Origin: Acidobacteriota bacterium | Lineage (GTDB): Bacteria; Acidobacteriota; Thermoanaerobaculia; Thermoanaerobaculales; Thermoanaerobaculaceae | Direction of reading: 5' to 3' | Assembly (NCBI GenBank): GCA_004298115.1 | Contig: SCRJ01000164.1 | Span: 1-56,133 of the forward strand | Length of the DNA stretch: 56,133 bases | Shown: in pieces, positions 1 to 56,133 of the stretch | Layout of the letters: each line of letters begins with the position of its first letter | Position numbering within the stretch: position 1 is the stretch's first letter | Position numbers and translations under genes: made by a program | Notes under the pieces: model-generated | Databases searched by the model: none | Seen by the model: only the letters and a program-made list of their open reading frames with translations | What the model was told of the DNA's origin: nothing

Positions 1-60
1 CTTTCCGCACGTGGCATCGACGACGGGCCGCAGCTCGGCCCGGCGCAGCGCGGCGAAACG

Positions 61-597
61 ATGATGGTCGGTCTTCGCCTTCGATTCGGGGGACAAGCGG
101 GGCTCTGGCTCGCCGGGGTCGTCTTCGCGGTCGCCGGCCTCGTGATCCTCGTCGCCGCCCCCGCTTCGTCGCCTTGGGGTCCCGACCGCGACACCGACCG
201 CCTCGTCATGCGAATCCTGGGCGGGTTGTTCCTCGCCTTCGGCGTCCTCATCATCGCCGGCATGACCGCCGGCCTCGTGGCCGCCGGCCGGCGGCCCGGG
301 GCCCGCGAAGAGTGGAGTGGGTGGGTCAACCTTCTCGGCGGGTTGCTCGGGGCCGCCGCCTTCGGAGTCCCCGCCACACTTGCGCTGCCTTTCTACCTCG
401 CCGCCTACCGCCGGCGTCCCAACGCCCTCTTTCCGCCGGGGACTCCGCCGTCCCACACCCTGTTGCTGGCCGGCGCCTTCTCCCTCATGGGGTTGGGCAC
501 CCTGGTGTTGACGGCCGTGCTGGCGCGAGTCGCCATCCGCGCCCGCCTGCGCGAGCGGCGGCGCGCCGCGCGAACGCGAACCGGGGACGCGCGCTAA
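61..597 (+). CDS. Hypothetical four-helix membrane protein
   Basis: A 178-residue protein of unknown function. Hydrophobic segments near residues 11-33, 51-74, 92-113 and 133-156 predict four transmembrane helices, and the C-terminus is a short arginine-rich tail that is probably cytoplasmic. The gene opens with two consecutive ATG codons (61 and 64) and no clear Shine-Dalgarno is seen, so the start is uncertain by one codon. It converges on the OmpA-like gene, and the two stop codons overlap. I do not recognise the family. Codon use looks like that of its neighbours. Confidence 0.6.
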   Translation: MMVGLRLRFGGQAGLWLAGVVFAVAGLVILVAAPASSPWGPDRDTDRLVMRILGGLFLAFGVLIIAGMTAGLVAAGRRPGAREEWSGWVNLLGGLLGAAAFGVPATLALPFYLAAYRRRPNALFPPGTPPSHTLLLAGAFSLMGLGTLVLTAVLARVAIRARLRERRRAARTRTGDAR

Positions 598-1139
598 CGT
601 TTCTGGACGGTGATCTCGACGCGGCGGTTCTTCGCGCGCCCGGTGGGGTTGTCGGAGCCGTCGGGGTTGGTGTTCGGCGCGACCGGCTTGCTCATACCCC
701 AACCGTTCGTCCTGATCTTCCCGGCGCTCACGCCATGATCGACCAACCACTGCCTGACCGCATCGGCACGCCGAAGCGACAGGTTCAAGTTGTACGTCTC
801 GCCTCCCAGGCCGTCCGTGTGGCCTTCGATCAACACACCGCCGCGCGGGTAACGGCGGACGATCTCGGCGACCCTGGCAAGATCCGGCTCCGCCGCCGGC
901 TTCAGGTCCGCCTTGTCGAAGTCGAAGAGGACGTCCGCGCCCAGGGTGACGGCGACCTCCTCGCCGGTTTCGTGGATCGCCAACTTCTCCGCGCCGCCGG
1001 CTACCGGCTTGCCGCTCCCGCCCCAATGCTGCTGGCCAGCGGCAGTCCGGCCAACCACGACCGTCGCGAGCACCACGGCCAATCTGAAGAGCGGCCGCGA
1101 GCGCTCCCACCTCCTTGGGCGCCGCGCGATCGTGCTCAT
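594..1139 (-). CDS. OmpA-family peptidoglycan-binding protein
   Basis: A 181-residue exported protein. An N-terminal signal sequence (a basic segment, then a hydrophobic stretch to about residue 35) is followed by an OmpA C-terminal domain (about residues 60-180). Family hallmarks visible are VLFDFDKADLKP, the EGHTDGLG motif, LSLRRADAVRQWL and the C-terminal NRRVEI. Such domains bind diaminopimelate-containing peptidoglycan in the periplasm. There is no outer-membrane barrel, so this is a soluble or loosely anchored form. Its ATG overlaps the stop codon of the upstream gene (ATGA), implying translational coupling. The family call is secure; the specific role is not. Confidence 0.88.
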   Translation of the reverse strand: MSTIARRPRRWERSRPLFRLAVVLATVVVGRTAAGQQHWGGSGKPVAGGAEKLAIHETGEEVAVTLGADVLFDFDKADLKPAAEPDLARVAEIVRRYPRGGVLIEGHTDGLGGETYNLNLSLRRADAVRQWLVDHGVSAGKIRTNGWGMSKPVAPNTNPDGSDNPTGRAKNRRVEITVQKR

Positions 1140-1663
1140 TTGAGCGGCACGTCCTCGAACGGCTCCGCCCCGGGGATGCTGACCGTCAGCTTGGTGACGC
1201 CTTCGGCCGGCGCCGGGAATTTGGCCCAGGTCGCGAGCGTCTGTTTCGGGCCGAGCACGATGTACGCGTTCTGCTGGCCGTGGTGGCCGGCGATCGGGTG
1301 CTTGCTGTCGTCCACCAAGACCGTGTACTTGACCTTGTTGGCGGTGTCGAGCAGGTAGGCGTCCGCGGCGAGCCGGTACGGGTCAAGCCACCCGGTGCGC
1401 TCCGAGGTCAAGCGCTTCTTCTCCTCGCTGCGGTTCACGTACTTCCACCGCACCGTGACCGTATCCCCCGACGTGCGCGAGACCGCGAGCAGCACCACGT
1501 CGACCTCGCCGGACTCGTGTTCGTGGGATCCCAAGTTCGCCACCGCCGGCCCTGCTGCGACGGCGACATCACGACCCCCGGCGCCGACCAGGAAGCCGAA
1601 CGCCGCAATGATCGACACGAGAGAAGGATACCCAAAGAGCGTCCCAAGACGTTCACGTTTCAT
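1136..1663 (-). CDS. Hypothetical secreted protein coupled to OmpA-like gene
   Basis: A 175-residue protein with an N-terminal hydrophobic export segment. The start is placed at the ATG of 1661-1663 because GGAGGT lies 5-6 nt upstream; an in-frame ATG at 1693 lacks this signal. The mature part looks like a beta-sandwich with regularly spaced hydrophobic strands (VDVVLLAVSR, VTVRWKYVN, LTVSIPG), reminiscent of extracellular immunoglobulin-like DUF4352 proteins; this comparison is inference. It overlaps the OmpA-like gene by 4 nt, so the two probably act together at the cell envelope. Confidence 0.6.
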   Translation of the reverse strand: MKRERLGTLFGYPSLVSIIAAFGFLVGAGGRDVAVAAGPAVANLGSHEHESGEVDVVLLAVSRTSGDTVTVRWKYVNRSEEKKRLTSERTGWLDPYRLAADAYLLDTANKVKYTVLVDDSKHPIAGHHGQQNAYIVLGPKQTLATWAKFPAPAEGVTKLTVSIPGAEPFEDVPLK

Positions 1664-1821
1664 CGGCACCTCCGACGGCCCCGTTCGTTCCACCTCACAC
1701 CTGAAACGGCCAAGTGACGACGTTTTCCAGGGAAACTGCGTCGCATCGCGCGGTATTCCGCGGACCTCACCCGTCGCGACACGCCCGTGTATGCTTGCCG
1801 GGCCGGCAGCCGCCGGCGCCT

Positions 1822-2703
1822 ATGCCGATCGGAGAGCTCGCCGCCCTCGCCACCGCCCTGTTCTGGGCGTTCACCGGCCTCTTCTTCGCCGAGGCCGCGC
1901 GCCGCCTCGGGGCGCTGCGCGTCAACCTGCTGCGCCTGCCGCTGGCGCTGGTCTTCCTCACGCTCACCATGCTCGCGGGGGGGCCCGATTTCGCCGCTCT
2001 CGACGGGCGGCGCACCGCCTACCTCGCCGCCAGCGGCGTCGTCGGCCTGGTGATCGGGGACCTGGCGCTGTTCGAGGCGCTGCGCCGTATCGGCGCCCGC
2101 CTGGCGCTGCTGGTGATGGCGCTGGCGCCGGTGTTCGCCGCGGCCGCCGGCCTCGCGTTCCTGCACGAGCGGCCCGGCCCGATGGCGCTGGCCGGGATCG
2201 CGGTCACCCTCGCCGGTGTGGCCTGGGTGGTGGGGGAGCGCAGGGCGGGTGCCGGTGCGGCGCGACACGACACGCGCGGCGTCGCGCTCGCGCTCCTCGG
2301 CGCTGCGTGCCAGGGCGTCGGCCTGGTCCTCGCCAAGGTCGGGATGGCGGGCGAGGTGCCGGCGCTCACCGGCACCTGGGTGCGGATGGGGGCCGCCACC
2401 GCGCTGATCTGGGCGCTCACGGCGGTGACCGGCCGGACCCGCGGCCTCCAGGTCGCCGCCGCGGTGCGCACGGCGTGGCCGTACGTGCTCGGCGGGGCGA
2501 TCTTCGGGCCGTTCCTCGGCGTCTGGATGTCGCTGGTCGCCGCCCGCCTCACCGACGTCGGGGTCGCGGCGACGCTGATGGCGACCACGCCGGTGCTCGT
2601 GATCCCGCTCCTGATGGTCATCGAGCGCTACCGCCCGACCGTCCGCGCGCTCACCGGCACCGCCGTCACGGTCGCCGGCGTCGCCCTCCTCTTCGCCAGC
2701 TGA
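1822..2703 (+). CDS. EamA/DMT-family transporter
   Basis: A 293-residue inner-membrane protein with about ten hydrophobic helices arranged as two EamA repeats (about residues 3-135 and 150-290), the usual size for drug/metabolite-transporter permeases. Typical features are LATALFWAFTGLFF at the N-terminus, the GVVGLVIGDLALFEALRRIG segment, and the mirrored second half ending TGTAVTVAGVALLF. The start at 1822 is chosen because the first helix follows at once; the longer reading frame from 1714 adds a non-membrane arginine-rich stretch. The substrate cannot be read from sequence. A heptanucleotide array begins within 20 bp after the stop codon. Confidence 0.88.
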   Translation: MPIGELAALATALFWAFTGLFFAEAARRLGALRVNLLRLPLALVFLTLTMLAGGPDFAALDGRRTAYLAASGVVGLVIGDLALFEALRRIGARLALLVMALAPVFAAAAGLAFLHERPGPMALAGIAVTLAGVAWVVGERRAGAGAARHDTRGVALALLGAACQGVGLVLAKVGMAGEVPALTGTWVRMGAATALIWALTAVTGRTRGLQVAAAVRTAWPYVLGGAIFGPFLGVWMSLVAARLTDVGVAATLMATTPVLVIPLLMVIERYRPTVRALTGTAVTVAGVALLFAS

Positions 2704-2713
2704 GAAGACCGTG

Positions 2714-2797
2714 GTCAGGGGTCCGTGGTCCGTGGTCCGTGGTCCGTGGTCGGTGGTCCGTGGTCCGTGGTCGGTGGTCCGTGGTCGGTGGTCCGAA
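2714..2797. repeat. Heptanucleotide tandem array (GTCCGTG)n, copy 1
   Basis: About eleven directly repeated 7-mers of consensus GTCCGTG, with variants GTCGGTG and GTCAGGG, begin 10 bp after the EamA stop codon. The seven-base period is not a multiple of three and no coding function is supported. It is followed directly by a GC-rich palindromic stretch and the conserved block at 2800-3090. The same arrangement is found at 22097-22145. Confidence 0.9.
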
Positions 2798-2799
2798 GC

Positions 2800-3090
2800 G
2801 GCCGCGCCGGCCGCAGGCCGCGCGGCCTTGAGCCCCTCCCTCGAAGACGAGACGCTCAACGATAGGCAGGGCCTCGCCACTTGGGGCGTGTAGCCGCGCC
2901 GCCGCCGGTGGTAGGGGCCGGTGATCACACTTTGCCGCCTACGGCCGGACCAGAGGGCACCCGTATCGCTATGCCGGCGAACCAGCACTGCCGAGCATTG
3001 AACAAAGTGTGATGCCCGGCCCCTTGCAAGGCGCACGAGGCGGGAGGAGCGGAACGTAGCCGGAGGCTACGTGAGCATCCGATCCGCCGA
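2800..3090. repeat. Composite dispersed repeat with long inverted arms, copy 1
   Basis: A gene-free block of about 290 bp that recurs at 23545-23835 in the same orientation. Its core is a 21-nt inverted repeat (2914-2934 and 3003-3023, 19 of 21 positions complementary) around a 68-nt loop. Outside this lies a perfect 8-bp stem with a GGA loop (ACGTAGCC 3054-3061, GGCTACGT 3065-3072). The matching copy has the same 68-nt loop length, and the arms are identical in the two copies. It could be a structured RNA or a small non-autonomous mobile element; sequence alone does not decide. It ends close to the xerC stop codon. Confidence 0.8.
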
Positions 3091-3139
3091 GTGCAACGCA
3101 GCCAGAGGCCCGGCGCCGGCGGCGCCATAAGCGAGGGTG

Positions 3140-4036
3140 TCACGCTTTCGGGTGCGCCTTGTTGTAGGTCTCCATCAGGTGGGCCAGGTCCAGGTGCGTG
3201 TACCGCTGCGTCGTCGAGAGCGACGCGTGCCCGAGCAGCTCCTGAATCGCGCGCAGGTCCATCCCGGCCTCGAGGAGGTGGGTGGCGAACGCGTGCCGCA
3301 GCGTGTGCGGGTGGATGTGACCGGCCATCGCGACGCGGAACACGGCCGCGTCGAGGATCCGGCGCAGCGAGCGGTCGGAGAGGCGGCCGCCGCGCTGGTT
3401 GACGAACAGCGGCTCGCCGCCTCCCGCAGGTGCGGCCCGCGAGCGCCACGCGGCGCGGTCCGGCAGGTAGGCGCGCAGGGCGCGCTCGGCCTCGCGCCCG
3501 AACGGGACGACGCGCTCCTTGCTTCCCTTGCCGAGGACGCGGGCCAGGCGCCGGTTGAGGTCGACGTCGTCGAGGTCGAGGCCGACCAGCTCGCTGGCGC
3601 GCACGCCGGCGGCGTACAGGAGCTCGAGCGCGGCCCGGTCGCGGCGCCCGACGGGGTCGGCCGGCAGCGCCTCGAGCAGCTCGGCGAGCTGCGGCGCGGT
3701 GACGATCTCGGGGAGCTTTTTCGGGGCGCGCGGCGTCGGCACCACCTTGGCCGGGTTGACGCCGACCACCCCGTCGCGGGCGAGGAAGCGGAAATAGGTC
3801 CGCAGCGCCGCGAGCGCGCGTTGCGCCGAGACCTTGGCGAGCTTCTTGCCGTGCAGGTGGGCGAGGTAGGCGCGCACGACGTTGGGGCTCACCGCGCGGG
3901 GGTCCGGGCACCCCATTTCGGCGGTGGCGAACGCTACGAACTGCGCCACCTCGCGCTCGTACGCTCGCAGCGTGTTGGGCGACAGGTTGCGCTCGTCGCG
4001 CACGTAGGCGGTGAACTCCTCGAGACGCCAGGCCAC
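3140..4036 (-). CDS. xerC: Tyrosine recombinase XerC
   Basis: A 298-residue site-specific recombinase of the size typical for XerC/XerD, which resolve chromosome dimers at dif. The N-terminal SAM-like core-binding domain covers about residues 1-90 and the catalytic domain 105-295. The active-site set is complete: R146 (GVRASEL), K170 (GKGSKER), H244 and R247 (HTLR), H270 (LGHASL) and the nucleophile Y279 (TTQRYTH). The start is a GTG. A TAGAAT hexamer lies only about 6 bp upstream, so the mRNA may be leaderless. The gene diverges from the asparagine synthetase-like gene. XerC and XerD cannot be separated with certainty here. Confidence 0.92.
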   Translation of the reverse strand: MAWRLEEFTAYVRDERNLSPNTLRAYEREVAQFVAFATAEMGCPDPRAVSPNVVRAYLAHLHGKKLAKVSAQRALAALRTYFRFLARDGVVGVNPAKVVPTPRAPKKLPEIVTAPQLAELLEALPADPVGRRDRAALELLYAAGVRASELVGLDLDDVDLNRRLARVLGKGSKERVVPFGREAERALRAYLPDRAAWRSRAAPAGGGEPLFVNQRGGRLSDRSLRRILDAAVFRVAMAGHIHPHTLRHAFATHLLEAGMDLRAIQELLGHASLSTTQRYTHLDLAHLMETYNKAHPKA

Positions 4037-4068
4037 GCCGCATTCTAGCCCCGGGGCGTCGGGCCGCC

Positions 4069-4096
4069 TTGCAAGCGCATCGTGATCGCCGATAAT
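4069..4096 (+). promoter_or_regulatory. Sigma-70-like promoter for asparagine synthetase gene
   Basis: TTGCAA (4069-4074) and GATAAT (4091-4096) are separated by 16 bp and lie 30 bp upstream of the ATG at 4126. This is the only good match in the 89-bp divergent gap with xerC. Confidence 0.55.
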
Positions 4097-4125
4097 GACT
4101 CGACCCTCGGCCGGGTCGCTTGCTC

Positions 4126-5955
4126 ATGTGCGGGATCGCCGCCATCGTTGGATTTGACCCCCGGCAGCCCGGCGTCGATCGGGACGAGCTGCTACGCATC
4201 CGCGACGCCATGCACGCCCGCGGGCCCGACGGCAGCGGTTGCTGGGTCTCGCCCGACGGCCGCGTCGGCCTCGCGCACCGGCGCCTCGCGATCATCGACC
4301 TCTCGGACGCGGCGGCGCAGCCGATGGCCAGCGCAGACGGCCGCCGCGTCATCACGTTCAACGGCGAGATCTACAACTATCGCGAGCTGCGCGCCCTGCT
4401 CCCCGACGGCGGCGCCTCCCTGCGCACGACCTCCGACACCGAGGTGCTGCTCGAGCTGTACGCGGCGCTGGGGACCGACATGTTGCCGCGCCTGCGCGGG
4501 ATGTTCGCGTTCGCGCTCTACGACGCCCCGGCGCGGCGCGTCCTGCTCGCGCGCGACCTCTACGGCGTCAAGCCGCTCTACGTCGCCGCGGGCGGCGGCA
4601 CGGTGCGGGTCGCCTCGCAGGTGCGGGCGCTGCTCGCCGGCGGCCGCGTCGCCCGCCGCCAGGATCCCGCGGGCGTGGTTGGGTTCTTCCTGCGCGGCTC
4701 GGTGCCGGAGCCGTTCACCCTGTACGCGGCGATCCGCGCGCTGCCGGCGGGGAGCTTCGCCTGGGCGGACGAGAACGGCCTGTCGGAGCCGCGCGCCTAC
4801 GCGTCGATCGCCGCGATCCTCGCCGACGCGGTCCGCGAGCCGGCGGCGGTCAGCGAGGAGGAACGGGTCGAGGGGATGCGGCGCGCGTTCCTCGACTCCG
4901 TTCGCTACCACCTCGTCGCCGACGTGCGGGTCGGGGCGTTCCTCTCCTCGGGACGCGACTCGACCGCGATCATCGGCCTCGCCCGCGACGCCGGCGCGGC
5001 CGACCTCAAGACCGTGACGCTCGCGTTCACGGAGTACCAGGGCACGAGCCGCGACGAGGCGCCGCTCGCGGAGGAGGTCGCCCGCTACTACGGCACCGAC
5101 CACACCACCCGCGTGATCTCGAAGGACGAGTTCCAGCGCGAGTTTCCGAAGGTGATCCAGGCGATGGACCAGCCGACGGTGGACGCGGTCAACTCGTACT
5201 TCGTCTCCCGCGCGGTGGCCGAGGTCGGGATCAAGGTGGCGCTCTCGGGGACCGGCGGCGACGAGCTGCTCGGCGGCTACTTCACCTACTGGAAGGTCCC
5301 TCTGGCGGTGCGGCTGTGGGGGATCCCGGCGCGCGTTCCCGGTCTCGGCGACGCCGTGCTGGCGGCGTACCGGGCGCTCGCCCCGAAGCGCAGCGTGCGC
5401 GTCAGCCCGAAGAGCGGTGCGGTGATCAAGTACGCCCGCGACTACCCGAGCGCGTACTTCGTGCTGCGCGCGATGTACATGCCGTGGGAGCTGCCCGCGA
5501 TCGTGGGCGAGGAGGTCGCCCGTGAGGGGATGCGCCGCCTCGACCCGATCGGGCTGTTCGCCGCCGGGCTCGACCCCGATCCCGGGCGCGCGTTCGAGCG
5601 CGTCGTCGCCCTCGACTCCCGCTTCTACATGAAGGACCAGCTGCTGCGCGACATCGACTGGGCGAGCATGGCGCACTCGCTCGAGGTGCGGGTGCCGCTC
5701 GTCGAGGCGCACCTGCTGCGCGCGGCGGCGCCGCTGCTCGTGCGCGCCCGCGGCGACCGCAAGCGCTACCTGCCCGCGAGCCCGTCGCGGCCGTTGCCGG
5801 CGGCGGTGTTCACGCGCAAGAAGACGGGGTTCTCGGTACCGTTGCGGCAGTGGGTGCTGGGCGAGAAGCCCGGCTCCAAGGGGAGCGACTTCGGCATGCG
5901 CGGCTGGGCGCGCCGGCTCTACGACATGGCGTTCCGGCCCGAGGGGGGGATCTGA
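4126..5955 (+). CDS. asnB: Glutamine-hydrolysing asparagine synthetase-like protein
   Basis: A 609-residue AsnB-type amidotransferase. The start is set at the second possible codon (ATG 4126, not TTG 4120) because the MCGI opening puts the nucleophilic Cys at position 2, exposed after Met removal. The N-terminal class II glutaminase domain (about 2-190) shows RGPDGSG, LAHRRLAIID, NGEIYNY and SDTEVLLE. The ATP-pyrophosphatase domain (about 235-600) contains LSGTGGDELLGGY and KTGFSVPLRQW. The usual SGGxDS PP-loop reads SSGRDS here, which departs from housekeeping AsnB. It may make asparagine or amidate another carboxylate. Confidence 0.85.
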   Translation: MCGIAAIVGFDPRQPGVDRDELLRIRDAMHARGPDGSGCWVSPDGRVGLAHRRLAIIDLSDAAAQPMASADGRRVITFNGEIYNYRELRALLPDGGASLRTTSDTEVLLELYAALGTDMLPRLRGMFAFALYDAPARRVLLARDLYGVKPLYVAAGGGTVRVASQVRALLAGGRVARRQDPAGVVGFFLRGSVPEPFTLYAAIRALPAGSFAWADENGLSEPRAYASIAAILADAVREPAAVSEEERVEGMRRAFLDSVRYHLVADVRVGAFLSSGRDSTAIIGLARDAGAADLKTVTLAFTEYQGTSRDEAPLAEEVARYYGTDHTTRVISKDEFQREFPKVIQAMDQPTVDAVNSYFVSRAVAEVGIKVALSGTGGDELLGGYFTYWKVPLAVRLWGIPARVPGLGDAVLAAYRALAPKRSVRVSPKSGAVIKYARDYPSAYFVLRAMYMPWELPAIVGEEVAREGMRRLDPIGLFAAGLDPDPGRAFERVVALDSRFYMKDQLLRDIDWASMAHSLEVRVPLVEAHLLRAAAPLLVRARGDRKRYLPASPSRPLPAAVFTRKKTGFSVPLRQWVLGEKPGSKGSDFGMRGWARRLYDMAFRPEGGI

Positions 5956-6500
5956 GCGCGGCCCGGATCTACGCGCTGCACAAACCGCGCAAGGTCGTGG
6001 TGTCGAGGGTGCGGGAGGGCGGGGCGCGCACGGTGTTCGAGTTCCTCCCCGACGCCTACCGCGACTGGTACGCGGTCGGCCGCCTGGACAAGGACTCCGA
6101 GGGGTTGCTGCTGTTCTGCGACGACTCGCGCCTGGCCCAGCGTCTGATGGACCCGGGCGCCGTCGCCAAGCGCTACCTCGTCACCGTCGCCGGCTTCCCG
6201 CGCGAGGAGGACCTCGAGTCGATGCGGCGCGGCGGCCTGATCATCGAGGGGCAGGCCACGCGCCCCGCCGAGGTGCGGCGCCTCGGCAAGGCGCCGCGCG
6301 GCGGCACCCGCCTCGAGGTCGTCCTCCACGAGGGGCGCAACCGCGAGATCAGGAGGCTCTTCCTGGCGGCCGGGTTCAAGGTCCGCCGCCTGGTGCGCAC
6401 CGCGGTCGGCCCGCTCGAGCTCGGCGACCTCCCCGAGGGCGAGGGCCGCGAGCTCACCCCCGTCGAGGTCGCGTCCGTCCGCACGTTGGTCGGCCTCTGA
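5952..6500 (+). CDS. RsuA/RluE-family rRNA pseudouridine synthase, no S4 domain
   Basis: About 182 residues forming only the catalytic domain of the RsuA/RluB/RluE/RluF group, which isomerises uridine in rRNA. Visible are YALHKP, the catalytic loop GRLDKDSEGLLL with its Asp, KRYLVTV, and the C-terminal GRNREIRRLF and RTAVGPLELG. No S4 RNA-binding domain precedes it, as in RluE. The start is unclear: the conserved LHKP motif begins a few codons after the asnB stop, and the only nearby in-frame initiator is CTG at 5952, 1 nt after a purine-rich GAGGGGGGGA run. A GTG at 5850 lies deep in asnB. Coupled translation with asnB is likely. Confidence 0.85.
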   Translation: MSAARIYALHKPRKVVVSRVREGGARTVFEFLPDAYRDWYAVGRLDKDSEGLLLFCDDSRLAQRLMDPGAVAKRYLVTVAGFPREEDLESMRRGGLIIEGQATRPAEVRRLGKAPRGGTRLEVVLHEGRNREIRRLFLAAGFKVRRLVRTAVGPLELGDLPEGEGRELTPVEVASVRTLVGL

Positions 6501-6609
6501 TTCCGGGCCCCGGACCCCGAACTCCGATTCTCAGGTGCCCAGGGTCCTGACAAGCGCGCCAAGGAAACCCGCGACCCTTCGGCGCCCGTTGCCCCCCTTG
6601 CGCGGCTGT

Positions 6610-6705
6610 ACCCTCGACAGGCTGAGAAAGGAAACCCCTAACCACTTCTACTCGTATTGAGGTGGGATTCGAAACTGCCCACACCTCTTGCGCCGGCCAC
6701 AAGCC
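6610..6705 (+). other. Candidate structured leader element, copy A
   Basis: The 5' region of the serine hydrolase gene shares an ordered set of motifs with the dodecin leader (8631-8732): GTACC, then CTGAGAAAG-GAAAC-CCTA-CCA, a variable spacer, then a G-rich segment with TTCGA. Here GAGGTGGG (6659-6666) can pair with CCCACACCTC, apart from a short bulge, around an ATTCGAA loop. The shared order suggests a structured RNA or dispersed repeat. No known riboswitch consensus is recognised. Confidence 0.4.
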
Positions 6706-6734
6706 GCGCGAAGACAACGATCGGGGAGGAGGGA

Positions 6735-8189
6735 ATGGCGGTGCGTCAACTCTTGCGCTGGATGCTGGTGCTTGTGATAGGCCTGGCTGCGGCTTCGCCG
6801 GCACGCGCGCGCAATACCGCGGCCGCAATTCTTCGCGTCGAGCAGGGCCTGCGCCCCCTCGCGATAATCGACGGCCGACCCCAGCCGAAGTGGAACATCG
6901 TCGAGCGCATGACGCACTACAAGGTGCCGGGCCTGAGCATCGCCATGATCTCCGGCGGCAAGGTGGCGTGGGCGCGCGGCTACGGCGTCGTCGCCATGGA
7001 CGGTAAGCCCGTGGATACCGAGACGATTTTTCAGGCAGCATCCATCAGCAAGCCTGTGACCGCCCTGATGGCTCTGCGGCTTGTCGATGAAGGCATGCTG
7101 TCGCTCGACGAGGACGTGAACCTCAAGCTCCGCTCCTGGAAGGTGCCGGAGAGCGAATTCACCAAGACCCAGAAGGTAACCCTGCGCCGCCTGCTCAACC
7201 ACGGCGCGGGTCTCACGGTTCGCGGATTCGACGGCTATGCGGCGGGTGAGCCGGTGCCGTCGCTTCTCGATATCCTTGACGGAAAGCAGCCGGCCAACTC
7301 CGAGCCGATTCGCGTCGAAGCCATTCCCGGCACGAAGTGGAGCTATTCCGGCGGCGGTTACGTTGTCGTTCAGCAACTCGTCGCGGACGTCACGGGAAAG
7401 CCTTTCCCAGAATTGCTGCAGGAAAATGTCCTCGGGCCGCTGGGTATGGTGCACAGCACGTTCCGGCAACCGTTGCCTGCAAGCCTCGAAGCCAATGCCG
7501 CCGCCGGTCACGACAGCGACGGTGCCATGATCAGGGGACGCTGGCACACCTACCCCGAGCTGGCTGCGGCCGGTCTGTGGACCACGCCGTCCGATCTGGC
7601 GCGCGTCGTGCTCGAACTCCAGCACGGTGGCCAAGTCCTGAAGCCCGCCACGCAACGCGCGATGCTCACCAAATTGCTCTACGACTACGGCCTGGGCATC
7701 GGCCTTGAAGACAAGTCCGGCCGCAAGTCGTTCTCGCACAGCGGCGGTAACGCAGGCTACAACTGCAATCTGTTCGGCTATCTGGAGGGCGGCGAAGGTG
7801 TCGTGGTCATGACCAACGGCGACAATGGCTGGCCTCTGATAGAGGAGATCATGCGCAGCATCTCCGCCGAATATCGCTGGGCCGACTACAAGCAGCGCAA
7901 GGTCATGCAGGTCGCAGCGGACACCCTTCGGAGTTATTCCGGCCGCTACGTCTTCCCATCCAAGAAGGAGATCGCCGTCACCTATGAGGACGGAAAGCTG
8001 TTCGCCTCGTATATGGGCGGAGAGAAGTTCGAACTTCTTCCCGAGACGCCGACCGACTTCTTCACGACCGATTACCAATGGCCGCAGACGTTCACCTTCA
8101 TCCGTGCTGGCGATGACACGGTCGAGATGTCCCTCGGCGATAAGGTTGCAAAACGCCAAACAGCCGCACCATCGGAACGGCCGCAGTAG
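6735..8189 (+). CDS. Serine hydrolase, class C beta-lactamase / DD-peptidase fold
   Basis: A 484-residue exported protein. The start at 6735 follows GGGAGGAGGG and opens a clear signal peptide (residues 1-25, cleavage after ARA). The Pfam beta-lactamase domain shows the three active-site motifs: S103-I-S-K106, Y204-S-G, and H335-S-G followed by GNAGYN. A C-terminal extension (about 395-484) resembles the beta-barrel tail seen in related esterases and D-aminopeptidases. Function may be a periplasmic esterase, peptidase or beta-lactamase-like enzyme; the substrate is unknown. Third codon positions are less GC-biased than in neighbouring genes, suggesting acquisition from another lineage. Confidence 0.88.
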   Translation: MAVRQLLRWMLVLVIGLAAASPARARNTAAAILRVEQGLRPLAIIDGRPQPKWNIVERMTHYKVPGLSIAMISGGKVAWARGYGVVAMDGKPVDTETIFQAASISKPVTALMALRLVDEGMLSLDEDVNLKLRSWKVPESEFTKTQKVTLRRLLNHGAGLTVRGFDGYAAGEPVPSLLDILDGKQPANSEPIRVEAIPGTKWSYSGGGYVVVQQLVADVTGKPFPELLQENVLGPLGMVHSTFRQPLPASLEANAAAGHDSDGAMIRGRWHTYPELAAAGLWTTPSDLARVVLELQHGGQVLKPATQRAMLTKLLYDYGLGIGLEDKSGRKSFSHSGGNAGYNCNLFGYLEGGEGVVVMTNGDNGWPLIEEIMRSISAEYRWADYKQRKVMQVAADTLRSYSGRYVFPSKKEIAVTYEDGKLFASYMGGEKFELLPETPTDFFTTDYQWPQTFTFIRAGDDTVEMSLGDKVAKRQTAAPSERPQ

Positions 8190-8630
8190 AACGGCTCGGG
8201 GCCTCGCTGCTGGGGCGTCTCGTCGCCCACTGACCGCCGGCCCAGGTGTCGTGCGGAGTAACGAGCTGAACGCCGCCACCGAGTGCCGAGCTCCGGTCTC
8301 TCCGCCGCCGGCGCCGATAACGAGTATCTCTCGGCCACCATAGGCACCACATCGGTATCTGTGTCACGATGTCACACGTCTCGCTGGACCATCCTTGGGT
8401 ACGCGTCGAATCACCCCCTTCGGCAAGGGACCGCGGCGCGCTCGGCACCCTGACGCCTCCGAGGCGGAGTCGGCACCATGAACCGACACCACGATCGTTC
8501 GATCGTGATACACGGCACCTTTGCCTATATGCCTGTGGGAACGTGTGCCCTCATCCCCGACGCGGTCGCGCCCAGCCCCCGACTCGCCCTTCCCATGCCC
8601 TTCCGGCGCCTTGACCCACCCTCCGGCCGG
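8190..8630. other. Gene-free stretch after serine hydrolase
   Basis: About 440 bp in which I see no credible gene. Open frames here are short, lack ribosome-binding sites and have no recognisable motif. No terminator hairpin with a T run is evident. Confidence 0.5.
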
Positions 8631-8732
8631 GGTACCATGGCTCCAACTGAGAAAGGGAAACTCCTAGCCATGTTGCGAGCACTGCCGCGAGCAGCTCTGG
8701 CGGTTGGGGGTTCGATTCAGGTGGGGAGCTGC
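8631..8732 (+). other. Candidate structured leader element, copy B (dodecin leader)
   Basis: Two perfect inverted repeats flank a motif set shared with 6610-6705. CATGGCT (8636-8642) pairs with AGCCATG (8666-8672) around the core CTGAGAAAGGGAAACTCCTA. GCAGCTC (8691-8697) pairs with GAGCTGC (8726-8732) around a G-rich TTCGATTC segment. The element ends about 40 bp before the dodecin ATG, so it would lie in the mRNA leader. It does not match TPP, FMN or other riboswitch consensus sequences that I know. Confidence 0.45.
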
Positions 8733-8772
8733 ACGGGAGGCCCCGGGACTACGGACGACGAGGGAGGATGAG

Positions 8773-8976
8773 ATGTCAATCGCCAAGGTTTCCGAGATCA
8801 GCGCCACTTCGACCAAGAGCTTTGAGGACGCCATCGACCAGGGAATCAACAGGGCGAACAAGACGCTTCGCAACGTCCGAAGCGCGTGGATCAAGGAACA
8901 GCACGTTCGGGTCAAGAAGGGATCCATCACGGAGTTTCAGGTCAACATGATGGTCACGTTCGTCATCGACGACTAG
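8773..8976 (+). CDS. Dodecin flavin-binding protein
   Basis: A 67-residue protein matching the dodecin family, small beta-alpha-beta-beta subunits that assemble into dodecamers binding and buffering flavins in the cytoplasm. Recognisable features are the opening SIAKVSEISATSTKSFEDAI, the helix NRANKTLRNVRSAWIKEQ, and the strands ITEFQVNMMVTFVID. The ATG at 8773 follows GGGAGG about 5 nt upstream. The length is standard and the gene is monocistronic. Confidence 0.93.
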   Translation: MSIAKVSEISATSTKSFEDAIDQGINRANKTLRNVRSAWIKEQHVRVKKGSITEFQVNMMVTFVIDD

Positions 8977-9294
8977 CCTGCATCTTCGACCTGGGTTCGT
9001 CGCACGCGGCCGGCTCCTCTCATTCGCCGTGTGAGGTGCGTTTCTGTCTTGCCCAGCGGGCCGAGGCCGCGTCGCTCGGGCGGCGCATCGAGCGCCGCCC
9101 TCCGACTGGGCATGTTGACGTTCATCCCTGCGTGGCGGTGGGGAAGTCGGGACGGCCGTGTGGAGCACGGGCGCCGCCAGGGCCTCGCCGGTCGGTGCGT
9201 CCCGGGCGCACTGAAGCGACCTCCGCGGCGTTCGAGCGAGGTGGATGCGGGTTCCAGTCGTCTGCCGGACGAGCGCCTCATCCCGCCTGGCCGC
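8977..9294. other. Gene-free stretch between dodecin and cytochrome genes
   Basis: About 320 bp without a convincing gene on either strand. Overlapping open frames are arginine-rich GC artefacts. Only the promoter at its 3' end is recognisable. Confidence 0.5.
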
Positions 9295-9322
9295 TTGACA
9301 CGGCAACTGTGATTATTAGACT
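9295..9322 (+). promoter_or_regulatory. Sigma-70-like promoter for cytochrome c gene
   Basis: A perfect TTGACA (9295-9300) is followed after 16 bp by TAGACT (9317-9322) in an AT-rich patch that is unusual for this genome. The predicted transcript start is about 25 nt upstream of the ATG at 9354. Confidence 0.65.
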
Positions 9323-9353
9323 ATGTTTCAAATTCCGACCGTCAGGGGGCCCG

Positions 9354-9917
9354 ATGAAACCGATTCTGCTTGCGACGACACTGGCGGCTGCGTTCCTCGC
9401 GGCCGTCGCCTGTCAACAGCAGCCGAAGCAGGCCGCAGCGCCGAACCCCGTGGAGCGGGGGCGGTACCTCGTGACCGCGATTGCTTGCAACGACTGCCAC
9501 ACGCCGTGGAAGCTGGGTGAGAAGGGGCCCGAGCCCGACATGTCCCGCATGCTCTCGGGACACCCGCAGGGGATGAAGCTCCCGCCGCCGCCGGCGCTGC
9601 CGCCGGGACCGTGGGGGTTCACGGGCGCGCTGACCATGACCGCCTGGGCGGGGCCCTGGGGAATCAGCTACACGGCCAACCTCACCCCGGACGACGAGAC
9701 GGGGATCGGGGCGTGGTCGGAGCAGAACTTCATCCAGGCCATGCGCACCGGGCAGCACCTCGGTTCCGGGCGGCAGATCCTGCCGCCGATGCCGTGGAAC
9801 TGGTTGGGGAAGATGAACGACGAGGACCTGAAGGCGATCTTCGCGTACCTCAAGTCGATCCCGCCGATCAAGAACAAGGTGCCGGACCCCGTGCCGCCGG
9901 CGCCGGCGGGCACGTAG
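9354..9917 (+). CDS. Lipoprotein mono-heme cytochrome c
   Basis: A 187-residue exported protein. The signal peptide ends in a lipobox-like AAVAC at residues 16-20, predicting a lipid-anchored periplasmic or outer-membrane protein. ERGRYLVTAIACNDCHTPW carries the heme-attachment motif CNDCH, and later methionines (for example in PPMPWNWLGKMNDEDL) could supply the axial ligand. The C-terminal DLKAIFAYLKSIPPIKNKVP is the typical last helix of class I cytochromes associated with dehydrogenases. It has its own promoter and no dehydrogenase partner here, so the redox partner is unknown. Confidence 0.9.
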   Translation: MKPILLATTLAAAFLAAVACQQQPKQAAAPNPVERGRYLVTAIACNDCHTPWKLGEKGPEPDMSRMLSGHPQGMKLPPPPALPPGPWGFTGALTMTAWAGPWGISYTANLTPDDETGIGAWSEQNFIQAMRTGQHLGSGRQILPPMPWNWLGKMNDEDLKAIFAYLKSIPPIKNKVPDPVPPAPAGT

Positions 9918-10011
9918 CCGCCGCGACCGGCGCGCGTCACGCTCACGCCGGCCGGCGCCGCGGGCGTCGCACCGAACTTTCCGTTGGAGGAGCAGGCCGA
10001 CGGACCTGAGA

Positions 10012-10275
10012 GTGACGTCTGCGGTGGACGCCGTCGTGTTCCTGGGTCTCGTCGCGGTGGCGTTGCCGTCCGTGGCGTCGCGTTGGTTGGGCGGGGGTGG
10101 GCTGGTCCCGGCCGTGCGGACGACAGGCTGGGTGGTGGCGGCGGTCGGTCTGGCGCTGTCGCTGACGTGCATCCGCCTCTTCGTGCGCCTCGGCGACGGC
10201 ACGCAGTCGCCGCGTCAGCCGCCGAAACGGCCGGTCGTCGCCGGGCCGTATGACGTGCGTGACGGCTGGATGGAT
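10012..10275 (+). pseudogene. N-terminal remnant of an isoprenylcysteine methyltransferase-like gene
   Basis: The translation from GTG 10012 has two hydrophobic helices followed by LFVRLGDGTQSPRQPPKRPVV and AGPYDVRD. This resembles the start of ICMT/PEMT-like methyltransferases, where GTLAPWDPP and GPYRYVRNPM precede the SAM-binding half. Here similarity ends exactly at the GPYxVR motif and the frame then runs into unrelated sequence antisense to the next gene's 3' end. The catalytic half is missing, so this is probably a truncated relic. The comparison rests on remembered family motifs. Confidence 0.45.
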
Positions 10276-10358
10276 CCAGGGTCAGGTTTCCCCGGCGGCT
10301 CGATCCACGGTGACGCGCGGCGCGGCGGCCGACGCTCCCGGTCTGGGGTGGCGGACGA

Positions 10359-12131
10359 TCAACTGTCGCACGAGCCGTGCTTCTGCATGGTCAGGAGAGG
10401 CCGCTGCCCCGCGGGTCCCGTCAGTTGCCACTCGACCGTGTAGTCGAGCGAGTCGATGCCGCTGTAATGCCAGTGGACCGCGGTGCGGAGGTCGTTCCCC
10501 TGGGGGGCCGTGGTGACCTCGGCTCCCCGCCACGTGTTGTCCGGGGAGGTGTCGGTCGGAGCCGCGGCGGAGACGGCACTGCGGATCGTCGTCGACGTGA
10601 CCTTCCAGCCTGGTCCGAGCTGCACCCCGAGGCCGACGAGGTCGTCCCCGCTCGTCTGCGTCTGCCAGTTCCCGGCCCCGACCCTGGGCGTGCCGGAGTC
10701 GGCGAGGGTTGCGCTGCTCGGGCCCATGCCCGTCTCGCCCCACGGGTACACGTAGGGCAGGCCGGTCAGCTCCGGAGTGTGGTCCACCGTGACGTCGATC
10801 GTCACGCCGCCCGTGTCGGGGACCAGTTCGACACCCGTGCCGCCGGTGGATGCGTTCTCGAAGGACAACGCAAGCTGCGCCGGCCGTTCCTGCCCGATGG
10901 GCAGGGAACTCACGTCGAGGCCGACGTAGTAGTTGTACGAGCCCGGACCGGACGAGACGGTGTTCAGACCGGACCCACCGATGAAGTTCGCGTCGTCTGC
11001 CGCGCCCGCCCAGGTGAAGAGGATTCCGAGCTGCGCCGAGCACCCGTAGCTCAGCGAGGTCGTGCCGAGGCTGAACATCGGGCCGCCTTTCACGGGGACC
11101 GGCTGCGTGGTGTGAACGAGAAAGAAGTAGCGGCCCGGCCACACCGTGCCGGCCGACGAGGAGAGCGCGGGGCTCGGCCCGAGCGGCTTCCCCTGGTCGC
11201 CGTAGACGCCGATGATCCCCCCGTGGACCAACGGAGAGATGGCGAGGTGGGCCTGTTGGAGGGTCGGCACCCGGCCCGCCGAGGAACCGGCGCCGGCGGC
11301 CGCGAGGTGCGACGCGCTCGCAGCGCCGCCTCCCGTAGCGGACATCACGTGTCCCGGACCGACACGGCCGATCCGCGCGAACTTGGCCGCGAGCACGTGC
11401 GTGCGAACGTAGGCCGCACCGGTCTGCGCGGCGAGCAACTTCAATTTCGCGGCGAAGCCGGGCGCGCCGGGGTCGAGGCCGACCTGCTGCAACCTCTTCT
11501 CGACGAGGTCGGGCACGACCTTCGTGACGGGGGCCGGCGCGCGGCCGATGGCGGGGTTGGGCTCGCAGCTCCCCTGCACGACGACCGTGAGCGTGCGCTT
11601 GTCCTGGGTGAGGCCGCTGGTGTCGGTGTACGAGTGAAAACCGTTGAGCCTCACCTCGACGGCGTTCGGGCCCGGCTTCAGCCCAAGCCAGTCGCTGGCG
11701 ACGACGACCTGGCCGGCCGCCACGCCGGGCTTGAACGTCACGGGGCTCGCGGAGCCGTTGCTCGTCCCGGGAATGACCTGGTAGTACCGCCCGGTGGGCG
11801 TGAACCCGGCGTTGCGGAGGTTTTCAGACCAGTCGAAGATGCAGAACCAGCCGCCGTGCTGGTTGTCCGCGGTGAACTTGACCGCCTGCTTCTGCGAAAC
11901 GTTGGCCCGCGAGAGCGTCACGGTGCCGCCCCAGGGAACCGGCTTGCCGCCGACCGTGAACCCGGCGGGGTCGTGGACGAGCGTGCCTGCCGCGAGGGCG
12001 GCGGGGGCCCGCCGGACGGTGATCGGGACGCCGGCGGCCGCACCGACCGGGGCCGACAACGTCATCACCAGGACCGCCCAGAGTCCCGCGGTCAACGCCG
12101 CCGAGAAACGCCCGAACTGACCGTCGCACAT
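10359..12131 (-). CDS. Large secreted protein of unknown function
   Basis: A 590-residue protein preceded by a strong AAGGAGGT ribosome-binding site. Residues 1-35 form a signal peptide ending near APVGAAAG. The mature protein looks all-beta: an N-terminal domain (about 40-190) of Ig-like strands that includes the WFCIFDW segment, a low-complexity Ala/Gly linker (about 255-300), and a C-terminal beta-rich half (about 310-590) with many Gly, Ser and Thr residues. Only a few cysteines are present (for example GSCEPN and YGCSAQ). I do not recognise the family; a surface or extracellular role is inference. Confidence 0.75.
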   Translation of the reverse strand: MCDGQFGRFSAALTAGLWAVLVMTLSAPVGAAAGVPITVRRAPAALAAGTLVHDPAGFTVGGKPVPWGGTVTLSRANVSQKQAVKFTADNQHGGWFCIFDWSENLRNAGFTPTGRYYQVIPGTSNGSASPVTFKPGVAAGQVVVASDWLGLKPGPNAVEVRLNGFHSYTDTSGLTQDKRTLTVVVQGSCEPNPAIGRAPAPVTKVVPDLVEKRLQQVGLDPGAPGFAAKLKLLAAQTGAAYVRTHVLAAKFARIGRVGPGHVMSATGGGAASASHLAAAGAGSSAGRVPTLQQAHLAISPLVHGGIIGVYGDQGKPLGPSPALSSSAGTVWPGRYFFLVHTTQPVPVKGGPMFSLGTTSLSYGCSAQLGILFTWAGAADDANFIGGSGLNTVSSGPGSYNYYVGLDVSSLPIGQERPAQLALSFENASTGGTGVELVPDTGGVTIDVTVDHTPELTGLPYVYPWGETGMGPSSATLADSGTPRVGAGNWQTQTSGDDLVGLGVQLGPGWKVTSTTIRSAVSAAAPTDTSPDNTWRGAEVTTAPQGNDLRTAVHWHYSGIDSLDYTVEWQLTGPAGQRPLLTMQKHGSCDS

Positions 12132-12297
12132 GAGCGGACCTCCTTGTTTTGCTGGGAAACGCGGTTCGCCGGGCCGGCATTTCCGGGCGTCGAAGGCTCC
12201 GAAAACCCTGATGGACAGGAACGAGCGACGAGCGCGCCTGGGCGGTCATTGCGAGCGCTGCAGGCGAGGCCTCGCAGCGATGATGAGATCGTGATCG

Positions 12298-12356
12298 ACG
12301 GTACCTGAGGACACGAGCGGTGAAGCGGTCCCCTTTGTCCCCTTACCTCGTACCGT
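12298..12356 (-). terminator. Candidate hairpin terminator after trmFO
   Basis: ACGGTAC (12298-12304) is perfectly complementary to GTACCGT (12350-12356), and GAGG/CCTC extends the pairing inward past a 2-nt bulge. The hairpin lies just downstream of the trmFO stop on the minus strand. There is no clean T run, so termination activity is uncertain. Confidence 0.35.
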
Positions 12357-12378
12357 TGCCTTGGCCGTGCCCTGCGCC

Positions 12379-13737
12379 CTACGCCCCGTGCCCGGGGAAG
12401 GCGGGGGCGGGCACCGGCCACGGGAGTGTGGCGCGCCAGGCGCGGATGGAGTCGAGCGCGACGGCCGCCGCGGCGGCGCGGCGGGCGCTCTTCTCGCGCG
12501 GCAGCTCCACCAGCGGGTCGGTCATCTGCCCCCACGCCGCGTTGGCGGGCTGGAAGCGGTGCGCCGGCCGCTCGGTGAGGTGGCGGACGAGGCCGCCGTG
12601 CGCCGTCCACGTGGGCGGCGGCGGCAGCTCGGTCCCGCCGAGCTCGGCCGCGAGGGAGAGCCCGGCCAGCAGGCCGGTCGCGGCGGACTCGACGTACCCC
12701 TCCACGCCGGTGATCTGGCCGGCGAGACGCACCGCCGGCCGGGCGTTCAGGCGGAGCTGGCGGTCGAGGTGCGCCGGGGCGCAGATGAACGTGTTGCGGT
12801 GGATCATCCCGAGACGCACGAAGCGGGCGCGCTCGAGGCCGGGGATGAGGCGGAACACCCGCTGCTGCGCGCCGAACGTCATGCGCGTTTGGAAGCCGAC
12901 GAGGTTCCAGTGGGCGGCCGCCAGATCGTCGCGGCGCAGTTGCACGACCGCATAGGGGACCCGGCCGGTGCGCGGGTCGGGGAGGCCGACCGGCTTCATC
13001 GGGCCGTAGCGCAGGGTGTCGGGACCGCGCTCGGCCATCACCTCGACCGGAAGGCAGCCCTCGAAGTAGGGCACGTCGCGCTCGAACTCCTTCTCCGGCA
13101 CCTTCTCGGCGGCGAGCAGCGCCGCCACGAACGCCAGGTAGCGCTCGCGGTCGAGCGGCGCGTTGAGGTAGTCGTCGCCGCCGCCCTTGCCGTAGCGCGA
13201 GGCGGCGAACAGTGTCCCCATGTCGAGGGAGTCGGCCGCCACGACCGGGGCGATCGCGTCGAAGAACGACAGCGAGCCCTCGCCGAGCAGCGCCACGAGC
13301 GCCCCGTGCAGCGTCTCCGAGGTGAGCGGCCCGGTCGCCACGACGGCGGGGCCGCCCGGAAGCGCGCGGACCTCCTCGCGGACGACCTCGATCAGCGGCT
13401 GTCCGGCGATCGCGTCCCGCACGGCGGCCGCGAACAGCTCGCGGTCCACGGCGAGCGCGTCCCCGGCCGGGAGCGCGGCCGCGCGTGCGGCGGCGATGAT
13501 CAGCGATCCCATCGCCTCCATCTCGCGCTTGAGCAGGCCGACGGCGTTGCTCGGGTTGTCGGAGCGCAACGAGTTCGAGCAGACCAGCTCGGCGAGGTCG
13601 CCGGTGCGGTGGGCCGGCGTCGAGACGGCGGGGCGCATCTCGACGAGACGCACCGACACGTTCGCCGCCGCGAGCTGCCACGCCGCCTCGCACCCGGCGA
13701 GCCCGCCCCCGACGACGGTTACCGTCCGCTCACGCAT
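12379..13737 (-). CDS. trmFO: FADH2/folate-dependent tRNA (uracil-54-C5)-methyltransferase TrmFO
   Basis: A 452-residue flavoprotein that makes ribothymidine 54 in the tRNA T-loop using methylenetetrahydrofolate. The N-terminal FAD fold shows VTVVGGGLAGCEAAWQLA, followed by the family-specific EMRP, LAELVCSNSLRSD and the GDALAVDRE segment. Downstream, PYFEGCLPVEVMAERG, LRYGPMKPVGL and the late CAPAHLDR segment fit TrmFO rather than the related MnmG. Length is usual. It lies between topA and a hairpin on the minus strand, about 50 bp after topA ends, so topA-trmFO may be one transcript. Confidence 0.95.
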   Translation of the reverse strand: MRERTVTVVGGGLAGCEAAWQLAAANVSVRLVEMRPAVSTPAHRTGDLAELVCSNSLRSDNPSNAVGLLKREMEAMGSLIIAAARAAALPAGDALAVDRELFAAAVRDAIAGQPLIEVVREEVRALPGGPAVVATGPLTSETLHGALVALLGEGSLSFFDAIAPVVAADSLDMGTLFAASRYGKGGGDDYLNAPLDRERYLAFVAALLAAEKVPEKEFERDVPYFEGCLPVEVMAERGPDTLRYGPMKPVGLPDPRTGRVPYAVVQLRRDDLAAAHWNLVGFQTRMTFGAQQRVFRLIPGLERARFVRLGMIHRNTFICAPAHLDRQLRLNARPAVRLAGQITGVEGYVESAATGLLAGLSLAAELGGTELPPPPTWTAHGGLVRHLTERPAHRFQPANAAWGQMTDPLVELPREKSARRAAAAAVALDSIRAWRATLPWPVPAPAFPGHGA

Positions 13738-13788
13738 CGCCTCGTACCCTCACCGGGCTCGCCCGCCGGCGCCCGCGGCCGTTCGCCG

Positions 13789-16344
13789 CTACTTACCGCG
13801 CTTCGCGGTTCCCGGCTTCGCACGGGACGCGGGCTTGGCCGCCTTGGCCGACGTCGCGGTGCGGGTTGCGGGCTTGGCGGCCTTTGCAGGCTTCGTCGCC
13901 TTCGCGGGCCTGGCCGTCTTCGCGGGCTTGGCCGCGCGGGCGGGCGCCTTCGCCGCCCGGGTCCTGGTCTTGGCCGCGCGGGCGGCCGGCTTGGCCTCCC
14001 GAACCTTGGGCGGTTTCGGCGCCTGAACCTCGACCGTGGCCGGCGCCGGCTGCCCGGTCGTCGGCGCCACCTCGCCCGCCGGGCCGCGGTAGCCGCACGC
14101 CTCCTTCGCGCACACCCACTCGACGCCGCGCCGCACCGTCGTCTTCTCCATCACGAACGGGGCGCCGCACTCGGGGCACGGCTGCGGCACGGGCTTGGCG
14201 GGGAGGGTGAACGAGCACTTGGGGTAGCGGTTGCACCCCCAGAAGCTGCGCCCCTTGCGCGAGCGCTTCTCGACGATCTCGCCCTCGCCGCACTCGGGGC
14301 AGCGCACGCCGGTCGGGGTGTTGGGGCTCGTCTTGCCCGTGATCAGCTTGCGGATCCCCTTGCACTCGGGGTAGCGCGAGCACGCCCAGAACTGCCCGAA
14401 GCGCGAGCGCTTGAGGACCATCGGGGCGTTGCAGTCGGGGCAGAGCGGCGCCTCGTCCGTCACGCCCGGCGCCCCGGGCTCGCGCGTCGTCTTGCACGTC
14501 GGGTAGTTGGAGCAGGCGAGGTACTCGCCGTAGCGGCCGAAGCGCAGCAACATCGGGGCGCCGCACGTCGGGCATACCTCCTTGGTCGCCACGCCCTGGC
14601 GCTTGACCGAGGTCATCTCGGCCTTGGCGCGCTCGAGGTCGGAGGTGAACGTGCGCCAGAAACCGGCGAGCGCCGCGCGCCACTCGAGCTTTCCCTCGGC
14701 GATGGCGTCGAGCTCCTCCTCCATGCGGGCGGTGTACGACTCGTTGATGAGGTCGCCGAACGAGACCTGCAGCAGCCGGCTCACCAGCTTGCCGAGCTCG
14801 GTGGGGAAGAAGGTCCCCTTCTGGCGCTCGACGTACGAGCGGTCGGAGAGCGTCGCGATGATCTGGGCGTACGTCGAGGGGCGGCCGATGCCGTTCTCCT
14901 CCAACGCCTTGACCAACGTGGACTCGGTGAAGCGCGGCGGCGGCTGGGTGAACTTCTGCAGCGCGAGGAACTCCTCGAGCGCCAGCGCCTCGCCCTCGGC
15001 GAGCGGCGGCAGGCGCTTCGAGGTGGCCTCCTCGGCCTCCTGCTCGACGGCCGGCTTGTCGCCCGCCGACTCCTCCTCGTCCTCGCGGTAGACGCGCAGG
15101 AAACCGGCCTCGACCTCGACCTCGCCCTTCGCCTTGAAGCCGTACCGCCCCGCCTCGACGAGCACGTCGGTGACGTCGAACTGGGCCGGGTTCATCTGCG
15201 ACGCCACGAACCGCTGCCAGATCAGGGTGTAGAGCTTGAGCTCGTCGGCGGACAGGTACTTGGCCATCGCCTCGGGCGTGCGCGCCGGATCGGTGGGCCG
15301 GATCGCCTCGTGGGCGTCCTGCGCCTCGGAGCGGTTCTTGAAGAAGTTCGGCGTCTCCGGGAGGAACGCCGGCCCGTACTGGCCGGCGATCAGGTCGCGG
15401 ACCGCGGCGAGCGCCTCGGCGGCCACCCGCATCGAGTCGGTGCGCATGTAGGTGATCAGGCCCACCCGCTCGCCGCCGCCCAGGTCGACGCCTTCGTACA
15501 GCTTTTGCGCCAGCTGCATCGTCCGCCGCACCGGGTAGTGGTGGCGCTTGTACGCCGCCTGCTGCAGCTTGGCGGTCACGAACGGCGGCGCGGCCTTCTG
15601 CTGCCGGCGCCGCTTCGCGACCTTGGTGACCAGGAACCGGGCGCCTTCGACCTCCGCCCTGACCGCGGCGGCGGTGTCGCCGTCGTGGACCGAGAACTTC
15701 TTGCCGTCGCGCAGCGCCAGGCGCGCGACGAACGCCGGCGGCTGCGAGCCGGCCAGGCGCGCGTCGAGGTGCCAGTACTCCTCGGGGACGAACGCCTCGA
15801 TCTCCCCCTCGCGGTCGCAGATCATCTTGAGCGCGACCGACTGCACCCGCCCGGCGGAGAGCCCGCGCTTGACCTTGTCCCAGAGCAACGGCGAGAGCTT
15901 GTACCCCATCAGGCGGTCGAGGACGCGGCGCGCCTGCTGCGAATCGACGAGGTGCTGGTCGAGCGGGCGGGGGTGGGTGATCGCCTCCTGCACCGCGCGC
16001 TTGGTGATCTCGTGGAAGAGGACGCGCTCGACCGGCTTGCCGAGCCCGGCCAGCAGCTCGGCGAGGTGCCAGCCGATCGCCTCGCCCTCGCGGTCGGGGT
16101 CGGTGGCGAGCAGCACGCGGTCGGCGCTGCGGGCGGCCGCCTGGATCTCGGCGATCACCTTGCGCTTGGCGGGCAGCGCCTCGTAGATCGGCTCGAAGCC
16201 GTGCGCGACGTCGATGCCGAGGTCGTTCTTGGGCAGATCGCGGACGTGGCCCACGGAGGCCACGACCGTGTACCCCTTGCCGAGGTACCGGCCCAACGTC
16301 CGCGCCTTGGCGGGTGATTCCACGATGACGAGCGACTCGGCCAC
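13789..16344 (-). CDS. topA: DNA topoisomerase I with four zinc ribbons and a basic tail
   Basis: An 851-residue type IA topoisomerase that relaxes negative supercoils. The start is the GTG at 16344, preceded by GGAGG, giving MAESLVIVESPAKARTLGRYLG, the usual TOPRIM opening. TOPRIM acidic residues appear in LLATDPDREGEAIGWH. The catalytic tyrosine is Y299 in LITYMRTDSMR. Four C4-type ribbons follow (CPTCGAP, CPDCNAP, CPECGEG and CPECGAP). The last about 90 residues are Ala/Lys/Pro repeats (AAKPAKAA-like), resembling histone H1 tails known in other high-GC topoisomerases. Upstream in-frame sequence to 16488 lacks family similarity. Confidence 0.97.
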   Translation of the reverse strand: MAESLVIVESPAKARTLGRYLGKGYTVVASVGHVRDLPKNDLGIDVAHGFEPIYEALPAKRKVIAEIQAAARSADRVLLATDPDREGEAIGWHLAELLAGLGKPVERVLFHEITKRAVQEAITHPRPLDQHLVDSQQARRVLDRLMGYKLSPLLWDKVKRGLSAGRVQSVALKMICDREGEIEAFVPEEYWHLDARLAGSQPPAFVARLALRDGKKFSVHDGDTAAAVRAEVEGARFLVTKVAKRRRQQKAAPPFVTAKLQQAAYKRHHYPVRRTMQLAQKLYEGVDLGGGERVGLITYMRTDSMRVAAEALAAVRDLIAGQYGPAFLPETPNFFKNRSEAQDAHEAIRPTDPARTPEAMAKYLSADELKLYTLIWQRFVASQMNPAQFDVTDVLVEAGRYGFKAKGEVEVEAGFLRVYREDEEESAGDKPAVEQEAEEATSKRLPPLAEGEALALEEFLALQKFTQPPPRFTESTLVKALEENGIGRPSTYAQIIATLSDRSYVERQKGTFFPTELGKLVSRLLQVSFGDLINESYTARMEEELDAIAEGKLEWRAALAGFWRTFTSDLERAKAEMTSVKRQGVATKEVCPTCGAPMLLRFGRYGEYLACSNYPTCKTTREPGAPGVTDEAPLCPDCNAPMVLKRSRFGQFWACSRYPECKGIRKLITGKTSPNTPTGVRCPECGEGEIVEKRSRKGRSFWGCNRYPKCSFTLPAKPVPQPCPECGAPFVMEKTTVRRGVEWVCAKEACGYRGPAGEVAPTTGQPAPATVEVQAPKPPKVREAKPAARAAKTRTRAAKAPARAAKPAKTARPAKATKPAKAAKPATRTATSAKAAKPASRAKPGTAKRGK

Positions 16345-16517
16345 GTTTCCTCCGGGGGTGCACTCTAGCAGCGATGTCAAGGGGGGCGCGGCGAAACTGT
16401 CCACGCCGGAGGACAGTCTCCTCCGTCCCGGGCGCCGCGCCGCAGCTTGAGCGGTGGCATACTGGCTCGTCGGTATCGGGCGATCCACGGCCGCCCCGGC
16501 GGCGGCAAGGAGGCACC

Positions 16518-17123
16518 ATGAAACGGACGATGCTCGTTGCGGGGCTCCCGCTCGCGGCGGCTCTGCTGGCGGCGGCGACGGTCTCGTGCACCACGGCGAC
16601 CCCCACCTCGACCCCCGGGGTCCAACGGGTGGGCAGCACGATCCTGCACTACGCCGGCCCGGAGCTCGACGCGATCGTGAGCTACCGCTTCGCGAGCCTG
16701 AACGAGGGCGCCGACTGGCTCTTCCTCGACGTCGCCATCTCGGCCAACACGCGCACCTCGGTCGAGGTCAAGCGCGACAAGGTCTTCGTCCGCATCCCCG
16801 GCGGCGAGGTCGTGCCGCTCGCCACGCAAGCGGAGTTCGGCCAGGCGTACGGGCAGCTCGCGGCGGCCCTGGCGCGCGCCGACGTCGCCAGCGAGCCGCT
16901 CGACTACTACCCGGGGCGGCGGCCGAAGGGACTCGACTTCCTCGTCGCTCCCGGCTCGGGGCTCGCGCTCGAGTCGGCGTGGGTCAACGACCAGGACGTC
17001 GCGGTCGGACGCCTCGCCTTCTTCCTCCCCGGCGGCGTGCAGAAGGGCCCGTACGAGCTCGGGATCGACCTGCCCGAAAGCAAGGTGCGGATCCCGTTCC
17101 GGCTCGGCGAAGCTACCCGGTGA
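16518..17123 (+). CDS. Hypothetical lipoprotein
   Basis: A 201-residue protein with a lipoprotein signal (MKRTMLVAG, hydrophobic core, lipobox TVSC with Cys near residue 24). GGAGG lies about 6 nt before the ATG. The mature part appears beta-rich (SYRFASLNEGADWLFLDVAI, EVKRDKVFVRIPGG) with a short helical segment (AEFGQAYGQLAAALARA). No family recognised. The 3' end overlaps the convergent dprA by 11 bp. Confidence 0.7.
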   Translation: MKRTMLVAGLPLAAALLAAATVSCTTATPTSTPGVQRVGSTILHYAGPELDAIVSYRFASLNEGADWLFLDVAISANTRTSVEVKRDKVFVRIPGGEVVPLATQAEFGQAYGQLAAALARADVASEPLDYYPGRRPKGLDFLVAPGSGLALESAWVNDQDVAVGRLAFFLPGGVQKGPYELGIDLPESKVRIPFRLGEATR

Positions 17124-18135
17124 CGCGGCTGCGGCGGTAGCGGCCGTCGGTCTCGCGCGCCACCCGCCCGGCCAGCTCGAGCGCCAGCAACCCTTCCAGC
17201 ACCTGGGCCACCGGCTGGCCGCTCGCGGCCGCGAGGCGATCGACGGTCACCGCCTCACCGGCGGGGATGAGCGCGAGCAGCGCCGGCTCGGGGCCGCCGG
17301 GCGCGGCGGCGCGCGGCGGCAACCCGATCGCGGCGAGCACGTCGTCGGCCGAGAGCACCGGCGCGGCGCCGGCGCGCAACAGGCCGTTCGGCCCTGCCGA
17401 CAGGCGGGAGAACACCGACCCGGGCACCGCCAGCACCTCGCGCCCCTCGTCGAGGGCGAGGCGGGCGGTGATCAGGGCGCCCGAGCGCTCGTCCGCCTCG
17501 ATCACGACGACGGCCTCGGCGAGGCCGGCGATCAGGCGGTTGCGCTCGGGGAAGTGGTGGGCGAGCGGCGGCGCTCCGGGAGGGTACTCGGTGAGCAGGC
17601 ATCCCGCCGCCGCGATCTCCCCGGCAAGCTCGGCATGCTCGGGCGGGTACACGCGGTCGGGCCCGGCGCCCCACACCGCGACCGTCCCCCCGCCGCCGGC
17701 GAGCGCGCCGCGGTGCGCCGCGGCGTCCACCCCCCTCGCCATACCGGAGACGACCGCCACGCCGGCGGCGGCCAGCTCGCGCCCGAGGTACTCGGCGACC
17801 TCGCGCCCGTACGCCGTCGCCCGCCGGGCGCCCACCAACGCGACGGCGCGGGCCTGGGGCAGGGAGCCGCGCAGGAACAGTCCGAGCGGCGGGTCCGCGG
17901 TGGCGGCGAGACCCGCCGGGAAGTCGGCGTCGCCGGCCGCGCTCCAGCGCCACTGAAGCCGCGCGAGCGCGCCCTCGACTCCCGGCACGCGGTTGGCGAG
18001 CGCCTCGGTGACGGCGCGATCGCTCTCGGCGTCGCCGCCCGCAAGCAGCGCTCGCGCCGCATCGCGCGCAACGCGGCCGCCGTCCGGGCGCGCGAGGACG
18101 CAGGCCAGGGCGAGGCGTGATCGGGAAATGTCCAC
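17113..18135 (-). CDS. dprA: DNA-processing protein DprA
   Basis: A 340-residue DprA/Smf protein, which in competent bacteria shields incoming single-stranded DNA and loads RecA. The Rossmann-like core carries VALVGARRATAYGREVAEYLG, VVSGMARGVDAAAHRGAL, TVAVWGAGPDRVYPPEH and FPERNRLIAGLAEAVVVIEA. The N-terminal region is SAM-like, and the C-terminal 60 residues form a winged-helix-like segment (VDRLAAASGQPVAQVLEGLLALELAG). Length is typical. It diverges from the envelope operon starting at 18179. Its presence suggests capacity for DNA uptake. Confidence 0.95.
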   Translation of the reverse strand: MDISRSRLALACVLARPDGGRVARDAARALLAGGDAESDRAVTEALANRVPGVEGALARLQWRWSAAGDADFPAGLAATADPPLGLFLRGSLPQARAVALVGARRATAYGREVAEYLGRELAAAGVAVVSGMARGVDAAAHRGALAGGGGTVAVWGAGPDRVYPPEHAELAGEIAAAGCLLTEYPPGAPPLAHHFPERNRLIAGLAEAVVVIEADERSGALITARLALDEGREVLAVPGSVFSRLSAGPNGLLRAGAAPVLSADDVLAAIGLPPRAAAPGGPEPALLALIPAGEAVTVDRLAAASGQPVAQVLEGLLALELAGRVARETDGRYRRSRVTG

Positions 18136-18148
18136 CTCCGGCTGCGCC

Positions 18149-18154
18149 TATAAT
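18149..18154 (+). promoter_or_regulatory. Perfect TATAAT -10 hexamer upstream of TPR lipoprotein
   Basis: TATAAT at 18149-18154 lies 24 bp before the ATG of the first gene in the plus-strand envelope operon. A good -35 box was not seen at the standard distance. Confidence 0.5.
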
Positions 18155-18178
18155 ACTTGCACCTAACCTGGGGGCGCC

Positions 18179-18556
18179 ATGCGGTGGGGATTCGGAGTCC
18201 TGGCGGTGGTGGCGATCGGCGGCGCGGCGTGTGCCTCGAGCGGCCCGGCGGCCGTGGTCCACGCCCAGTTGCGCGAGGGCGTGCGCGCCGCGCAGCGCGG
18301 CTACTGGCAGGAGGCGTTGTTCCGCTTCGAGAAGGCGCGCGCGGCCGAGCCGTCGGACCCCGAGGTGCTGAACAACGTCGCGGTCGCGCTCGAGGCGCTC
18401 GGCCGCTACGACGACGCGCTCGCCACGTACAAGAAGGCGCTCGAGAGCGGGGCCAAGCCGACCGCGCTGCGGCGCAACTACGCCCGCTTCGCCGAGTTCT
18501 ACTCGAGCTACGCCAAGGGCGCGAAGCCGAAGGAGGGCAGCGATGCGGCCCATTAG
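18179..18556 (+). CDS. Small TPR lipoprotein
   Basis: A 125-residue protein with a lipobox signal (GGAAC at about residues 16-20). The body holds about two tetratricopeptide repeats: REGVRAAQRGYWQEALFRFEKA and NNVAVALEALGRYDDALATYKKAL. TPRs serve protein-protein contacts, here probably in the periplasm. Its 3' end overlaps the next gene by 14 bp, so it is likely cotranslated with the two downstream envelope genes. Confidence 0.8.
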   Translation: MRWGFGVLAVVAIGGAACASSGPAAVVHAQLREGVRAAQRGYWQEALFRFEKARAAEPSDPEVLNNVAVALEALGRYDDALATYKKALESGAKPTALRRNYARFAEFYSSYAKGAKPKEGSDAAH

Positions 18557-19229
18557 CCTCGCCGCCGCCTGCCTCGCGCTCGCGGCCACGGCCGCGGCCG
18601 GGGTGCGGGAAGTGGAGCTTTCGCTCCCGGTGCGCTCCAAGCTCGCGCTGACCGGCCACGAGCGGCTCTACATCGGGCCGTTCGTACGCGAGCGCGGGGG
18701 CGACGAGAAGGCGCAGGACCTCAGCTTCGACGTGGCGGCCGAGTTCGAGCGCTACATCCGGAAGCTGCTGCGCAAGGAGACCAAGTTCGTCCTCGTGCCG
18801 GCGATCGACGGCGTACGGCCGCCGACCACCGACACGCTCCGGCTCGCGAAGGCGGCCGAGTTCTGGCGCGACCTCGGGGCGCGCTCCGGCGCGGACTTCA
18901 TCGTGGCCGGCTCGATCGACTTCGAGGTCAAGGACCGCAGCGCCTACAAGATGGAATCGTACGAGTCGCCGATCGACGGGCGGACGTTCTACCGCCAGGT
19001 GCTGGTCGAGCAGACCGGCTTCACCTACGACATCCTCCTCGACGTCTACGACGCGCGCACCGGCGCCCTGGTGTTCGAGCAGCCGCTGAAGGACTTCCAG
19101 GAGAAGCCGGAGCGCAATTACGACGAGTTCAAGGGCATGTTCTCGAACCTGTTCGCGCTCGAGAACCAGCTCATCGGCGTGTTCGTGCCGCGCACCGTGA
19201 AGACCAAGAGAGTGCTCTACACACCGTAG
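18543..19229 (+). CDS. Hypothetical periplasmic protein in envelope operon
   Basis: A 228-residue protein with a short signal peptide (residues 1-20, ending near AAAG). The mature part alternates strands and helices: LYIGPFVRERG, a helix FEAYIRKLL-like segment, GADFIVAGSIDFEVKD and YDILLDVYDARTGALVFEQ. This pattern is loosely like CsgG/LpoB or TolB-N-type lipoprotein folds that compute an envelope response, but no signature is decisive. It lies between a TPR lipoprotein and a barrel protein with gaps of 14 bp overlap and 10 bp, supporting a joint envelope function. Confidence 0.75.
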   Translation: MRPISLAAACLALAATAAAGVREVELSLPVRSKLALTGHERLYIGPFVRERGGDEKAQDLSFDVAAEFERYIRKLLRKETKFVLVPAIDGVRPPTTDTLRLAKAAEFWRDLGARSGADFIVAGSIDFEVKDRSAYKMESYESPIDGRTFYRQVLVEQTGFTYDILLDVYDARTGALVFEQPLKDFQEKPERNYDEFKGMFSNLFALENQLIGVFVPRTVKTKRVLYTP

Positions 19230-19239
19230 GGAGGGCTCG

Positions 19240-22086
19240 ATGAGGCCTCGCGCCGCCGTCTGGGTCCTGGCGTTGCTGCTCGCCGCGCCGGCCATGACCC
19301 AGGACTACACCTACTTCGGCAAGAACAAGATCCACTACGACACCTTCATCTGGAAGGTCTACCCGACCCCGCACTTCCGCATCTCCTTCTACGACCGGGT
19401 CGAGCCCTCGCTGCCGAAGCTGGCCTCGTTCGCGGAGAGCGCCTACGACGAGCTGGCGCGGCGGCTCAACTTCCAGATCGCCGAGCCGATCCCGATCATC
19501 GCCTACGCGACCCACGCCGAGTTCGAGCAGACCAACGTCCTCGTCGAGTTCATCCCGGAAGGAGTCGGGGCGTTCGCGGTGCCGGCGCGCAACCGGATGG
19601 TGCTGCCGGTCGACCTCCCCGACGAGGCGCTGCAAAAGCTCATCCAGCACGAGCTGACGCACGTCTTCCAGTTCGAGATCCTGTTCCAGGGGAAGCTGGC
19701 CAAGGCGCTGGCCGCCAACCCGCCGCAGTGGTTCAGCGAGGGGATGGCCTCGTACCTGGCCAACGACGAGGACGCCCGGGCGCGCGCGTTGATGCGGGAC
19801 GCCGTCGCCTCCGACCGCGTCCCCTCCGTGACCAGCGACGTCCAGGGCTACTTTGCCTACCGCTTCGGGCACATGGTGTTCCAGTTCGTCGAGGCGGAGT
19901 GGGGCCCGGAGGGGCTGCGCGACTTCGTCTACGAATTCCGCAACACCCTGGGCAGCGGCGTCGGCAAGTCGATCAAACGCGCGTTCGACCTCGATGCCGA
20001 TGAGTTCGACGCCCGCTTCCGTGCCTGGCTGCGGAAGTATTACCAGGGCATCATCCTCGACCGCAGCGACCCGCGCGAGTTCGGGCCCGCGTTCCGGGTG
20101 GACGAGGAACGGCGGTCGTACGAGACGTCGCCCGTGGCGTCCCCGTCCGGAGACCTCATCGCGGCGTTCTCGACCTACAAGGAGAACGTCGACGTGGTGC
20201 TGCTCGGCGTGCCCAACCGCAAGCTCTTCCGCAGGTTGACGCCGGGCGACACGACGCGCTACACGTACCTCATCGCGCAGATGCTCACGGTCGGCCCGGA
20301 CCGCGGCGGCGACCTCGCGTTCTCGCCCGACGGCGACCGCGTCGCGGTGTTCGCCCGGCACGAACGCGGCCGCATGCTGCTGCTCCTCGACGCGGTCAAC
20401 GGCGGGATCGAGCGGATGATCCCGATGCCGGAGCTGGACCAGGCGATGGAGCCGGCGTTCTCCCCCGACGGTCGGACCGTCGCGTTCCACGCCTTCGCCG
20501 GCGGCCGCGCCGACATCTACCTGCTCGACCTCGAATCCGGAAAGACGACGAACCTCACCGACGACGACGCCTACGACTCGGCGCCGGTGTTCACCCCGGA
20601 CGGGACGAGCATCGTGTACAGCTCGGAGAGCGCCGAGAACGCCAAGCTCTTCGAGATCTCGATCGCCCGCCCGGCCGAGCGCCGCCAGCTCACGTTCGGC
20701 GCCGGCAACGACGAGGGCGCGTGCTTCTCGCGCGACGGCAAGCGGCTCTACTTCGCCTCCGACCGCGACCAGGGGGTGCTCGACATCTACGCCCTCGACC
20801 TCGCGAGCCGCGACCTCGCCCGGCTCACCAAGGTCATCGGCGCCGCGCTCAACCCGGCGGCGGTCCCGACGCCGGACGGCGAGCGCGTGGTCTACCAGGC
20901 GTACACCAAGGGCCGCTACATGCTGTACGAGACCGACCCGGCGCAAGGCAAACCGGCCGGGAAGGAAGCGCCGGAGCAGGCGGTGAAGGAGCGGCCGCCG
21001 TTCGTCCCGGCCGTCACCGTCGCCGTCAACAAGGACAAGATCGAGCCGGTCAAGCGGCACAAGCTGTTCGTCGACAACGGCCAGGTCCTCGTCGGGATCA
21101 GCGGCGACAACACGCTGATCTCGCAGACCTACATCTCGTTCGCCGACAACTACGGCGACCGGCGCTTCGACGTGCTCCTCGAGTCGGTGAGCGGCTTCTC
21201 CAACTTCCAGTTCTCCTACCTGAACCTGGCCAAGCGCCTGCAGTGGGGGGTGTCGATCTTCGACAACCGCAGCTACTACGTGTACGCCTCGCCGGTCGAA
21301 GACAACGTCCAGCGCCAGCGCATCTTCCGCCAGACCGGCGTGGCGCTGTTCGCGCAGTACCCGCTCTCGATCTATCACCGCGTCGAGGGGGCGGTCGGCT
21401 ACATCGACCAGGAAGCCGACTACCCGTTCCTCACCCCGGAGGGCCAGGTCGCGTTCGTGGGCCTGAGCAACAAGGTCCCGTTCGCCCAGGCCGCCTTCAC
21501 CGGCGACACCACGTTCTGGCAGAGCTACGGCCCGCACGGCGGGCACCGCTACCAGCTCAGCTACCAGTACGCGATGAACGGGAGCGGCGGCGGCGTGCTC
21601 TCCAAGGACATCAGCTTCGACGGCCGCCAGTATGTGCCGATCTCGCGCCGCAACGAGTTCGCCCTCCGCCTCTACGCCGTCTCCGCGTCCGGCCGCCAGC
21701 CGAACATCTACTACTTCGGCGGCCTCGACACCCTGCGCGGCTTCGACTTCCGCTCCCTCGCCGGCAACCGCGGCGGCTACCTCAACACCGAGTGGCGCTT
21801 CCCGCTCATCGACCACCTCGTGCTGCCGTGGCTGCACGTGGCCGGCGTGCGCGGCCGCTTCTTCCTCGACGTCGGCGGCGCCTGGTTCGACGTTCCCGGT
21901 TTCAAGCAGCCGTTCCGCTGCGTCAACGACGGGCGGCTGCAGGACTGCGTCTCCTCCTACGGCTTCGGGATGTCCCTCGACCTGTTCGGTCTGCCGGTGA
22001 ACTGGGACTTCTCGAAGCGCTGGGACTTCAAGCACACCTTCGACAAGGGCGCGCAGACGTCGTTCTGGGTCGGCTTCCAGTATTAG
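19240..22086 (+). CDS. Peptidase-MA-like, PD40 propeller and Omp85-like barrel fusion protein
   Basis: A 948-residue exported protein with three modules. Residues about 25-280 form a gluzincin-like domain with H137-E-L-T-H141 and the third ligand candidate E167 in FSEGMASYL. Residues about 290-570 hold PD40/TolB-type beta-propeller blades with repeated FSPDG, FTPDG and FSRDG motifs. Residues about 600-948 resemble the surface-antigen barrel of BamA/TamA, including YYFGGLDTLRGFDFRSLAGNRGGY and a final aromatic residue (VGFQY). No POTRA domains are seen. The protein is expected at the outer membrane with its peptidase and propeller in the periplasm. Whether it is an active peptidase is unknown. 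Confidence 0.88.
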   Translation: MRPRAAVWVLALLLAAPAMTQDYTYFGKNKIHYDTFIWKVYPTPHFRISFYDRVEPSLPKLASFAESAYDELARRLNFQIAEPIPIIAYATHAEFEQTNVLVEFIPEGVGAFAVPARNRMVLPVDLPDEALQKLIQHELTHVFQFEILFQGKLAKALAANPPQWFSEGMASYLANDEDARARALMRDAVASDRVPSVTSDVQGYFAYRFGHMVFQFVEAEWGPEGLRDFVYEFRNTLGSGVGKSIKRAFDLDADEFDARFRAWLRKYYQGIILDRSDPREFGPAFRVDEERRSYETSPVASPSGDLIAAFSTYKENVDVVLLGVPNRKLFRRLTPGDTTRYTYLIAQMLTVGPDRGGDLAFSPDGDRVAVFARHERGRMLLLLDAVNGGIERMIPMPELDQAMEPAFSPDGRTVAFHAFAGGRADIYLLDLESGKTTNLTDDDAYDSAPVFTPDGTSIVYSSESAENAKLFEISIARPAERRQLTFGAGNDEGACFSRDGKRLYFASDRDQGVLDIYALDLASRDLARLTKVIGAALNPAAVPTPDGERVVYQAYTKGRYMLYETDPAQGKPAGKEAPEQAVKERPPFVPAVTVAVNKDKIEPVKRHKLFVDNGQVLVGISGDNTLISQTYISFADNYGDRRFDVLLESVSGFSNFQFSYLNLAKRLQWGVSIFDNRSYYVYASPVEDNVQRQRIFRQTGVALFAQYPLSIYHRVEGAVGYIDQEADYPFLTPEGQVAFVGLSNKVPFAQAAFTGDTTFWQSYGPHGGHRYQLSYQYAMNGSGGGVLSKDISFDGRQYVPISRRNEFALRLYAVSASGRQPNIYYFGGLDTLRGFDFRSLAGNRGGYLNTEWRFPLIDHLVLPWLHVAGVRGRFFLDVGGAWFDVPGFKQPFRCVNDGRLQDCVSSYGFGMSLDLFGLPVNWDFSKRWDFKHTFDKGAQTSFWVGFQY

Positions 22087-22096
22087 CGAAGATGTG

Positions 22097-22145
22097 GTCC
22101 GTGGTCCGTGGTCCGTGGACCGTGGTCCGTGGACCGTGGTCCGAG
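22097..22145. repeat. Heptanucleotide tandem array, copy 2
   Basis: Seven 7-mers of consensus GTCCGTG with GACCGTG variants begin 10 bp after the stop codon of the barrel-protein gene. The array has the same unit and the same position relative to a stop codon as the array at 2714-2797, and the same GC-rich palindrome follows it, here interrupted by an IS element. Confidence 0.9.
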
Positions 22146-22161
22146 CCGGCTGCGCCGCGCA

Positions 22162-23545
22162 ATCAGGACATGGGTAAGGGTTTTGGTTCAGGACATAGGT
22201 AACACTCGTGGGGTGGTGTTGTCCAGGCCGCAGTCCTTTCTGGAGGTGTTGTGCTGGCGCGCATGCGCGCCAGCGGTGTCGGGTTGAATTCGGGGCGCGA
22301 CGGGTGTGGCGGCGTGGAAGGACTCGGTCCCCAAGTCGACGAGGCCGAGGCAGAGGCGGCCGAAGTGGACGGTATAGCTGGCTGGTCCCGCGGGTTTGAG
22401 GCCGACGTCCCACCCCGCCAGAGCCTGCGTGACCGGGAGAGAGAGCCCTTCGATCGTGATCTGTCCGCTCGTCCTCACCCGGCGCTGCAAATAGCCGTCC
22501 GGATACTGCACGCAGTCGGGGGTCCCGTGGTAGCGCCGGTCGGAGCGGACATACACCTCGGCTGGACACCGCATGCCAAGCGCCTCGTGCGGTCGCTCCC
22601 GGTTGAAGCTCTCCCGCCACACCTCCAGGGCCGCCACTTGGCTCTTGAGATCCCCCGTCTTGTGTCGCTCCACCTCATGTGCGATGTCCCGGTGCATCCG
22701 CTCGTGCCCACCGTTCTCCGATGGGCGCCCCGGTGTGATTCGGTCCAGGTCGATCCCCAGCACCACCCACCACGCCGACAGCCTGCTCAGCCCCAGCGGC
22801 GCCGAACGCGAGGCAAATGGCGAGCCATTGTCACTCCGGATCCTCGCCGGCAGCCCGTAACGCCGAAACAGCTTCTCGAACTCCGCCCGCACCGTCTGTG
22901 TGCGAGCATCCGCCGGCACCGCCGCGCACAGCACGTACCGGCTGTAATCGTCCCGCACCGTCAGCGGCGCGCACCGCTCCCCATCCGGCATGTACCAATA
23001 CCCCTTGAAGTCCACCGTCCACACATCGTTCGGACCCTCCGCCGCCCGCCGGTCCGTCAGCCTTCCCCCACGCTCACTCAACCGCCGCCGCCGCTTCTCC
23101 ACCAACCCAGCCCGATCCAACACCCGCTTGAACGAACTCTCCGACGGCACCTCCTCCCCACCGTGCTTCCTCGCGTACACCTCCCGGATCTTCCGCGGCC
23201 CCCACCCCATGTGCGCGTGCTTCAACCGCACGATCTCGCACACCACACCCTCGCCCACCTCCTCTGGACTCCGTCTCGGCCGCCGTGATCGATCCCCAAG
23301 CCCTCCAAACCCCTCCCGGTCGTACCTCTTCACCCACTTGTACCCCGTCTTCTCCGCAACCCCATACTCCCGGCATAACCCCGCGAACGACATCTCCCTC
23401 GCCATCGCCCTCACCACAAACTCGTGCCGCATATCCATGGCGTAACGCTCCTTCCAGGGCATGTCGGCCCTCCATCCTCAAAGGGCCAATTCTCCTCAAA
23501 CCCTTACCCATGTCCTGAACCTGATCCGTTACCCATGTCCTGAAC
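22162..23545 (-). mobile_element. IS481-like insertion sequence
   Basis: About 1.38 kb with one transposase gene between terminal inverted repeats. Each end carries two copies of a 16-mer close to TTCAGGACATGGGTAA: 22163-22177 and 22187-22202 at the left, and the complement at 23504-23519 and 23529-23544 at the right, with near-equal spacing. The exact ends and target duplication cannot be fixed by eye. The element splits copy 2 of the composite repeat: array to the left, palindromic block to the right. Confidence 0.88.
22188..23462 (-). CDS. IS481-family DDE transposase
   Basis: A 424-residue transposase. Residues about 1-130 hold helix-turn-helix DNA-binding regions (MSFAGLCREYGVAEKTGYKWVKRY). 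The integrase catalytic core follows with the DDE candidates in VWTVDFKGYW (first Asp), RSDNGSPF (second Asp) and GGHERMHRDI (Glu), then the FNRERPHEALGMRCPAEVY motif typical of IS481/IS3-type integrases. The frame is intact, so the element may be functional. The stop codon lies within the inner left terminal repeat. Confidence 0.95.
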   Translation of the reverse strand: MPWKERYAMDMRHEFVVRAMAREMSFAGLCREYGVAEKTGYKWVKRYDREGFGGLGDRSRRPRRSPEEVGEGVVCEIVRLKHAHMGWGPRKIREVYARKHGGEEVPSESSFKRVLDRAGLVEKRRRRLSERGGRLTDRRAAEGPNDVWTVDFKGYWYMPDGERCAPLTVRDDYSRYVLCAAVPADARTQTVRAEFEKLFRRYGLPARIRSDNGSPFASRSAPLGLSRLSAWWVVLGIDLDRITPGRPSENGGHERMHRDIAHEVERHKTGDLKSQVAALEVWRESFNRERPHEALGMRCPAEVYVRSDRRYHGTPDCVQYPDGYLQRRVRTSGQITIEGLSLPVTQALAGWDVGLKPAGPASYTVHFGRLCLGLVDLGTESFHAATPVAPRIQPDTAGAHARQHNTSRKDCGLDNTTPRVLPMS

Positions 23546-23835
23546 CTGTACCCGCCCGGCCGCAGGCCGCGCAGCCCCAAGCGCCCCCCTCGAAGACGAG
23601 AAACTCGACGCTAGGCAGGGCGTCCAAGCTTGGGGCGTGCAGCCGCGCCGCCGAGAGTGGTAGGGGCCGGTGATCACACTTTGCTGCCGGCGGCCTGACC
23701 TAAGGGTACCCATATCCCTCGGCCGACGGACCAGCGCTGCCGAGCACTAAACAAAGTGTGATGCCCGGCCCCTGGCAAGGCGGACGAGGCGGGAGGAGCG
23801 GAGCGTACCCGGAGGCTACATGAGGACGCGAGCGG
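23545..23835. repeat. Composite dispersed repeat with long inverted arms, copy 2
   Basis: The counterpart of 2800-3090 in the same orientation. Arms at 23663-23683 and 23752-23772 are identical to those of copy 1 and enclose a loop of exactly 68 nt that is only about 70 percent identical. The flanks are also shared (GAAGACGAGA, GGCAGGGC, CTTGGGGCGTG, GGCGGGAGGAGCGGA). The outer 8-bp stem seen in copy 1 is partly degraded here. Arms conserved more than the loop suggest selection on structure or recent spread. Confidence 0.8.
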
Positions 23836-23973
23836 GGCGAGGGTAACGCTAGGCGAGACGCGGCTTGGCCGCGGCTCGCGGGGGGCTCGGGGGGCAAGAG
23901 CGGCCGGGTGGGCGGTGGAGCGGCCGCGGGCCCCCCGACAGGATTGCGGTCCGCTATCGGCGGCGCCCCGGAG

Positions 23974-26010
23974 CTACTTGGCGCGGCGGGCGTCGAGGAC
24001 GATGCCCGCCCCCAGCAGCATGAACACCGCGAACCCCAGCCAGTTTCCCGCCCACCCCGTGTTGCCGAGCTGCGGGATGAGCGTGTGGTGGAAGCGCTCC
24101 TGCAGCGCGTCCACGGCGCCCTTGAACACCCCGGCGAGCGCGCCGCCGGCGATCAGGCCAGAGGCGACCAGCGTGCCGCGGTCGCCGCGCGCCTTCTCGA
24201 GCCCGGCATCGCCTGCCGCGGAGCGCTTGACGACCCACGCCACGATCGCGCCGACGAGCAGCGGCGTGTTCAGGTCCATCGGCAGGTACATGCCGAGCGC
24301 GAAGGCGAGCCCGGAGACGCCGACCAGCTCGACGACGATCGCGATCACCGCCCCGAGGCCGTACAGGAACCACGGCGCCTCGGCCGAGCCCATCATCGAG
24401 CGCGCCACCGCCGCCATCGCGTTCGCCTGCGGCGCCGGCAGCGGCCGCGGGTGCGCGGCCGAGAGGACGTACCCGTCCGTGTAGGCGAACAGGAGCATCA
24501 CGGCCGTCACCGTGATCGAGGCGAGCGCCGCACCGCCGATCAGCGACCACTGGATCTTCCGCGGCGTACCGCCCACCCAGTAGCCGACCTTCATCAGCGT
24601 CACCATCGAACCGGTCATCGACAGGGCGGAGCAGACGACGCCGCCGATCAGCAGCGTGGCCAGCATCCCCTGGCCGCCCGACAGGCCGAGGCGCGCCAGG
24701 ACCACGGCGGCCACGATCAGCGTCGTCAGCGTCATCCCGGAGACCGGCGTGATCGAGATCATCGCCACCGCCCACGCCGACACCGCCGCGAACAGGAACG
24801 AGATCAGCAGCGTGAGCGCGAGCGCGACGAGCGTCTTGACCGTGGCGCCCGGCACCCCGGCGAGCACGACGAAGCGGAAGTAGATCCCGATCGCGACCGC
24901 GGTCACGGCGCCGAGCACCGCGACGGTCGTCATCGGCACGTCCTGGTCCGTGCGCGGCAGCGACGCGGCAGCGCCGCCGGTCTTCAGTCGCGTCAACTCC
25001 TTGAGCACCGTGCGCAGCGCCTGCACGATCACCGGGCTCATCTTGGCGATCGAGATCAGCCCGGCGGCGAAGATGCCGCCGATCCCGATCAGGCGCACGT
25101 AGTTGCCGAACACCGCCTCGGCGTCGAGCCCGGCGACCGGCGGCATTCCGGGAAACAGCCCCCCCGGTACCTGCGCGCCGATGCGGGCGACCAGCGGCAC
25201 CAGCACCCAGTACGAAAGGAACGACCCGGCGCAGATGATCGCGGCGTAGCGGACGCCGATGATGTACCCCAGGCCCATCACGGCGGCCGAGGTGTTGAGC
25301 GTAAAGATCGCCTTGAGCTTGTTGGTCGCGGCGTCGAACGCCGGCACCAGCGCGGTCGAGAACGTGTCACGCCAGGCCTCGAACCCCGCCGCCAGGTAGT
25401 CGAGCACGAAGCCGATCCCCATCGACCCGAGCAGCACCCCGGCGGCCTTGCCGCCCTTCTCGCCGGTGACGAGGATCTCCGTCGTGGCCGTCGCCTCGGG
25501 GAACGGCAGCTTGCCGTGCATCTCGGCCACGAAGTAGCGCCGGAACGGGATCAGGAAGACCACGCCGAGCACGGCGCCGAGGAACGGCACGAGGAAGATC
25601 TGCATGAACCCCGAGCGCCCCTCGAGGCCGAGCACGAAGATCGCGGGCATCACGAACACCGAGCCCCCGACCACGATCCCGGCGGTGGCCCCGAGCGTCG
25701 CCACCTGGAGGTTCTCGAGGATCGTCGAGGTGCGCCGCCCGGCCGCGCCCAGCATGGCGGAGTAGCCGACCGCGAGGATCGCGATCGGGATCGCCGTCTC
25801 GACCCCCTGGCCGAGCTTGAGCGCGATGTACGCCGCCGCCGCGGAGAACAGCACGGTCATGGCGAGGCCGAGCGCGACCGAGCGCGCCGTCACCTCGGGG
25901 ACGCTGCGCTCCGCCGCGATCAGCGGCTCGTACGTCTCGCCGGGCTTCAGGGGGCGATAGGCGTTTTCGGGGAGACCGGGGATGAGCTGCGGCGCCTCGG
26001 GGGTGTCCAT
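23974..26010 (-). CDS. OPT-family oligopeptide transporter
   Basis: A 678-residue inner-membrane protein with about 14-16 hydrophobic helices. Family features include PEVTARSVALGLAMTVLFS and YIALKLGQGVETAIPIAILA at the N-terminus, the TEILVTGEKGGKAAGVLLGSMGIG segment, PVSGMTLTTLI, and LGMYLPMDLNTPLLVGAIVAW near the C-terminus. Bacterial OPT members import oligopeptides or metal-chelate complexes; the substrate is unknown. It lies about 50 bp after a small secreted-protein gene and is probably in the serS transcript. Confidence 0.93.
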   Translation of the reverse strand: MDTPEAPQLIPGLPENAYRPLKPGETYEPLIAAERSVPEVTARSVALGLAMTVLFSAAAAYIALKLGQGVETAIPIAILAVGYSAMLGAAGRRTSTILENLQVATLGATAGIVVGGSVFVMPAIFVLGLEGRSGFMQIFLVPFLGAVLGVVFLIPFRRYFVAEMHGKLPFPEATATTEILVTGEKGGKAAGVLLGSMGIGFVLDYLAAGFEAWRDTFSTALVPAFDAATNKLKAIFTLNTSAAVMGLGYIIGVRYAAIICAGSFLSYWVLVPLVARIGAQVPGGLFPGMPPVAGLDAEAVFGNYVRLIGIGGIFAAGLISIAKMSPVIVQALRTVLKELTRLKTGGAAASLPRTDQDVPMTTVAVLGAVTAVAIGIYFRFVVLAGVPGATVKTLVALALTLLISFLFAAVSAWAVAMISITPVSGMTLTTLIVAAVVLARLGLSGGQGMLATLLIGGVVCSALSMTGSMVTLMKVGYWVGGTPRKIQWSLIGGAALASITVTAVMLLFAYTDGYVLSAAHPRPLPAPQANAMAAVARSMMGSAEAPWFLYGLGAVIAIVVELVGVSGLAFALGMYLPMDLNTPLLVGAIVAWVVKRSAAGDAGLEKARGDRGTLVASGLIAGGALAGVFKGAVDALQERFHHTLIPQLGNTGWAGNWLGFAVFMLLGAGIVLDARRAK

Positions 26011-26059
26011 GGCCGGTGATTGTAGCGCCGGGGACCGCGGCCGTCCGGCGCCGGCGCCG

Positions 26060-26521
26060 CTACATCCGCGGCGGCGCCGCCGAGACCCTCGCGGCGGCGC
26101 CGCGGGTCACAGCCCGCGGCGCGCGCCCCGTCCGCCGCAATACGCTCGGAACCGCGGGCTTGGCATCCCACCCCTCGACCTGATCGAAGGCGAGGAAGAC
26201 CGCGACCGCGTAGCGCCCGGAGGTGGGCAGCGGCGCGTCCGGGTCGCTCGGAATCGACTTCTCGGGCATCTCGCCCAGGAGCAGGACGGCGTCGGCCCCC
26301 AGCTTGTCGGCCAGCGTCGCCAGGCGGTCGAGCGCCGCCGGCTCGGCCTTGCGCAGCGGCGTTTCCAGCGGCTGGACGGCGATGATCGAGTAGTCGTCCT
26401 CGGGTTCCACCAGGTAGAAATCGATGCCGCGCACGGTGGTGGCCGCGGCGCCGATGTCGCCGGGCCAGACGCCGAGCGGCAGCGCCGCGGCGACGGCGAG
26501 CAGTGCGGCTGCCAGCATCAT
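26060..26521 (-). CDS. Hypothetical exported protein between serS and OPT transporter
   Basis: A 153-residue protein with an N-terminal hydrophobic stretch (residues 2-20) that looks like a signal peptide. The centre (VQPLETPLRKAEPAALDRLATLADKLGADAVLLLGEMP) suggests a small alpha/beta domain similar to periplasmic proteins of unknown function in which a helix precedes GADAVLLL. The C-terminus is arginine/alanine-rich. It starts 10 bp after serS ends. No family assigned. Confidence 0.65.
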   Translation of the reverse strand: MMLAAALLAVAAALPLGVWPGDIGAAATTVRGIDFYLVEPEDDYSIIAVQPLETPLRKAEPAALDRLATLADKLGADAVLLLGEMPEKSIPSDPDAPLPTSGRYAVAVFLAFDQVEGWDAKPAVPSVLRRTGRAPRAVTRGAAARVSAAPPRM

Positions 26522-26530
26522 CCCCTCCCC

Positions 26531-27814
26531 TTACCCTTCCGCGACGAGCCGTTCCAGCCCGCCGAGGTACGGCCGCAACGCCTGCGGCACCGTGACCGTG
26601 CCGTCCTCCTGCTGATAGTTCTCCAGGACCGCGATCAGTGTGCGCCCGACGGCCAGGCCGGAGCCGTTGAGCGTGTGCAGGAAACGCGCCTTGCCGCCGC
26701 CGGCCGGCCGGAACTTGATTTCGGCGCGGCGCGCCTGGAAGTCCTCGCAGTTGGAGCACGACGAGATCTCGCGGTAGCTCTGCTGGCCGGGAAGCCAGAC
26801 CTCGATGTCGTGGGTCTTGGCGGCCGAGAACCCCATGTCCCCGGTGGACAGCGTCACGACCCGGTACGGCAGCTCGAGCCGCTGCAGCACCAGCTCCGCC
26901 GAGCGGGTCAGCGCATCCAGCTCGGCGTAGCTCGTCTCCGGCGTCGCCAGGTGCACGAGCTCCACCTTGTCGAACTGGTGCTGGCGGATGAGGCCGCGCA
27001 CGTCGCGCCCGTACGAGCCGGCCTCGGCGCGGAAGCACGGCGTGTAGGCGCAGTAGCGGCGGGGGAGCGTCTCGCCGTCGAGGACCTCGCCGCGGTGCAG
27101 GTTGGTGACCGGGACCTCCGCGGTCGGCACCAGGAAGTACTCGGTTCCTTCGATGTGGAACAGGTCCGCCTCGAACTTCGGGAGCTGCCCGGTGCCGATC
27201 AGCGCCTGCCGGTTCACCATGAACGGCACGTACACCTCGCGGTAGCCGCTGCCGCGGTGGAGGTCGAGCATGAACGTGACGAGCGCGCGCTCGAGCGCCG
27301 CCCCGGCGCCCCACAGCACCGCGAAGCGCGCGCCGGCGACCTTGGCCGCGCGCTCGAAGTCGAGGATGCCGAGCGCCGGCCCGAGGTCCCAGTGCGCCTG
27401 CGGCGAAAACGCGAACGCGGGCGGTTCCCCCCAGGTGCGCTCCACCCGGTTGGCGCTCTCGTCCGGGCCTTCCGGCACGCTCGCATGCGGCAGGTTTGGA
27501 ATCGTGAGCTCGAGCTCGGCGACCTCGGCGGCCAGCGCCGCGGCCCCCTGTTCGGCGGCGGCGACGCGCGAACCGAGGTCGGCCATGGCGCCGCGCAGCG
27601 CCTCCGCCTCGGCCTTGCGCCCGGCCGCGAACAGCCCGCCGACCTCCTTCGAGCCGCGGTTGCGCTCGGCCTTCAGCGCCTCGAGCTCGGCCTGGGCCTC
27701 GCGCCAGCGGACGTCCGCCGCCAGCAACCGCTCGAACGGGGCGTCGCTGCGCCGCGCCGCCAGCGCGGCCCGGATGCGGTCGGGTGAGGTGCGCACCAGC
27801 TCTCGCGCCAGCAT
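26531..27814 (-). CDS. serS: Serine-tRNA ligase
   Basis: A 427-residue class II aminoacyl-tRNA synthetase. The N-terminal coiled-coil arm (about residues 25-105) contacts tRNA-Ser. The catalytic domain shows [27 protein letters not shown], motif 2 [22 protein letters not shown], and motif 3 [18 protein letters not shown]. The ATG follows GGAGGTCATCG. Length is standard and all key regions are present. It diverges from the exopolysaccharide operon. Confidence 0.97.
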
Positions 27815-27884
27815 CGATGACCTCCAGACCGTGGATTGTTGGGCTTTCCCGGTGCGGAGTCAACCGCGACGGGGGTCGAAACCG

Positions 27885-27890
27885 TATACT
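27885..27890 (+). promoter_or_regulatory. TATACT -10 hexamer directly upstream of GT-C gene
   Basis: TATACT at 27885-27890 lies 7 bp before the ATG at 27898, so transcription would begin at or next to the start codon. No Shine-Dalgarno precedes the ATG. A leaderless transcript is the simple reading. Confidence 0.45.
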
Positions 27891-27897
27891 CGCCGCG

Positions 27898-30800
27898 ATG
27901 GTTCCGGGGCGTTTCCTGGCGTGTTTGCCCGCCGTCTCGTTCGCCGCGTTGGCGGCGGTGATGGCGTGCGTCGGCGCCGTGCCGCCGGGCGAGGCCGCGC
28001 TGGCGGCGCTCGCGGCCGCCGTCGCGCTCGTCCCCTCGGGATGGCTCGCGCCCGGCGGCTGGCGCCGCCGCGCCGCCGAGGCGGCGATCCTCCCGGCGGC
28101 GTTGACCCTCGTCATGGTCGCCGACCCGACGTTGCGGCGCATGGCGCTGCCGCCGCTGCTGGCGTTCGCGGCGCTCGCGGCCGCCGCCGCGGCGCTGCCG
28201 CGAACGGCCGGCCGCGATCGCACGATCGTCCCCGTCGCCCTGGCGCTCGCGGTGCGCGCGGCGACCGGCCTCGGGCTCGCAGGCTACCCGGCCTGGTGGG
28301 ACGCGCTCACTGTCCTCGCGGTTGCGGCTCTCGCCGCGGCCGCGGCGCGCCTGCTCGATCGGCGCGCGGCGCTGCTGCTCGCCCTGCTCGCCGGCGCCGC
28401 CCCCCTCGAGCGGGCGCCGGGCGCGCTCCTCGCCGCTGCGGCGCTGGCCGCCGCGCTCGTCGCCGCCCGTGCCCCGCGCGCCGATCTCGGCCGCCCGTTC
28501 GCGGCCGGCTGGGGCGCCGCGGCGGCGGCGCTCGCCTTGACGCTCGCGAGCCTCGGCGCCTGGGGAGGGTTCGCGGCCGCGGCGCCGTTCCCCGCGGCGG
28601 GGTGGCTCGCGGCGGCCGCCGGCGGCCTCGCCCTTGTCGCGACGCCGCTGTGCCCGCCGGCGCTGGCGGGGGCCGCGTGGCTGGCCGCGGCCTCGCTCCT
28701 CGGGCCGCCGCAGCCGCCGCCTCCCGACCGCTCCGGCCTCGAGCTGACGGCGGCGAGCCCGGACGCGCTCCTGCCGGTCTCCGAGGGCGGTCTCTACGTG
28801 GTCGAGGTGTCGCTCGCCAACGCCGCCGGCCTTCGCCAGGGCACCGTGGTCGCCACCGTGCGCGGCGTCGGGCGCGACCTCCCCATCCGCGCCGGCGTCG
28901 AGACCGCCGAGTGGGCGCACGAGCGCCCCGACGTGCGGCGGACGGTGGCGCACTCGCTGCCGGCGGTCGCGGTGTGGCGGCCGTCCGGGTCCGGGCGCAG
29001 CGCGCTGTGGGGGGTCGCGGGGCGGATTGCGGGCAACCTGCCGGCCGGCGTGCAGCCGCGCCTGGACCGCGCCCCGGGGCTGCCGCCCGCGGTGACCATC
29101 GCCATCGCCACCGCGGGGACGTCGCGCCCGACGCCGCCGCGCGACTGGCCGCTGCCGGCGTGGATCCTCGCCGCGGCCGCCGCGGTCGCGATCGTGCAGC
29201 TCGCGGCCGGGACGTGGCGCGCGCCGGGGGCAGCGGTGCCCTGGGCGCTGCTCACGGCGCTCGCCCTCGCCGCCCGGCTCCCGGTCGCGCCCTTGCGCCT
29301 GCTCGCGGAGCGGCACGCGGTCGACCTCGCCCTCGCCGCCCTGCTCGCGGCCTGGCTCCCCGCGGCGCGGGTCTGGCTCGGCCGCCGGCGCGTCTTCCTC
29401 GCGTCCGCCGCGCTGCTCGTGCCGCTGGCGCTGGCGACGCCGCACCTCACGCCGCCGCTGTACGGGGACGAGCCGTTCCACCTCGTCGTCCTCGACTCGC
29501 TTGCCCGCGACCACGACCTCGACCTCAGCAACAACTACGACCTCGCGCACCACCCGTACAACCGGATCTACATCACCGGAAAGATCTTCCTGCACTCGCC
29601 GGTGCTCGCGTTCCTGCTCCTGCCCGGGTACCTCGCCGACGGGCGCGCCGGCGCCCTGGCGCTCCTCGCCCTCGCCGGCGCCGGCCTCGTCGCCGTGCTC
29701 GTTCGGCGGGCGCGCGAGCTGGGCGTACGCCGGCGGCGCCTGGCGTTGCTCCCCCTCGGTCTGCTGCTCACCTACCCGCTCGCCACCTTCAGCACCCAGA
29801 TCTGGGTCGAGATCGTCGGCGCGCTCGCCGCGGCCGGCTGTCTCGTGCTGCTCGCCCGCCCCGTCCCCCGGCGCATCGCCGTGACCGCGGTGACGGCGCT
29901 CGGCATCGCCGTGAAGACCCGTTTGGGGTTGATCCTGACGCCGCTGGCGGTGGTGGTGTGGTGGCCCCGGCGGCGGCGCGCCCGCGAGGTCGCGGTCGCG
30001 GCGGCGGTCCTCGCGCTCGCCACGGCGGCGGCGCTCGCCGTGGAAGCGCTCTTCCTCGGCTACCCGCTCGGCATGCGGCGCCTCCCCGACCTCCTCCCGC
30101 ACGACCTGCGGCAGCCGCTCGTCACCCTCGGCGGTCTGGCGTTCGACCCCGCGGGCGGGCTGCTGTTCGCGGCCCCCCTCGCGCTGCTCGCGTTCGCCGG
30201 CGTGCCGCGTCTCGTGCGGCGCGGCGGTTGGGGGGAGCGCGCGCTCCTGATCGGCGGGGTGCTCACCCTCGCCGCGCTGCTGCCGTCGCCGGAGTGGTAC
30301 GGCGGCGGTGCGCCGCCAGCCCGCTACCTGGTCCCGCTGCTGCCGGCGTTCGCGCTCGCCCTCGCGTGCCTGCCGAGAGCGCCGGGGGTCGCCGCCCTGG
30401 CCGCGTTCGCGCTGCCGTCGAGCCTGCTCACCTGGTGGGTGTACGTGACCCGGCCGCATCTCACCGTCAACCCCGGCGACGGCGGCTGGTGGCTCGCCGA
30501 CGCGCTCGCCCGCCGCTTCGGCGCCGACGCCCGCCACCTCGCCCCGTCGTTCCTGCGCCCCGGGCCCGCCACCGTCGTGGTCCCGCTGCTCGTCGCCGTC
30601 GCGGCGCTGGCCGTCGTGCTCGCGGCGTGGAGATCCCCCCGCGTCGGCCGCGGCCTCGCCCGCAGCGCGGTGGCGTTCGCCCTCGCGGCGGCGGCCGCGG
30701 TCATCGTCGTCCTCACCCAGCGCACCGACCGGGTCGTCGAGCTCGAGGACCCGCAGGTGACGCACGTCGGCGGCTCGTTGCAGCCTCCTCCGGGGACGTA

Positions 30801-31107
30801 CTCCCGCTTCCTCTACCCCAACGGCTGGCGACTGGGCGACGGCGATGCGGTCGAAGCGCCGCTCAACCTCCCCGCCCACGCGAGCGTTCGTCTCGAGGGC
30901 CGACTCGAGGGGGCGGCGCAACGCGGCGCCGACTTCGGCGTGAGCTGGGACGGCGGCGCACCGGTGCGGATGCACGTCGCCGCCGCCGCGCCCGGCTCCG
31001 TCCCCATCCCCGGCGTCCCCGGCGCCGGCCGCCACCGCCTCCGCATCGCGCTCGCCGCGACCGCCGGCGGCGACGCCGTGCTCGACCGGTTGGTGGTGAC
31101 GCCGTGA
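27898..31107 (+). CDS. Large polytopic membrane protein, GT-C glycosyltransferase-like
   Basis: A 1069-residue protein rich in Ala and Leu with many predicted helices over about residues 1-270 and 415-930. The second half looks like a GT-C glycosyltransferase: TPPLYGDEPFHLVVLDSL has an acidic pair in the first lumenal loop, followed by DHDLDLSNNYDLAHHPYN. Such enzymes use polyprenyl-phosphate sugars on the periplasmic side. The middle (about 270-400) and the C-terminal 130 residues are beta-rich soluble parts. The ATG at 27898 is chosen because the hydrophobic region begins there. It is unusually long for the family and opens the exopolysaccharide operon; donor and acceptor are unknown. Confidence 0.75.
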   Translation: MVPGRFLACLPAVSFAALAAVMACVGAVPPGEAALAALAAAVALVPSGWLAPGGWRRRAAEAAILPAALTLVMVADPTLRRMALPPLLAFAALAAAAAALPRTAGRDRTIVPVALALAVRAATGLGLAGYPAWWDALTVLAVAALAAAAARLLDRRAALLLALLAGAAPLERAPGALLAAAALAAALVAARAPRADLGRPFAAGWGAAAAALALTLASLGAWGGFAAAAPFPAAGWLAAAAGGLALVATPLCPPALAGAAWLAAASLLGPPQPPPPDRSGLELTAASPDALLPVSEGGLYVVEVSLANAAGLRQGTVVATVRGVGRDLPIRAGVETAEWAHERPDVRRTVAHSLPAVAVWRPSGSGRSALWGVAGRIAGNLPAGVQPRLDRAPGLPPAVTIAIATAGTSRPTPPRDWPLPAWILAAAAAVAIVQLAAGTWRAPGAAVPWALLTALALAARLPVAPLRLLAERHAVDLALAALLAAWLPAARVWLGRRRVFLASAALLVPLALATPHLTPPLYGDEPFHLVVLDSLARDHDLDLSNNYDLAHHPYNRIYITGKIFLHSPVLAFLLLPGYLADGRAGALALLALAGAGLVAVLVRRARELGVRRRRLALLPLGLLLTYPLATFSTQIWVEIVGALAAAGCLVLLARPVPRRIAVTAVTALGIAVKTRLGLILTPLAVVVWWPRRRRAREVAVAAAVLALATAAALAVEALFLGYPLGMRRLPDLLPHDLRQPLVTLGGLAFDPAGGLLFAAPLALLAFAGVPRLVRRGGWGERALLIGGVLTLAALLPSPEWYGGGAPPARYLVPLLPAFALALACLPRAPGVAALAAFALPSSLLTWWVYVTRPHLTVNPGDGGWWLADALARRFGADARHLAPSFLRPGPATVVVPLLVAVAALAVVLAAWRSPRVGRGLARSAVAFALAAAAAVIVVLTQRTDRVVELEDPQVTHVGGSLQPPPGTYSRFLYPNGWRLGDGDAVEAPLNLPAHASVRLEGRLEGAAQRGADFGVSWDGGAPVRMHVAAAAPGSVPIPGVPGAGRHRLRIALAATAGGDAVLDRLVVTP

Positions 31108-32108
31108 GCGGCGTCGCCGCCTTCATCGTGCTCCACAACCACGCCGGCACGCTGCGGGCGACGGTCGCGGCGCTCGCGGCGCAGACCGCTCGGCCCGACC
31201 GCATCGTGGTCGTGGACAACGCCTCGAGCGACAACTCCCTCGCGCTGGCCAAAGAGCTCATCCGCGGGCTCCCCGCGGAGGTCGTCGGCTGGCAGGAGAA
31301 CCGCGGCTTCGCCGCCGCCGCCAACGAGGCGATCCGCCGCACCTCCGAGCCGTGGGTCCTCGCCCTCAACCCCGACTGCCGCCTGGCGCCCGACTACGTC
31401 GAAACGCTCCTCGCGGCGACCGCCCGCCGCGAGCGCGCCGGAGCGGCCACCGGCCTCCTGCTGCGCGCGCACGGCGCGGAGCTGGCGGCGGGGCCGACCG
31501 TGGACTCCGCCGGGATCGTCGTGACGGCGGCGGGTCGCCACCTCGACCGCGGCTCCGGCCGCGCCCTGGGCTCCGGCTGGCAGCGCCCCGCGTGGGTGTT
31601 CGGCGCCTCCGGCGCGGCGGCGCTCTACCGCCGGACGGCGCTCGAGGATGTGGCGTACCCTGCCGGCGAGGTGTTCGACGAGACGTTCTTCTCGTACCGT
31701 GAGGATGCGGACCTGGCCTGGCGGCTGCAGCGCCGCGCCTGGCGCTGCCTGTACTGGCCGGCGGCGCGCGCCTGGCACGCCCGCGGCCTCAAACCCGAGC
31801 TCGCCCGCCGCGGCACGGCGGCGATCAACCGCCACTCGGTGCGCAACCGCTTCCTGCTGCGCTGGTCGAACGCCGACTGGCGGTGGCGGCTCGCCTGCTT
31901 CCCGTGGTGGCTGCTGCGCGACGCGGCCGTGGTCGCGGCGTGCCTCACGGTGGAGCGCTCGTCGCGGCCCGCGCTCGCCGAAGCCTGGGCGCTGCGCCGG
32001 CGCCAGCGCGCGCGCGGCGAGGCCAACGCGTCGCGGGCGCTGGCCTCGGGGTGGGCGCTGACCCGGTGGTTCCTCCCGGGGGGACGCGCGCGGCGGGTGC
32101 GCGGGTGA
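31104..32108 (+). CDS. Family 2 glycosyltransferase, rhamnosyltransferase-like
   Basis: A 334-residue cytoplasmic GT-A enzyme. The N-terminus FIVLHNHAGTLRATVAALAAQT, RIVVVDNASSDNS, NRGFAAAANEAIR and the DxD-like LALNPDCRLAPDYV are typical of the WcaA/RfbF-like group that adds sugars to polysaccharide repeat units. The segment FSYREDADLAWRLQRRAWRC is the ED acceptor region. It starts with GTG overlapping the previous stop codon (GTGA), and its stop overlaps the next ATG by one base, so the operon is tightly coupled. Confidence 0.92.
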   Translation: MSGVAAFIVLHNHAGTLRATVAALAAQTARPDRIVVVDNASSDNSLALAKELIRGLPAEVVGWQENRGFAAAANEAIRRTSEPWVLALNPDCRLAPDYVETLLAATARRERAGAATGLLLRAHGAELAAGPTVDSAGIVVTAAGRHLDRGSGRALGSGWQRPAWVFGASGAAALYRRTALEDVAYPAGEVFDETFFSYREDADLAWRLQRRAWRCLYWPAARAWHARGLKPELARRGTAAINRHSVRNRFLLRWSNADWRWRLACFPWWLLRDAAVVAACLTVERSSRPALAEAWALRRRQRARGEANASRALASGWALTRWFLPGGRARRVRG

Positions 32109-33220
32109 TGCGGGTCGCGATCCTCGGCACCCGCGGCATCCCGGCGCGCTACGGCGGCTTCGAGACGTTCGCCGAGGAGCTTGCCGCCCGCCTCGCGGCG
32201 CGCGGGCACGAGGTCACCGTCTACACCCGCGCCCAGGCCGGGGTCCCCGGCGTCGCGGCGCACCGCGGCGCGCGCGTCCGCACGCTGCCGGCGCTGCGCG
32301 TCAAGGCGCTGGAGACGCTCTCGCACACGCTGCTGTCGTGCCTCGACGCCAGCCGCAGGCGGTTCGACGTGGTGCTGATGTGCAACGCCGCCAACGCGCC
32401 GCTGCTCCCCCTGCTGCACGCCCGCCGGCTCCCCGTCGCGCTCAACGTCGACGGCCTCGAGCGCAAGCGCCGCAAGTGGGGACGGCTCGGGCAGGCGTAC
32501 TACCGCGCCTGCGAGCGCCTGTCGGCGCGCTGGGCGGACGTGGTCGTGACCGACGCCGCCATGATCCAGCGCTACTACCGGCGGGCGTGGCGGCGCGCCT
32601 CGGTGATGATCCCGTACGGCGGCGACCTGCCGCGCCCGGCGGGCGACTCGGCGCTGCGCCGGCTCGGGCTCGCCCCGCAGCGGTACGTCCTCTACGTCTC
32701 GCGCTTCGAGCCCGAGAACAACCCCGACCGGGTCGTCGCCGCCTACCGCGCCGTTCCCGGCGACGTTCCGCTCGTCCTGGTCGGCGGCGCGCCGTACGCC
32801 CGCACCCTCGTCGGGCGCGTCCGCCGGCTGGCCTCCGAGGACCCCAGGGTCGTGCTCGCCGGCCCGGTCTACGGCGAGGAGTACCGCCAGCTCCTGTTTC
32901 ACGCCGGCGCCTACGTCCACGCCACGGAGGTGGGCGGAACGCACCCGGCGCTCGTAGAAGCGATGGGAGCCGGACGCGTGATCTTCTTCCTCGACAACAT
33001 GCCGAACCGCGAGGTCGCGGGCGGCGTCGGCGTGCCGTTCGCGTTCGCCGCCGACGGCCTGACCGCGGCGCTCGCCGGGTTTCTCGCCGCCCCCGACCGG
33101 TTCGCCGGCCTCGGGGCGGCGGCGCGGGCGCGCGTGGCCGAACGCTACCGCTGGGACGACGTCGCGGCCGCCTACGAGCGGCTGCTGGAGGGTTTGTGCT
33201 CCGCGAACCGGCGCGCCTGA
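32108..33220 (+). CDS. Family 1 glycosyltransferase with DUF1972-type N-terminus
   Basis: A 370-residue GT-B enzyme. The opening MRVAILGTRGIPARYGGFET is the DUF1972 signature found in rhamnosyltransferases of polysaccharide operons. The C-terminal half contains YVLYVSRFEPENNPDRVVAA and the EX7E-like motif in HATEVGGTHPALVEAMGAG, which contacts the nucleotide-sugar donor. Start and stop overlap neighbouring genes (1 and 25 bp). The sugar cannot be deduced. Confidence 0.93.
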   Translation: MRVAILGTRGIPARYGGFETFAEELAARLAARGHEVTVYTRAQAGVPGVAAHRGARVRTLPALRVKALETLSHTLLSCLDASRRRFDVVLMCNAANAPLLPLLHARRLPVALNVDGLERKRRKWGRLGQAYYRACERLSARWADVVVTDAAMIQRYYRRAWRRASVMIPYGGDLPRPAGDSALRRLGLAPQRYVLYVSRFEPENNPDRVVAAYRAVPGDVPLVLVGGAPYARTLVGRVRRLASEDPRVVLAGPVYGEEYRQLLFHAGAYVHATEVGGTHPALVEAMGAGRVIFFLDNMPNREVAGGVGVPFAFAADGLTAALAGFLAAPDRFAGLGAAARARVAERYRWDDVAAAYERLLEGLCSANRRA

Positions 33221-34626
33221 TCGCGTACCGCCGCCTGCTCCTCGACGTCGCCCTCACGGCCGGCAGCTTCCTGTTTGCGCATCAGCTGCGCTCCGACGTC
33301 CTGCCGCGCGTGCTCCCCGGCCTCTTCCCCAGCGGCCTGTACCCGTTCTCCGACTACCTCCCGCTGCTCGCGGTCGTGCTCCCCCTGTGGATGCTCCTGC
33401 TCGCCGCCCACCGTTTGACCGCCCCCGGCGAGGTGCTCTCGCTGCGCCGCGAGGCGTTCAAGGAGATGCGCGTCGCGGTGCTCGGGGTGCTCGTGTTGGC
33501 GGCGGCCAGCTACCTGCTCCGCCTCGACTTCATCTCCCGCCCGTTCCTCCTCCTCTTCGGCCTCACCAACGGCGTCGTGCTGGCGGCGGCGCGGATCGCC
33601 GAGCGGCGCACCGCGCTCGGCCGCAAGCTCGCCGAGGCGCCGGAACGGGTCGTGGTCGTCGTCGGGTGCGGGGACGAGGGGGTGGCGGTGGCGCGCCAGG
33701 TTGCGGCGCACCGCGCCTGGGGGCTGCGCCTGCTCGGCCTGGTGGACGCCGACGGTTGCGGCCGCGCCGAGGCCGGCGGCTTCCCGGTGGTGGCCGACCT
33801 CGCCTCGCTCTTCGACCTGCTGACCCGCGAGGTCGTGGACGAGGTCGTGCTCGCGGTGCCGACCCGGCAGCTCGGTGAGCTCGAACCGGCGCTGGTGCGC
33901 TGCCAGGAGCTCGGAGTCCGGGTGCGGGTCGCGTTGCGCCCGTTCCCCCACCTCCAACCCCACGTCGAGGTCGAGGCGCTCAACGGCATCCCCCTCCTGA
34001 CGTTCGCCACCTCGCCGATCGCCCCCTTCGCCCTGTTCGTCAAGCGCGTCATCGACGTGGCCGCGTCCGCGGCGGCGCTGCTGCTCCTGTCGCCGCTGTG
34101 GCTGTTGCTCGTCGCCGCGGTCCGCCTCACCTCGCGCGGGCCGGTGCTCTACCGGCAGGTGCGCTGCGGCCTGCACGGGCGCCGCTTCACCCTGCTCAAG
34201 TTCCGCACCATGGTCGAGAACGCCGACCGCATGCGCGCCGAGGTCGAGCACTTGAACGTCATGGACGGCCCCGTGTTCAAGGCGCCGTCGGACCCCCGCG
34301 TCACGCCGGTCGGCCACCTGCTCCGGCGCTCGTCGCTCGACGAGCTGCCGCAGCTGCTCAACGTGCTGGTGGGCGACATGGCGCTGGTCGGGCCGCGCCC
34401 CCCGATCCCGGAGGAGGTCGAGCAGTACGAGCCGTGGCAGCGCCGGCGCCTCGCCATGAAGCCCGGCATCACGTGTCTGTGGCAGATCTCCGGCCGCTCC
34501 AACCTCGACTTCGCGACCTGGATGGAGCTCGACCTCGCCTACATCGACCACTGGTCGCTGTGGCTCGACACCAAGATCATGGCGCTGACGGTGCCGGCGG
34601 TCTTTTCGGGGCGGGGAGCGGCGTGA
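33196..34626 (+). CDS. Polyprenyl-phosphate sugar-1-phosphate transferase (exopolysaccharide initiating enzyme)
   Basis: About 476 residues in the WbaP/WcaJ-like family, which starts polysaccharide assembly by moving a sugar phosphate to undecaprenyl phosphate. Five N-terminal hydrophobic segments (about 12-135) precede a CoA-binding-like Rossmann region (VVVVVGCGDEGVAVARQVA). The C-terminal bacterial sugar transferase domain (about 275-476) carries KRVIDVAASAAALLLLSPLW, LKFRTMVENAD, RRSSLDELPQLLNVL, MALVGPRPP and MKPGITCLWQISGR. The GTG at 33196, preceded by GGAGGG, lies inside the upstream gene. The 3' end overlaps a convergent gene by 50 bp. Confidence 0.93.
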   Translation: MLREPARLIAYRRLLLDVALTAGSFLFAHQLRSDVLPRVLPGLFPSGLYPFSDYLPLLAVVLPLWMLLLAAHRLTAPGEVLSLRREAFKEMRVAVLGVLVLAAASYLLRLDFISRPFLLLFGLTNGVVLAAARIAERRTALGRKLAEAPERVVVVVGCGDEGVAVARQVAAHRAWGLRLLGLVDADGCGRAEAGGFPVVADLASLFDLLTREVVDEVVLAVPTRQLGELEPALVRCQELGVRVRVALRPFPHLQPHVEVEALNGIPLLTFATSPIAPFALFVKRVIDVAASAAALLLLSPLWLLLVAAVRLTSRGPVLYRQVRCGLHGRRFTLLKFRTMVENADRMRAEVEHLNVMDGPVFKAPSDPRVTPVGHLLRRSSLDELPQLLNVLVGDMALVGPRPPIPEEVEQYEPWQRRRLAMKPGITCLWQISGRSNLDFATWMELDLAYIDHWSLWLDTKIMALTVPAVFSGRGAA

Positions 34627-35506
34627 GCCGGACCACCGCCATGCCGGGGCGCACGTTGTTCGTCATCCCCGGCACCCCCCAGACCATCGCCGTGCCGTGA
34701 CCGAGCCGCGGCGCCCCGGCCCAGACCGCGGCGCCGAACACGGCCACCCCCACCACCCACACCGCCACCACCCGCCGGATCAGGAGATCGGGCCGGGGGT
34801 GCAACGGCGAGCGCGGCGTCCAGCGCCACGCGCCGAACGCGGCGCCCGCCAGCACCGCGCCGCCGCCGAGCAGGGCGTCGCGAGGAACCGCCCAGCCGAG
34901 CGCCAGGACCGCGGCCAGCCACACCAACGCCGCGGGCCCGGTGTGCACCGCCACCGTCAGCAGCCGGCGCGACCGCCGCGGACCGCCAGGCTCCGCCCAC
35001 AGGTGGGAGGCGAGCCGGGCCACCGCCAGCTGGACGACGACCGCCCCGAGCAGCGCGGATGCCGCCTCGAAGACCGGCGCCGGCACGCCCCAGAACAGGG
35101 CGAGGCCGGACGCCGGGCCGTCCGCGGCTCCCAAGCGGGCGGCCACGCCGAGACCGAGCACCGCGCTCGCCGCCGCGAGCTGGAAGACGGCGACCTCGGC
35201 GAGCCAACCCGGCGGCACCGGCAGCACCACCGGCGCCAGGGCGGCGACGGCCAGAGCCGCGAGGGGCGGCGCCAGCCAGTACAGGAGGAGGGCGGGGTGC
35301 GAGCCCGCGAACGCCACGGTCGGCTCGTTGACGATCCCCCACGGGTGAACGCCGAGCGGAACCGCCACGCCGATCCACCCGCCCCCGGCGATCACGGTCC
35401 CCACGCCCTGCGCGACGGCGAGCAGCAGCCACGCCAGCGGCCAGACGAGCAGCGCCGCCCCCCAGGAGAGCGCGACGACGCGGGGCGAGAGTGGAGAGAG
35501 TCGCAT
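34577..35506 (-). CDS. Hypothetical polytopic membrane protein
   Basis: A 309-residue protein with about seven hydrophobic helices and a long amphipathic C-terminal tail (TNNVRPGMAVVRLTP). It is Ala/Leu/Val-rich with few polar residues in the helices. No conserved family motif is recognised. It converges on the exopolysaccharide initiating transferase with a 50-bp overlap and diverges from the M16-like gene with only an 18-bp gap. Confidence 0.6.
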   Translation of the reverse strand: MRLSPLSPRVVALSWGAALLVWPLAWLLLAVAQGVGTVIAGGGWIGVAVPLGVHPWGIVNEPTVAFAGSHPALLLYWLAPPLAALAVAALAPVVLPVPPGWLAEVAVFQLAAASAVLGLGVAARLGAADGPASGLALFWGVPAPVFEAASALLGAVVVQLAVARLASHLWAEPGGPRRSRRLLTVAVHTGPAALVWLAAVLALGWAVPRDALLGGGAVLAGAAFGAWRWTPRSPLHPRPDLLIRRVVAVWVVGVAVFGAAVWAGAPRLGHGTAMVWGVPGMTNNVRPGMAVVRLTPLPAPKRPPAPSAP

Positions 35507-35512
35507 GACCGC

Positions 35513-35518
35513 TATGAT
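35513..35518 (+). promoter_or_regulatory. TATGAT -10 hexamer directly upstream of M16-like gene
   Basis: TATGAT at 35513-35518 is 6 bp before the ATG at 35525. With no Shine-Dalgarno present, the transcript is probably leaderless. The divergent gene begins at 35506, so the promoter overlaps both 5' ends. Confidence 0.45.
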
Positions 35519-35524
35519 AGGGCC

Positions 35525-37447
35525 ATGGGCAAGTACCTGTTGGCGCTGAGTGTGACGCTCGCCGCCGCGCTCCCGGCGGGCGCCCAGGTCACGAGCGAGT
35601 GGCGGACCGCGACCGGCATCCCGGTCGCGGTCGTCGCGGTGGTCGGCGGCGACGTCGAGCACCTCGCGGCGGTGGTGCCGGCGGACGCCGCGCCCCCGGC
35701 CGCGATCGCCGGTTTCCCCGTCACGGTGCGGCCGCGCCGCGGCGCGCAGCTGTGGACCGTCACGGTGCCGTCGCTGCTGGCGCCGCAGGCGGTCGGCGAG
35801 TTCGCCGCGCGGCTCGCCGCGAGCGGCGCCGCCTCGGTGGTCGCCCTCGGGACCGTCCCCGCGCGTGAGCTCGGGGATGCGTTCGCCGCGCTCGACGCGG
35901 TCGCGGCGAGGTCGCTGCCGCGTGCCCGCTGCGTGCTGGCGGACGGCGGCGTGGAGGTGCAGCAGGGCAGCCCCGACCGCGTCGAGCTCGACTTCGCGCT
36001 CCCCCAGCCCGACGACCCGCGCACCGATCTCGTGCCGGCGTTCGTGGCCTGGGTGCGGATGCGCCTCGCGGCCGAATTTCCCGACATCAGGGTGGAGAGC
36101 GAGCTGCAGGACGACTGCGCCCGCTTGGCCGTGCGCCTGACGGCCGCGAACGAGCACCCGCGCGCGCTCCTGCGGCGCCTCCGCCAGCGCGTCGCGGCGC
36201 TCGCGTCCACCCCGGCGACGGTGGAGGAGGTGGGCCGCGCCCTCGCCGCCGGCCAGGCCCGCGAGGCCCAGGCGGCGGTCCGCGGCGGACCGGTCGCGGC
36301 CGAGCTGGCGGATCGCCTCGCCCTCGGCGGGCGGGTCGCCGGGACGCTCGTCACGCCCGTGGTCGACGCCGGGACGCTCGCCGAGTTCGCCCGCGAGATC
36401 CTCGGCGGCCACGCCGGCTTCGCGACCGTCGTGGAGCAGGAGCGGCGGGCGCGGGACGAGGCGAGGCAGACGCTCGACAACGGAACGCTCGTCCAGGTGC
36501 GCTGGATCCCGGGCGAGGTCGGGGTGGTCGCGGTCGCGCTCGGCAACGTCGCCCCGCGCGCAGGCCGCGAGGTCGTGGCGGCCGCGGCCACCGCCGCGGC
36601 GCGCAAGGGTTGGGCGACGACGGTGCGCGACCTCGCCGGGGTCCCGGCCGTCGCGGTCGCCGCGCCCGCCGCGGCGCTCACCGACGTGATCGAAACCGTG
36701 AGCGACGGCGTGACCTCGGTGCGGCCGGCCGCCCACGACGACCTCGAAGCCGTCGTGATGCGCGCGCTCGGTCTTGCCGACGTCCCCGCGGGGGAGGCGT
36801 TCTCGATCGCGCTGGCGCTGCCGGCCGATCTCGAGTTGGGCGGCGAGGCCGCCGGCAAGTTCTTCGGCGGCATCGCCCCGGGCCGGGTGACCGCCGGCGC
36901 CGCGCCCGGCGGCCCCGGGTTGAACTGGACCGTCGGCGCCGGCGCCCCTGAGATCGTGGGGGTGGTCGAGCTGCCGCCCACCGCCGCCGGCATGGTCGCG
37001 GCGCAGCTGCTGCGCGACCGCCTCGCGCTCGACGCCGGGATGTCGACGATGCTCCTGGCGCCGGCCGGGAGGCTGGCGCTGACCGTCGCGTCCGCGGGCG
37101 GTCCCCACGTGCCCGCGCTCGACGCCCGGCTCGCCGCCGTGTGGAAGAAGGCCGCCGCAGCGAAGGCCGCGGCGGGCGAGGTCGCCGCCGCGGCGCGCGA
37201 GCTGCTCGCCGTCTTCTACGGCGACGCGGCGGCGGCCAGCGCGCGTGCCGCCGCCGCCGCGTTTCTCCCCTTCGTGCCCACCGAGGCCGACCTCCTCGGC
37301 GCCGACCCGGCCGAGGTCGGCAAGGTGATCGCCGCCCTGCCGGCGTGGGAGAAACTGGCCCGCTACGCCCGCGGCCAGGCGCCGCCGATGCCGGCGCCGC
37401 GGCCCGACCGGACCACTGTGCGAAAATCCAACCCGCACAGGAGTTGA
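35525..37447 (+). CDS. Secreted protein with degenerate M16 peptidase-like folds
   Basis: A 640-residue protein with a signal peptide (residues 1-20, ending GAQ). Repeated alternation of Ala-rich helices and strands, with motifs such as AGMVAAQLLRDRLALDAGMST, resembles the domain pattern of M16 (insulinase/pitrilysin) proteins, where a C-terminal half lacks zinc ligands. No HXXEH motif is seen anywhere, so it is probably not a peptidase. The M16 comparison is structural inference and low in certainty. It stands 25 bp before tyrS and may be cotranscribed with it. Confidence 0.6.
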   Translation: MGKYLLALSVTLAAALPAGAQVTSEWRTATGIPVAVVAVVGGDVEHLAAVVPADAAPPAAIAGFPVTVRPRRGAQLWTVTVPSLLAPQAVGEFAARLAASGAASVVALGTVPARELGDAFAALDAVAARSLPRARCVLADGGVEVQQGSPDRVELDFALPQPDDPRTDLVPAFVAWVRMRLAAEFPDIRVESELQDDCARLAVRLTAANEHPRALLRRLRQRVAALASTPATVEEVGRALAAGQAREAQAAVRGGPVAAELADRLALGGRVAGTLVTPVVDAGTLAEFAREILGGHAGFATVVEQERRARDEARQTLDNGTLVQVRWIPGEVGVVAVALGNVAPRAGREVVAAAATAAARKGWATTVRDLAGVPAVAVAAPAAALTDVIETVSDGVTSVRPAAHDDLEAVVMRALGLADVPAGEAFSIALALPADLELGGEAAGKFFGGIAPGRVTAGAAPGGPGLNWTVGAGAPEIVGVVELPPTAAGMVAAQLLRDRLALDAGMSTMLLAPAGRLALTVASAGGPHVPALDARLAAVWKKAAAAKAAAGEVAAAARELLAVFYGDAAAASARAAAAAFLPFVPTEADLLGADPAEVGKVIAALPAWEKLARYARGQAPPMPAPRPDRTTVRKSNPHRS

Positions 37448-37472
37448 AGCGCCGGGGGCGCCGGGAGGGGTC

Positions 37473-38705
37473 ATGGTTGAGGGAAGGCCTGCGATCAAGG
37501 AGCAGATGGACCTCCTGCTCAAGGGGTGCGTCGACGTTGTGCGCCCGGAGGACCTCGAGGCCCGCCTCCTCGCCTCGCGGCGCGAGAAACGCCCGCTCAC
37601 GGTCAAGGTCGGCTTCGACCCGTCGGCCCCCGACCTCCACCTCGGCCACGCGGTCGTGATCCGCAAGATGAGGCACTTCCAGCAGCTCGGCCACCGGGTG
37701 GTGTTCCTGATCGGGGATTTCACCGGCATGATCGGCGACCCCACCGGCAAGAAGGCGACCCGGCCGCAGCTCACCCGCGAGCAGGTCGCGGCCAACGCCG
37801 AGACGTACAAGCGCCAGATCTTCAAACTCCTCGACCCCCAGGCCACGGTCATCGACTTCAACGCGCGCTGGCTCGGCGCGCTCACGAGCGAGGAGTGGAT
37901 CCGCCTGACCGCGCGGGTGACGCTGGCGCAGATGCTCGAGCGCGACGACTTCGCCAAGCGCCTGGCGGCCGGCGAGGCGATCTCGCTGCACGAGCTGCTC
38001 TACCCGGTGGCGCAGGCGTACGACTCGGTGGCGCTCAAGGCCGACGTCGAGCTCGGCGGCACCGACCAGCTCTTCAACCTGCTCGTCGGGCGCGACCTGA
38101 TGGGCAAGCTCGGCCTGCCGCCGCAGATCGTCATGACGCTGCCGCTGCTCGAGGGCCTCGACGGCGTCGAGAAGATGTCCAAGTCGCTCGGCAACTACAT
38201 CGCGGTCGAGGACGCGCCGGAGGAGATGTTCGGCAAGCTCATGTCCGTGTCGGACGCCCTGATGTGGCGCTACTGGACGCTGTGCACCGACCTCGCCCCC
38301 GCCGAAGTGGAGGCGCTCAAGAAGGCGACCGCCGGCGGCTCCCGCCACCCGATGGACGTGAAGTTCGAGCTCGCCTGCACGATCACGACCGACTTTCACG
38401 GCGCCCCCGCCGCCGTCGCCGCCGAGGCGCACTTCCGCACCGTGCACCAGAAGCGCGAGGTCCCCGACGAGGTCGCCGAGATCGCGCTGCCGGCCTCGGG
38501 GGAACCGCTCCCGGTCGTCAAGGTCCTGGTGATGGCGGGGCTCGCGCCCAGCAACGCCGAGGCGCGCCGCCTGCTGCAGCAGGGCGGTGTGAAGCTCGCC
38601 GGCGAGACGGTGCGCGACCCGTTCGCGACGCTCGACGCCGGCGCCGGATGCTCGCACCTCGCGCAGGTCGGCAAGCGGCGCTTCGCCCGCATCCGGTTCC
38701 GCTAG
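37473..38705 (+). CDS. tyrS: Tyrosine-tRNA ligase
   Basis: A 410-residue class I synthetase of the TyrZ-like bacterial branch. The signatures are H56-L-G-H59 (HIGH), IGDFTGMIGDPTG, the tyrosine/tRNA recognition region YPVAQAYDSVALKADVELGG, and K234-M-S-K-S. A C-terminal S4 RNA-binding domain (about 345-410) contains KVLVMAGLAPSNAEARRLLQQGG. GGGAGGGG precedes the ATG. It is followed after 15 bp by the probable selenoprotein gene. Confidence 0.97.
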   Translation: MVEGRPAIKEQMDLLLKGCVDVVRPEDLEARLLASRREKRPLTVKVGFDPSAPDLHLGHAVVIRKMRHFQQLGHRVVFLIGDFTGMIGDPTGKKATRPQLTREQVAANAETYKRQIFKLLDPQATVIDFNARWLGALTSEEWIRLTARVTLAQMLERDDFAKRLAAGEAISLHELLYPVAQAYDSVALKADVELGGTDQLFNLLVGRDLMGKLGLPPQIVMTLPLLEGLDGVEKMSKSLGNYIAVEDAPEEMFGKLMSVSDALMWRYWTLCTDLAPAEVEALKKATAGGSRHPMDVKFELACTITTDFHGAPAAVAAEAHFRTVHQKREVPDEVAEIALPASGEPLPVVKVLVMAGLAPSNAEARRLLQQGGVKLAGETVRDPFATLDAGAGCSHLAQVGKRRFARIRFR

Positions 38706-38720
38706 GTTCGAGGTGCAGCC

Positions 38721-40238
38721 ATGACGACGGTACGACGATCGGGGGCGTGGCTCGTTGCGGCTCTGGCGCTGACCGGGGCGGCGGCCACCGCCGTCGCGCA
38801 GGAGGCGCCCCAGGAAGGTCCGGCGCCGCGCCTCGTGGTGTTCGAGGCGTTCACGCGCTACACGTGACCGTCGTGCCAGGCCGCCGGTCCGGCGGTCGAC
38901 GCCCTCGCCCGGCAGTACGAGGGTCGCGCGGTCTTCATCGAGCAGAACGTGGACGCGCCGACCGGCAACCGCATCAGCCGGTTCTGGGCCGCGTTCAACG
39001 GCCAAACGGCGTACCTGCCGCTCGTGATCGTGGACTCCGGGCATCGCATCTCGACGGGAGACCTGGGGAACTTCACGACGGTCCTGCAGACGCTCGTCGA
39101 CGCCGAGCTGGCCCGCCCGCCAAAGGCGGAGATCGAGGCGTATGCGCGCCAGGTCGGGACCCGGATGCGGGTGTACGTGCGGCTGCACAACACCTCCGGC
39201 GTCACGCTCTCCGCCGCTGCGAACCAGGCGGCGCTGCACGCGCTCGTGTACGAGGACGCGCACGTGGGCGTGACGGGACGGATCATCCGGGCCGCCCCGT
39301 GGTTCGACCTCGTGCCCCCGCTCGCGCCCGACGGCGTCGCCAGCGTCACCCTCGACACCGACGCCCTCTCCGGCGTCGCGTGGACCGCGCTCCACACGGC
39401 CGTGGTCGCGGACTACGTCCCGGCCTCGGGACGGGCGTTCGACATGCTGCAGGGCGCGGCCGCGCGGCCAGCCGGCCTGACGCTCGAGCCGTCGGCGCTC
39501 GTCGTCGGCGTGGACTCGGGTCAGCCCGCCGACCGCACCGTGCAAGCCACGCTCGCGGGGCCCTACACGCTGAGTTGGACGGCGGTTGCCGACGTGCCGT
39601 GGCTCGTCATCACGCCGGACGCGGCGGCGATCGCGACGCGGCCGGCCGTCACCGTGGCTGCCGGCGGGTTGGCCCAGGGCTCGCAGGAGGGGCACGTCAC
39701 GTTCTCCGCCACCAGCGCGGACGGGATGGCGTTCACCCGGTTCCTCACGGTGACCGCGACCCTCGGGCCGCGGCGGCTGCGCGCCGTCGCCGCGCCGGTG
39801 AACCCCGGTTCTCCGATCGACGTGCCGATCGTGATGTCCGCGCTCGGGGACGAGCACGAGGTGAGCTTTTCTCTCGCGTTCGAGCCCGCCATGCTGGGCG
39901 CGCCCGTGGTGGCGGCCGGCAGCGCCGCCGCGGCGGCCGCGCTGGTGGTGGACCGTTCCGAGGCCTCGTCCGGCCGCCTCGGAATCACGCTCACCCTCCC
40001 CGACGGGCAGACGTTCCCCGCGGGCGACGACGAGCTCGCGGTCGTGACGTTCGCGACCGCCGCGACGGTCCCGCGGGCGACCGCCGCCGTGGCGTTCACC
40101 GATCGGCCCGTGGCGCGGACCATCAGCGACCTTCTCGGGACCCCGCTCACGGCCGCGGTCGCGGGCGCCAGGCTGGTTTTCCCGGATGCGAGCGTGGCGC
40201 ACATCGCCCGCCGCCGCCTCCGGCGCTCCGGAGAATGA
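38721..40238 (+). CDS. Probable selenoprotein: thioredoxin-like (Omp28-type) with BACON- and cohesin-like domains
   Basis: A continuous 505-residue frame exists only if TGA 38865-38867 is read as selenocysteine at residue 49. Residues 1-26 are a signal peptide. Residues about 38-140 look like a thioredoxin fold: LVVFEAFTRYT, then U49-P-S-C52, matching the place of the CxxC in Omp28-like proteins (FT-x-WCPPC). A beta domain follows (about 140-245), then a BACON-like region (about 255-350) and a cohesin-like region (about 351-490; VSFSLAFEP, GRLGITLTLPDG). GAGGTG precedes the ATG. The 456 sense codons after the TGA stay open, unlike a decayed gene. The protein should be exported, where the selenol could act in thiol redox chemistry. 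Selenocysteine machinery is not in this window. Confidence 0.8.
38865..38897 (+). promoter_or_regulatory. Candidate bacterial SECIS element after in-frame TGA
   Basis: After TGA (38865-38867) the RNA can form a stem of CCGCC (38881-38885) with GGCGG (38891-38895), extended by a G-T wobble and a G-C pair at 38879-38880 and 38896-38897, closing a GGTCC loop. The loop starts 18 nt after the TGA. In E. coli fdhF the GGTC loop motif also starts 18 nt after UGA. The bacterial consensus asks for a G in the first two loop bases at 16-37 nt, which is met. The bulged U of fdhF is absent. Confidence 0.75.
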
Positions 40239-40366
40239 TGCGGTCTCGGCGCAGGGGTGCGCGGCGGACGCCGGGCGACCCGCGGGGGCGGCGGGAATAG
40301 CGCGCGCCGCCGGCCGCTTCCCGAGTGCGGGATGGGGCCCATGTCTCGTCGGCAGGCAGGTCAGCG

Positions 40367-41527
40367 ATGAGGATCGGGGTGCCGCGGGAGATCCGGGCGG
40401 GGGAACGCCGCGTCGCGCTGGTCCCGGAATCCGTGCGTAAGCTGGTCAAGGCCGGGATCGCGGTGGCCGTCGAGCGCGGCGCCGGCGAGCGCGCGTTCTT
40501 CACCGACGCCGAGTTCGCCGAGGCCGGCGCCGCGTTGGCCGCGGACGCGACGGCGCTGTACGCCGGTGCGGACCTCGTGGTCAAGGTGCAGGCCCCCGCC
40601 CTCAACCGGGACCTGGGTACGCACGAGGCCGAGCTCATGCGCGAGGGCGCGATGCTGCTCGGCACCCTGGTGCCGGCGCGGCACCCGGACGTGGTGGAGA
40701 AGCTGGCCGCGCGCCGCATCACCGCGTTCGCCGTCAACCTGATCCCGCGCATCACCCGGGCGCAGGCGATGGACACGCTCTCCTCGATGGCCAACATCGC
40801 CGGGTACAAGGCGGTGCTGCTCGCGGCCGACCATCTGCCGCGCTACTTCCCGATGCTGATGACCGCGGCCGGCACGGTGTTCCCCGCCAAGGTGTTCGTG
40901 ATCGGCGCCGGGGTGGCCGGGCTGCAGGCGATCGCCACCGCGCGCCGCCTCGGCGCGGCGGTCGAGGCGACGGACACGCGGCCGGCGGTCAAGGAGCAGG
41001 TCGAGAGCCTCGGCGCCAAGTTCGTCGGGGCCGCCGTCGCGGAAGCTCAGGACGCCTCCGGCTACGCCAAGGAGCTGTCGGCCGAGTTCTACCGCAAGCA
41101 GGCCGAATTGATCGCCGAACGCTGCGCCGCGTCCGACGTGGTGATCACGACCGCGCTGATCGGGGGGGTGAAGGCGCCGCGCCTGATCACGGCCGCGATG
41201 GTCGCGGCGATGAAGCCCGGCTCGGTGATCGTCGACCTCGCGGCGGAGGCGGGCGGCAACTGCGAGCTGACCGTGCCCGGGCAGACCGTCGTGGCGCACG
41301 GCGTGACGATCTGCGGGCCGGACAACCCTCCCTCCGATGTGCCGTGGCACGGCAGCACGCTCTACTCGCGCAACCTCACGGCGTTCGTGCTCGCCTTCTG
41401 GAAGGACGGGGCGTTCGCCCTCGACCTCGAGGACGAGATCATCAAGGGCTGCCTGGTGACCCACGCAGGCGACGTCCGTGCCGGCAAGGCCGCGCCGAAG
41501 CCCCCGGCGGAGGGGACGACCGCATGA
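40367..41527 (+). CDS. pntAA: NAD(P) transhydrogenase subunit alpha part 1
   Basis: A 386-residue cytoplasmic subunit (domain I, NAD(H)-binding) of proton-translocating transhydrogenase, which uses the proton gradient to reduce NADP+ with NADH. The start at 40367 gives MRIGVPREIRAGERRVALVP, the standard opening. KVFVIGAGVAGLQAIATARRLGAAVEATDTRP is the Rossmann NAD site, and the RQD-loop region reads KELSAEFYRKQAELIAER. The membrane part is encoded separately, giving the three-gene layout seen in Rhodospirillum rubrum. It overlaps pntAB by ATGA. Confidence 0.95.
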   Translation: MRIGVPREIRAGERRVALVPESVRKLVKAGIAVAVERGAGERAFFTDAEFAEAGAALAADATALYAGADLVVKVQAPALNRDLGTHEAELMREGAMLLGTLVPARHPDVVEKLAARRITAFAVNLIPRITRAQAMDTLSSMANIAGYKAVLLAADHLPRYFPMLMTAAGTVFPAKVFVIGAGVAGLQAIATARRLGAAVEATDTRPAVKEQVESLGAKFVGAAVAEAQDASGYAKELSAEFYRKQAELIAERCAASDVVITTALIGGVKAPRLITAAMVAAMKPGSVIVDLAAEAGGNCELTVPGQTVVAHGVTICGPDNPPSDVPWHGSTLYSRNLTAFVLAFWKDGAFALDLEDEIIKGCLVTHAGDVRAGKAAPKPPAEGTTA

Positions 41528-41820
41528 GCTCCGACTTCGAGGTCTCGCTGTTCGTCTTCATGCTCGCGACGTTCCTCGGCCTCGAGATCATCCGCCGGGT
41601 CTCGCCGTTGCTGCACACGCCGCTGATGTCGCTGACCAACGCGATCTCGGCGATCGCGGTCGTGGGCTCGATCCTGGTCGCCGGAAAGCAGGAGAGCCCG
41701 CTCTCCACCGTGCTCGGCGCCGTGGCGGTGACTTGCTCGATGATCAACATCGTCGGCGGGTACCTGATCACGTACCGGATGCTCAAGATGTTCAGGAAGA
41801 GCGGGGCGGGCAAGCGATGA
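41524..41820 (+). CDS. pntAB: NAD(P) transhydrogenase subunit alpha part 2
   Basis: A 98-residue membrane subunit with three or four helices (residues about 8-25, 33-52, 58-84). LATFLGLEIIRRVSPLLHTPLMSLTNAISAI is the hallmark segment and forms part of the proton channel. Both ends overlap neighbours by 4 bp (ATGA), indicating coupled synthesis of equal amounts. Confidence 0.95.
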   Translation: MSSDFEVSLFVFMLATFLGLEIIRRVSPLLHTPLMSLTNAISAIAVVGSILVAGKQESPLSTVLGAVAVTCSMINIVGGYLITYRMLKMFRKSGAGKR

Positions 41821-43199
41821 TCGACAAGGTCATCCCGCTCATCTACCTCGCGGCCGCGGCGTCGTTCATCCTCGCGCTCAAGTGGCTCTCCGCGGTCCAC
41901 ACCGCCCGCCGCGGCGTGATCGTCGGCGTGGTCGGCATGGCGCTCGCGGTCGGCGGGACGCTGCTGCGGCCCGAGATCGTCAGCTACCGCTGGATCGCGA
42001 TCGCGTTCGTCCTCGGCACGATCATCGGCGTCCCGATGGCGATGATGCCGATGACCGCGGTGCCGCAGCGGACCGCCCTGTCGCACGCCTTCGGCGCGCT
42101 CGCGGCCGCGCTCGTCGGCACCGCCGAGTTCTACCTGCGCACGCCGAAGCTCGACGTCTTCACGATGTCGGCGCTGGCGCTCGAGGTGCTGCTCGGGTTC
42201 CTGACGTTCACGGCGTCGCTGATGGCGTTCGGCAAGCTGCAGGACATCCTGCCGACCCGTCCGATCACGTACCGCGGCCAGAACGTCGTCAACCTGGCGC
42301 TCCTCGCCCTCGCGGTCGCCGCCGGCGTCGCGCTGGTCGCCAGCCCCGCGCGCACTTGGCTGTTCCCCGCGTTCGGCGCGTTCGCGCTCGTCTTCGGCGT
42401 CCTGCTGATCATCCCGATCGGGGGCGCCGACATGCCGACCGTGATCTCGCTTCTGAACTCGTACGCCGGGCTCTCCGCCTGCGCGATGGGGTTCGTGCTC
42501 GACAACCGCCTGCTGATCGTCGCCGGCGCCCTCGACGGCTCGTCGGGCTTGATCCTCTCGATCATCATGTGCCGCGCCATGAACCGGTCGTTCGCCAACG
42601 TGCTGTTCGGCGCGTTCGGCCAGGTCCAGGCCTCGGCGGCGGCGGCCGAAGAGAGGATCGTCCGCAGCGCCACGGCGGAGGAAGCCGCGCCGATCCTCGG
42701 GAACGCCGGACTCGTGATCGTGGTCCCCGGCTACGGCATGGCGGTCGCGCAGGCGCAGCACAAGGTGCGCGAGCTGTTCGACGTCCTGACCAAGCTCGGC
42801 GTCGTCGTGAAGTTCGCGATCCACCCGGTCGCCGGGCGCATGCCGGGGCACATGAACGTGCTGCTCGCGGAGGCCGACATCCCGTACGACCGCCTGGTCG
42901 AGATGGACGAGGTGAACTCCGACTTCGCGCAGGCCGACGTCGCCCTGGTGATCGGGGCCAACGACGTCACCAATCCCGCGGCGCGCCACGACAAGTCGAG
43001 CCCGATCTACGGCATGCCGATCCTCGACGTGGACAAGGCGCGCACCGTGATGGTCATCAAGCGTTCCATGAGCCCGGGCTTCGCCGGCATCGACAACGAG
43101 CTGTACTACATGGACCGCACCCTGATGGTGTTCGGGGACGCCAAGGCGGTCGTCGGCAACCTCGTCAAGGAGCTCGCCGCGGGCGCCGCGGCCCGTTAG
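41817..43199 (+). CDS. pntB: NAD(P) transhydrogenase subunit beta
   Basis: A 460-residue subunit. The N-terminal half (about 1-265) has about nine membrane helices that complete the proton path (GGADMPTVISLLNSYAGLSACAMGF). The C-terminal domain III (about 285-460) binds NADP(H): VIVVPGYGMAVAQAQHKVRELFD, AIHPVAGRMPGHMNVLLAEA and GANDVTNPAA. All functional regions are present, so the transhydrogenase should supply NADPH. Confidence 0.96.
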   Translation: MIDKVIPLIYLAAAASFILALKWLSAVHTARRGVIVGVVGMALAVGGTLLRPEIVSYRWIAIAFVLGTIIGVPMAMMPMTAVPQRTALSHAFGALAAALVGTAEFYLRTPKLDVFTMSALALEVLLGFLTFTASLMAFGKLQDILPTRPITYRGQNVVNLALLALAVAAGVALVASPARTWLFPAFGAFALVFGVLLIIPIGGADMPTVISLLNSYAGLSACAMGFVLDNRLLIVAGALDGSSGLILSIIMCRAMNRSFANVLFGAFGQVQASAAAAEERIVRSATAEEAAPILGNAGLVIVVPGYGMAVAQAQHKVRELFDVLTKLGVVVKFAIHPVAGRMPGHMNVLLAEADIPYDRLVEMDEVNSDFAQADVALVIGANDVTNPAARHDKSSPIYGMPILDVDKARTVMVIKRSMSPGFAGIDNELYYMDRTLMVFGDAKAVVGNLVKELAAGAAAR

Positions 43200-43289
43200 T
43201 CCGCGGGCCACGGTCCACCCGCCTCGCCTCACGATCGGCCTGCCGTCGCCTGAGGGTTCGGAGGCCCCCGCCGGGCCAGTCCCGGCGCC

Positions 43290-43460
43290 GTGGCTTCCAG
43301 GGGTTCGCTGGCTCGGTCACAGCGTCCGCTTGGCGGTCATGCCATCCCGCTTCGCTCGGGTCGGTGTGACCTCTTCCCTCCGGGACCTTCACTGCCCGGC
43401 CGACATGAATGCTGGGCATACCGAAGGCCGGTCGCCCTGCGGCGGCCGGTCATTCGGTTC
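43290..43460. other. Structured intergenic region after pntB
   Basis: The 274-bp gap between pntB and a convergent gene holds a nested inverted repeat: GGTCACA (43315-43321) with TGTGACC (43365-43371), enclosing CCCG...CGGG around CTTCGCT. A further GGCCGG-rich palindrome lies at about 43425-43455. It may end both convergent transcripts or be a dispersed RNA-like element. No coding potential is seen. Confidence 0.4.
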
Positions 43461-43473
43461 CGGGACAGCCGGC

Positions 43474-44292
43474 TCAGTGTTTCGGCTGCACCAACGGCAA
43501 CGGGACGCACCGTCGTGCAGCCGTGTTGACCGTGGCGACGCTGGACGCGCCGTTGCGGTCCTTGATTTCCGCTGAAATCGTGTAGCTTCCGGCCTCGGTC
43601 GGCGTGAACGTCACGCTCCACGGCGCGGCCGTCCGCGCGGGAAGGACCTGCGTGGTCCCGTCCGGCTTGCGCACCGAAACGGTCAGCGTGTAGGGCGCGC
43701 ACCCCCGCAGCGTCACCTGGGCGTTGACGTGAACGAGGCGGTCGAGGCACAACCCCGTAACCGCCGTGGGCGACGTGATCCGGATGGTGGGACGCAGACA
43801 CGTCGCCGCCACGAGCGGAGGCGCAACCGCGCGCGGCAGATCGTCGACGTCGAGCTCGAACGTCCGGCTCGCGGGCCCCGCGCCTTCGGCCACGATGCTG
43901 AACGTGATCGCATATCGCCCCGCGGTGGTGAACGTCGCGGTTCCGGCCCACATCGTGTGGGTAAAGCCGCACGGCTCCGTCGGACTGCCCACCGTGAACA
44001 GCCCGCTGTTGAGGGCGGCGGGTTGGTACCCGGTGATCGGGGCGGTCGTCGTGAACGAGATCCGCACGTTGTGGATCGGCGCATCGTGGCAGACGAGCGC
44101 GATGAACTGGATGTGATCGCCCACCGTGATGCGGTGCGAAGGCCATGGTGCACGCTCGAACCCCGGGCCGCTCCCCGGCAGGACGCGCGCGTCGAAGTCC
44201 CTCACTTGCATCGTGCCGGCGCGCGCGACACCGGCAGTCGCGAGCCCCCCGACCAACAGAAGCACGGCAACACTCCCAAACCGTCGTCTCAT
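43474..44292 (-). CDS. Hypothetical secreted Ig-like protein
   Basis: A 272-residue protein with a signal peptide (residues 1-25, ending VARAG). Two beta-sandwich regions are apparent: about 30-150 and 165-260, the latter PKD/Ig-like (PYTLTVSVRKPDGTTQVLP, WSVTFTPTEAGSYTISAEIKDRNG). Five or six cysteines may form disulfides after export. GGGGGGATC precedes the ATG. No specific family; probable extracellular or surface protein. Confidence 0.7.
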   Translation of the reverse strand: MRRRFGSVAVLLLVGGLATAGVARAGTMQVRDFDARVLPGSGPGFERAPWPSHRITVGDHIQFIALVCHDAPIHNVRISFTTTAPITGYQPAALNSGLFTVGSPTEPCGFTHTMWAGTATFTTAGRYAITFSIVAEGAGPASRTFELDVDDLPRAVAPPLVAATCLRPTIRITSPTAVTGLCLDRLVHVNAQVTLRGCAPYTLTVSVRKPDGTTQVLPARTAAPWSVTFTPTEAGSYTISAEIKDRNGASSVATVNTAARRCVPLPLVQPKH

Positions 44293-44386
44293 GTGATCCC
44301 CCCCGTCGTTGTGACGTCAGTATATGCCTTGCCAACGGCGGCGGCGAGGGCGCCCAGATGGCGCCGGTCCGCGGGCGGCGCCTCAG

Positions 44387-44986
44387 CTAGACGCGCGCCG
44401 CGCGGTGCGAGTCGGCGGCGAGCAGGCACGCCTCGGCGCACACGTCGCAGCGCACGCCCGGCGGGCAGCTCGCCGTCGTCTTCCGGAACGCGGCGAGGAA
44501 GTCGCGCGCCTGCGGCTGGCCGGAGCGCAGGAAGCGCACGAGGCGCACCATCGCGGCGCCGGTCTCCTCCGAGAGGAGGTGCTCGACCTTGCAGGCGTCG
44601 AGCTCGGCGGTCGCGGCGCCCACGCCCATCACCTCGCGCAGGAACACGAGCAGCACCTCACGCTTGCTCGCCACCCGCGACACCAGGTTCGAGCCCGCCC
44701 GCGTGAGGCGGAGGCGCTGCTCGGCGTCGAGGCGGACGAGTCGGTGCTCCTGCAGCACCCGCAGCTGCAGCGAGGCCGCGGCGCGCGTGACGCCCAGGGT
44801 GCGGGCGACGTCGGCGCCGCGCGGCGCGCGGCCGAGCTTCGCCGACGCCGCGATCGCCAGCAGGTAGTGGGCGCCGGAGTGGGTGATCTCGTTGTCCTCG
44901 AACGCCCGCCAGACGGACGCGGTCCCCCGTTCGGGGCGACGGCCCGCGGGGGCGGACCTCGGCCGGCGCGCGCCCGCCGCCGTCAT
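44387..44986 (-). CDS. DtxR-like metal-responsive regulator with Cys-rich C-terminus
   Basis: A 199-residue regulator. A winged helix (about 20-95) is visible in GAHYLLAIAASAKLGR, ADVARTLGVTRAAASLQLRVLQEHRLV. The following segment TAELDACKVEHLLSEETGAAMVRLVRFL resembles the metal-binding dimerisation helix of DtxR/MntR, where Glu and His ligands occur, here with an extra Cys. The tail has clustered cysteines (TASCPPGVRCDVCAEACLL) that could bind iron, zinc or an Fe-S cluster. It is the last gene of the feoB operon and overlaps the preceding gene by ATGA. Confidence 0.8.
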   Translation of the reverse strand: MTAAGARRPRSAPAGRRPERGTASVWRAFEDNEITHSGAHYLLAIAASAKLGRAPRGADVARTLGVTRAAASLQLRVLQEHRLVRLDAEQRLRLTRAGSNLVSRVASKREVLLVFLREVMGVGAATAELDACKVEHLLSEETGAAMVRLVRFLRSGQPQARDFLAAFRKTTASCPPGVRCDVCAEACLLAADSHRAARV

Positions 44987-45684
44987 TCCCCCTCCAGCAG
45001 GGGACGCAGGTAGATCCCCCGGGCGATGTCGTCCTCGAGCGCGAGCAGCGTGCGGTCCACCTCGACCACCAGCGAGGGCTTGCGCTGGCGCAACGTCAGC
45101 GTGGCGCCCGCACTGACCCCGAGGTCGGCGAGCTGGTCGAGGCGCTCGCGGTGGCGCGGCGCCATCAGGACCACCCGGCCCCGCTCGCCGGGCGTCAGGT
45201 CGATGAGACGGCAGATGAGCGACGGCACGCGGCGGGAGAGCGCCCCGCAGCACGCCCCCGGCGGGATCGGCCGGCCGTGCGGGCACACCGGGGGGTGGCC
45301 GAGGAACGAGCACACCGCCTCGGTGACCCCGGGGGAGAGCTCGTGCTCCAGTCGGCACGCCTCGGCTTCGGTCGTCTCCATCGACAGTTCGAGCACCTGG
45401 TGGAAGAGTACCTCGGCCAGGCGGTGGCGGCGAACGGCCTCCCTCGCCTGCGCCTTGCCGGCCGGCGTCAGGCGCAGCCGGTCGCCGTCGAGCGCGACCA
45501 GGCCCAAATCGACGAGCTCGGCGGCGACCTCGCCCCAGCCTTCGCCGGGGCCCGCGTGGATCGTGCGGGCAAGCTCCGGCAGCGACAGCGAGACGCCCGC
45601 CTCCTCGGCCGTCCACAGCTCCTCCAGCACCTCCTCGCGCGCGGCCGCCTCCGGACGCGGCGCCAGCGGGGCGGGCGCGCTCAC
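44983..45684 (-). CDS. DtxR-family regulator fused to a FeoA-like domain
   Basis: A 233-residue protein starting at GTG 45684, which overlaps the upstream stop (GTGA). Residues about 15-85 form a winged helix (LPELARTIHAGPGEGWGEVAAELVDLGLV). Residues about 85-150 carry the DtxR metal-site pattern ACRLEHELSPGVTEAVCSFLGHPPVCPHGRPIP. Residues about 165-233 match a FeoA/SH3-like domain (GERGRVVLMAPRHRERLDQLADLGVSAGATLTL). No separate feoA is present, so this protein may both regulate feoB and supply the FeoA function; the latter is inference. Confidence 0.85.
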   Translation of the reverse strand: MSAPAPLAPRPEAAAREEVLEELWTAEEAGVSLSLPELARTIHAGPGEGWGEVAAELVDLGLVALDGDRLRLTPAGKAQAREAVRRHRLAEVLFHQVLELSMETTEAEACRLEHELSPGVTEAVCSFLGHPPVCPHGRPIPPGACCGALSRRVPSLICRLIDLTPGERGRVVLMAPRHRERLDQLADLGVSAGATLTLRQRKPSLVVEVDRTLLALEDDIARGIYLRPLLEGE

Positions 45685-45890
45685 GCCCGCCTCCCGGGAA
45701 GCAGCCGCCGCACCCAGCGCGCCACCGTGGAGTCCTCGACGAACCGGTAGTGGCAGTGCGGGCAGCACAGCGTCCGGCAGTTGCCCGCGAGCGGGCACCC
45801 CCTCGGGCACGACTCCTTCCCCTGGAAGCGGCCGCCGCACAGCGGGCACTGCACCGACCGCACCGCCCCGGGCTCTGCCGCCGCGCTCAC
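45681..45890 (-). CDS. Cys-rich 69-residue zinc-ribbon-like protein in feo operon
   Basis: A small protein starting at GTG 45890, overlapping the feoB stop, and ending in an overlap with the next GTG. It holds nine cysteines in the pattern CPLC-x9-C-x3-C-x5-C-x3-CC-x2-C followed by H and Y residues (PHCHYRFVED). This suits one or two zinc ribbons or an iron-binding site. The C-terminus is basic (RWVRRLLPGRRA). The tight overlaps on both sides argue that it is a real gene with a role in iron uptake or its control. No named family is assigned. Confidence 0.75.
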   Translation of the reverse strand: MSAAAEPGAVRSVQCPLCGGRFQGKESCPRGCPLAGNCRTLCCPHCHYRFVEDSTVARWVRRLLPGRRA

Positions 45891-47863
45891 AATCGCACCG
45901 CGAGCGCGCGCAGCACCCAGTTGAGCGCCGCCCCGACGGCGAACGCGAACGGCACGATGAAGGCGACCATCGCGGCCGCGGTCTTGACGCCGCGCTCCTT
46001 GACCATGACGAAGAAGTTCGCGATGCAGGGGACGAACAGCGTGATCACGACGAGGGCCACCAGCGACTGGACGCCGTTGAGCTCGCCGTTCTTGCGCATG
46101 AGGAAGAAGCCGGCGGCGCCGTAGTCGCGGCGCAGGAAACCGACGAGGAAGGCGTCGGCGGCCTTGGGGGGCAGGCCGAGCGCCCCGACCACCAGCGGAC
46201 GCGAGAACGCCTCGATGCGGGGGAGCGCGCCCACGGCGTCCAGACCGAAGAGGAGGAGCGTGCCGAGCACGAACAGCGGCACGGCTTCCTTGAGGTACCA
46301 CTCGGTGCGGGCGGCGGTCTTGATCAGGATGTTGGCGATACCCGGGACCCGGATCGGGGGCACCTCGAGCAGGAAGTCGGAGCCGCGCCCCGGCATCAGC
46401 TTCGCCGCGGCCCAGCCGACGCCGAACATCGTCCCGGCCACGACGCCGGCCCAGATGAACGTCCCCGCCGGCGCCATCGAGCCGAGCATCGCGAGGATGA
46501 CGCCGAGCTGCGCCGAGCAGGGGACGCCGAGGGCGAGCAGGAGCGTCACCAGGGCGCGCTCCTTGCGCGTCGGCAGGATCCGCGTCGTGAGCGTCGCCAT
46601 CGTGTCGCAGCCGAGGCCGAGGATCATCGGTAGAACCGCCTTGCCGTTGAGGCCCATGAGGCGGAAGACGCGGTTGACCATCACCGCGAGGCGGGGGAGG
46701 TAGCCGGAGTCCTCGAGGACGCCGAAGAAGACGAAGAACGTCCCGACGACGGGCAGGACGATGGCGATCGAGTACGTCAGCGCCATCGTCACCACGCCGT
46801 ACGGTCCGACGATCAGTCCCCGCAGCCACGCCCATGGGACGAGCCAGTTCACCGCGGCGGTCGCGGCCGGGTTGATGACCTTGCCGAACACGATGTTCTC
46901 GGTGAAGTTCACGAGCGTGCCGGCGCCGAAGACGCCGACGAACTCGTAGGCGGCGAACAGCACCACGGCGAGGAACGGGATCCCCCACAGGGGGTGCATC
47001 GAGAGCGCGCCGAGGCGGTCGCGTAGCGACCCCGAGCGGGCGCGGTCGACGTGGAAGACCTCGCGCAGCAGCTCGGCGACCGCCCGGTGGCGGGCGCGCG
47101 CGATCGCGGTGGCGGCGCTGCACCCGAGCATGCGCTCGAGCTCGGCGCGCTGGCTCGCCACCAGCTCGACGTCCGCGGCGCCGAGGTGCTCGGCGGTCCA
47201 GCCGGCGAGGGTGCGGTCGCCGGCCAACAGCATCAGCGCCACCCCCCGCCGCGCCTCGCCGAGGGCTGCGGGCAGGACGGAAGCGACCTCGAGCTCGGCG
47301 CGCTCGACGGCGGCCGGGTAGGGGGTCTCGAGCCGGGCGCGCGCCGCGCCCGGCAGCCGCCGGCCGATCTCGGCGAGCCCGGCGCCGGTGGTCGCGGTCG
47401 CGGGCAGCACCGGGATGCCGAGCCGGTGCTCGAGCTCCGCGGCCTCGACCCGGACGCCGAGGTCGCGCGCCTCGTCCTGCAGGTTGAGGACGAGCACCTG
47501 CGCGCGCCCGAGCTCGGCGAGCTGCGCGGTGAGGTAGAGCACGCGCCGGAGGTTCTTCGTGTCCCCGACCTGGACGACGACCGCATCGGGCTCCGCGAGC
47601 ATGATGTCGCGCGTCACCTGCTCGTCCTCGGATTGCGGCGTCAGCGAGTTCGTCCCCGGCGTGTCGATGATCTCGGGCACGCCGGGGAGGGCGCGCGCCC
47701 GGGCGCGGGTGATCTCGACGGTGGTGCCGGGGTAGTTGGAGACGGTGACGTACGTCCGGGTGAGCGCGCCGAAGATCACGCTCTTCCCGACGTTGGGGTT
47801 GCCCACCAGCAGCAGCGGCTGCTGCTGCTGGGGACTCTCGGCGAGGTTCGCGGCGCGGCTCAT
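45887..47863 (-). CDS. feoB: Ferrous iron transport protein B
   Basis: A 658-residue inner-membrane Fe(II) transporter with a cytosolic G domain. The ATG at 47863 is preferred because G1 (GNPNVGKS, residues 21-28) then lies near the N-terminus; the longer frame to 47935 adds an unlikely leader. G2 candidate is the Thr pair in YPGTTVE, G3 is DTPG (EIIDTPGTNSL), and G4 reads NLQD instead of the common NxxD forms such as NMMD. The membrane part (about 260-655) contains two Gate-type regions (VVGTFFVFFGVLEDSGYLPRLA and the later PCIANFFVMVKE) and the conserved LGLGCDTMATLTTRIL. It lies downstream of fur on the same strand. Confidence 0.96.
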   Translation of the reverse strand: MSRAANLAESPQQQQPLLLVGNPNVGKSVIFGALTRTYVTVSNYPGTTVEITRARARALPGVPEIIDTPGTNSLTPQSEDEQVTRDIMLAEPDAVVVQVGDTKNLRRVLYLTAQLAELGRAQVLVLNLQDEARDLGVRVEAAELEHRLGIPVLPATATTGAGLAEIGRRLPGAARARLETPYPAAVERAELEVASVLPAALGEARRGVALMLLAGDRTLAGWTAEHLGAADVELVASQRAELERMLGCSAATAIARARHRAVAELLREVFHVDRARSGSLRDRLGALSMHPLWGIPFLAVVLFAAYEFVGVFGAGTLVNFTENIVFGKVINPAATAAVNWLVPWAWLRGLIVGPYGVVTMALTYSIAIVLPVVGTFFVFFGVLEDSGYLPRLAVMVNRVFRLMGLNGKAVLPMILGLGCDTMATLTTRILPTRKERALVTLLLALGVPCSAQLGVILAMLGSMAPAGTFIWAGVVAGTMFGVGWAAAKLMPGRGSDFLLEVPPIRVPGIANILIKTAARTEWYLKEAVPLFVLGTLLLFGLDAVGALPRIEAFSRPLVVGALGLPPKAADAFLVGFLRRDYGAAGFFLMRKNGELNGVQSLVALVVITLFVPCIANFFVMVKERGVKTAAAMVAFIVPFAFAVGAALNWVLRALAVRL

Positions 47864-47987
47864 GCTCGGCGGCGGGAGCGCGGACGGCGGCGCCCCGACC
47901 GCGGCGATGGTACGGACCGCGGCGAGATCTGTCAAGTATGCTTAACAACAAGGAACGCGACGAAGGCGAGGCCGCGGGGCGGAGGGG

Positions 47988-48422
47988 CTACTCGCTCTTC
48001 TGGCACTCGGCGCACAGCCCCTGGATCTGCAGGCTGTAGAAGCTCGGCCTGAAGCCGTGCTCGAGGCAGACGTCGCGCTGCCGCTCGTCGAGGTCGGAAT
48101 CGTAGAACTCGATGATGCGGCCGCAGCTGGTGCACACCATGTGGTCGTGGCGCTTGCCCGGGGTGACCCGCTCGTAGACGTAGTGCTCGCGCCCGAGGCG
48201 CGACTTGCGCGCCAGGCCGCACTGGACCAGCAGGTCGAGGGTGCGGTAGATCGTCGCGCGCGAGACGCGTTTGCCCTGGTTGCGGAGCTGGAACAGGAGC
48301 GAGTCGGCGTCGAGGTGGCCGGTGGACTCGAAGAGCTCATCGAGGAGCATCAGACGCTCCTTGGTCACCTTGAGGTTGTTGTCACGCAGGTACTGGACGA
48401 AGAACTTTTCGGCTCGTTTCAT
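47988..48422 (-). CDS. fur: Ferric uptake regulator Fur
   Basis: A 144-residue Fur-family repressor. The N-terminal winged helix (about 10-85) includes VTKERLMLLDELFESTGHLDADSLL and RVSRATIYRTLDLLVQCGL. The metal-binding region shows GREHYVYERVTPGKRHDHMVC and the two structural-zinc pairs CTSC and CAEC. Family member choice (Fur rather than Zur or PerR) follows from the feoB neighbour and the typical histidine set. GGAGGT precedes the ATG. It lies 124 bp upstream of feoB on the same strand. Confidence 0.95.
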   Translation of the reverse strand: MKRAEKFFVQYLRDNNLKVTKERLMLLDELFESTGHLDADSLLFQLRNQGKRVSRATIYRTLDLLVQCGLARKSRLGREHYVYERVTPGKRHDHMVCTSCGRIIEFYDSDLDERQRDVCLEHGFRPSFYSLQIQGLCAECQKSE

Positions 48423-48463
48423 CGTGACCTCCGGTTGCGCGTCTCAATTTCACTCAGGGGGTC

Positions 48464-48492
48464 ACGCTAATCGCTTCTGAGTCCGGTGTCAA
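48464..48492 (-). promoter_or_regulatory. Sigma-70 promoter for fur
   Basis: Read on the minus strand, TTGACA (complement of 48487-48492) and TAGCGT (complement of 48464-48469) are 17 bp apart. The -35 box overlaps the last codons of the bactofilin gene, so fur has its own promoter inside the 3' end of the par operon. Confidence 0.65.
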
Positions 48493-48848
48493 GTGGGGGG
48501 CTCTGAGGGCTTGTCGGTTCGCGTCATGTGGACCACGCCCTCGAGCACGCCGCCCTCGTCGACGATGAGCGTAGGAGCGAAAACCTCGGCCAGCACCCGC
48601 CCCGTCCCGTGCACCATCAAGCTCTCCTTGACGCGCACGGTGCCCTTCACCGTCCCGGCGACCACGAGGCGCCCGACCGTGATCTCGCCCTCCACGACCC
48701 CGCCTTCGCCGACGAGGAGCTCGTGCTCGCTCGCGACCTTCCCGTTGATCTGGCCGTGCACGCGCAGCAGGTCCGAGAACACCACGTCGCCCTTGATCGC
48801 GCACCCCTGGTCCAAGAAGCCGTTGAGCGTTCCCTGGCCTTTTTTCAT
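48489..48848 (-). CDS. Bactofilin
   Basis: A 119-residue cytoskeletal polymer-forming protein (DUF583). The whole chain is a right-handed beta-helix of short repeats: GDVVFSDLLRVHGQINGKVAS, LLVGEGGVVEGEITVGRLVVAGTVKGTV and TLIVDEGGVLEGVVHM. Bactofilins organise polar structures, cell shape or ParABS scaffolds. Its ATG overlaps the parB stop (ATGA), placing it in the parA-parB operon, as in myxobacteria where bactofilins position ParABS. Confidence 0.95.
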   Translation of the reverse strand: MKKGQGTLNGFLDQGCAIKGDVVFSDLLRVHGQINGKVASEHELLVGEGGVVEGEITVGRLVVAGTVKGTVRVKESLMVHGTGRVLAEVFAPTLIVDEGGVLEGVVHMTRTDKPSEPPT

Positions 48849-49684
48849 CGCTTCTCCCCGGCGAGCAGCCGGAAGAGCCGGATGAGCTCGTCCTCACTCG
48901 CAAAGCCCAGGCGAATCTCACCGCCGCGACGGCGGCGGTTGATCTCGACGCGGACGCCGAGCGCCAGCGCCAGCCGCTCGGCCGCCGCCGCCGTCTCGGG
49001 ATCGACGGCTCGCGCCGCCCGCCGCGGCGGCGGCTGCAGCCGCCGCTCGAGCTCGCGCACGCTCCACCCCTCGCGGGCGCAGCGCCGCCCGATCTCCTCC
49101 TGGCGCTCGGCCCCGCTCACCCCGGCGAGGGCGCGGGCGTGGCCGGCGGAGAGCTCGCCGGCGTCCACCATCGCCTGCACCGACAGCGGGAGCTGGAGCA
49201 GGCGCAGGGCGTTCGCGACCGTGGAGCGGTCCTTCCCCACCTGCGCGGCGATCTCCTCCTGCGCGAGCCCGAGCTCGGCGCGCAGGTGGTGGTACGCGCG
49301 TGCTTCTTCGATCGGGGTGAGGTCCTCGCGCTGCAGGTTCTCGATCAGCGCCAAAGCGAGCTGATCGGCGTCCGGGACCGCGTCGCGCAGCACGACGGGG
49401 ATGCGCTCCAGGCCCGCCAGGCGCGAGGCGCGCCAGCGGCGCTCCCCCGCGATCAGCTCGTAGCCGCCGGCCGGCGAGCGGTTCACGACCACCGGCTGCA
49501 GGACCCCGTGCTCGCGGATCGAGGCCGCCAGCTCCTCGAGGCTCGCCGCCGTGAACTGTCTCCTCGGCTGCAGCGGGTTGGGCCGGATGTCGCCGATCGC
49601 CACCTCGGTCACCGTGCCGGGACGCAAGCCGGCGCCCTCGGGGATCAGCGCCGCAATGCCCTTACCCAACGCGGACCGCTTCAT
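48845..49684 (-). CDS. parB: Chromosome-partitioning protein ParB
   Basis: A 279-residue CTP-dependent DNA clamp. The N-terminal ParB/Srx domain (about 25-115) shows DIRPNPLQPRRQF, LQPVVVNRSPAGGYELIAGERRWRA and the following RIPVV. A helix-turn-helix region (about 130-180) includes LAQEEIAAQVGKDRSTVANALRLLQLP, and the C-terminal dimerisation part follows. The opening MKRSALGKGIAALIP is the usual ParA-interacting segment. It overlaps parA by 23 bp. Confidence 0.97.
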   Translation of the reverse strand: MKRSALGKGIAALIPEGAGLRPGTVTEVAIGDIRPNPLQPRRQFTAASLEELAASIREHGVLQPVVVNRSPAGGYELIAGERRWRASRLAGLERIPVVLRDAVPDADQLALALIENLQREDLTPIEEARAYHHLRAELGLAQEEIAAQVGKDRSTVANALRLLQLPLSVQAMVDAGELSAGHARALAGVSGAERQEEIGRRCAREGWSVRELERRLQPPPRRAARAVDPETAAAAERLALALGVRVEINRRRRGGEIRLGFASEDELIRLFRLLAGEKR

Positions 49685-50450
49685 GCGCCCTCCGCCTTCG
49701 CAGCATCTCCTCGGCCAGGGCCAGGTAGGCCTGCGCCCCGCGGCTGCGGATGTCGTACTCCAGGATCGTCCGTCCGAACGACGGCGCTTCCGCCAGACGC
49801 ACGTTGCGCGGGATGATCGTGGTGAACGCCGCGTCGCCGAAGAACCGCCGCACCTCGTCGACGACCTGGTGCGAGAGGCTGACGCGCTCGTCGTACAGCG
49901 TCAGCACCGCGCCGTCGACCTCGAGGCCGGGGTTTCCCGCCGCGCGGACGCGGTCGAGCGTCCGCATCAGCTCGCTCACCCCCTCGAGGGCGAAGTACTC
50001 GCACTGGATCGGGATCAGCACCGCGTCGGCGGCGACGAGCGCGTTGAGGGTGAGCAGGCCGAGCGACGGCGGGCAGTCGATCAGGACCCACTGGTGATCG
50101 GTCGGCGAGGCGGCGAGCGCCTGGCGCAACCGTTCCCCCCGCTTGGGGTCGGCGAGCAGCTCCACCTCGGCACCGACCAGGTCGCGCCGCGCCGGCAGCA
50201 GGTCGAGGCCGGGGAAGCGCGTGGCCACCGCCGCATCGCGCAGCGGCCGCAGCCCCTCCAGCACCTCGTACGAGGTCGGGCCCTCGCCGTCCCACCCCAG
50301 CCCCGAGGAGCAGTTGGACTGGGGGTCGAGGTCGAGCGCCAGGACCGTCTGCTCGCAGGCGGCCAGCGCCGCCCCGAGGTTCATGACGGTCGTCGTCTTG
50401 CCGACCCCGCCCTTCTGGTTCGCGATTGCCACAACCCTTTGATTCTTCAA
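49662..50450 (-). CDS. parA: Chromosome-partitioning ATPase ParA (Soj)
   Basis: A 262-residue deviant-Walker ATPase that moves ParB-parS complexes over the nucleoid. VVAIANQKGGVGKTTTVMNLG holds the signature lysine and P-loop; LALDLDPQSN and VLIDCPPSLGLLTLNAL follow. The start is set at TTG 50450 because GGAG lies 5 nt upstream and the family motif begins six residues later. An ATG at 50480 has no ribosome-binding site and falls inside the parS palindrome, giving the spurious MFHVKH leader. Length is standard. Confidence 0.93.
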   Translation of the reverse strand: MKNQRVVAIANQKGGVGKTTTVMNLGAALAACEQTVLALDLDPQSNCSSGLGWDGEGPTSYEVLEGLRPLRDAAVATRFPGLDLLPARRDLVGAEVELLADPKRGERLRQALAASPTDHQWVLIDCPPSLGLLTLNALVAADAVLIPIQCEYFALEGVSELMRTLDRVRAAGNPGLEVDGAVLTLYDERVSLSHQVVDEVRRFFGDAAFTTIIPRNVRLAEAPSFGRTILEYDIRSRGAQAYLALAEEMLRRRRAHEAVRVG

Positions 50451-50463
50451 GAGTTCTCCAAAA

Positions 50464-50479
50464 TGTTTCACGTGGAACA
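50464..50479. promoter_or_regulatory. parS centromere site
   Basis: TGTTTCACGTGGAACA is the complement of TGTTCCACGTGAAACA, an exact fit to the parS consensus TGTTNCACGTGAAACA bound by ParB. It lies between parA and rsmG. The rsmG stop codon is formed by bases inside the site. It is about 3 kb from dnaA, fitting an origin-proximal centromere. Confidence 0.92.
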
Positions 50480-51088
50480 TCGGCGCCAGACCGCGAGGAC
50501 GCCGTGCGCCGGATCCGACAGCGGCAAGGGTAACACACGGCCTTCCGGCACTTCGGCGGCCAGCGTGGCGGCGTTCGCGGCGCTCGTCCACCACAGGACG
50601 CAGCCGCCTGCCGTGACCAGGCGGGGCGCCTGCGGCAGCCACGCCTCGGCCGCGAGGCCGCGGACCGTCGCCACGTCGTAGCCGCCGCCGGCGTGGTCGG
50701 CGGCGCGCTCGCGGCGGACCTCCGCCGCCAGGCCGAGCTCGCGCACCGCTTCCTTCAGGAACGCCCACCGGCGCTCGCGCGGCTCCAGCAGCACGCCGCG
50801 CGCCCCGGGCCGGGCCAGCAGCAGCGGCACCGCCGGAAACCCGTTCCCGCTTCCGATGTCGATGAGGACGTCCGTCTCGCCGAGGTACGGCAGCGCGGCC
50901 AGCGCGTCGCGCACCAGGCCGGCGAGCAGCCGCTTCGGGTCGGCGCCGCCGAACAGGTCGACCGCTCCGCCCCACTGCCCGAGGAGCTCGAGGTAGCGCG
51001 CCAGACGGTCCGCGAGGTCCGGAGCCAGCCCGTGGGCGGCGAGCCGCGCCGCCCAGCTTGCCCGGCTCAGCCCCCGCCGCGCCTTCAC
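50468..51088 (-). CDS. rsmG: 16S rRNA (guanine-527-N7)-methyltransferase RsmG
   Basis: A 206-residue SAM-dependent methyltransferase (GidB). YLELLGQWGGAVDLFGG precedes the SAM motif DVLIDIGSGNGFPAVPLLLA, and the segment LLEPRERRWAFLKEAVRELGL is typical. The GTG at 51088 overlaps the yidC stop (GTGA). The last residues Cys-Ser-Thr and the stop codon are encoded within parS, so this C-terminus is shaped by the centromere sequence. Confidence 0.95.
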   Translation of the reverse strand: MKARRGLSRASWAARLAAHGLAPDLADRLARYLELLGQWGGAVDLFGGADPKRLLAGLVRDALAALPYLGETDVLIDIGSGNGFPAVPLLLARPGARGVLLEPRERRWAFLKEAVRELGLAAEVRRERAADHAGGGYDVATVRGLAAEAWLPQAPRLVTAGGCVLWWTSAANAATLAAEVPEGRVLPLPLSDPAHGVLAVWRRCST

Positions 51089-52683
51089 TTCGGCTGCGCC
51101 GACGCCGCCGACGCCGTCATCATCCGCTCCGTGAGGAGCTGCTGCCCGATCGTGAACAGGTTGTTGACCAGCCAGTACAGCACCAGTCCCGCCGGGAAGC
51201 TCATGAACATGAAGCCGAAGATGAACGGCATGAGCATGAACATCCGCCGCTGCGCGGGATCGCCCGTCTGCGGCGCCATCCGCTGTTGCAGCACCATCGA
51301 GGCGGTCATCAGGATCGGGGTGATGTAGGTCGGGTCCTTGGCGGCCAGGTCGTGGATCCAGAACACGAACGGCGCCTGCCGCAGCTCGATCGCGTAGGCG
51401 AACAGCGAGTAGAGCGCCCACAGGATCGGCAGCTGCACCAGCATCGGCAGGCAGCCGCCCATCGGGTTGACGCCCTCCTCCTTGTACATCTGCATCACTT
51501 CCTGGTTCATCCGGGTGCGGACGTTGGGGTCCTTCTTCGCCCGATCCTTGTAGCGCTCCTGGATCGCCTTCATCTTCGGCTGCAGTGCCTGCATCCGCTT
51601 CATCGACACGACGCTCTTGTGGTTGAGCGGGAAGAGCAGGATGCGGATCGCGGCGGTCAGCACGATGATCGCGACGCCCCAGTTCCCCACCCAGCCGTAG
51701 ATCCAGCGCAGCGCCGCCAGGAAACCCACCGAGAGGAACCCGAAGATGCCGAACGAGAGGGTCTCGACGAGGCCGCGGCCGTACCCGACCAGGACCGTGT
51801 GCTCCTTGGCGCCGGCGTACAACGTCCCGGCCACCGTGCCGCCCGCGCCCACGACCGCGACCTCGGGAAGCGCCGTCGCCCCCGTGCCGGAGCGCGAGAT
51901 CCGCACCTCGGCGACCTGGTCGGTCGGCAACAGCGCGAGGAGGAAGTACTGGTCCTCGACGCCCGCGAAATCGATCGCGCCGCGCAGCGAGCGCACGCCG
52001 TCCAGCTTCGCCGCGAGCACCCGGTCGATCTTGCCGTCCACCCGCACCACCGCGCTCTCGGCGCCGAACCGCCCCTGCTGGTCGACCTTGAGGGCCTTCT
52101 CGATCCCGGTCGCGATCACCACCCCGGCCCGCGCCGGGGCGCCGCCCGCGCGCACCTCGACCTCGACCGCGTACTTTCCCTTGCCGGCCGAGACCTTCTT
52201 CTCCACCCAGTTCCCGGCGCCGTCGCTCCAGCGCATCTGGACCGCGCCGCCGACCTGCGCCACTTTGTACAGCGCCTCATTCCAGGGTCCGGGAGCGGCG
52301 ACCGCCAGCGGCGGCGTGGCGCCGGCCCGCACCAGGTCGAGCGGCCCCCCGGCGTCGTCGCGGTACCCCTCGACCACCAGCGACGAGATCACCCCGCCCG
52401 CCGGGTTGAGCGTGGCGCGCCAGCCGTCGCCCGCGAGCTCGACCGGCGTCTTGTCCTCGCCGGCCTCCGCCGCCACCACGGGACCCGCCGGAACCTGCGG
52501 CGTCGCGGCTTCAGGGGATGCGGGCGCCGCGGCGCCCGCCGGCGTTCCCACTTCCCCCGCCGCCGCCGTGGCGGCCGGGGCCGGGCCGTTCGCGGTGCTC
52601 GGCGGCTTGGGCGCAAACAGCGAGAACCAGATGATCACCACGATGCCGGAGAGAACCGCCGCCAGCAGCACGCGCTTTTCCAT
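51085..52683 (-). CDS. yidC: Membrane protein insertase YidC
   Basis: A 532-residue insertase. TM1 is at about residues 4-22, followed by a large periplasmic beta-sandwich domain (about 75-320) typical of Gram-negative YidC, with an Ala/Pro-rich linker before it. The conserved 60KD-IMP core (about 345-525) shows NWGVAIIVLTAAIRILLFPL with the hydrophilic-groove arginine, MQALQPKMKAIQERYKD, and MQMYKEEGVNPMGGCLPMLVQLPI. The large periplasmic domain supports a diderm host. Confidence 0.96.
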   Translation of the reverse strand: MEKRVLLAAVLSGIVVIIWFSLFAPKPPSTANGPAPAATAAAGEVGTPAGAAAPASPEAATPQVPAGPVVAAEAGEDKTPVELAGDGWRATLNPAGGVISSLVVEGYRDDAGGPLDLVRAGATPPLAVAAPGPWNEALYKVAQVGGAVQMRWSDGAGNWVEKKVSAGKGKYAVEVEVRAGGAPARAGVVIATGIEKALKVDQQGRFGAESAVVRVDGKIDRVLAAKLDGVRSLRGAIDFAGVEDQYFLLALLPTDQVAEVRISRSGTGATALPEVAVVGAGGTVAGTLYAGAKEHTVLVGYGRGLVETLSFGIFGFLSVGFLAALRWIYGWVGNWGVAIIVLTAAIRILLFPLNHKSVVSMKRMQALQPKMKAIQERYKDRAKKDPNVRTRMNQEVMQMYKEEGVNPMGGCLPMLVQLPILWALYSLFAYAIELRQAPFVFWIHDLAAKDPTYITPILMTASMVLQQRMAPQTGDPAQRRMFMLMPFIFGFMFMSFPAGLVLYWLVNNLFTIGQQLLTERMMTASAASAQPK

Positions 52684-52686
52684 CGC

Positions 52687-52899
52687 CTAGCCCCTTTCGC
52701 GCGGCGGCACCGGATCGTAGCCGCCGGGGTTCCACGGGTGGCAGCGGCCCAGCCTGCGCACCCCGAGCCAGAGGCCGTGCCTCAGCCCGTGCACACCGAT
52801 CGCCTCTCGCATGTACTCGGAACACGTGGGGGCGAACCGACACGCCGGCGGCAGCAGCGGCGAGACCCACCGCTTGTACCCAGCCAGCGCGGCCATCAT
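52687..52899 (-). CDS. yidD: Membrane protein insertion efficiency factor YidD
   Basis: A 70-residue protein starting at the ATG of 52899, which overlaps the rnpA stop (ATGA). The chain [27 protein letters not shown] and [18 protein letters not shown] carries the family's three conserved cysteines. YidD assists YidC-dependent membrane insertion. It ends 3 bp before yidC. Confidence 0.95.
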
Positions 52900-53240
52900 G
52901 ACACCGGCGGCCGCGGAGCGGTTCTTGCCCTCTTCACGCACCGCTCGAAGTCCTCCGCCAGAGCGTTCCACGCCACCTCGGCGCACGCGCGCCGGACGTT
53001 CACCACGATCTCGCCGCCCCATCCTTCGAGCAGCGCCTCGCGCGACCGGGCGAGTTCCCGGATGCGGCGGCGGGCCCGGTTGCGCACGACCGCCCCGCCG
53101 ATCTTGCGGGTCGCCGTGATGCCGAGACGGCGCATCTCGCCATCCCCCGCGAGCGCGAAGATGACGAGATACCTTCCGACGACCTTGGCCCCACCGGCGT
53201 AAACGCGCTTGAAGTCCGAGCGGCGCAGCAGCTTGTCCAG
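52896..53240 (-). CDS. rnpA: Ribonuclease P protein component
   Basis: About 114 residues if initiated at CTG 53240. The N-terminal [27 protein letters not shown] and the RNR motif [16 protein letters not shown] are diagnostic. From the in-frame TGA upstream (within the rpmH stop region) to the conserved LLRRSDF segment there is no ATG, GTG or TTG; the first ATG (53135) would remove a third of the protein including the substrate-binding cleft. A CTG start, coupled to rpmH, is therefore the likely reading. The protein binds the catalytic RNA that matures tRNA 5' ends. Confidence 0.88.
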
Positions 53241-53256
53241 AACGCCCCCGGCCGGC

Positions 53257-53391
53257 TCAGGGAGTCAGGCGCTTCCGCCCCTTCCGGCGGCGCGCCGCGA
53301 GCACGCGCCGTCCCCCGGGCGTGCTCATCCTCGCCCGAAATCCGTGGGTCTTCTTCCGGCGCCGGTTGTTCGGCTGGAATGTCCGCTTCAT
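53257..53391 (-). CDS. rpmH: 50S ribosomal protein L34
   Basis: A 44-residue basic ribosomal protein, [20 protein letters not shown] at the start and [11 protein letters not shown] at the end, the invariant bL34 pattern. It opens the rpmH-rnpA-yidD-yidC-rsmG-parA-parB-bactofilin series and diverges from dnaA. Confidence 0.98.
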
Positions 53392-53437
53392 GGTCTCACC
53401 CCTTGCCACCCCCGGCGCCATGCGACGGGGAACCCAT

Positions 53438-53466
53438 AGTTTACCCTGCCCGGCAGCCGCGGTCAA
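53438..53466 (-). promoter_or_regulatory. Sigma-70 promoter for rpmH operon
   Basis: On the minus strand TTGACC (complement of 53461-53466) and TAAACT (complement of 53438-53443) are separated by 17 bp, with the -10 box 46 bp before the rpmH ATG. This is one of the best promoter matches in the window. Confidence 0.75.
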
Positions 53467-53484
53467 CCCGAGAAGAATGACCTG

Positions 53485-53505
53485 GGTCGTGGATCGTGGG
53501 TCGGG
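53485..53505. repeat. Short degenerate heptad array between rpmH and dnaA
   Basis: Three 7-mers (GGTCGTG, GATCGTG, GGTCGGG) follow AGAAGA and precede a GCCGGCCGCGCGGCC palindrome, the same order as the arrays at 2714 and 22097. It may be a remnant of that element's 5' part; the inverted-arm block is absent. Confidence 0.4.
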
Positions 53506-53594
53506 CGCGGAGCCGGCCGCGCGGCCTGTCGCGCCCGCCGGGAACGGAAAGCGCGCCGCGTGATATCCTTCTGGGGTCCGTCTGAGCCCCATCG

Positions 53595-54878
53595 ATGCCA
53601 ACGTCCGACCTCTGGCCCGCCGTCAAGGACCTCCTCCGCAGCCGACTTGCGGCGGAGGAGTTCGAGCTCTGGATCGAACCGCTCACGGCCCGCAGCGGCG
53701 GCGGCCGCCTCACGGTCGTGCCCCCGTCGCGCGTCTACGCCGACTACGTCCGTGATCATTATCTCAATCTATTAGAAGAACTTGCCGTTCAGGCCGCGGG
53801 TTTCGCCGTGACCGTCGCGTTCGAGCTGAAGGGCGATGCCGCCACGCCCGCCGCGCCCGCCCAGGGCGGCACGCCGCTCAACCCGCGCTACACCTTCGCC
53901 ACCTTCGTCCCCGGCCCGTCGAACCAGTTCGCCCGCGCCGCCGCCCAGTCCGTCGCCGAGAACCCGGGCCGCGCCTACAACCCGCTCTTTCTCTACGGCG
54001 GCTCCGGGCTCGGCAAAACCCACCTGCTGCACGCGATCGGCAACGAGATCCTGGCCCGCACGCCGCGCGCCCGCATCCGCTACGTCCCCACCGAGCACTT
54101 CGTCAACGAGCTGATCAACTCGATCCGCCTGCAGCGCATGGCCGCGTTCCGCGAGGCTTACCGCTCGATCCACGTCCTCCTGCTCGACGACGTTCACATC
54201 CTCGCCGGCAAGGAGCGCACGCAGGAGGAGTTCTTCCACACCTTCAACACCCTGCACGAAGCCGGGCGCCAGATCGTCCTCACCTCCGACACCCCCCCGG
54301 CCCTGATCCAGGGCCTCGAGGACCGGCTGCGCACGCGTTTCGTCTGGGGCCTCGTCGCCGACATCCAGCCCCCCGACCTCGAGACGAAGTGCGCCATCAT
54401 CCGCGAGAAGGCGCACGGCGAGGGGTTCGACCTCCCCGACGACGTCGTCCTGTTCATCGCCCGCCGCGTCCGCGAGAACGTCCGCGAGCTCGAGGGGTAT
54501 TTGAACCGCGTCATCGTCTACTGCACGCTCACCAGCCAGCCGGCGAACCTCGAGACCGCCCGCAACGCGCTTTCCCCGCTTCTTCCACAGGAACGCCACG
54601 TCGCCCCCCCCGACATCATCCGCTTCGTCGCCCACCACTACGGCGTCAAGGTCGCCGACCTCAAGGGGCGCGACAACCGCCGCTCCGTGGCGTTCCCGCG
54701 TCAAGTCGCGATGTACCTCATTCGCGAGATCTTGTCCCTCTCCTACCCGGAGATCGGCAAGCTCTTCGCCAAGCACCACTCCACCGTGATGTACTCGGTC
54801 GAGACCATCACCGAGGAGCGCCGCACCAACCCTTCCCTCGACGCGACCCTCACGACGTTCGCGGAACACTTCCGCTGA
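53595..54878 (+). CDS. dnaA: Chromosomal replication initiator DnaA
   Basis: A 427-residue initiator. Domain I (about 1-75; [25 protein letters not shown]) is followed by a very short domain II. The AAA+ domain shows [18 protein letters not shown] (K141), the Walker [10 protein letters not shown] and sensor regions. Domain IV carries the helix-turn-helix with [24 protein letters not shown]. The usual GGRDHST in the recognition helix reads AKHHST, which may relate to the variant boxes downstream. The total is shorter than the E. coli protein because of the short linker. Confidence 0.97.
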
Positions 54879-55091
54879 GCTGCGGAAAACTCGGGCCTCG
54901 GGCGCGATCGACCGCCGCGTCCGCCCGCAACCGCGCGTTTCTCCACACCCGCTTTCCACACGCGCCGAGCGTCCAACTCGTGCCGCAGCAGACGGCTGCC
55001 TCGCCGGTCGCGGTTCTCCACACGCTCGACGGCTACTACGAACCTCTGTACAATGTCTTCGTTTACTAGAAGCAGTCGGGAGACCGCGCCC
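54879..55091 (+). other. Candidate oriC with DnaA-box-like repeats
   Basis: The dnaA-dnaN gap holds three same-strand near-matches to the DnaA box TTATCCACA: TTCTCCACA (54939-54947), CTTTCCACA (54952-54960) and TTCTCCACA (55014-55022). A comparatively AT-rich stretch (about 55029-55075) lies next to the last box and could be the unwinding element. TTCTTCCACA also occurs within the 3' part of dnaA near 54580. Origins between dnaA and dnaN are common. Confidence 0.6.
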
Positions 55092-56133
55092 ATGGACGTG
55101 ACGCTCAACCGCACCGTTCTGCTCGACGAACTCCAACTCATCCAGGGGGTCGTCGAGCGCCGCACCACGATTCCGATCCTCTCGAACATCCTGCTCAGCG
55201 CCGAGGGGGACCGGTTGCACCTGTCCGCGACCGACCTGGACGTCACCGTCTACACCCAGTGCTCCGCGGTGGTGCGGCGGGAAGGGCGCACGACGGTTCA
55301 GGGAAAGGTATTCTTCGACCTCGTTCGCTCGCTGCCGACCGACACGCTCGACCTCAGCTTCGAGGAGTCCCGGGTGGAGGTCCGTTCCGGCACCTTCAGT
55401 TCGCAGCTGGCGAGCCTCGATCCCGCCGACTTTCCGACGCTTCCGGAGGCCCCCGAAGGGCAAGGGTTCGCGGTGGACCTGCCGACGCTGCGCCGCCTGA
55501 TCGACCGGTCGGTCTTCGCGGTGTCGAGCGAGGAAGGGCACTTCCAGTACAACGCGGCGCTCCTCCTGGTGTCGGCGAAGGCGCTGGAGATGGTCGCCAC
55601 CGACGGGCACCGCCTGGCGTGGGCGAAAGCGGCGCACACGGCCGGCACCCCGCCGTTCGAACAGCAGTTGCTGCCGCGCAAGGTCCTCAACCAGTTGCGC
55701 CACCTCTCCGCGAACGCGGACACGCCGCTGTACATCGCGAGGGGGGAAAACCACCTCGCCTTCCGGCTCGGCGACCGGGTGCTGCTGTCGCGCGTGCTCG
55801 AGGCGCGCTTTCCGCAGTACGAGCGCGTGCTCGTGCGCGACAACCCGCACCGCGCCCGCGTCCAGCGCCAGGACCTCATGGCCGCGCTGCGCCGCGTCGC
55901 GCTGCTCGCGAGCGAGCGCACCCACGGCGTGCAGATGCAGTTCGACCACGACTCGATCGCCCTCGCGTCGGTCGGGTTCGACCTCGGCCAGGCGGCCGAG
56001 ATGGTCCCCTGCACGTTCTCGGCGCCGCCCCTGAAGGTGTTCGTCAACGCGAGCTACATCCTCGACTTCCTCGGCGCCGTGGACGCCGCCGAGGTCGAGT
56101 TCCAGCTGCGGGACGCGGACGGTCCGGTGGTGA
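55092..56133 (+). CDS. dnaN: DNA polymerase III beta sliding clamp (3' end outside window)
   Basis: The first 347 residues of the clamp; no stop codon occurs before the window ends. MDVTLNRTVLLDELQLIQGVVERRTTIPILSNILL is the family opening, and further motifs are FSSQLASLDPADFP, SSEEGHFQYNAALLL, EMVATDGHRLAWAKA and FPQYERVL. Two complete domains and part of the third are present. The C-terminal end, with the last residues of the protein-binding pocket, lies beyond the edge. Confidence 0.97.
   Translation, partial: MDVTLNRTVLLDELQLIQGVVERRTTIPILSNILLSAEGDRLHLSATDLDVTVYTQCSAVVRREGRTTVQGKVFFDLVRSLPTDTLDLSFEESRVEVRSGTFSSQLASLDPADFPTLPEAPEGQGFAVDLPTLRRLIDRSVFAVSSEEGHFQYNAALLLVSAKALEMVATDGHRLAWAKAAHTAGTPPFEQQLLPRKVLNQLRHLSANADTPLYIARGENHLAFRLGDRVLLSRVLEARFPQYERVLVRDNPHRARVQRQDLMAALRRVALLASERTHGVQMQFDHDSIALASVGFDLGQAAEMVPCTFSAPPLKVFVNASYILDFLGAVDAAEVEFQLRDADGPVV

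Follow-up and report, generated by a model that had tools for sequence, protein, structure and literature searches.

ERIC and YPAL-type repeats are full-length palindromes of about 130-170 bp that occupy intergenic regions of bacterial genomes. The repeat described here, a long full-length intergenic palindrome, can be likened to them by general description only. In REP/BIME and RAYT transposase biology, REPs are 20-40-bp stem-loops whose GTAG or CGTC tag lies outside the stem and which are associated with RAYT genes (PMC2817692, PMC3733652). Tyrosine transposases flanked by terminal inverted repeats (TIRs) have been reported in Acidobacteria (PMC3733652), a description that fits the pair of Y1 transposase genes in the genome studied here. 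Among the multicopy sequences of Geobacter metallireducens and G. bemidjiensis are intergenic families built on heptanucleotide repeats (consensus GGACCGG) and, apart from these, a family with the central palindrome GRCGTAGCGCTGCTACGCC; one intergenic region can hold several families (PMC2700814, PMC2996986).

The repeat shares with BIMEs and REPs a mosaic, palindromic and intergenic character, a frequent position 3' of genes, alternative complementary stem types and the lack of an own gene. Unlike the 20-40-bp REPs, its palindrome is at least 96 nt long with nested shells; unlike GTAG-type REPs, it holds the GTAG of its inner hairpin inside the stem; and unlike RAYT-linked REPs, it does not flank the genome's two Y1 transposase genes. 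Compared by description only, the Geobacter families likewise include heptanucleotide and, separately, palindromic elements between genes, but they belong to another phylum, and the available parts of those papers describe neither exchange of shells nor a relation to transposons. The full-length palindromic kind of bacterial MITE has a counterpart in one distant family, where relatives of the core form 176-bp palindromes that have inverted ends and 4-bp YTAR duplications; in the window copies, by contrast, no duplication is readable, extra modules are present and variation goes shell by shell. We conclude, with a probability of about 0.78, that the repeat is a non-autonomous, interspersed mosaic DNA repeat of the BIME/MITE kind in a genus of Acidobacteriota, spreading as DNA and evolving by exchange from copy to copy.

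The window, the whole 56,133-nt stretch that was analysed, is contig C28 of a 3.97-Mb draft assembly (G000). Its sequence holds two copies of one composite block, each a copy of a mobile-type DNA repeat built around a nested palindrome and not a new gene (Table 1). In both, the order is heptads, GC palindrome, conserved flank E, insert F (21-nt arms and a 68-nt loop), core palindrome G and tail, as the initial annotation had proposed; its intervals stop short, since the element reaches about 3126 in copy 1 and about 23967 in copy 2. Copy 1 is flanked on the left by an EamA-family transporter gene and on the right by a tyrosine recombinase gene, a neighbour that brought integron attC sites (core sites RYYYAAC / GTTRRRY) into consideration and whose best match is XerC. 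The heptads of copy 1 begin a few bases 3' of the EamA-family stop codon, the last part of its flank forms the outermost shell's left strand (GCGCCGCC-GCCGGT), and about 13 nt separate its tail from the stop codon of the convergent XerC-type gene. The neighbours of copy 2 are a PD40- and Omp85-domain gene and an OPT transporter gene; the heptads of this copy again begin a few bases 3' of a stop codon, here that of the PD40/Omp85-domain gene, and its tail end adjoins the stop codon of the convergent OPT gene. An IS481-family insertion sequence, foreign to the repeat, sits within its GC palindrome. The GC-rich palindromic extra insert in its tail (23850-23947, GGCGAGACGCGGCTTGGCCGCGGCTCGC..) is common to many other copies in the genus.

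Table 1. Positions of the two repeat copies and their neighbouring genes in the window.
Feature	Position	Strand	Remarks
EamA-family transporter gene	1714-2703	+	left of copy 1
Copy 1 heptad array	2709-2795	.	unit CCGTGGT, 12.4 copies
Copy 1 GC palindrome	2798-2827	.	GGCCGCGC/GCGCGGCC type
Copy 1 conserved flank	2836-2911	+	contains CTCCCTCGAAGACGAG, GGCAGGGC..
Copy 1 insert F	2912-3025	+	arms 2914-2934 and 3003-3023; loop 2935-3002 (68 nt)
Copy 1 second hairpin (core G and tail)	3026-3126
Copy 1 core palindrome G	3026-3099	+	inner hairpin CGTAGCC-GGA-GGCTACG
Copy 1 tail	3100-3126	+	right strand of the outer shells, AGCCAGAGGCCCGGCGCCGGCGGCGCC
XerC-type tyrosine recombinase gene	3140-4036	-	right of copy 1, convergent
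Gene with PD40 and Omp85 domains	19240-22086	+	left of copy 2
Copy 2 heptad array	22094-22143	.	7.1 copies
Copy 2 GC palindrome, left part	22144-22160	.	interrupted by insertion sequence
IS481-family insertion sequence	22163-23543	-	ends TCAGGACATGGGTAA../..TTACCCATGTCCTGA; transposase gene 22188-23462(-)
Copy 2 GC palindrome (right part), conserved flank and left outer shell	23557-23660	+	left outer shell GCGCCGCC-GAGAGT
Copy 2 insert F	23661-23774	+	arms 23663-23683 and 23752-23772; 68-nt loop
Copy 2 core palindrome G	23775-23849	+	chimera: left and right arms from different allele pairs
Copy 2 tail	23850-23967	+	GC-rich extra insert, then conserved tail end GGTCCGCTATCGGCGGCGCC
OPT transporter gene	23974-26010	-	right of copy 2, convergent

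The arms of insert F are identical in the two copies and complementary at 19 of 21 positions, just as annotated. The loops are indeed 68 nt each, with 16 of the 68 sites different, a divergence of 24% where about 30% had been given. Folding energies compared with those of shuffled sequences give z = -3.9 for the whole block, -3.0 for the arm-loop part and -7.1 for the single 96-nt hairpin of short-form copies without F, so the structure of the block is not a product of chance.

Searches with the block find parts of it at about 45 places in the genome, 17 of which carry insert F, and the two window copies thus belong to the composite repeat family that had been proposed, not to an isolated pair. 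Parts of the block also occur in all eight other genomes of the genus, while 30 more distant genomes yield a single weak match, from the same family. All genomes are draft assemblies with frequent contig breaks at these repeats. In G000, contigs C41, C92, C136, C140, C148 and C201 start or stop within heptad arrays or elements, and the copy number is therefore probably underestimated. A plasmid collection returned short, chance-like matches only, and a literature search by sequence returned none. In some copies (L064, L066, L071, L073, L076) the flank is replaced by other modules, GCGCGCCCGGCGGTCGCGCCCCACATTAG and TTCCCGCGCAAGCGGGAA..CCCCGCGTTCGCGGGGATGACA.

The second hairpin of the block, core G, is a nested palindrome of 96 nt and the older part of the repeat. 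Among 13 copies of the window genome, 96.9% of pair cells are standard pairs and 14 of 32 pairs have changed on both sides, so covariation is present; none of 500 shuffles pairs as well, slid controls come nowhere near, and one-sided intermediates are few. A covariance-model search of the genome and its relatives, a check the initial annotation had suggested, recovers end-to-end matches to core G in 23 of 396 Acidobacteriota genomes. When 52 distinct sequences from the phylum are aligned with the genus copies, two-sided changes extend to 29 of the 32 pairs. Unpaired positions are kept across lineages as well (C[AT]AGG on the left, AACG on the right and a GGAG/TGAGGA internal loop), and the GGA loop is conserved within the genus. 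The block is not a known annotated repeat in Rfam, where the window has no match at the gathering score and nine relatives, searched permissively up to E = 5, return nothing relevant.

Variation of core G is organised by shell. Across 80 genus copies, every shell draws on a small menu of complementary left/right allele pairs: GAGAGT/GCTATC (26 copies), GCCGTT/GACGCC (18) and GCCGGT/GGCGCC in the outermost shell; AGAT/GCAGAT, AGCC/GCGGAT, TATC/GCGAGA, GGAT/GCAGAC and TATG/GCCAGA in the next; and CGTAGCC/GGCTACG, TGTGGCC/GGCCACA, TGTAGCC/GGCTACA, CGTACCC/GGGTACG and CATAGCC/GGCTATG in the innermost. Left and right alleles of one shell are tightly coupled, with a normalised mutual information (NMI) of 0.91, 1.0 and 0.78 against about 0.2 after permutation, and long arm strings give 0.78 against 0.54. 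Different shells are nearly independent. For most combinations the between-shell NMI stays near its permuted value (0.28/0.21, 0.25/0.22, 0.30/0.23), and the arm compared with the innermost shell lies somewhat above it (0.55/0.40 and 0.70/0.46). The mean duplex energy of the arms is -22.0 kcal/mol, compared with -14.3 (sd 0.4) for arms dealt out anew. Several copies, including window copy 2, are chimeric, with two arms from different pairs.

Orthologous places in other species, identified by their flanking genes, show this exchange at fixed sites. At the locus of copy 1, the element is present in G000, G003, G005 and G007 with long arms that differ on both sides, and F is present in G000 only and absent from the three sister species. 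Of 25 ortholog comparisons, some of which share a locus, 23 show long arms that are different on both sides. One comparison has identical long arms (C147_25000 and G003:C81a). In the remaining one (C39_18483 and G003:C174) only the left long arm differs, and the outermost shell has changed on both sides; here one side has already switched but the other has not. The upstream spacers of six ortholog pairs have a likeness of 0.89-0.99, exceeding that of 95% of unrelated copies (0.86); the insertion at these places is therefore ancestral, and the palindrome was replaced in place. Averaged over all ortholog pairs, the likeness only slightly exceeds that of unrelated copies (0.79 vs 0.74), so re-insertion is possible at loci beyond those six pairs.

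Gene neighbours have changed at both window loci. The EamA/integrase gene pair is empty, with a short intergenic region, in G001, G004, G006, G008 and G012 and filled with the element in G000, G003, G005 and G007; in G002, the element on the integrase side is joined to the gene that lies left of another element (C29) in G000. At the second locus, the neighbour of the OPT gene in G003 and G007 differs from that in G000, G001 and G008, and the element sits at the junction. The copies are short, have no gene called inside, recur at about 45 places and possess terminal inverted repeats, as the outer shells GCGCCGCC..GGCGGCGC pair across the element. In the distant family f39, and also in one further genome, the core lies inside palindromes of 175-177 bp with CCCGGATTATTCATGAAG ends, flanked on both sides by CTAG, TTAA or CTAA. 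These 4-bp YTAR duplications complete the pattern of a MITE. Elements of this type (L266-L292, 176 bp, with the same ends and duplications) were seen in G149, G291, G307, G158, G121 and G263, where they have many copies per genome and many contigs terminate inside them. High copy number, absence of genes, the filled and empty gene pair and relatives with inverted ends and target duplications all agree with the non-autonomous mobile element suggested at the outset. No duplication is readable at copies of the window genus, because the intergenic DNA has diverged too far.

A partner enzyme was sought in both groups. In G307, an IS1380-family transposase gene (L298, 937-2640 of contig C242) has ATTATTCACGAA inverted ends and YTAR-like flanks. 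These ends are partly similar to those of the 176-bp elements, and the gene, the only such candidate found, is a candidate autonomous partner or driver in f39, not in the window genus. The IS1380-family model has no match in G000 and none above the cut-off in the genus, where no transposase with matching ends was found; loci with a single TIR in G149, G158 and G307 contain no transposase. A RAYT/REP link was rejected, as the surroundings of the two Y1 (PF01797) transposase genes of the window genome give no significant match to the repeat. Both are single genes in G000 (L110 on C93, L111 on C105) and are flanked by GGTACC-type palindromes. Given the lack of a matching transposase and of a readable duplication, transposition within the genus is argued from copy number and one filled/empty locus.

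Insert F behaves like a second palindromic module. In 31 distinct genus copies its loop measures 68 nt in 30 and 67 nt in one, and it always sits at a constant point on the left strand of the core, where it substitutes for 8 nt (GCCAGATG) at the core base with the same junctions. F may be a separate MITE-like element that inserted itself at this one point independently at many loci, a possibility to which we give somewhat less than even odds. It would explain why F is present or absent at orthologous cores, why one copy (L193, G007:C130, about 1320-1431) is inverted as a unit together with its asymmetric arm mismatch, and why the arms are mostly invariant, with two-sided changes in three of 21 pairs. 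Within the genus the arm pattern was not found outside the core, and elsewhere in 37 genomes of the order it has a single match with one mismatch (G029). Against independent insertion stand the replacement of the same 8 nt with the same junctions in all copies, and the fact that the remaining core usually differs too at the compared loci, so that F may ride on conversion tracts from a single original insertion. Neither an enzyme nor a duplication was found for it, and none of the 37 genomes of the order holds a donor insertion sequence bearing its arms.

The elements are biased to the 3' ends of convergent genes. With gene orientation taken from a simple codon-usage ORF caller, the right-hand gene is convergent at 28 of 35 places (p = 0.0005), convergent pairs make up 12 of the 23 fully assigned places (0.25 expected, p = 0.005), and most stop codons fall within 30 nt of the element. 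This location, together with strong compensatory pairing and unpaired positions conserved across families (AAGG/AACG, GGAG/TGAGGA and the GGA loop), is what one might expect of a structured RNA, the other suggestion of the initial annotation: a 3'-UTR element or a bidirectional terminator or stabiliser between convergent genes, selected in the transcript, with repetition as a secondary trait. We regard this as unlikely. Selection on a transcript of a given strand should make G-T cells outnumber A-C cells, but the ratio is 23:40 in the genus and 22:11 in distant families, and the G-T excess hinted at by an initial wobble count was not confirmed in the genus. The absence of a consistent strand preference weakens the RNA reading. 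The hairpins also lack a following U-run, with no T-run of an intrinsic terminator at either core end in the listed copies, the arms change block-wise, in closely related species the element is missing from this gene pair, and Rfam offers no match. Pairing, we infer, is maintained in the DNA palindrome itself or through the process of copying. The interpretation of the initial annotation as a whole is partly supported, in its composite-family and mobile-element parts.

How matched arms come to change together allows a further alternative, in which an imperfect palindrome is corrected by template switching during replication rather than exchanged between copies and then selected. The scarcity of one-sided intermediates in the core would suit such a correction, and the mismatched chimeras could serve as its input. 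It would, however, erase the conserved mismatches and bulges that persist in all lineages, and the same allele pairs occur at many loci, which points to copying from other copies; sharing between loci beyond the yield of local correction would refute template switching and is already partly seen. We consider template switching improbable as the main cause. In the mosaic-repeat reading that we prefer, the repeat consists of an old nested palindromic core, G with its outer shells, whose relatives in other families of the phylum are separate palindromic elements, of lineage-specific 5' modules (heptads, GC palindrome and flank) and, in some species, of the second palindromic insert F at a constant point. 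Copies may first have spread by transposition with an enzyme acting in trans. Later, recombination or gene conversion between copies could have proceeded through the constant linkers between shells, with selection or templated correction retaining the products that still pair, and with mismatched chimeras as transient leftovers. No host function need be assumed. We also speculate, as a long shot, that the element is the substrate of a dedicated or at least structure-guided exchange that swaps matched layers of its nested hairpin from one genomic copy to another (a combinatorial palindrome), in which the constant linkers would act as crossover points and the elements as rearrangement joints linking gene ends.

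The core G family is present in several families of one phylum and absent from Rfam. It offers a clear natural case of a long palindrome whose paired strands change in concert at fixed, orthologous sites, and it makes testable what keeps bacterial palindromic repeats paired, be it RNA selection, DNA structure or a copying mechanism. It also carries a warning that strong covariation alone need not imply a functional RNA; here it accompanies copy-to-copy exchange in a mobile-type repeat.

Follow-up and report, generated by a model that had tools for sequence, protein, structure and literature searches.

A Putatively Exported, Omp28-Like Thioredoxin-Fold Protein of Acidobacteriota Interrupted by a UGA Codon as a Probable Selenoprotein

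The DNA analysed here (hereafter, the window) is a stretch of 56,133 nucleotides from an Acidobacteriota bacterium, and its positions 38721–40238, on the plus strand, hold a gene of 505 codons plus a TGA stop. The gene begins with ATG behind a GAGGTG ribosome-binding site, and when TGA is read as selenocysteine (Sec, U), the translation gives 505 residues, with the TGA at 38865–38867 as the sole in-frame stop before the terminal codon, a second UGA at 40236. This agrees with the initial annotation, which had described a single frame interrupted only at 38865, had noted the GAGGTG, and had suggested that normal gene calling would miss the gene. Indeed, the standard bacterial code (table 11) yields in the same frame only an open reading frame of 429 amino acids from GTG 38949 to 40238, without the signal peptide and the active site. 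The GAGGTG is likewise found in six orthologues from the same genus, and the start region is shared among the orthologues. It should be mentioned that the window is very GC-rich and that overlapping antisense and shifted open reading frames of more than 900 amino acids run across it; because long overlapping frames are common in such sequence, no weight was placed on the openness of the frame. It is the homologues, the codon statistics, and the RNA structure that lift the case above chance. The tyrS gene ends 16 nt upstream, and transhydrogenase-type genes lie downstream. Of the loci that were compared, a large part of them with short flanks, only one (L020) shows this order again, and we therefore claim no functional link. 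No plasmid match was found.

The product opens with a signal-peptide-like N terminus (residues 1–27, MTTVRR...AVAQ, 38721–38801). The signal peptide claimed by the initial annotation thus stands as a feature recognized by eye, and similar hydrophobic N termini are seen in the orthologues. It is followed by a thioredoxin-fold domain (approximately residues 37–134, 38829–39122), in which the UGA codes for residue 49 of the motif T-U-P-S-C (U49-P-S-C52), the first Cys position of the thioredoxin C-x-x-C, and in which P100 of YLPL stands at the usual place of the cis-Pro. When the family profile was compared with thioredoxins of known structure, positions 34–80 were matched (best 6zom, E 2.5e-4), and in the family alignment R37, E42, C52, and P100 are conserved columns, the last two invariant. 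In other words, a significant profile match, the active-site motif, and the cis-Pro are all present, and the thioredoxin fold and the retained Cys52 of the initial annotation are both borne out. AlphaFold2 models (of the full protein and of residues 34–250, with a four-sequence input) reached a pLDDT of only 36–37 and were not used, so that the fold assignment rests on sequence profiles.

Behind the thioredoxin domain lies an Omp28-type beta domain (approximately residues 135–250, 39123–39470, with DMLQ near its end), supported by profile–profile alignment. The comparison with Omp28-like proteins by hhalign gave a probability of 98% and an E-value of 2.2e-13 (for a single comparison) over 245 columns, spanning query positions 32–289, first the thioredoxin domain and then the beta domain; the relation to Omp28 proposed from the sequence is thereby upheld. 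The BACON and cohesin-like domains named in the same annotation fared unequally. The BACON-like domain (approximately residues 253–345, 39477–39755) is supported in the family, where PF19190 matches 13 of 15 members (best E 1.3e-7) and passes its 25-bit cut-off in L026 and L034; the window protein itself scores 15.5 bits, below that cut-off, and the family alignment passes through this domain. The cohesin-like C-terminal domain (approximately residues 351–489, 39771–40187) is detected with PF00963 in only three of the 15 members (best E 4.8e-6, up to 0.05), and the window protein has no PF00963 match. The cohesin-like part is also seen again in numerous large frames from related genomes. The protein ends in an Arg-rich tail (RRRLRR, 40190–40235), whose pattern, approximately R-R-x-L-x-R, persists in the majority of the family with or without the cohesin-like domain (L024–L031, L035, L037, and L038); no known sorting signal was identified in this tail.

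Close relatives with 79, 71, and 65% identity come from Acidobacteria metagenome assemblies, and 11 of the 17 genomes of the GTDB family hold a match to the protein. Besides the window gene, 21 homologous genes or gene fragments carry TGA at this site, with identities reaching down to approximately 37% and below. Orthologues of between 79 and 37% identity are among them, and so are members of a second family of the order and of another class; TGA is present at the site in all seven orthologues of the same genus as well as in G005 (L030), G003 (L033), and G002 (L035). Four homologues (L032, L034, L055, and L085), nested among the Sec forms, have Cys instead, and seven that form one clade (L031, L037, L038, and L047–L050) have Gly and keep the resolving Cys. 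One of the latter, L031, was considered as a TGA form and rejected, as its TGA precedes its start and its site is Gly. The comparison of homologues at position 49, which the initial annotation had proposed as a check, therefore finds TGA, Cys, or Gly and not random codons. A tree of 31 domains requires four changes for the Sec label (mean of 9.2 when shuffled), three for the Cys label, and one for the Gly label. Sec and Cys have thus replaced one another on more than one occasion, a usual pattern in families of selenoproteins, and the Gly forms, with only the resolving Cys left, may have lost redox cycling.

A class-wide search added L051–L055 from a sister family, four of them with Sec and one with Cys, in which the thioredoxin module follows, in the same frame, an extra N-terminal region. 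The N-terminal domain of these proteins (YVPA..N..G.N.T.WRTDL) resembles the C-terminal domain of L032–L034, so that similar parts stand in another order. The same search also contributed the Gly forms L047–L050 and short matches to further Omp28-like subfamilies, in which U again occupies the site (L081–L084). Two of these loci, L082 (G117:C118) and L083 (G118:C12), contain several neighbouring Omp28-like genes, two per locus with an in-frame TGA at the UxxC, and in L083 a CGFC form adjoins the TGA-bearing genes; on their sequences, they would be clusters of exported thioredoxin-like selenoproteins. Outside the class, one genome has a further Sec form with the same hairpin (L130, see below), and L070 (G269), likewise from outside it, is a more distant Omp28-like protein with FTSTN-U-PNC, where a possible hairpin is placed differently.

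The genome encodes the full set of factors for selenocysteine. SelA, SelB with its winged-helix domain, SelD (above its cut-off, in the Cys form), and a tRNA-Sec with the anticodon TCA (UCA), detected by two programs, are all present, so that selA, selB, selC, and selD, a search for which the initial annotation had put forward, were each found. SelA occurs in 14 of the 17 genomes of the family and in all 12 of those of good quality. On the minus strand of L126 (G000:C58:48700-50100) lies a peroxiredoxin whose peroxidatic position (DFTFVU) is an in-frame TGA, followed 17 nt behind the UGA by a hairpin with a GGUC loop, of the same SECIS type as that described below; judged by these features, it is the genome's second selenoprotein and one of a known kind. 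A search of the genome for formate dehydrogenase gave no match over the cut-off, and the matches contained no internal TGA. In L010:2-1150, at the start of G000:C137, approximately 27 residues at the very edge of the contig precede SelD in-frame and, by eye, resemble the C-terminal end of a cysteine desulfurase of the NifS type. Pfam matched only the SelD part; a NifS–SelD fusion is possible.

Immediately behind the UGA, positions 38879–38897 form a SECIS hairpin with a stem of 8 bp (38879–38886 with 38890–38897) and the triloop GUC (38887–38889). The spacing from the UGA to the loop is 19 nt, and the local hairpin has −14.8 kcal/mol. The published model of the bacterial SECIS calls for a loop of 3–9 nt, a stem of 4–16 bp, a G among the first two nucleotides of the loop, a distance of 16–37 nt from the UGA, and a minimum free energy (MFE) of at most −7.5 (PMC13188914), and the hairpin agrees with it throughout. 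Over 20 sites, 97.5% of the cells are paired, with changes on both sides at four pairs (12 cells), and the covariation score was reached by none of 500 shuffles. In ten Cys or Gly homologues, the pairing of the same region is 68.8%, and the Gly form L031 retains most of the hairpin. For this particular sequence, the MFE fold of the 45 nt from the UGA is a different hairpin, at −19.5 kcal/mol against −14.8 kcal/mol for the SECIS stem taken by itself, and a ribosome standing at the UGA would be expected to melt this competing fold. A covariance model of the site found a strong match in the genome here only; elsewhere in the family it gave matches below 35 bits, and those inspected lacked a convincing UxxC frame. 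Rfam at its gathering thresholds reported nothing in the window.

Purifying selection acts on the coding sequence both before and after the internal TGA. Downstream of it, dN/dS is approximately 0.3–0.5, for most pairs a constraint no weaker than upstream; the downstream part is constrained as protein, which accords with the initial annotation's view that the later frame shows no decay. Among seven orthologues, 69 four-fold columns are invariant in amino acid, and only seven of these have identical codons. Four of the seven are the consecutive codons +6 to +9 (A-G-P-A), which lie beneath the hairpin and form the longest frozen run.

Could the TGA at 38865 simply be a nonsense mutation or a sequencing error, and the gene a pseudogene or a misread Cys protein? 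A single change from TGC or TGT would suffice, and errors do occur in metagenome assemblies, the source of all the named relatives. On the contrary, the same TGA is found in many separately assembled genomes, a covarying hairpin follows it, and the sequence downstream is under constraint, so that we regard this explanation as exceedingly improbable. Only marginally better placed, and still very unlikely, is the view that the UGA is read through generally or as another amino acid, such as Trp. The frame is plainly translated beyond the TGA, as this view also requires; the objections are that homologues replace the UGA by Cys or Gly and not by Trp, that the SECIS hairpin is tied to the UGA forms, that the gene itself ends in TGA, and that the genome has the full Sec machinery together with the Sec-peroxiredoxin.

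It might also be argued that translation starts at GTG 38949, giving the 429-residue product without the thioredoxin active site, and that the UGA merely ends a short leader. This is after all the table-11 reading frame, yet the GTG falls inside the thioredoxin domain, and the 48 codons before the TGA encode the signal peptide and the first strand, which are conserved in the orthologues. The relatives of the sister family speak against a short leader as well, since they have nearly 300 open codons before the TGA and their Cys form, L055, continues without a stop. We consider such a start to have very little chance of being correct.

The gene that seems broken by a stop is thus almost certainly intact, with its UGA read as selenocysteine, a judgement drawn from sequence comparison. 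The initial annotation had put forward an exported U-x-x-C thioredoxin-like selenoprotein, and the machinery, the conserved UGA, the covarying SECIS, and the purifying selection observed here, together with the thioredoxin/Omp28 homology, all point the same way; we place the probability that the gene encodes an exported selenoprotein with Sec at residue 49, acting as outlined here, at approximately 0.95. SelB, carrying the Sec-tRNA(UCA), would bind the hairpin behind the UGA at 38865 and insert Sec as residue 49, and translation would continue from there to the second UGA at 40236. The signal peptide would export the product, in which U49 could carry out an extracytoplasmic attack on a disulfide, thiol, or peroxide, in whichever redox direction, and C52 would resolve the intermediate. 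Docking, whether to a partner, to a substrate, or to the cell surface, is the probable role of the beta domains of Omp28, BACON, and cohesin-like type.

On a wider scale, we would give even odds to the view that the Acidobacteriota possess an undescribed extracytoplasmic redox system based on selenium. It would consist of a broad and varied set of exported Omp28-like selenoproteins, with several members in some genomes and a shuffling of the domain order, whose active site would have switched among Sec, Cys, and Gly around an unchanged resolving Cys. The existence of one active site in natural Sec, Cys, and Gly variants offers a test of the benefit of selenium outside the cytoplasm, the architecture adds an exported multi-domain type to the list of selenoproteins, and the lineage-specific SECIS model (R1) can be used for finding further members. 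Automatic annotation cuts such genes at the UGA, and the signal peptide and the active site are therefore lost.

An inventory of prokaryotic selenoproteins from 2026 distinguishes 119 families or subfamilies and gives, under the model NF045500, a hypothetical protein GOS_C with UxxC (PMC13188914, Table 1). The NCBIfam name of this model is Omp28-related selenoprotein, and because it is already on record, the idea of a Sec-containing Omp28 protein is not new; among the papers available to the search, none joined selenoprotein and Omp28. The NF045500 proteins are like the window protein in having an Omp28-type thioredoxin domain with Sec as the first residue of UxxC, and differ from it in that BACON and cohesin-like domains follow in the latter. 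The model does not match the window protein, the best-scoring relative of that protein reaches 13.5 bits against a cut-off of 200 bits, and the cut-off was reached in none of 396 Acidobacteriota genomes. The family is not yet in curated protein libraries, and the window protein represents a real and apparently undescribed branch of exported Omp28-like selenoproteins. The model of the Omp28 family outer membrane lipoproteins (NF033782) matches weakly around the active site, far below its cut-off of 150 bits; Omp28-like relatives share the two-domain order of the window protein in the profile–profile alignment, whereas the description of NF033782 includes no Sec. The Sec-peroxiredoxin (TxxU) of this genome relies on a SECIS hairpin of the same kind and belongs to a different family with a different motif. 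Finally, the Sec-thioredoxins and thiol:disulfide interchange selenoproteins (UxxC; PMC13188914, Table 1) share the thioredoxin fold and the chemistry proposed here, but they are other sequence families, and the window protein differs from them in its predicted export and in its several added beta domains.
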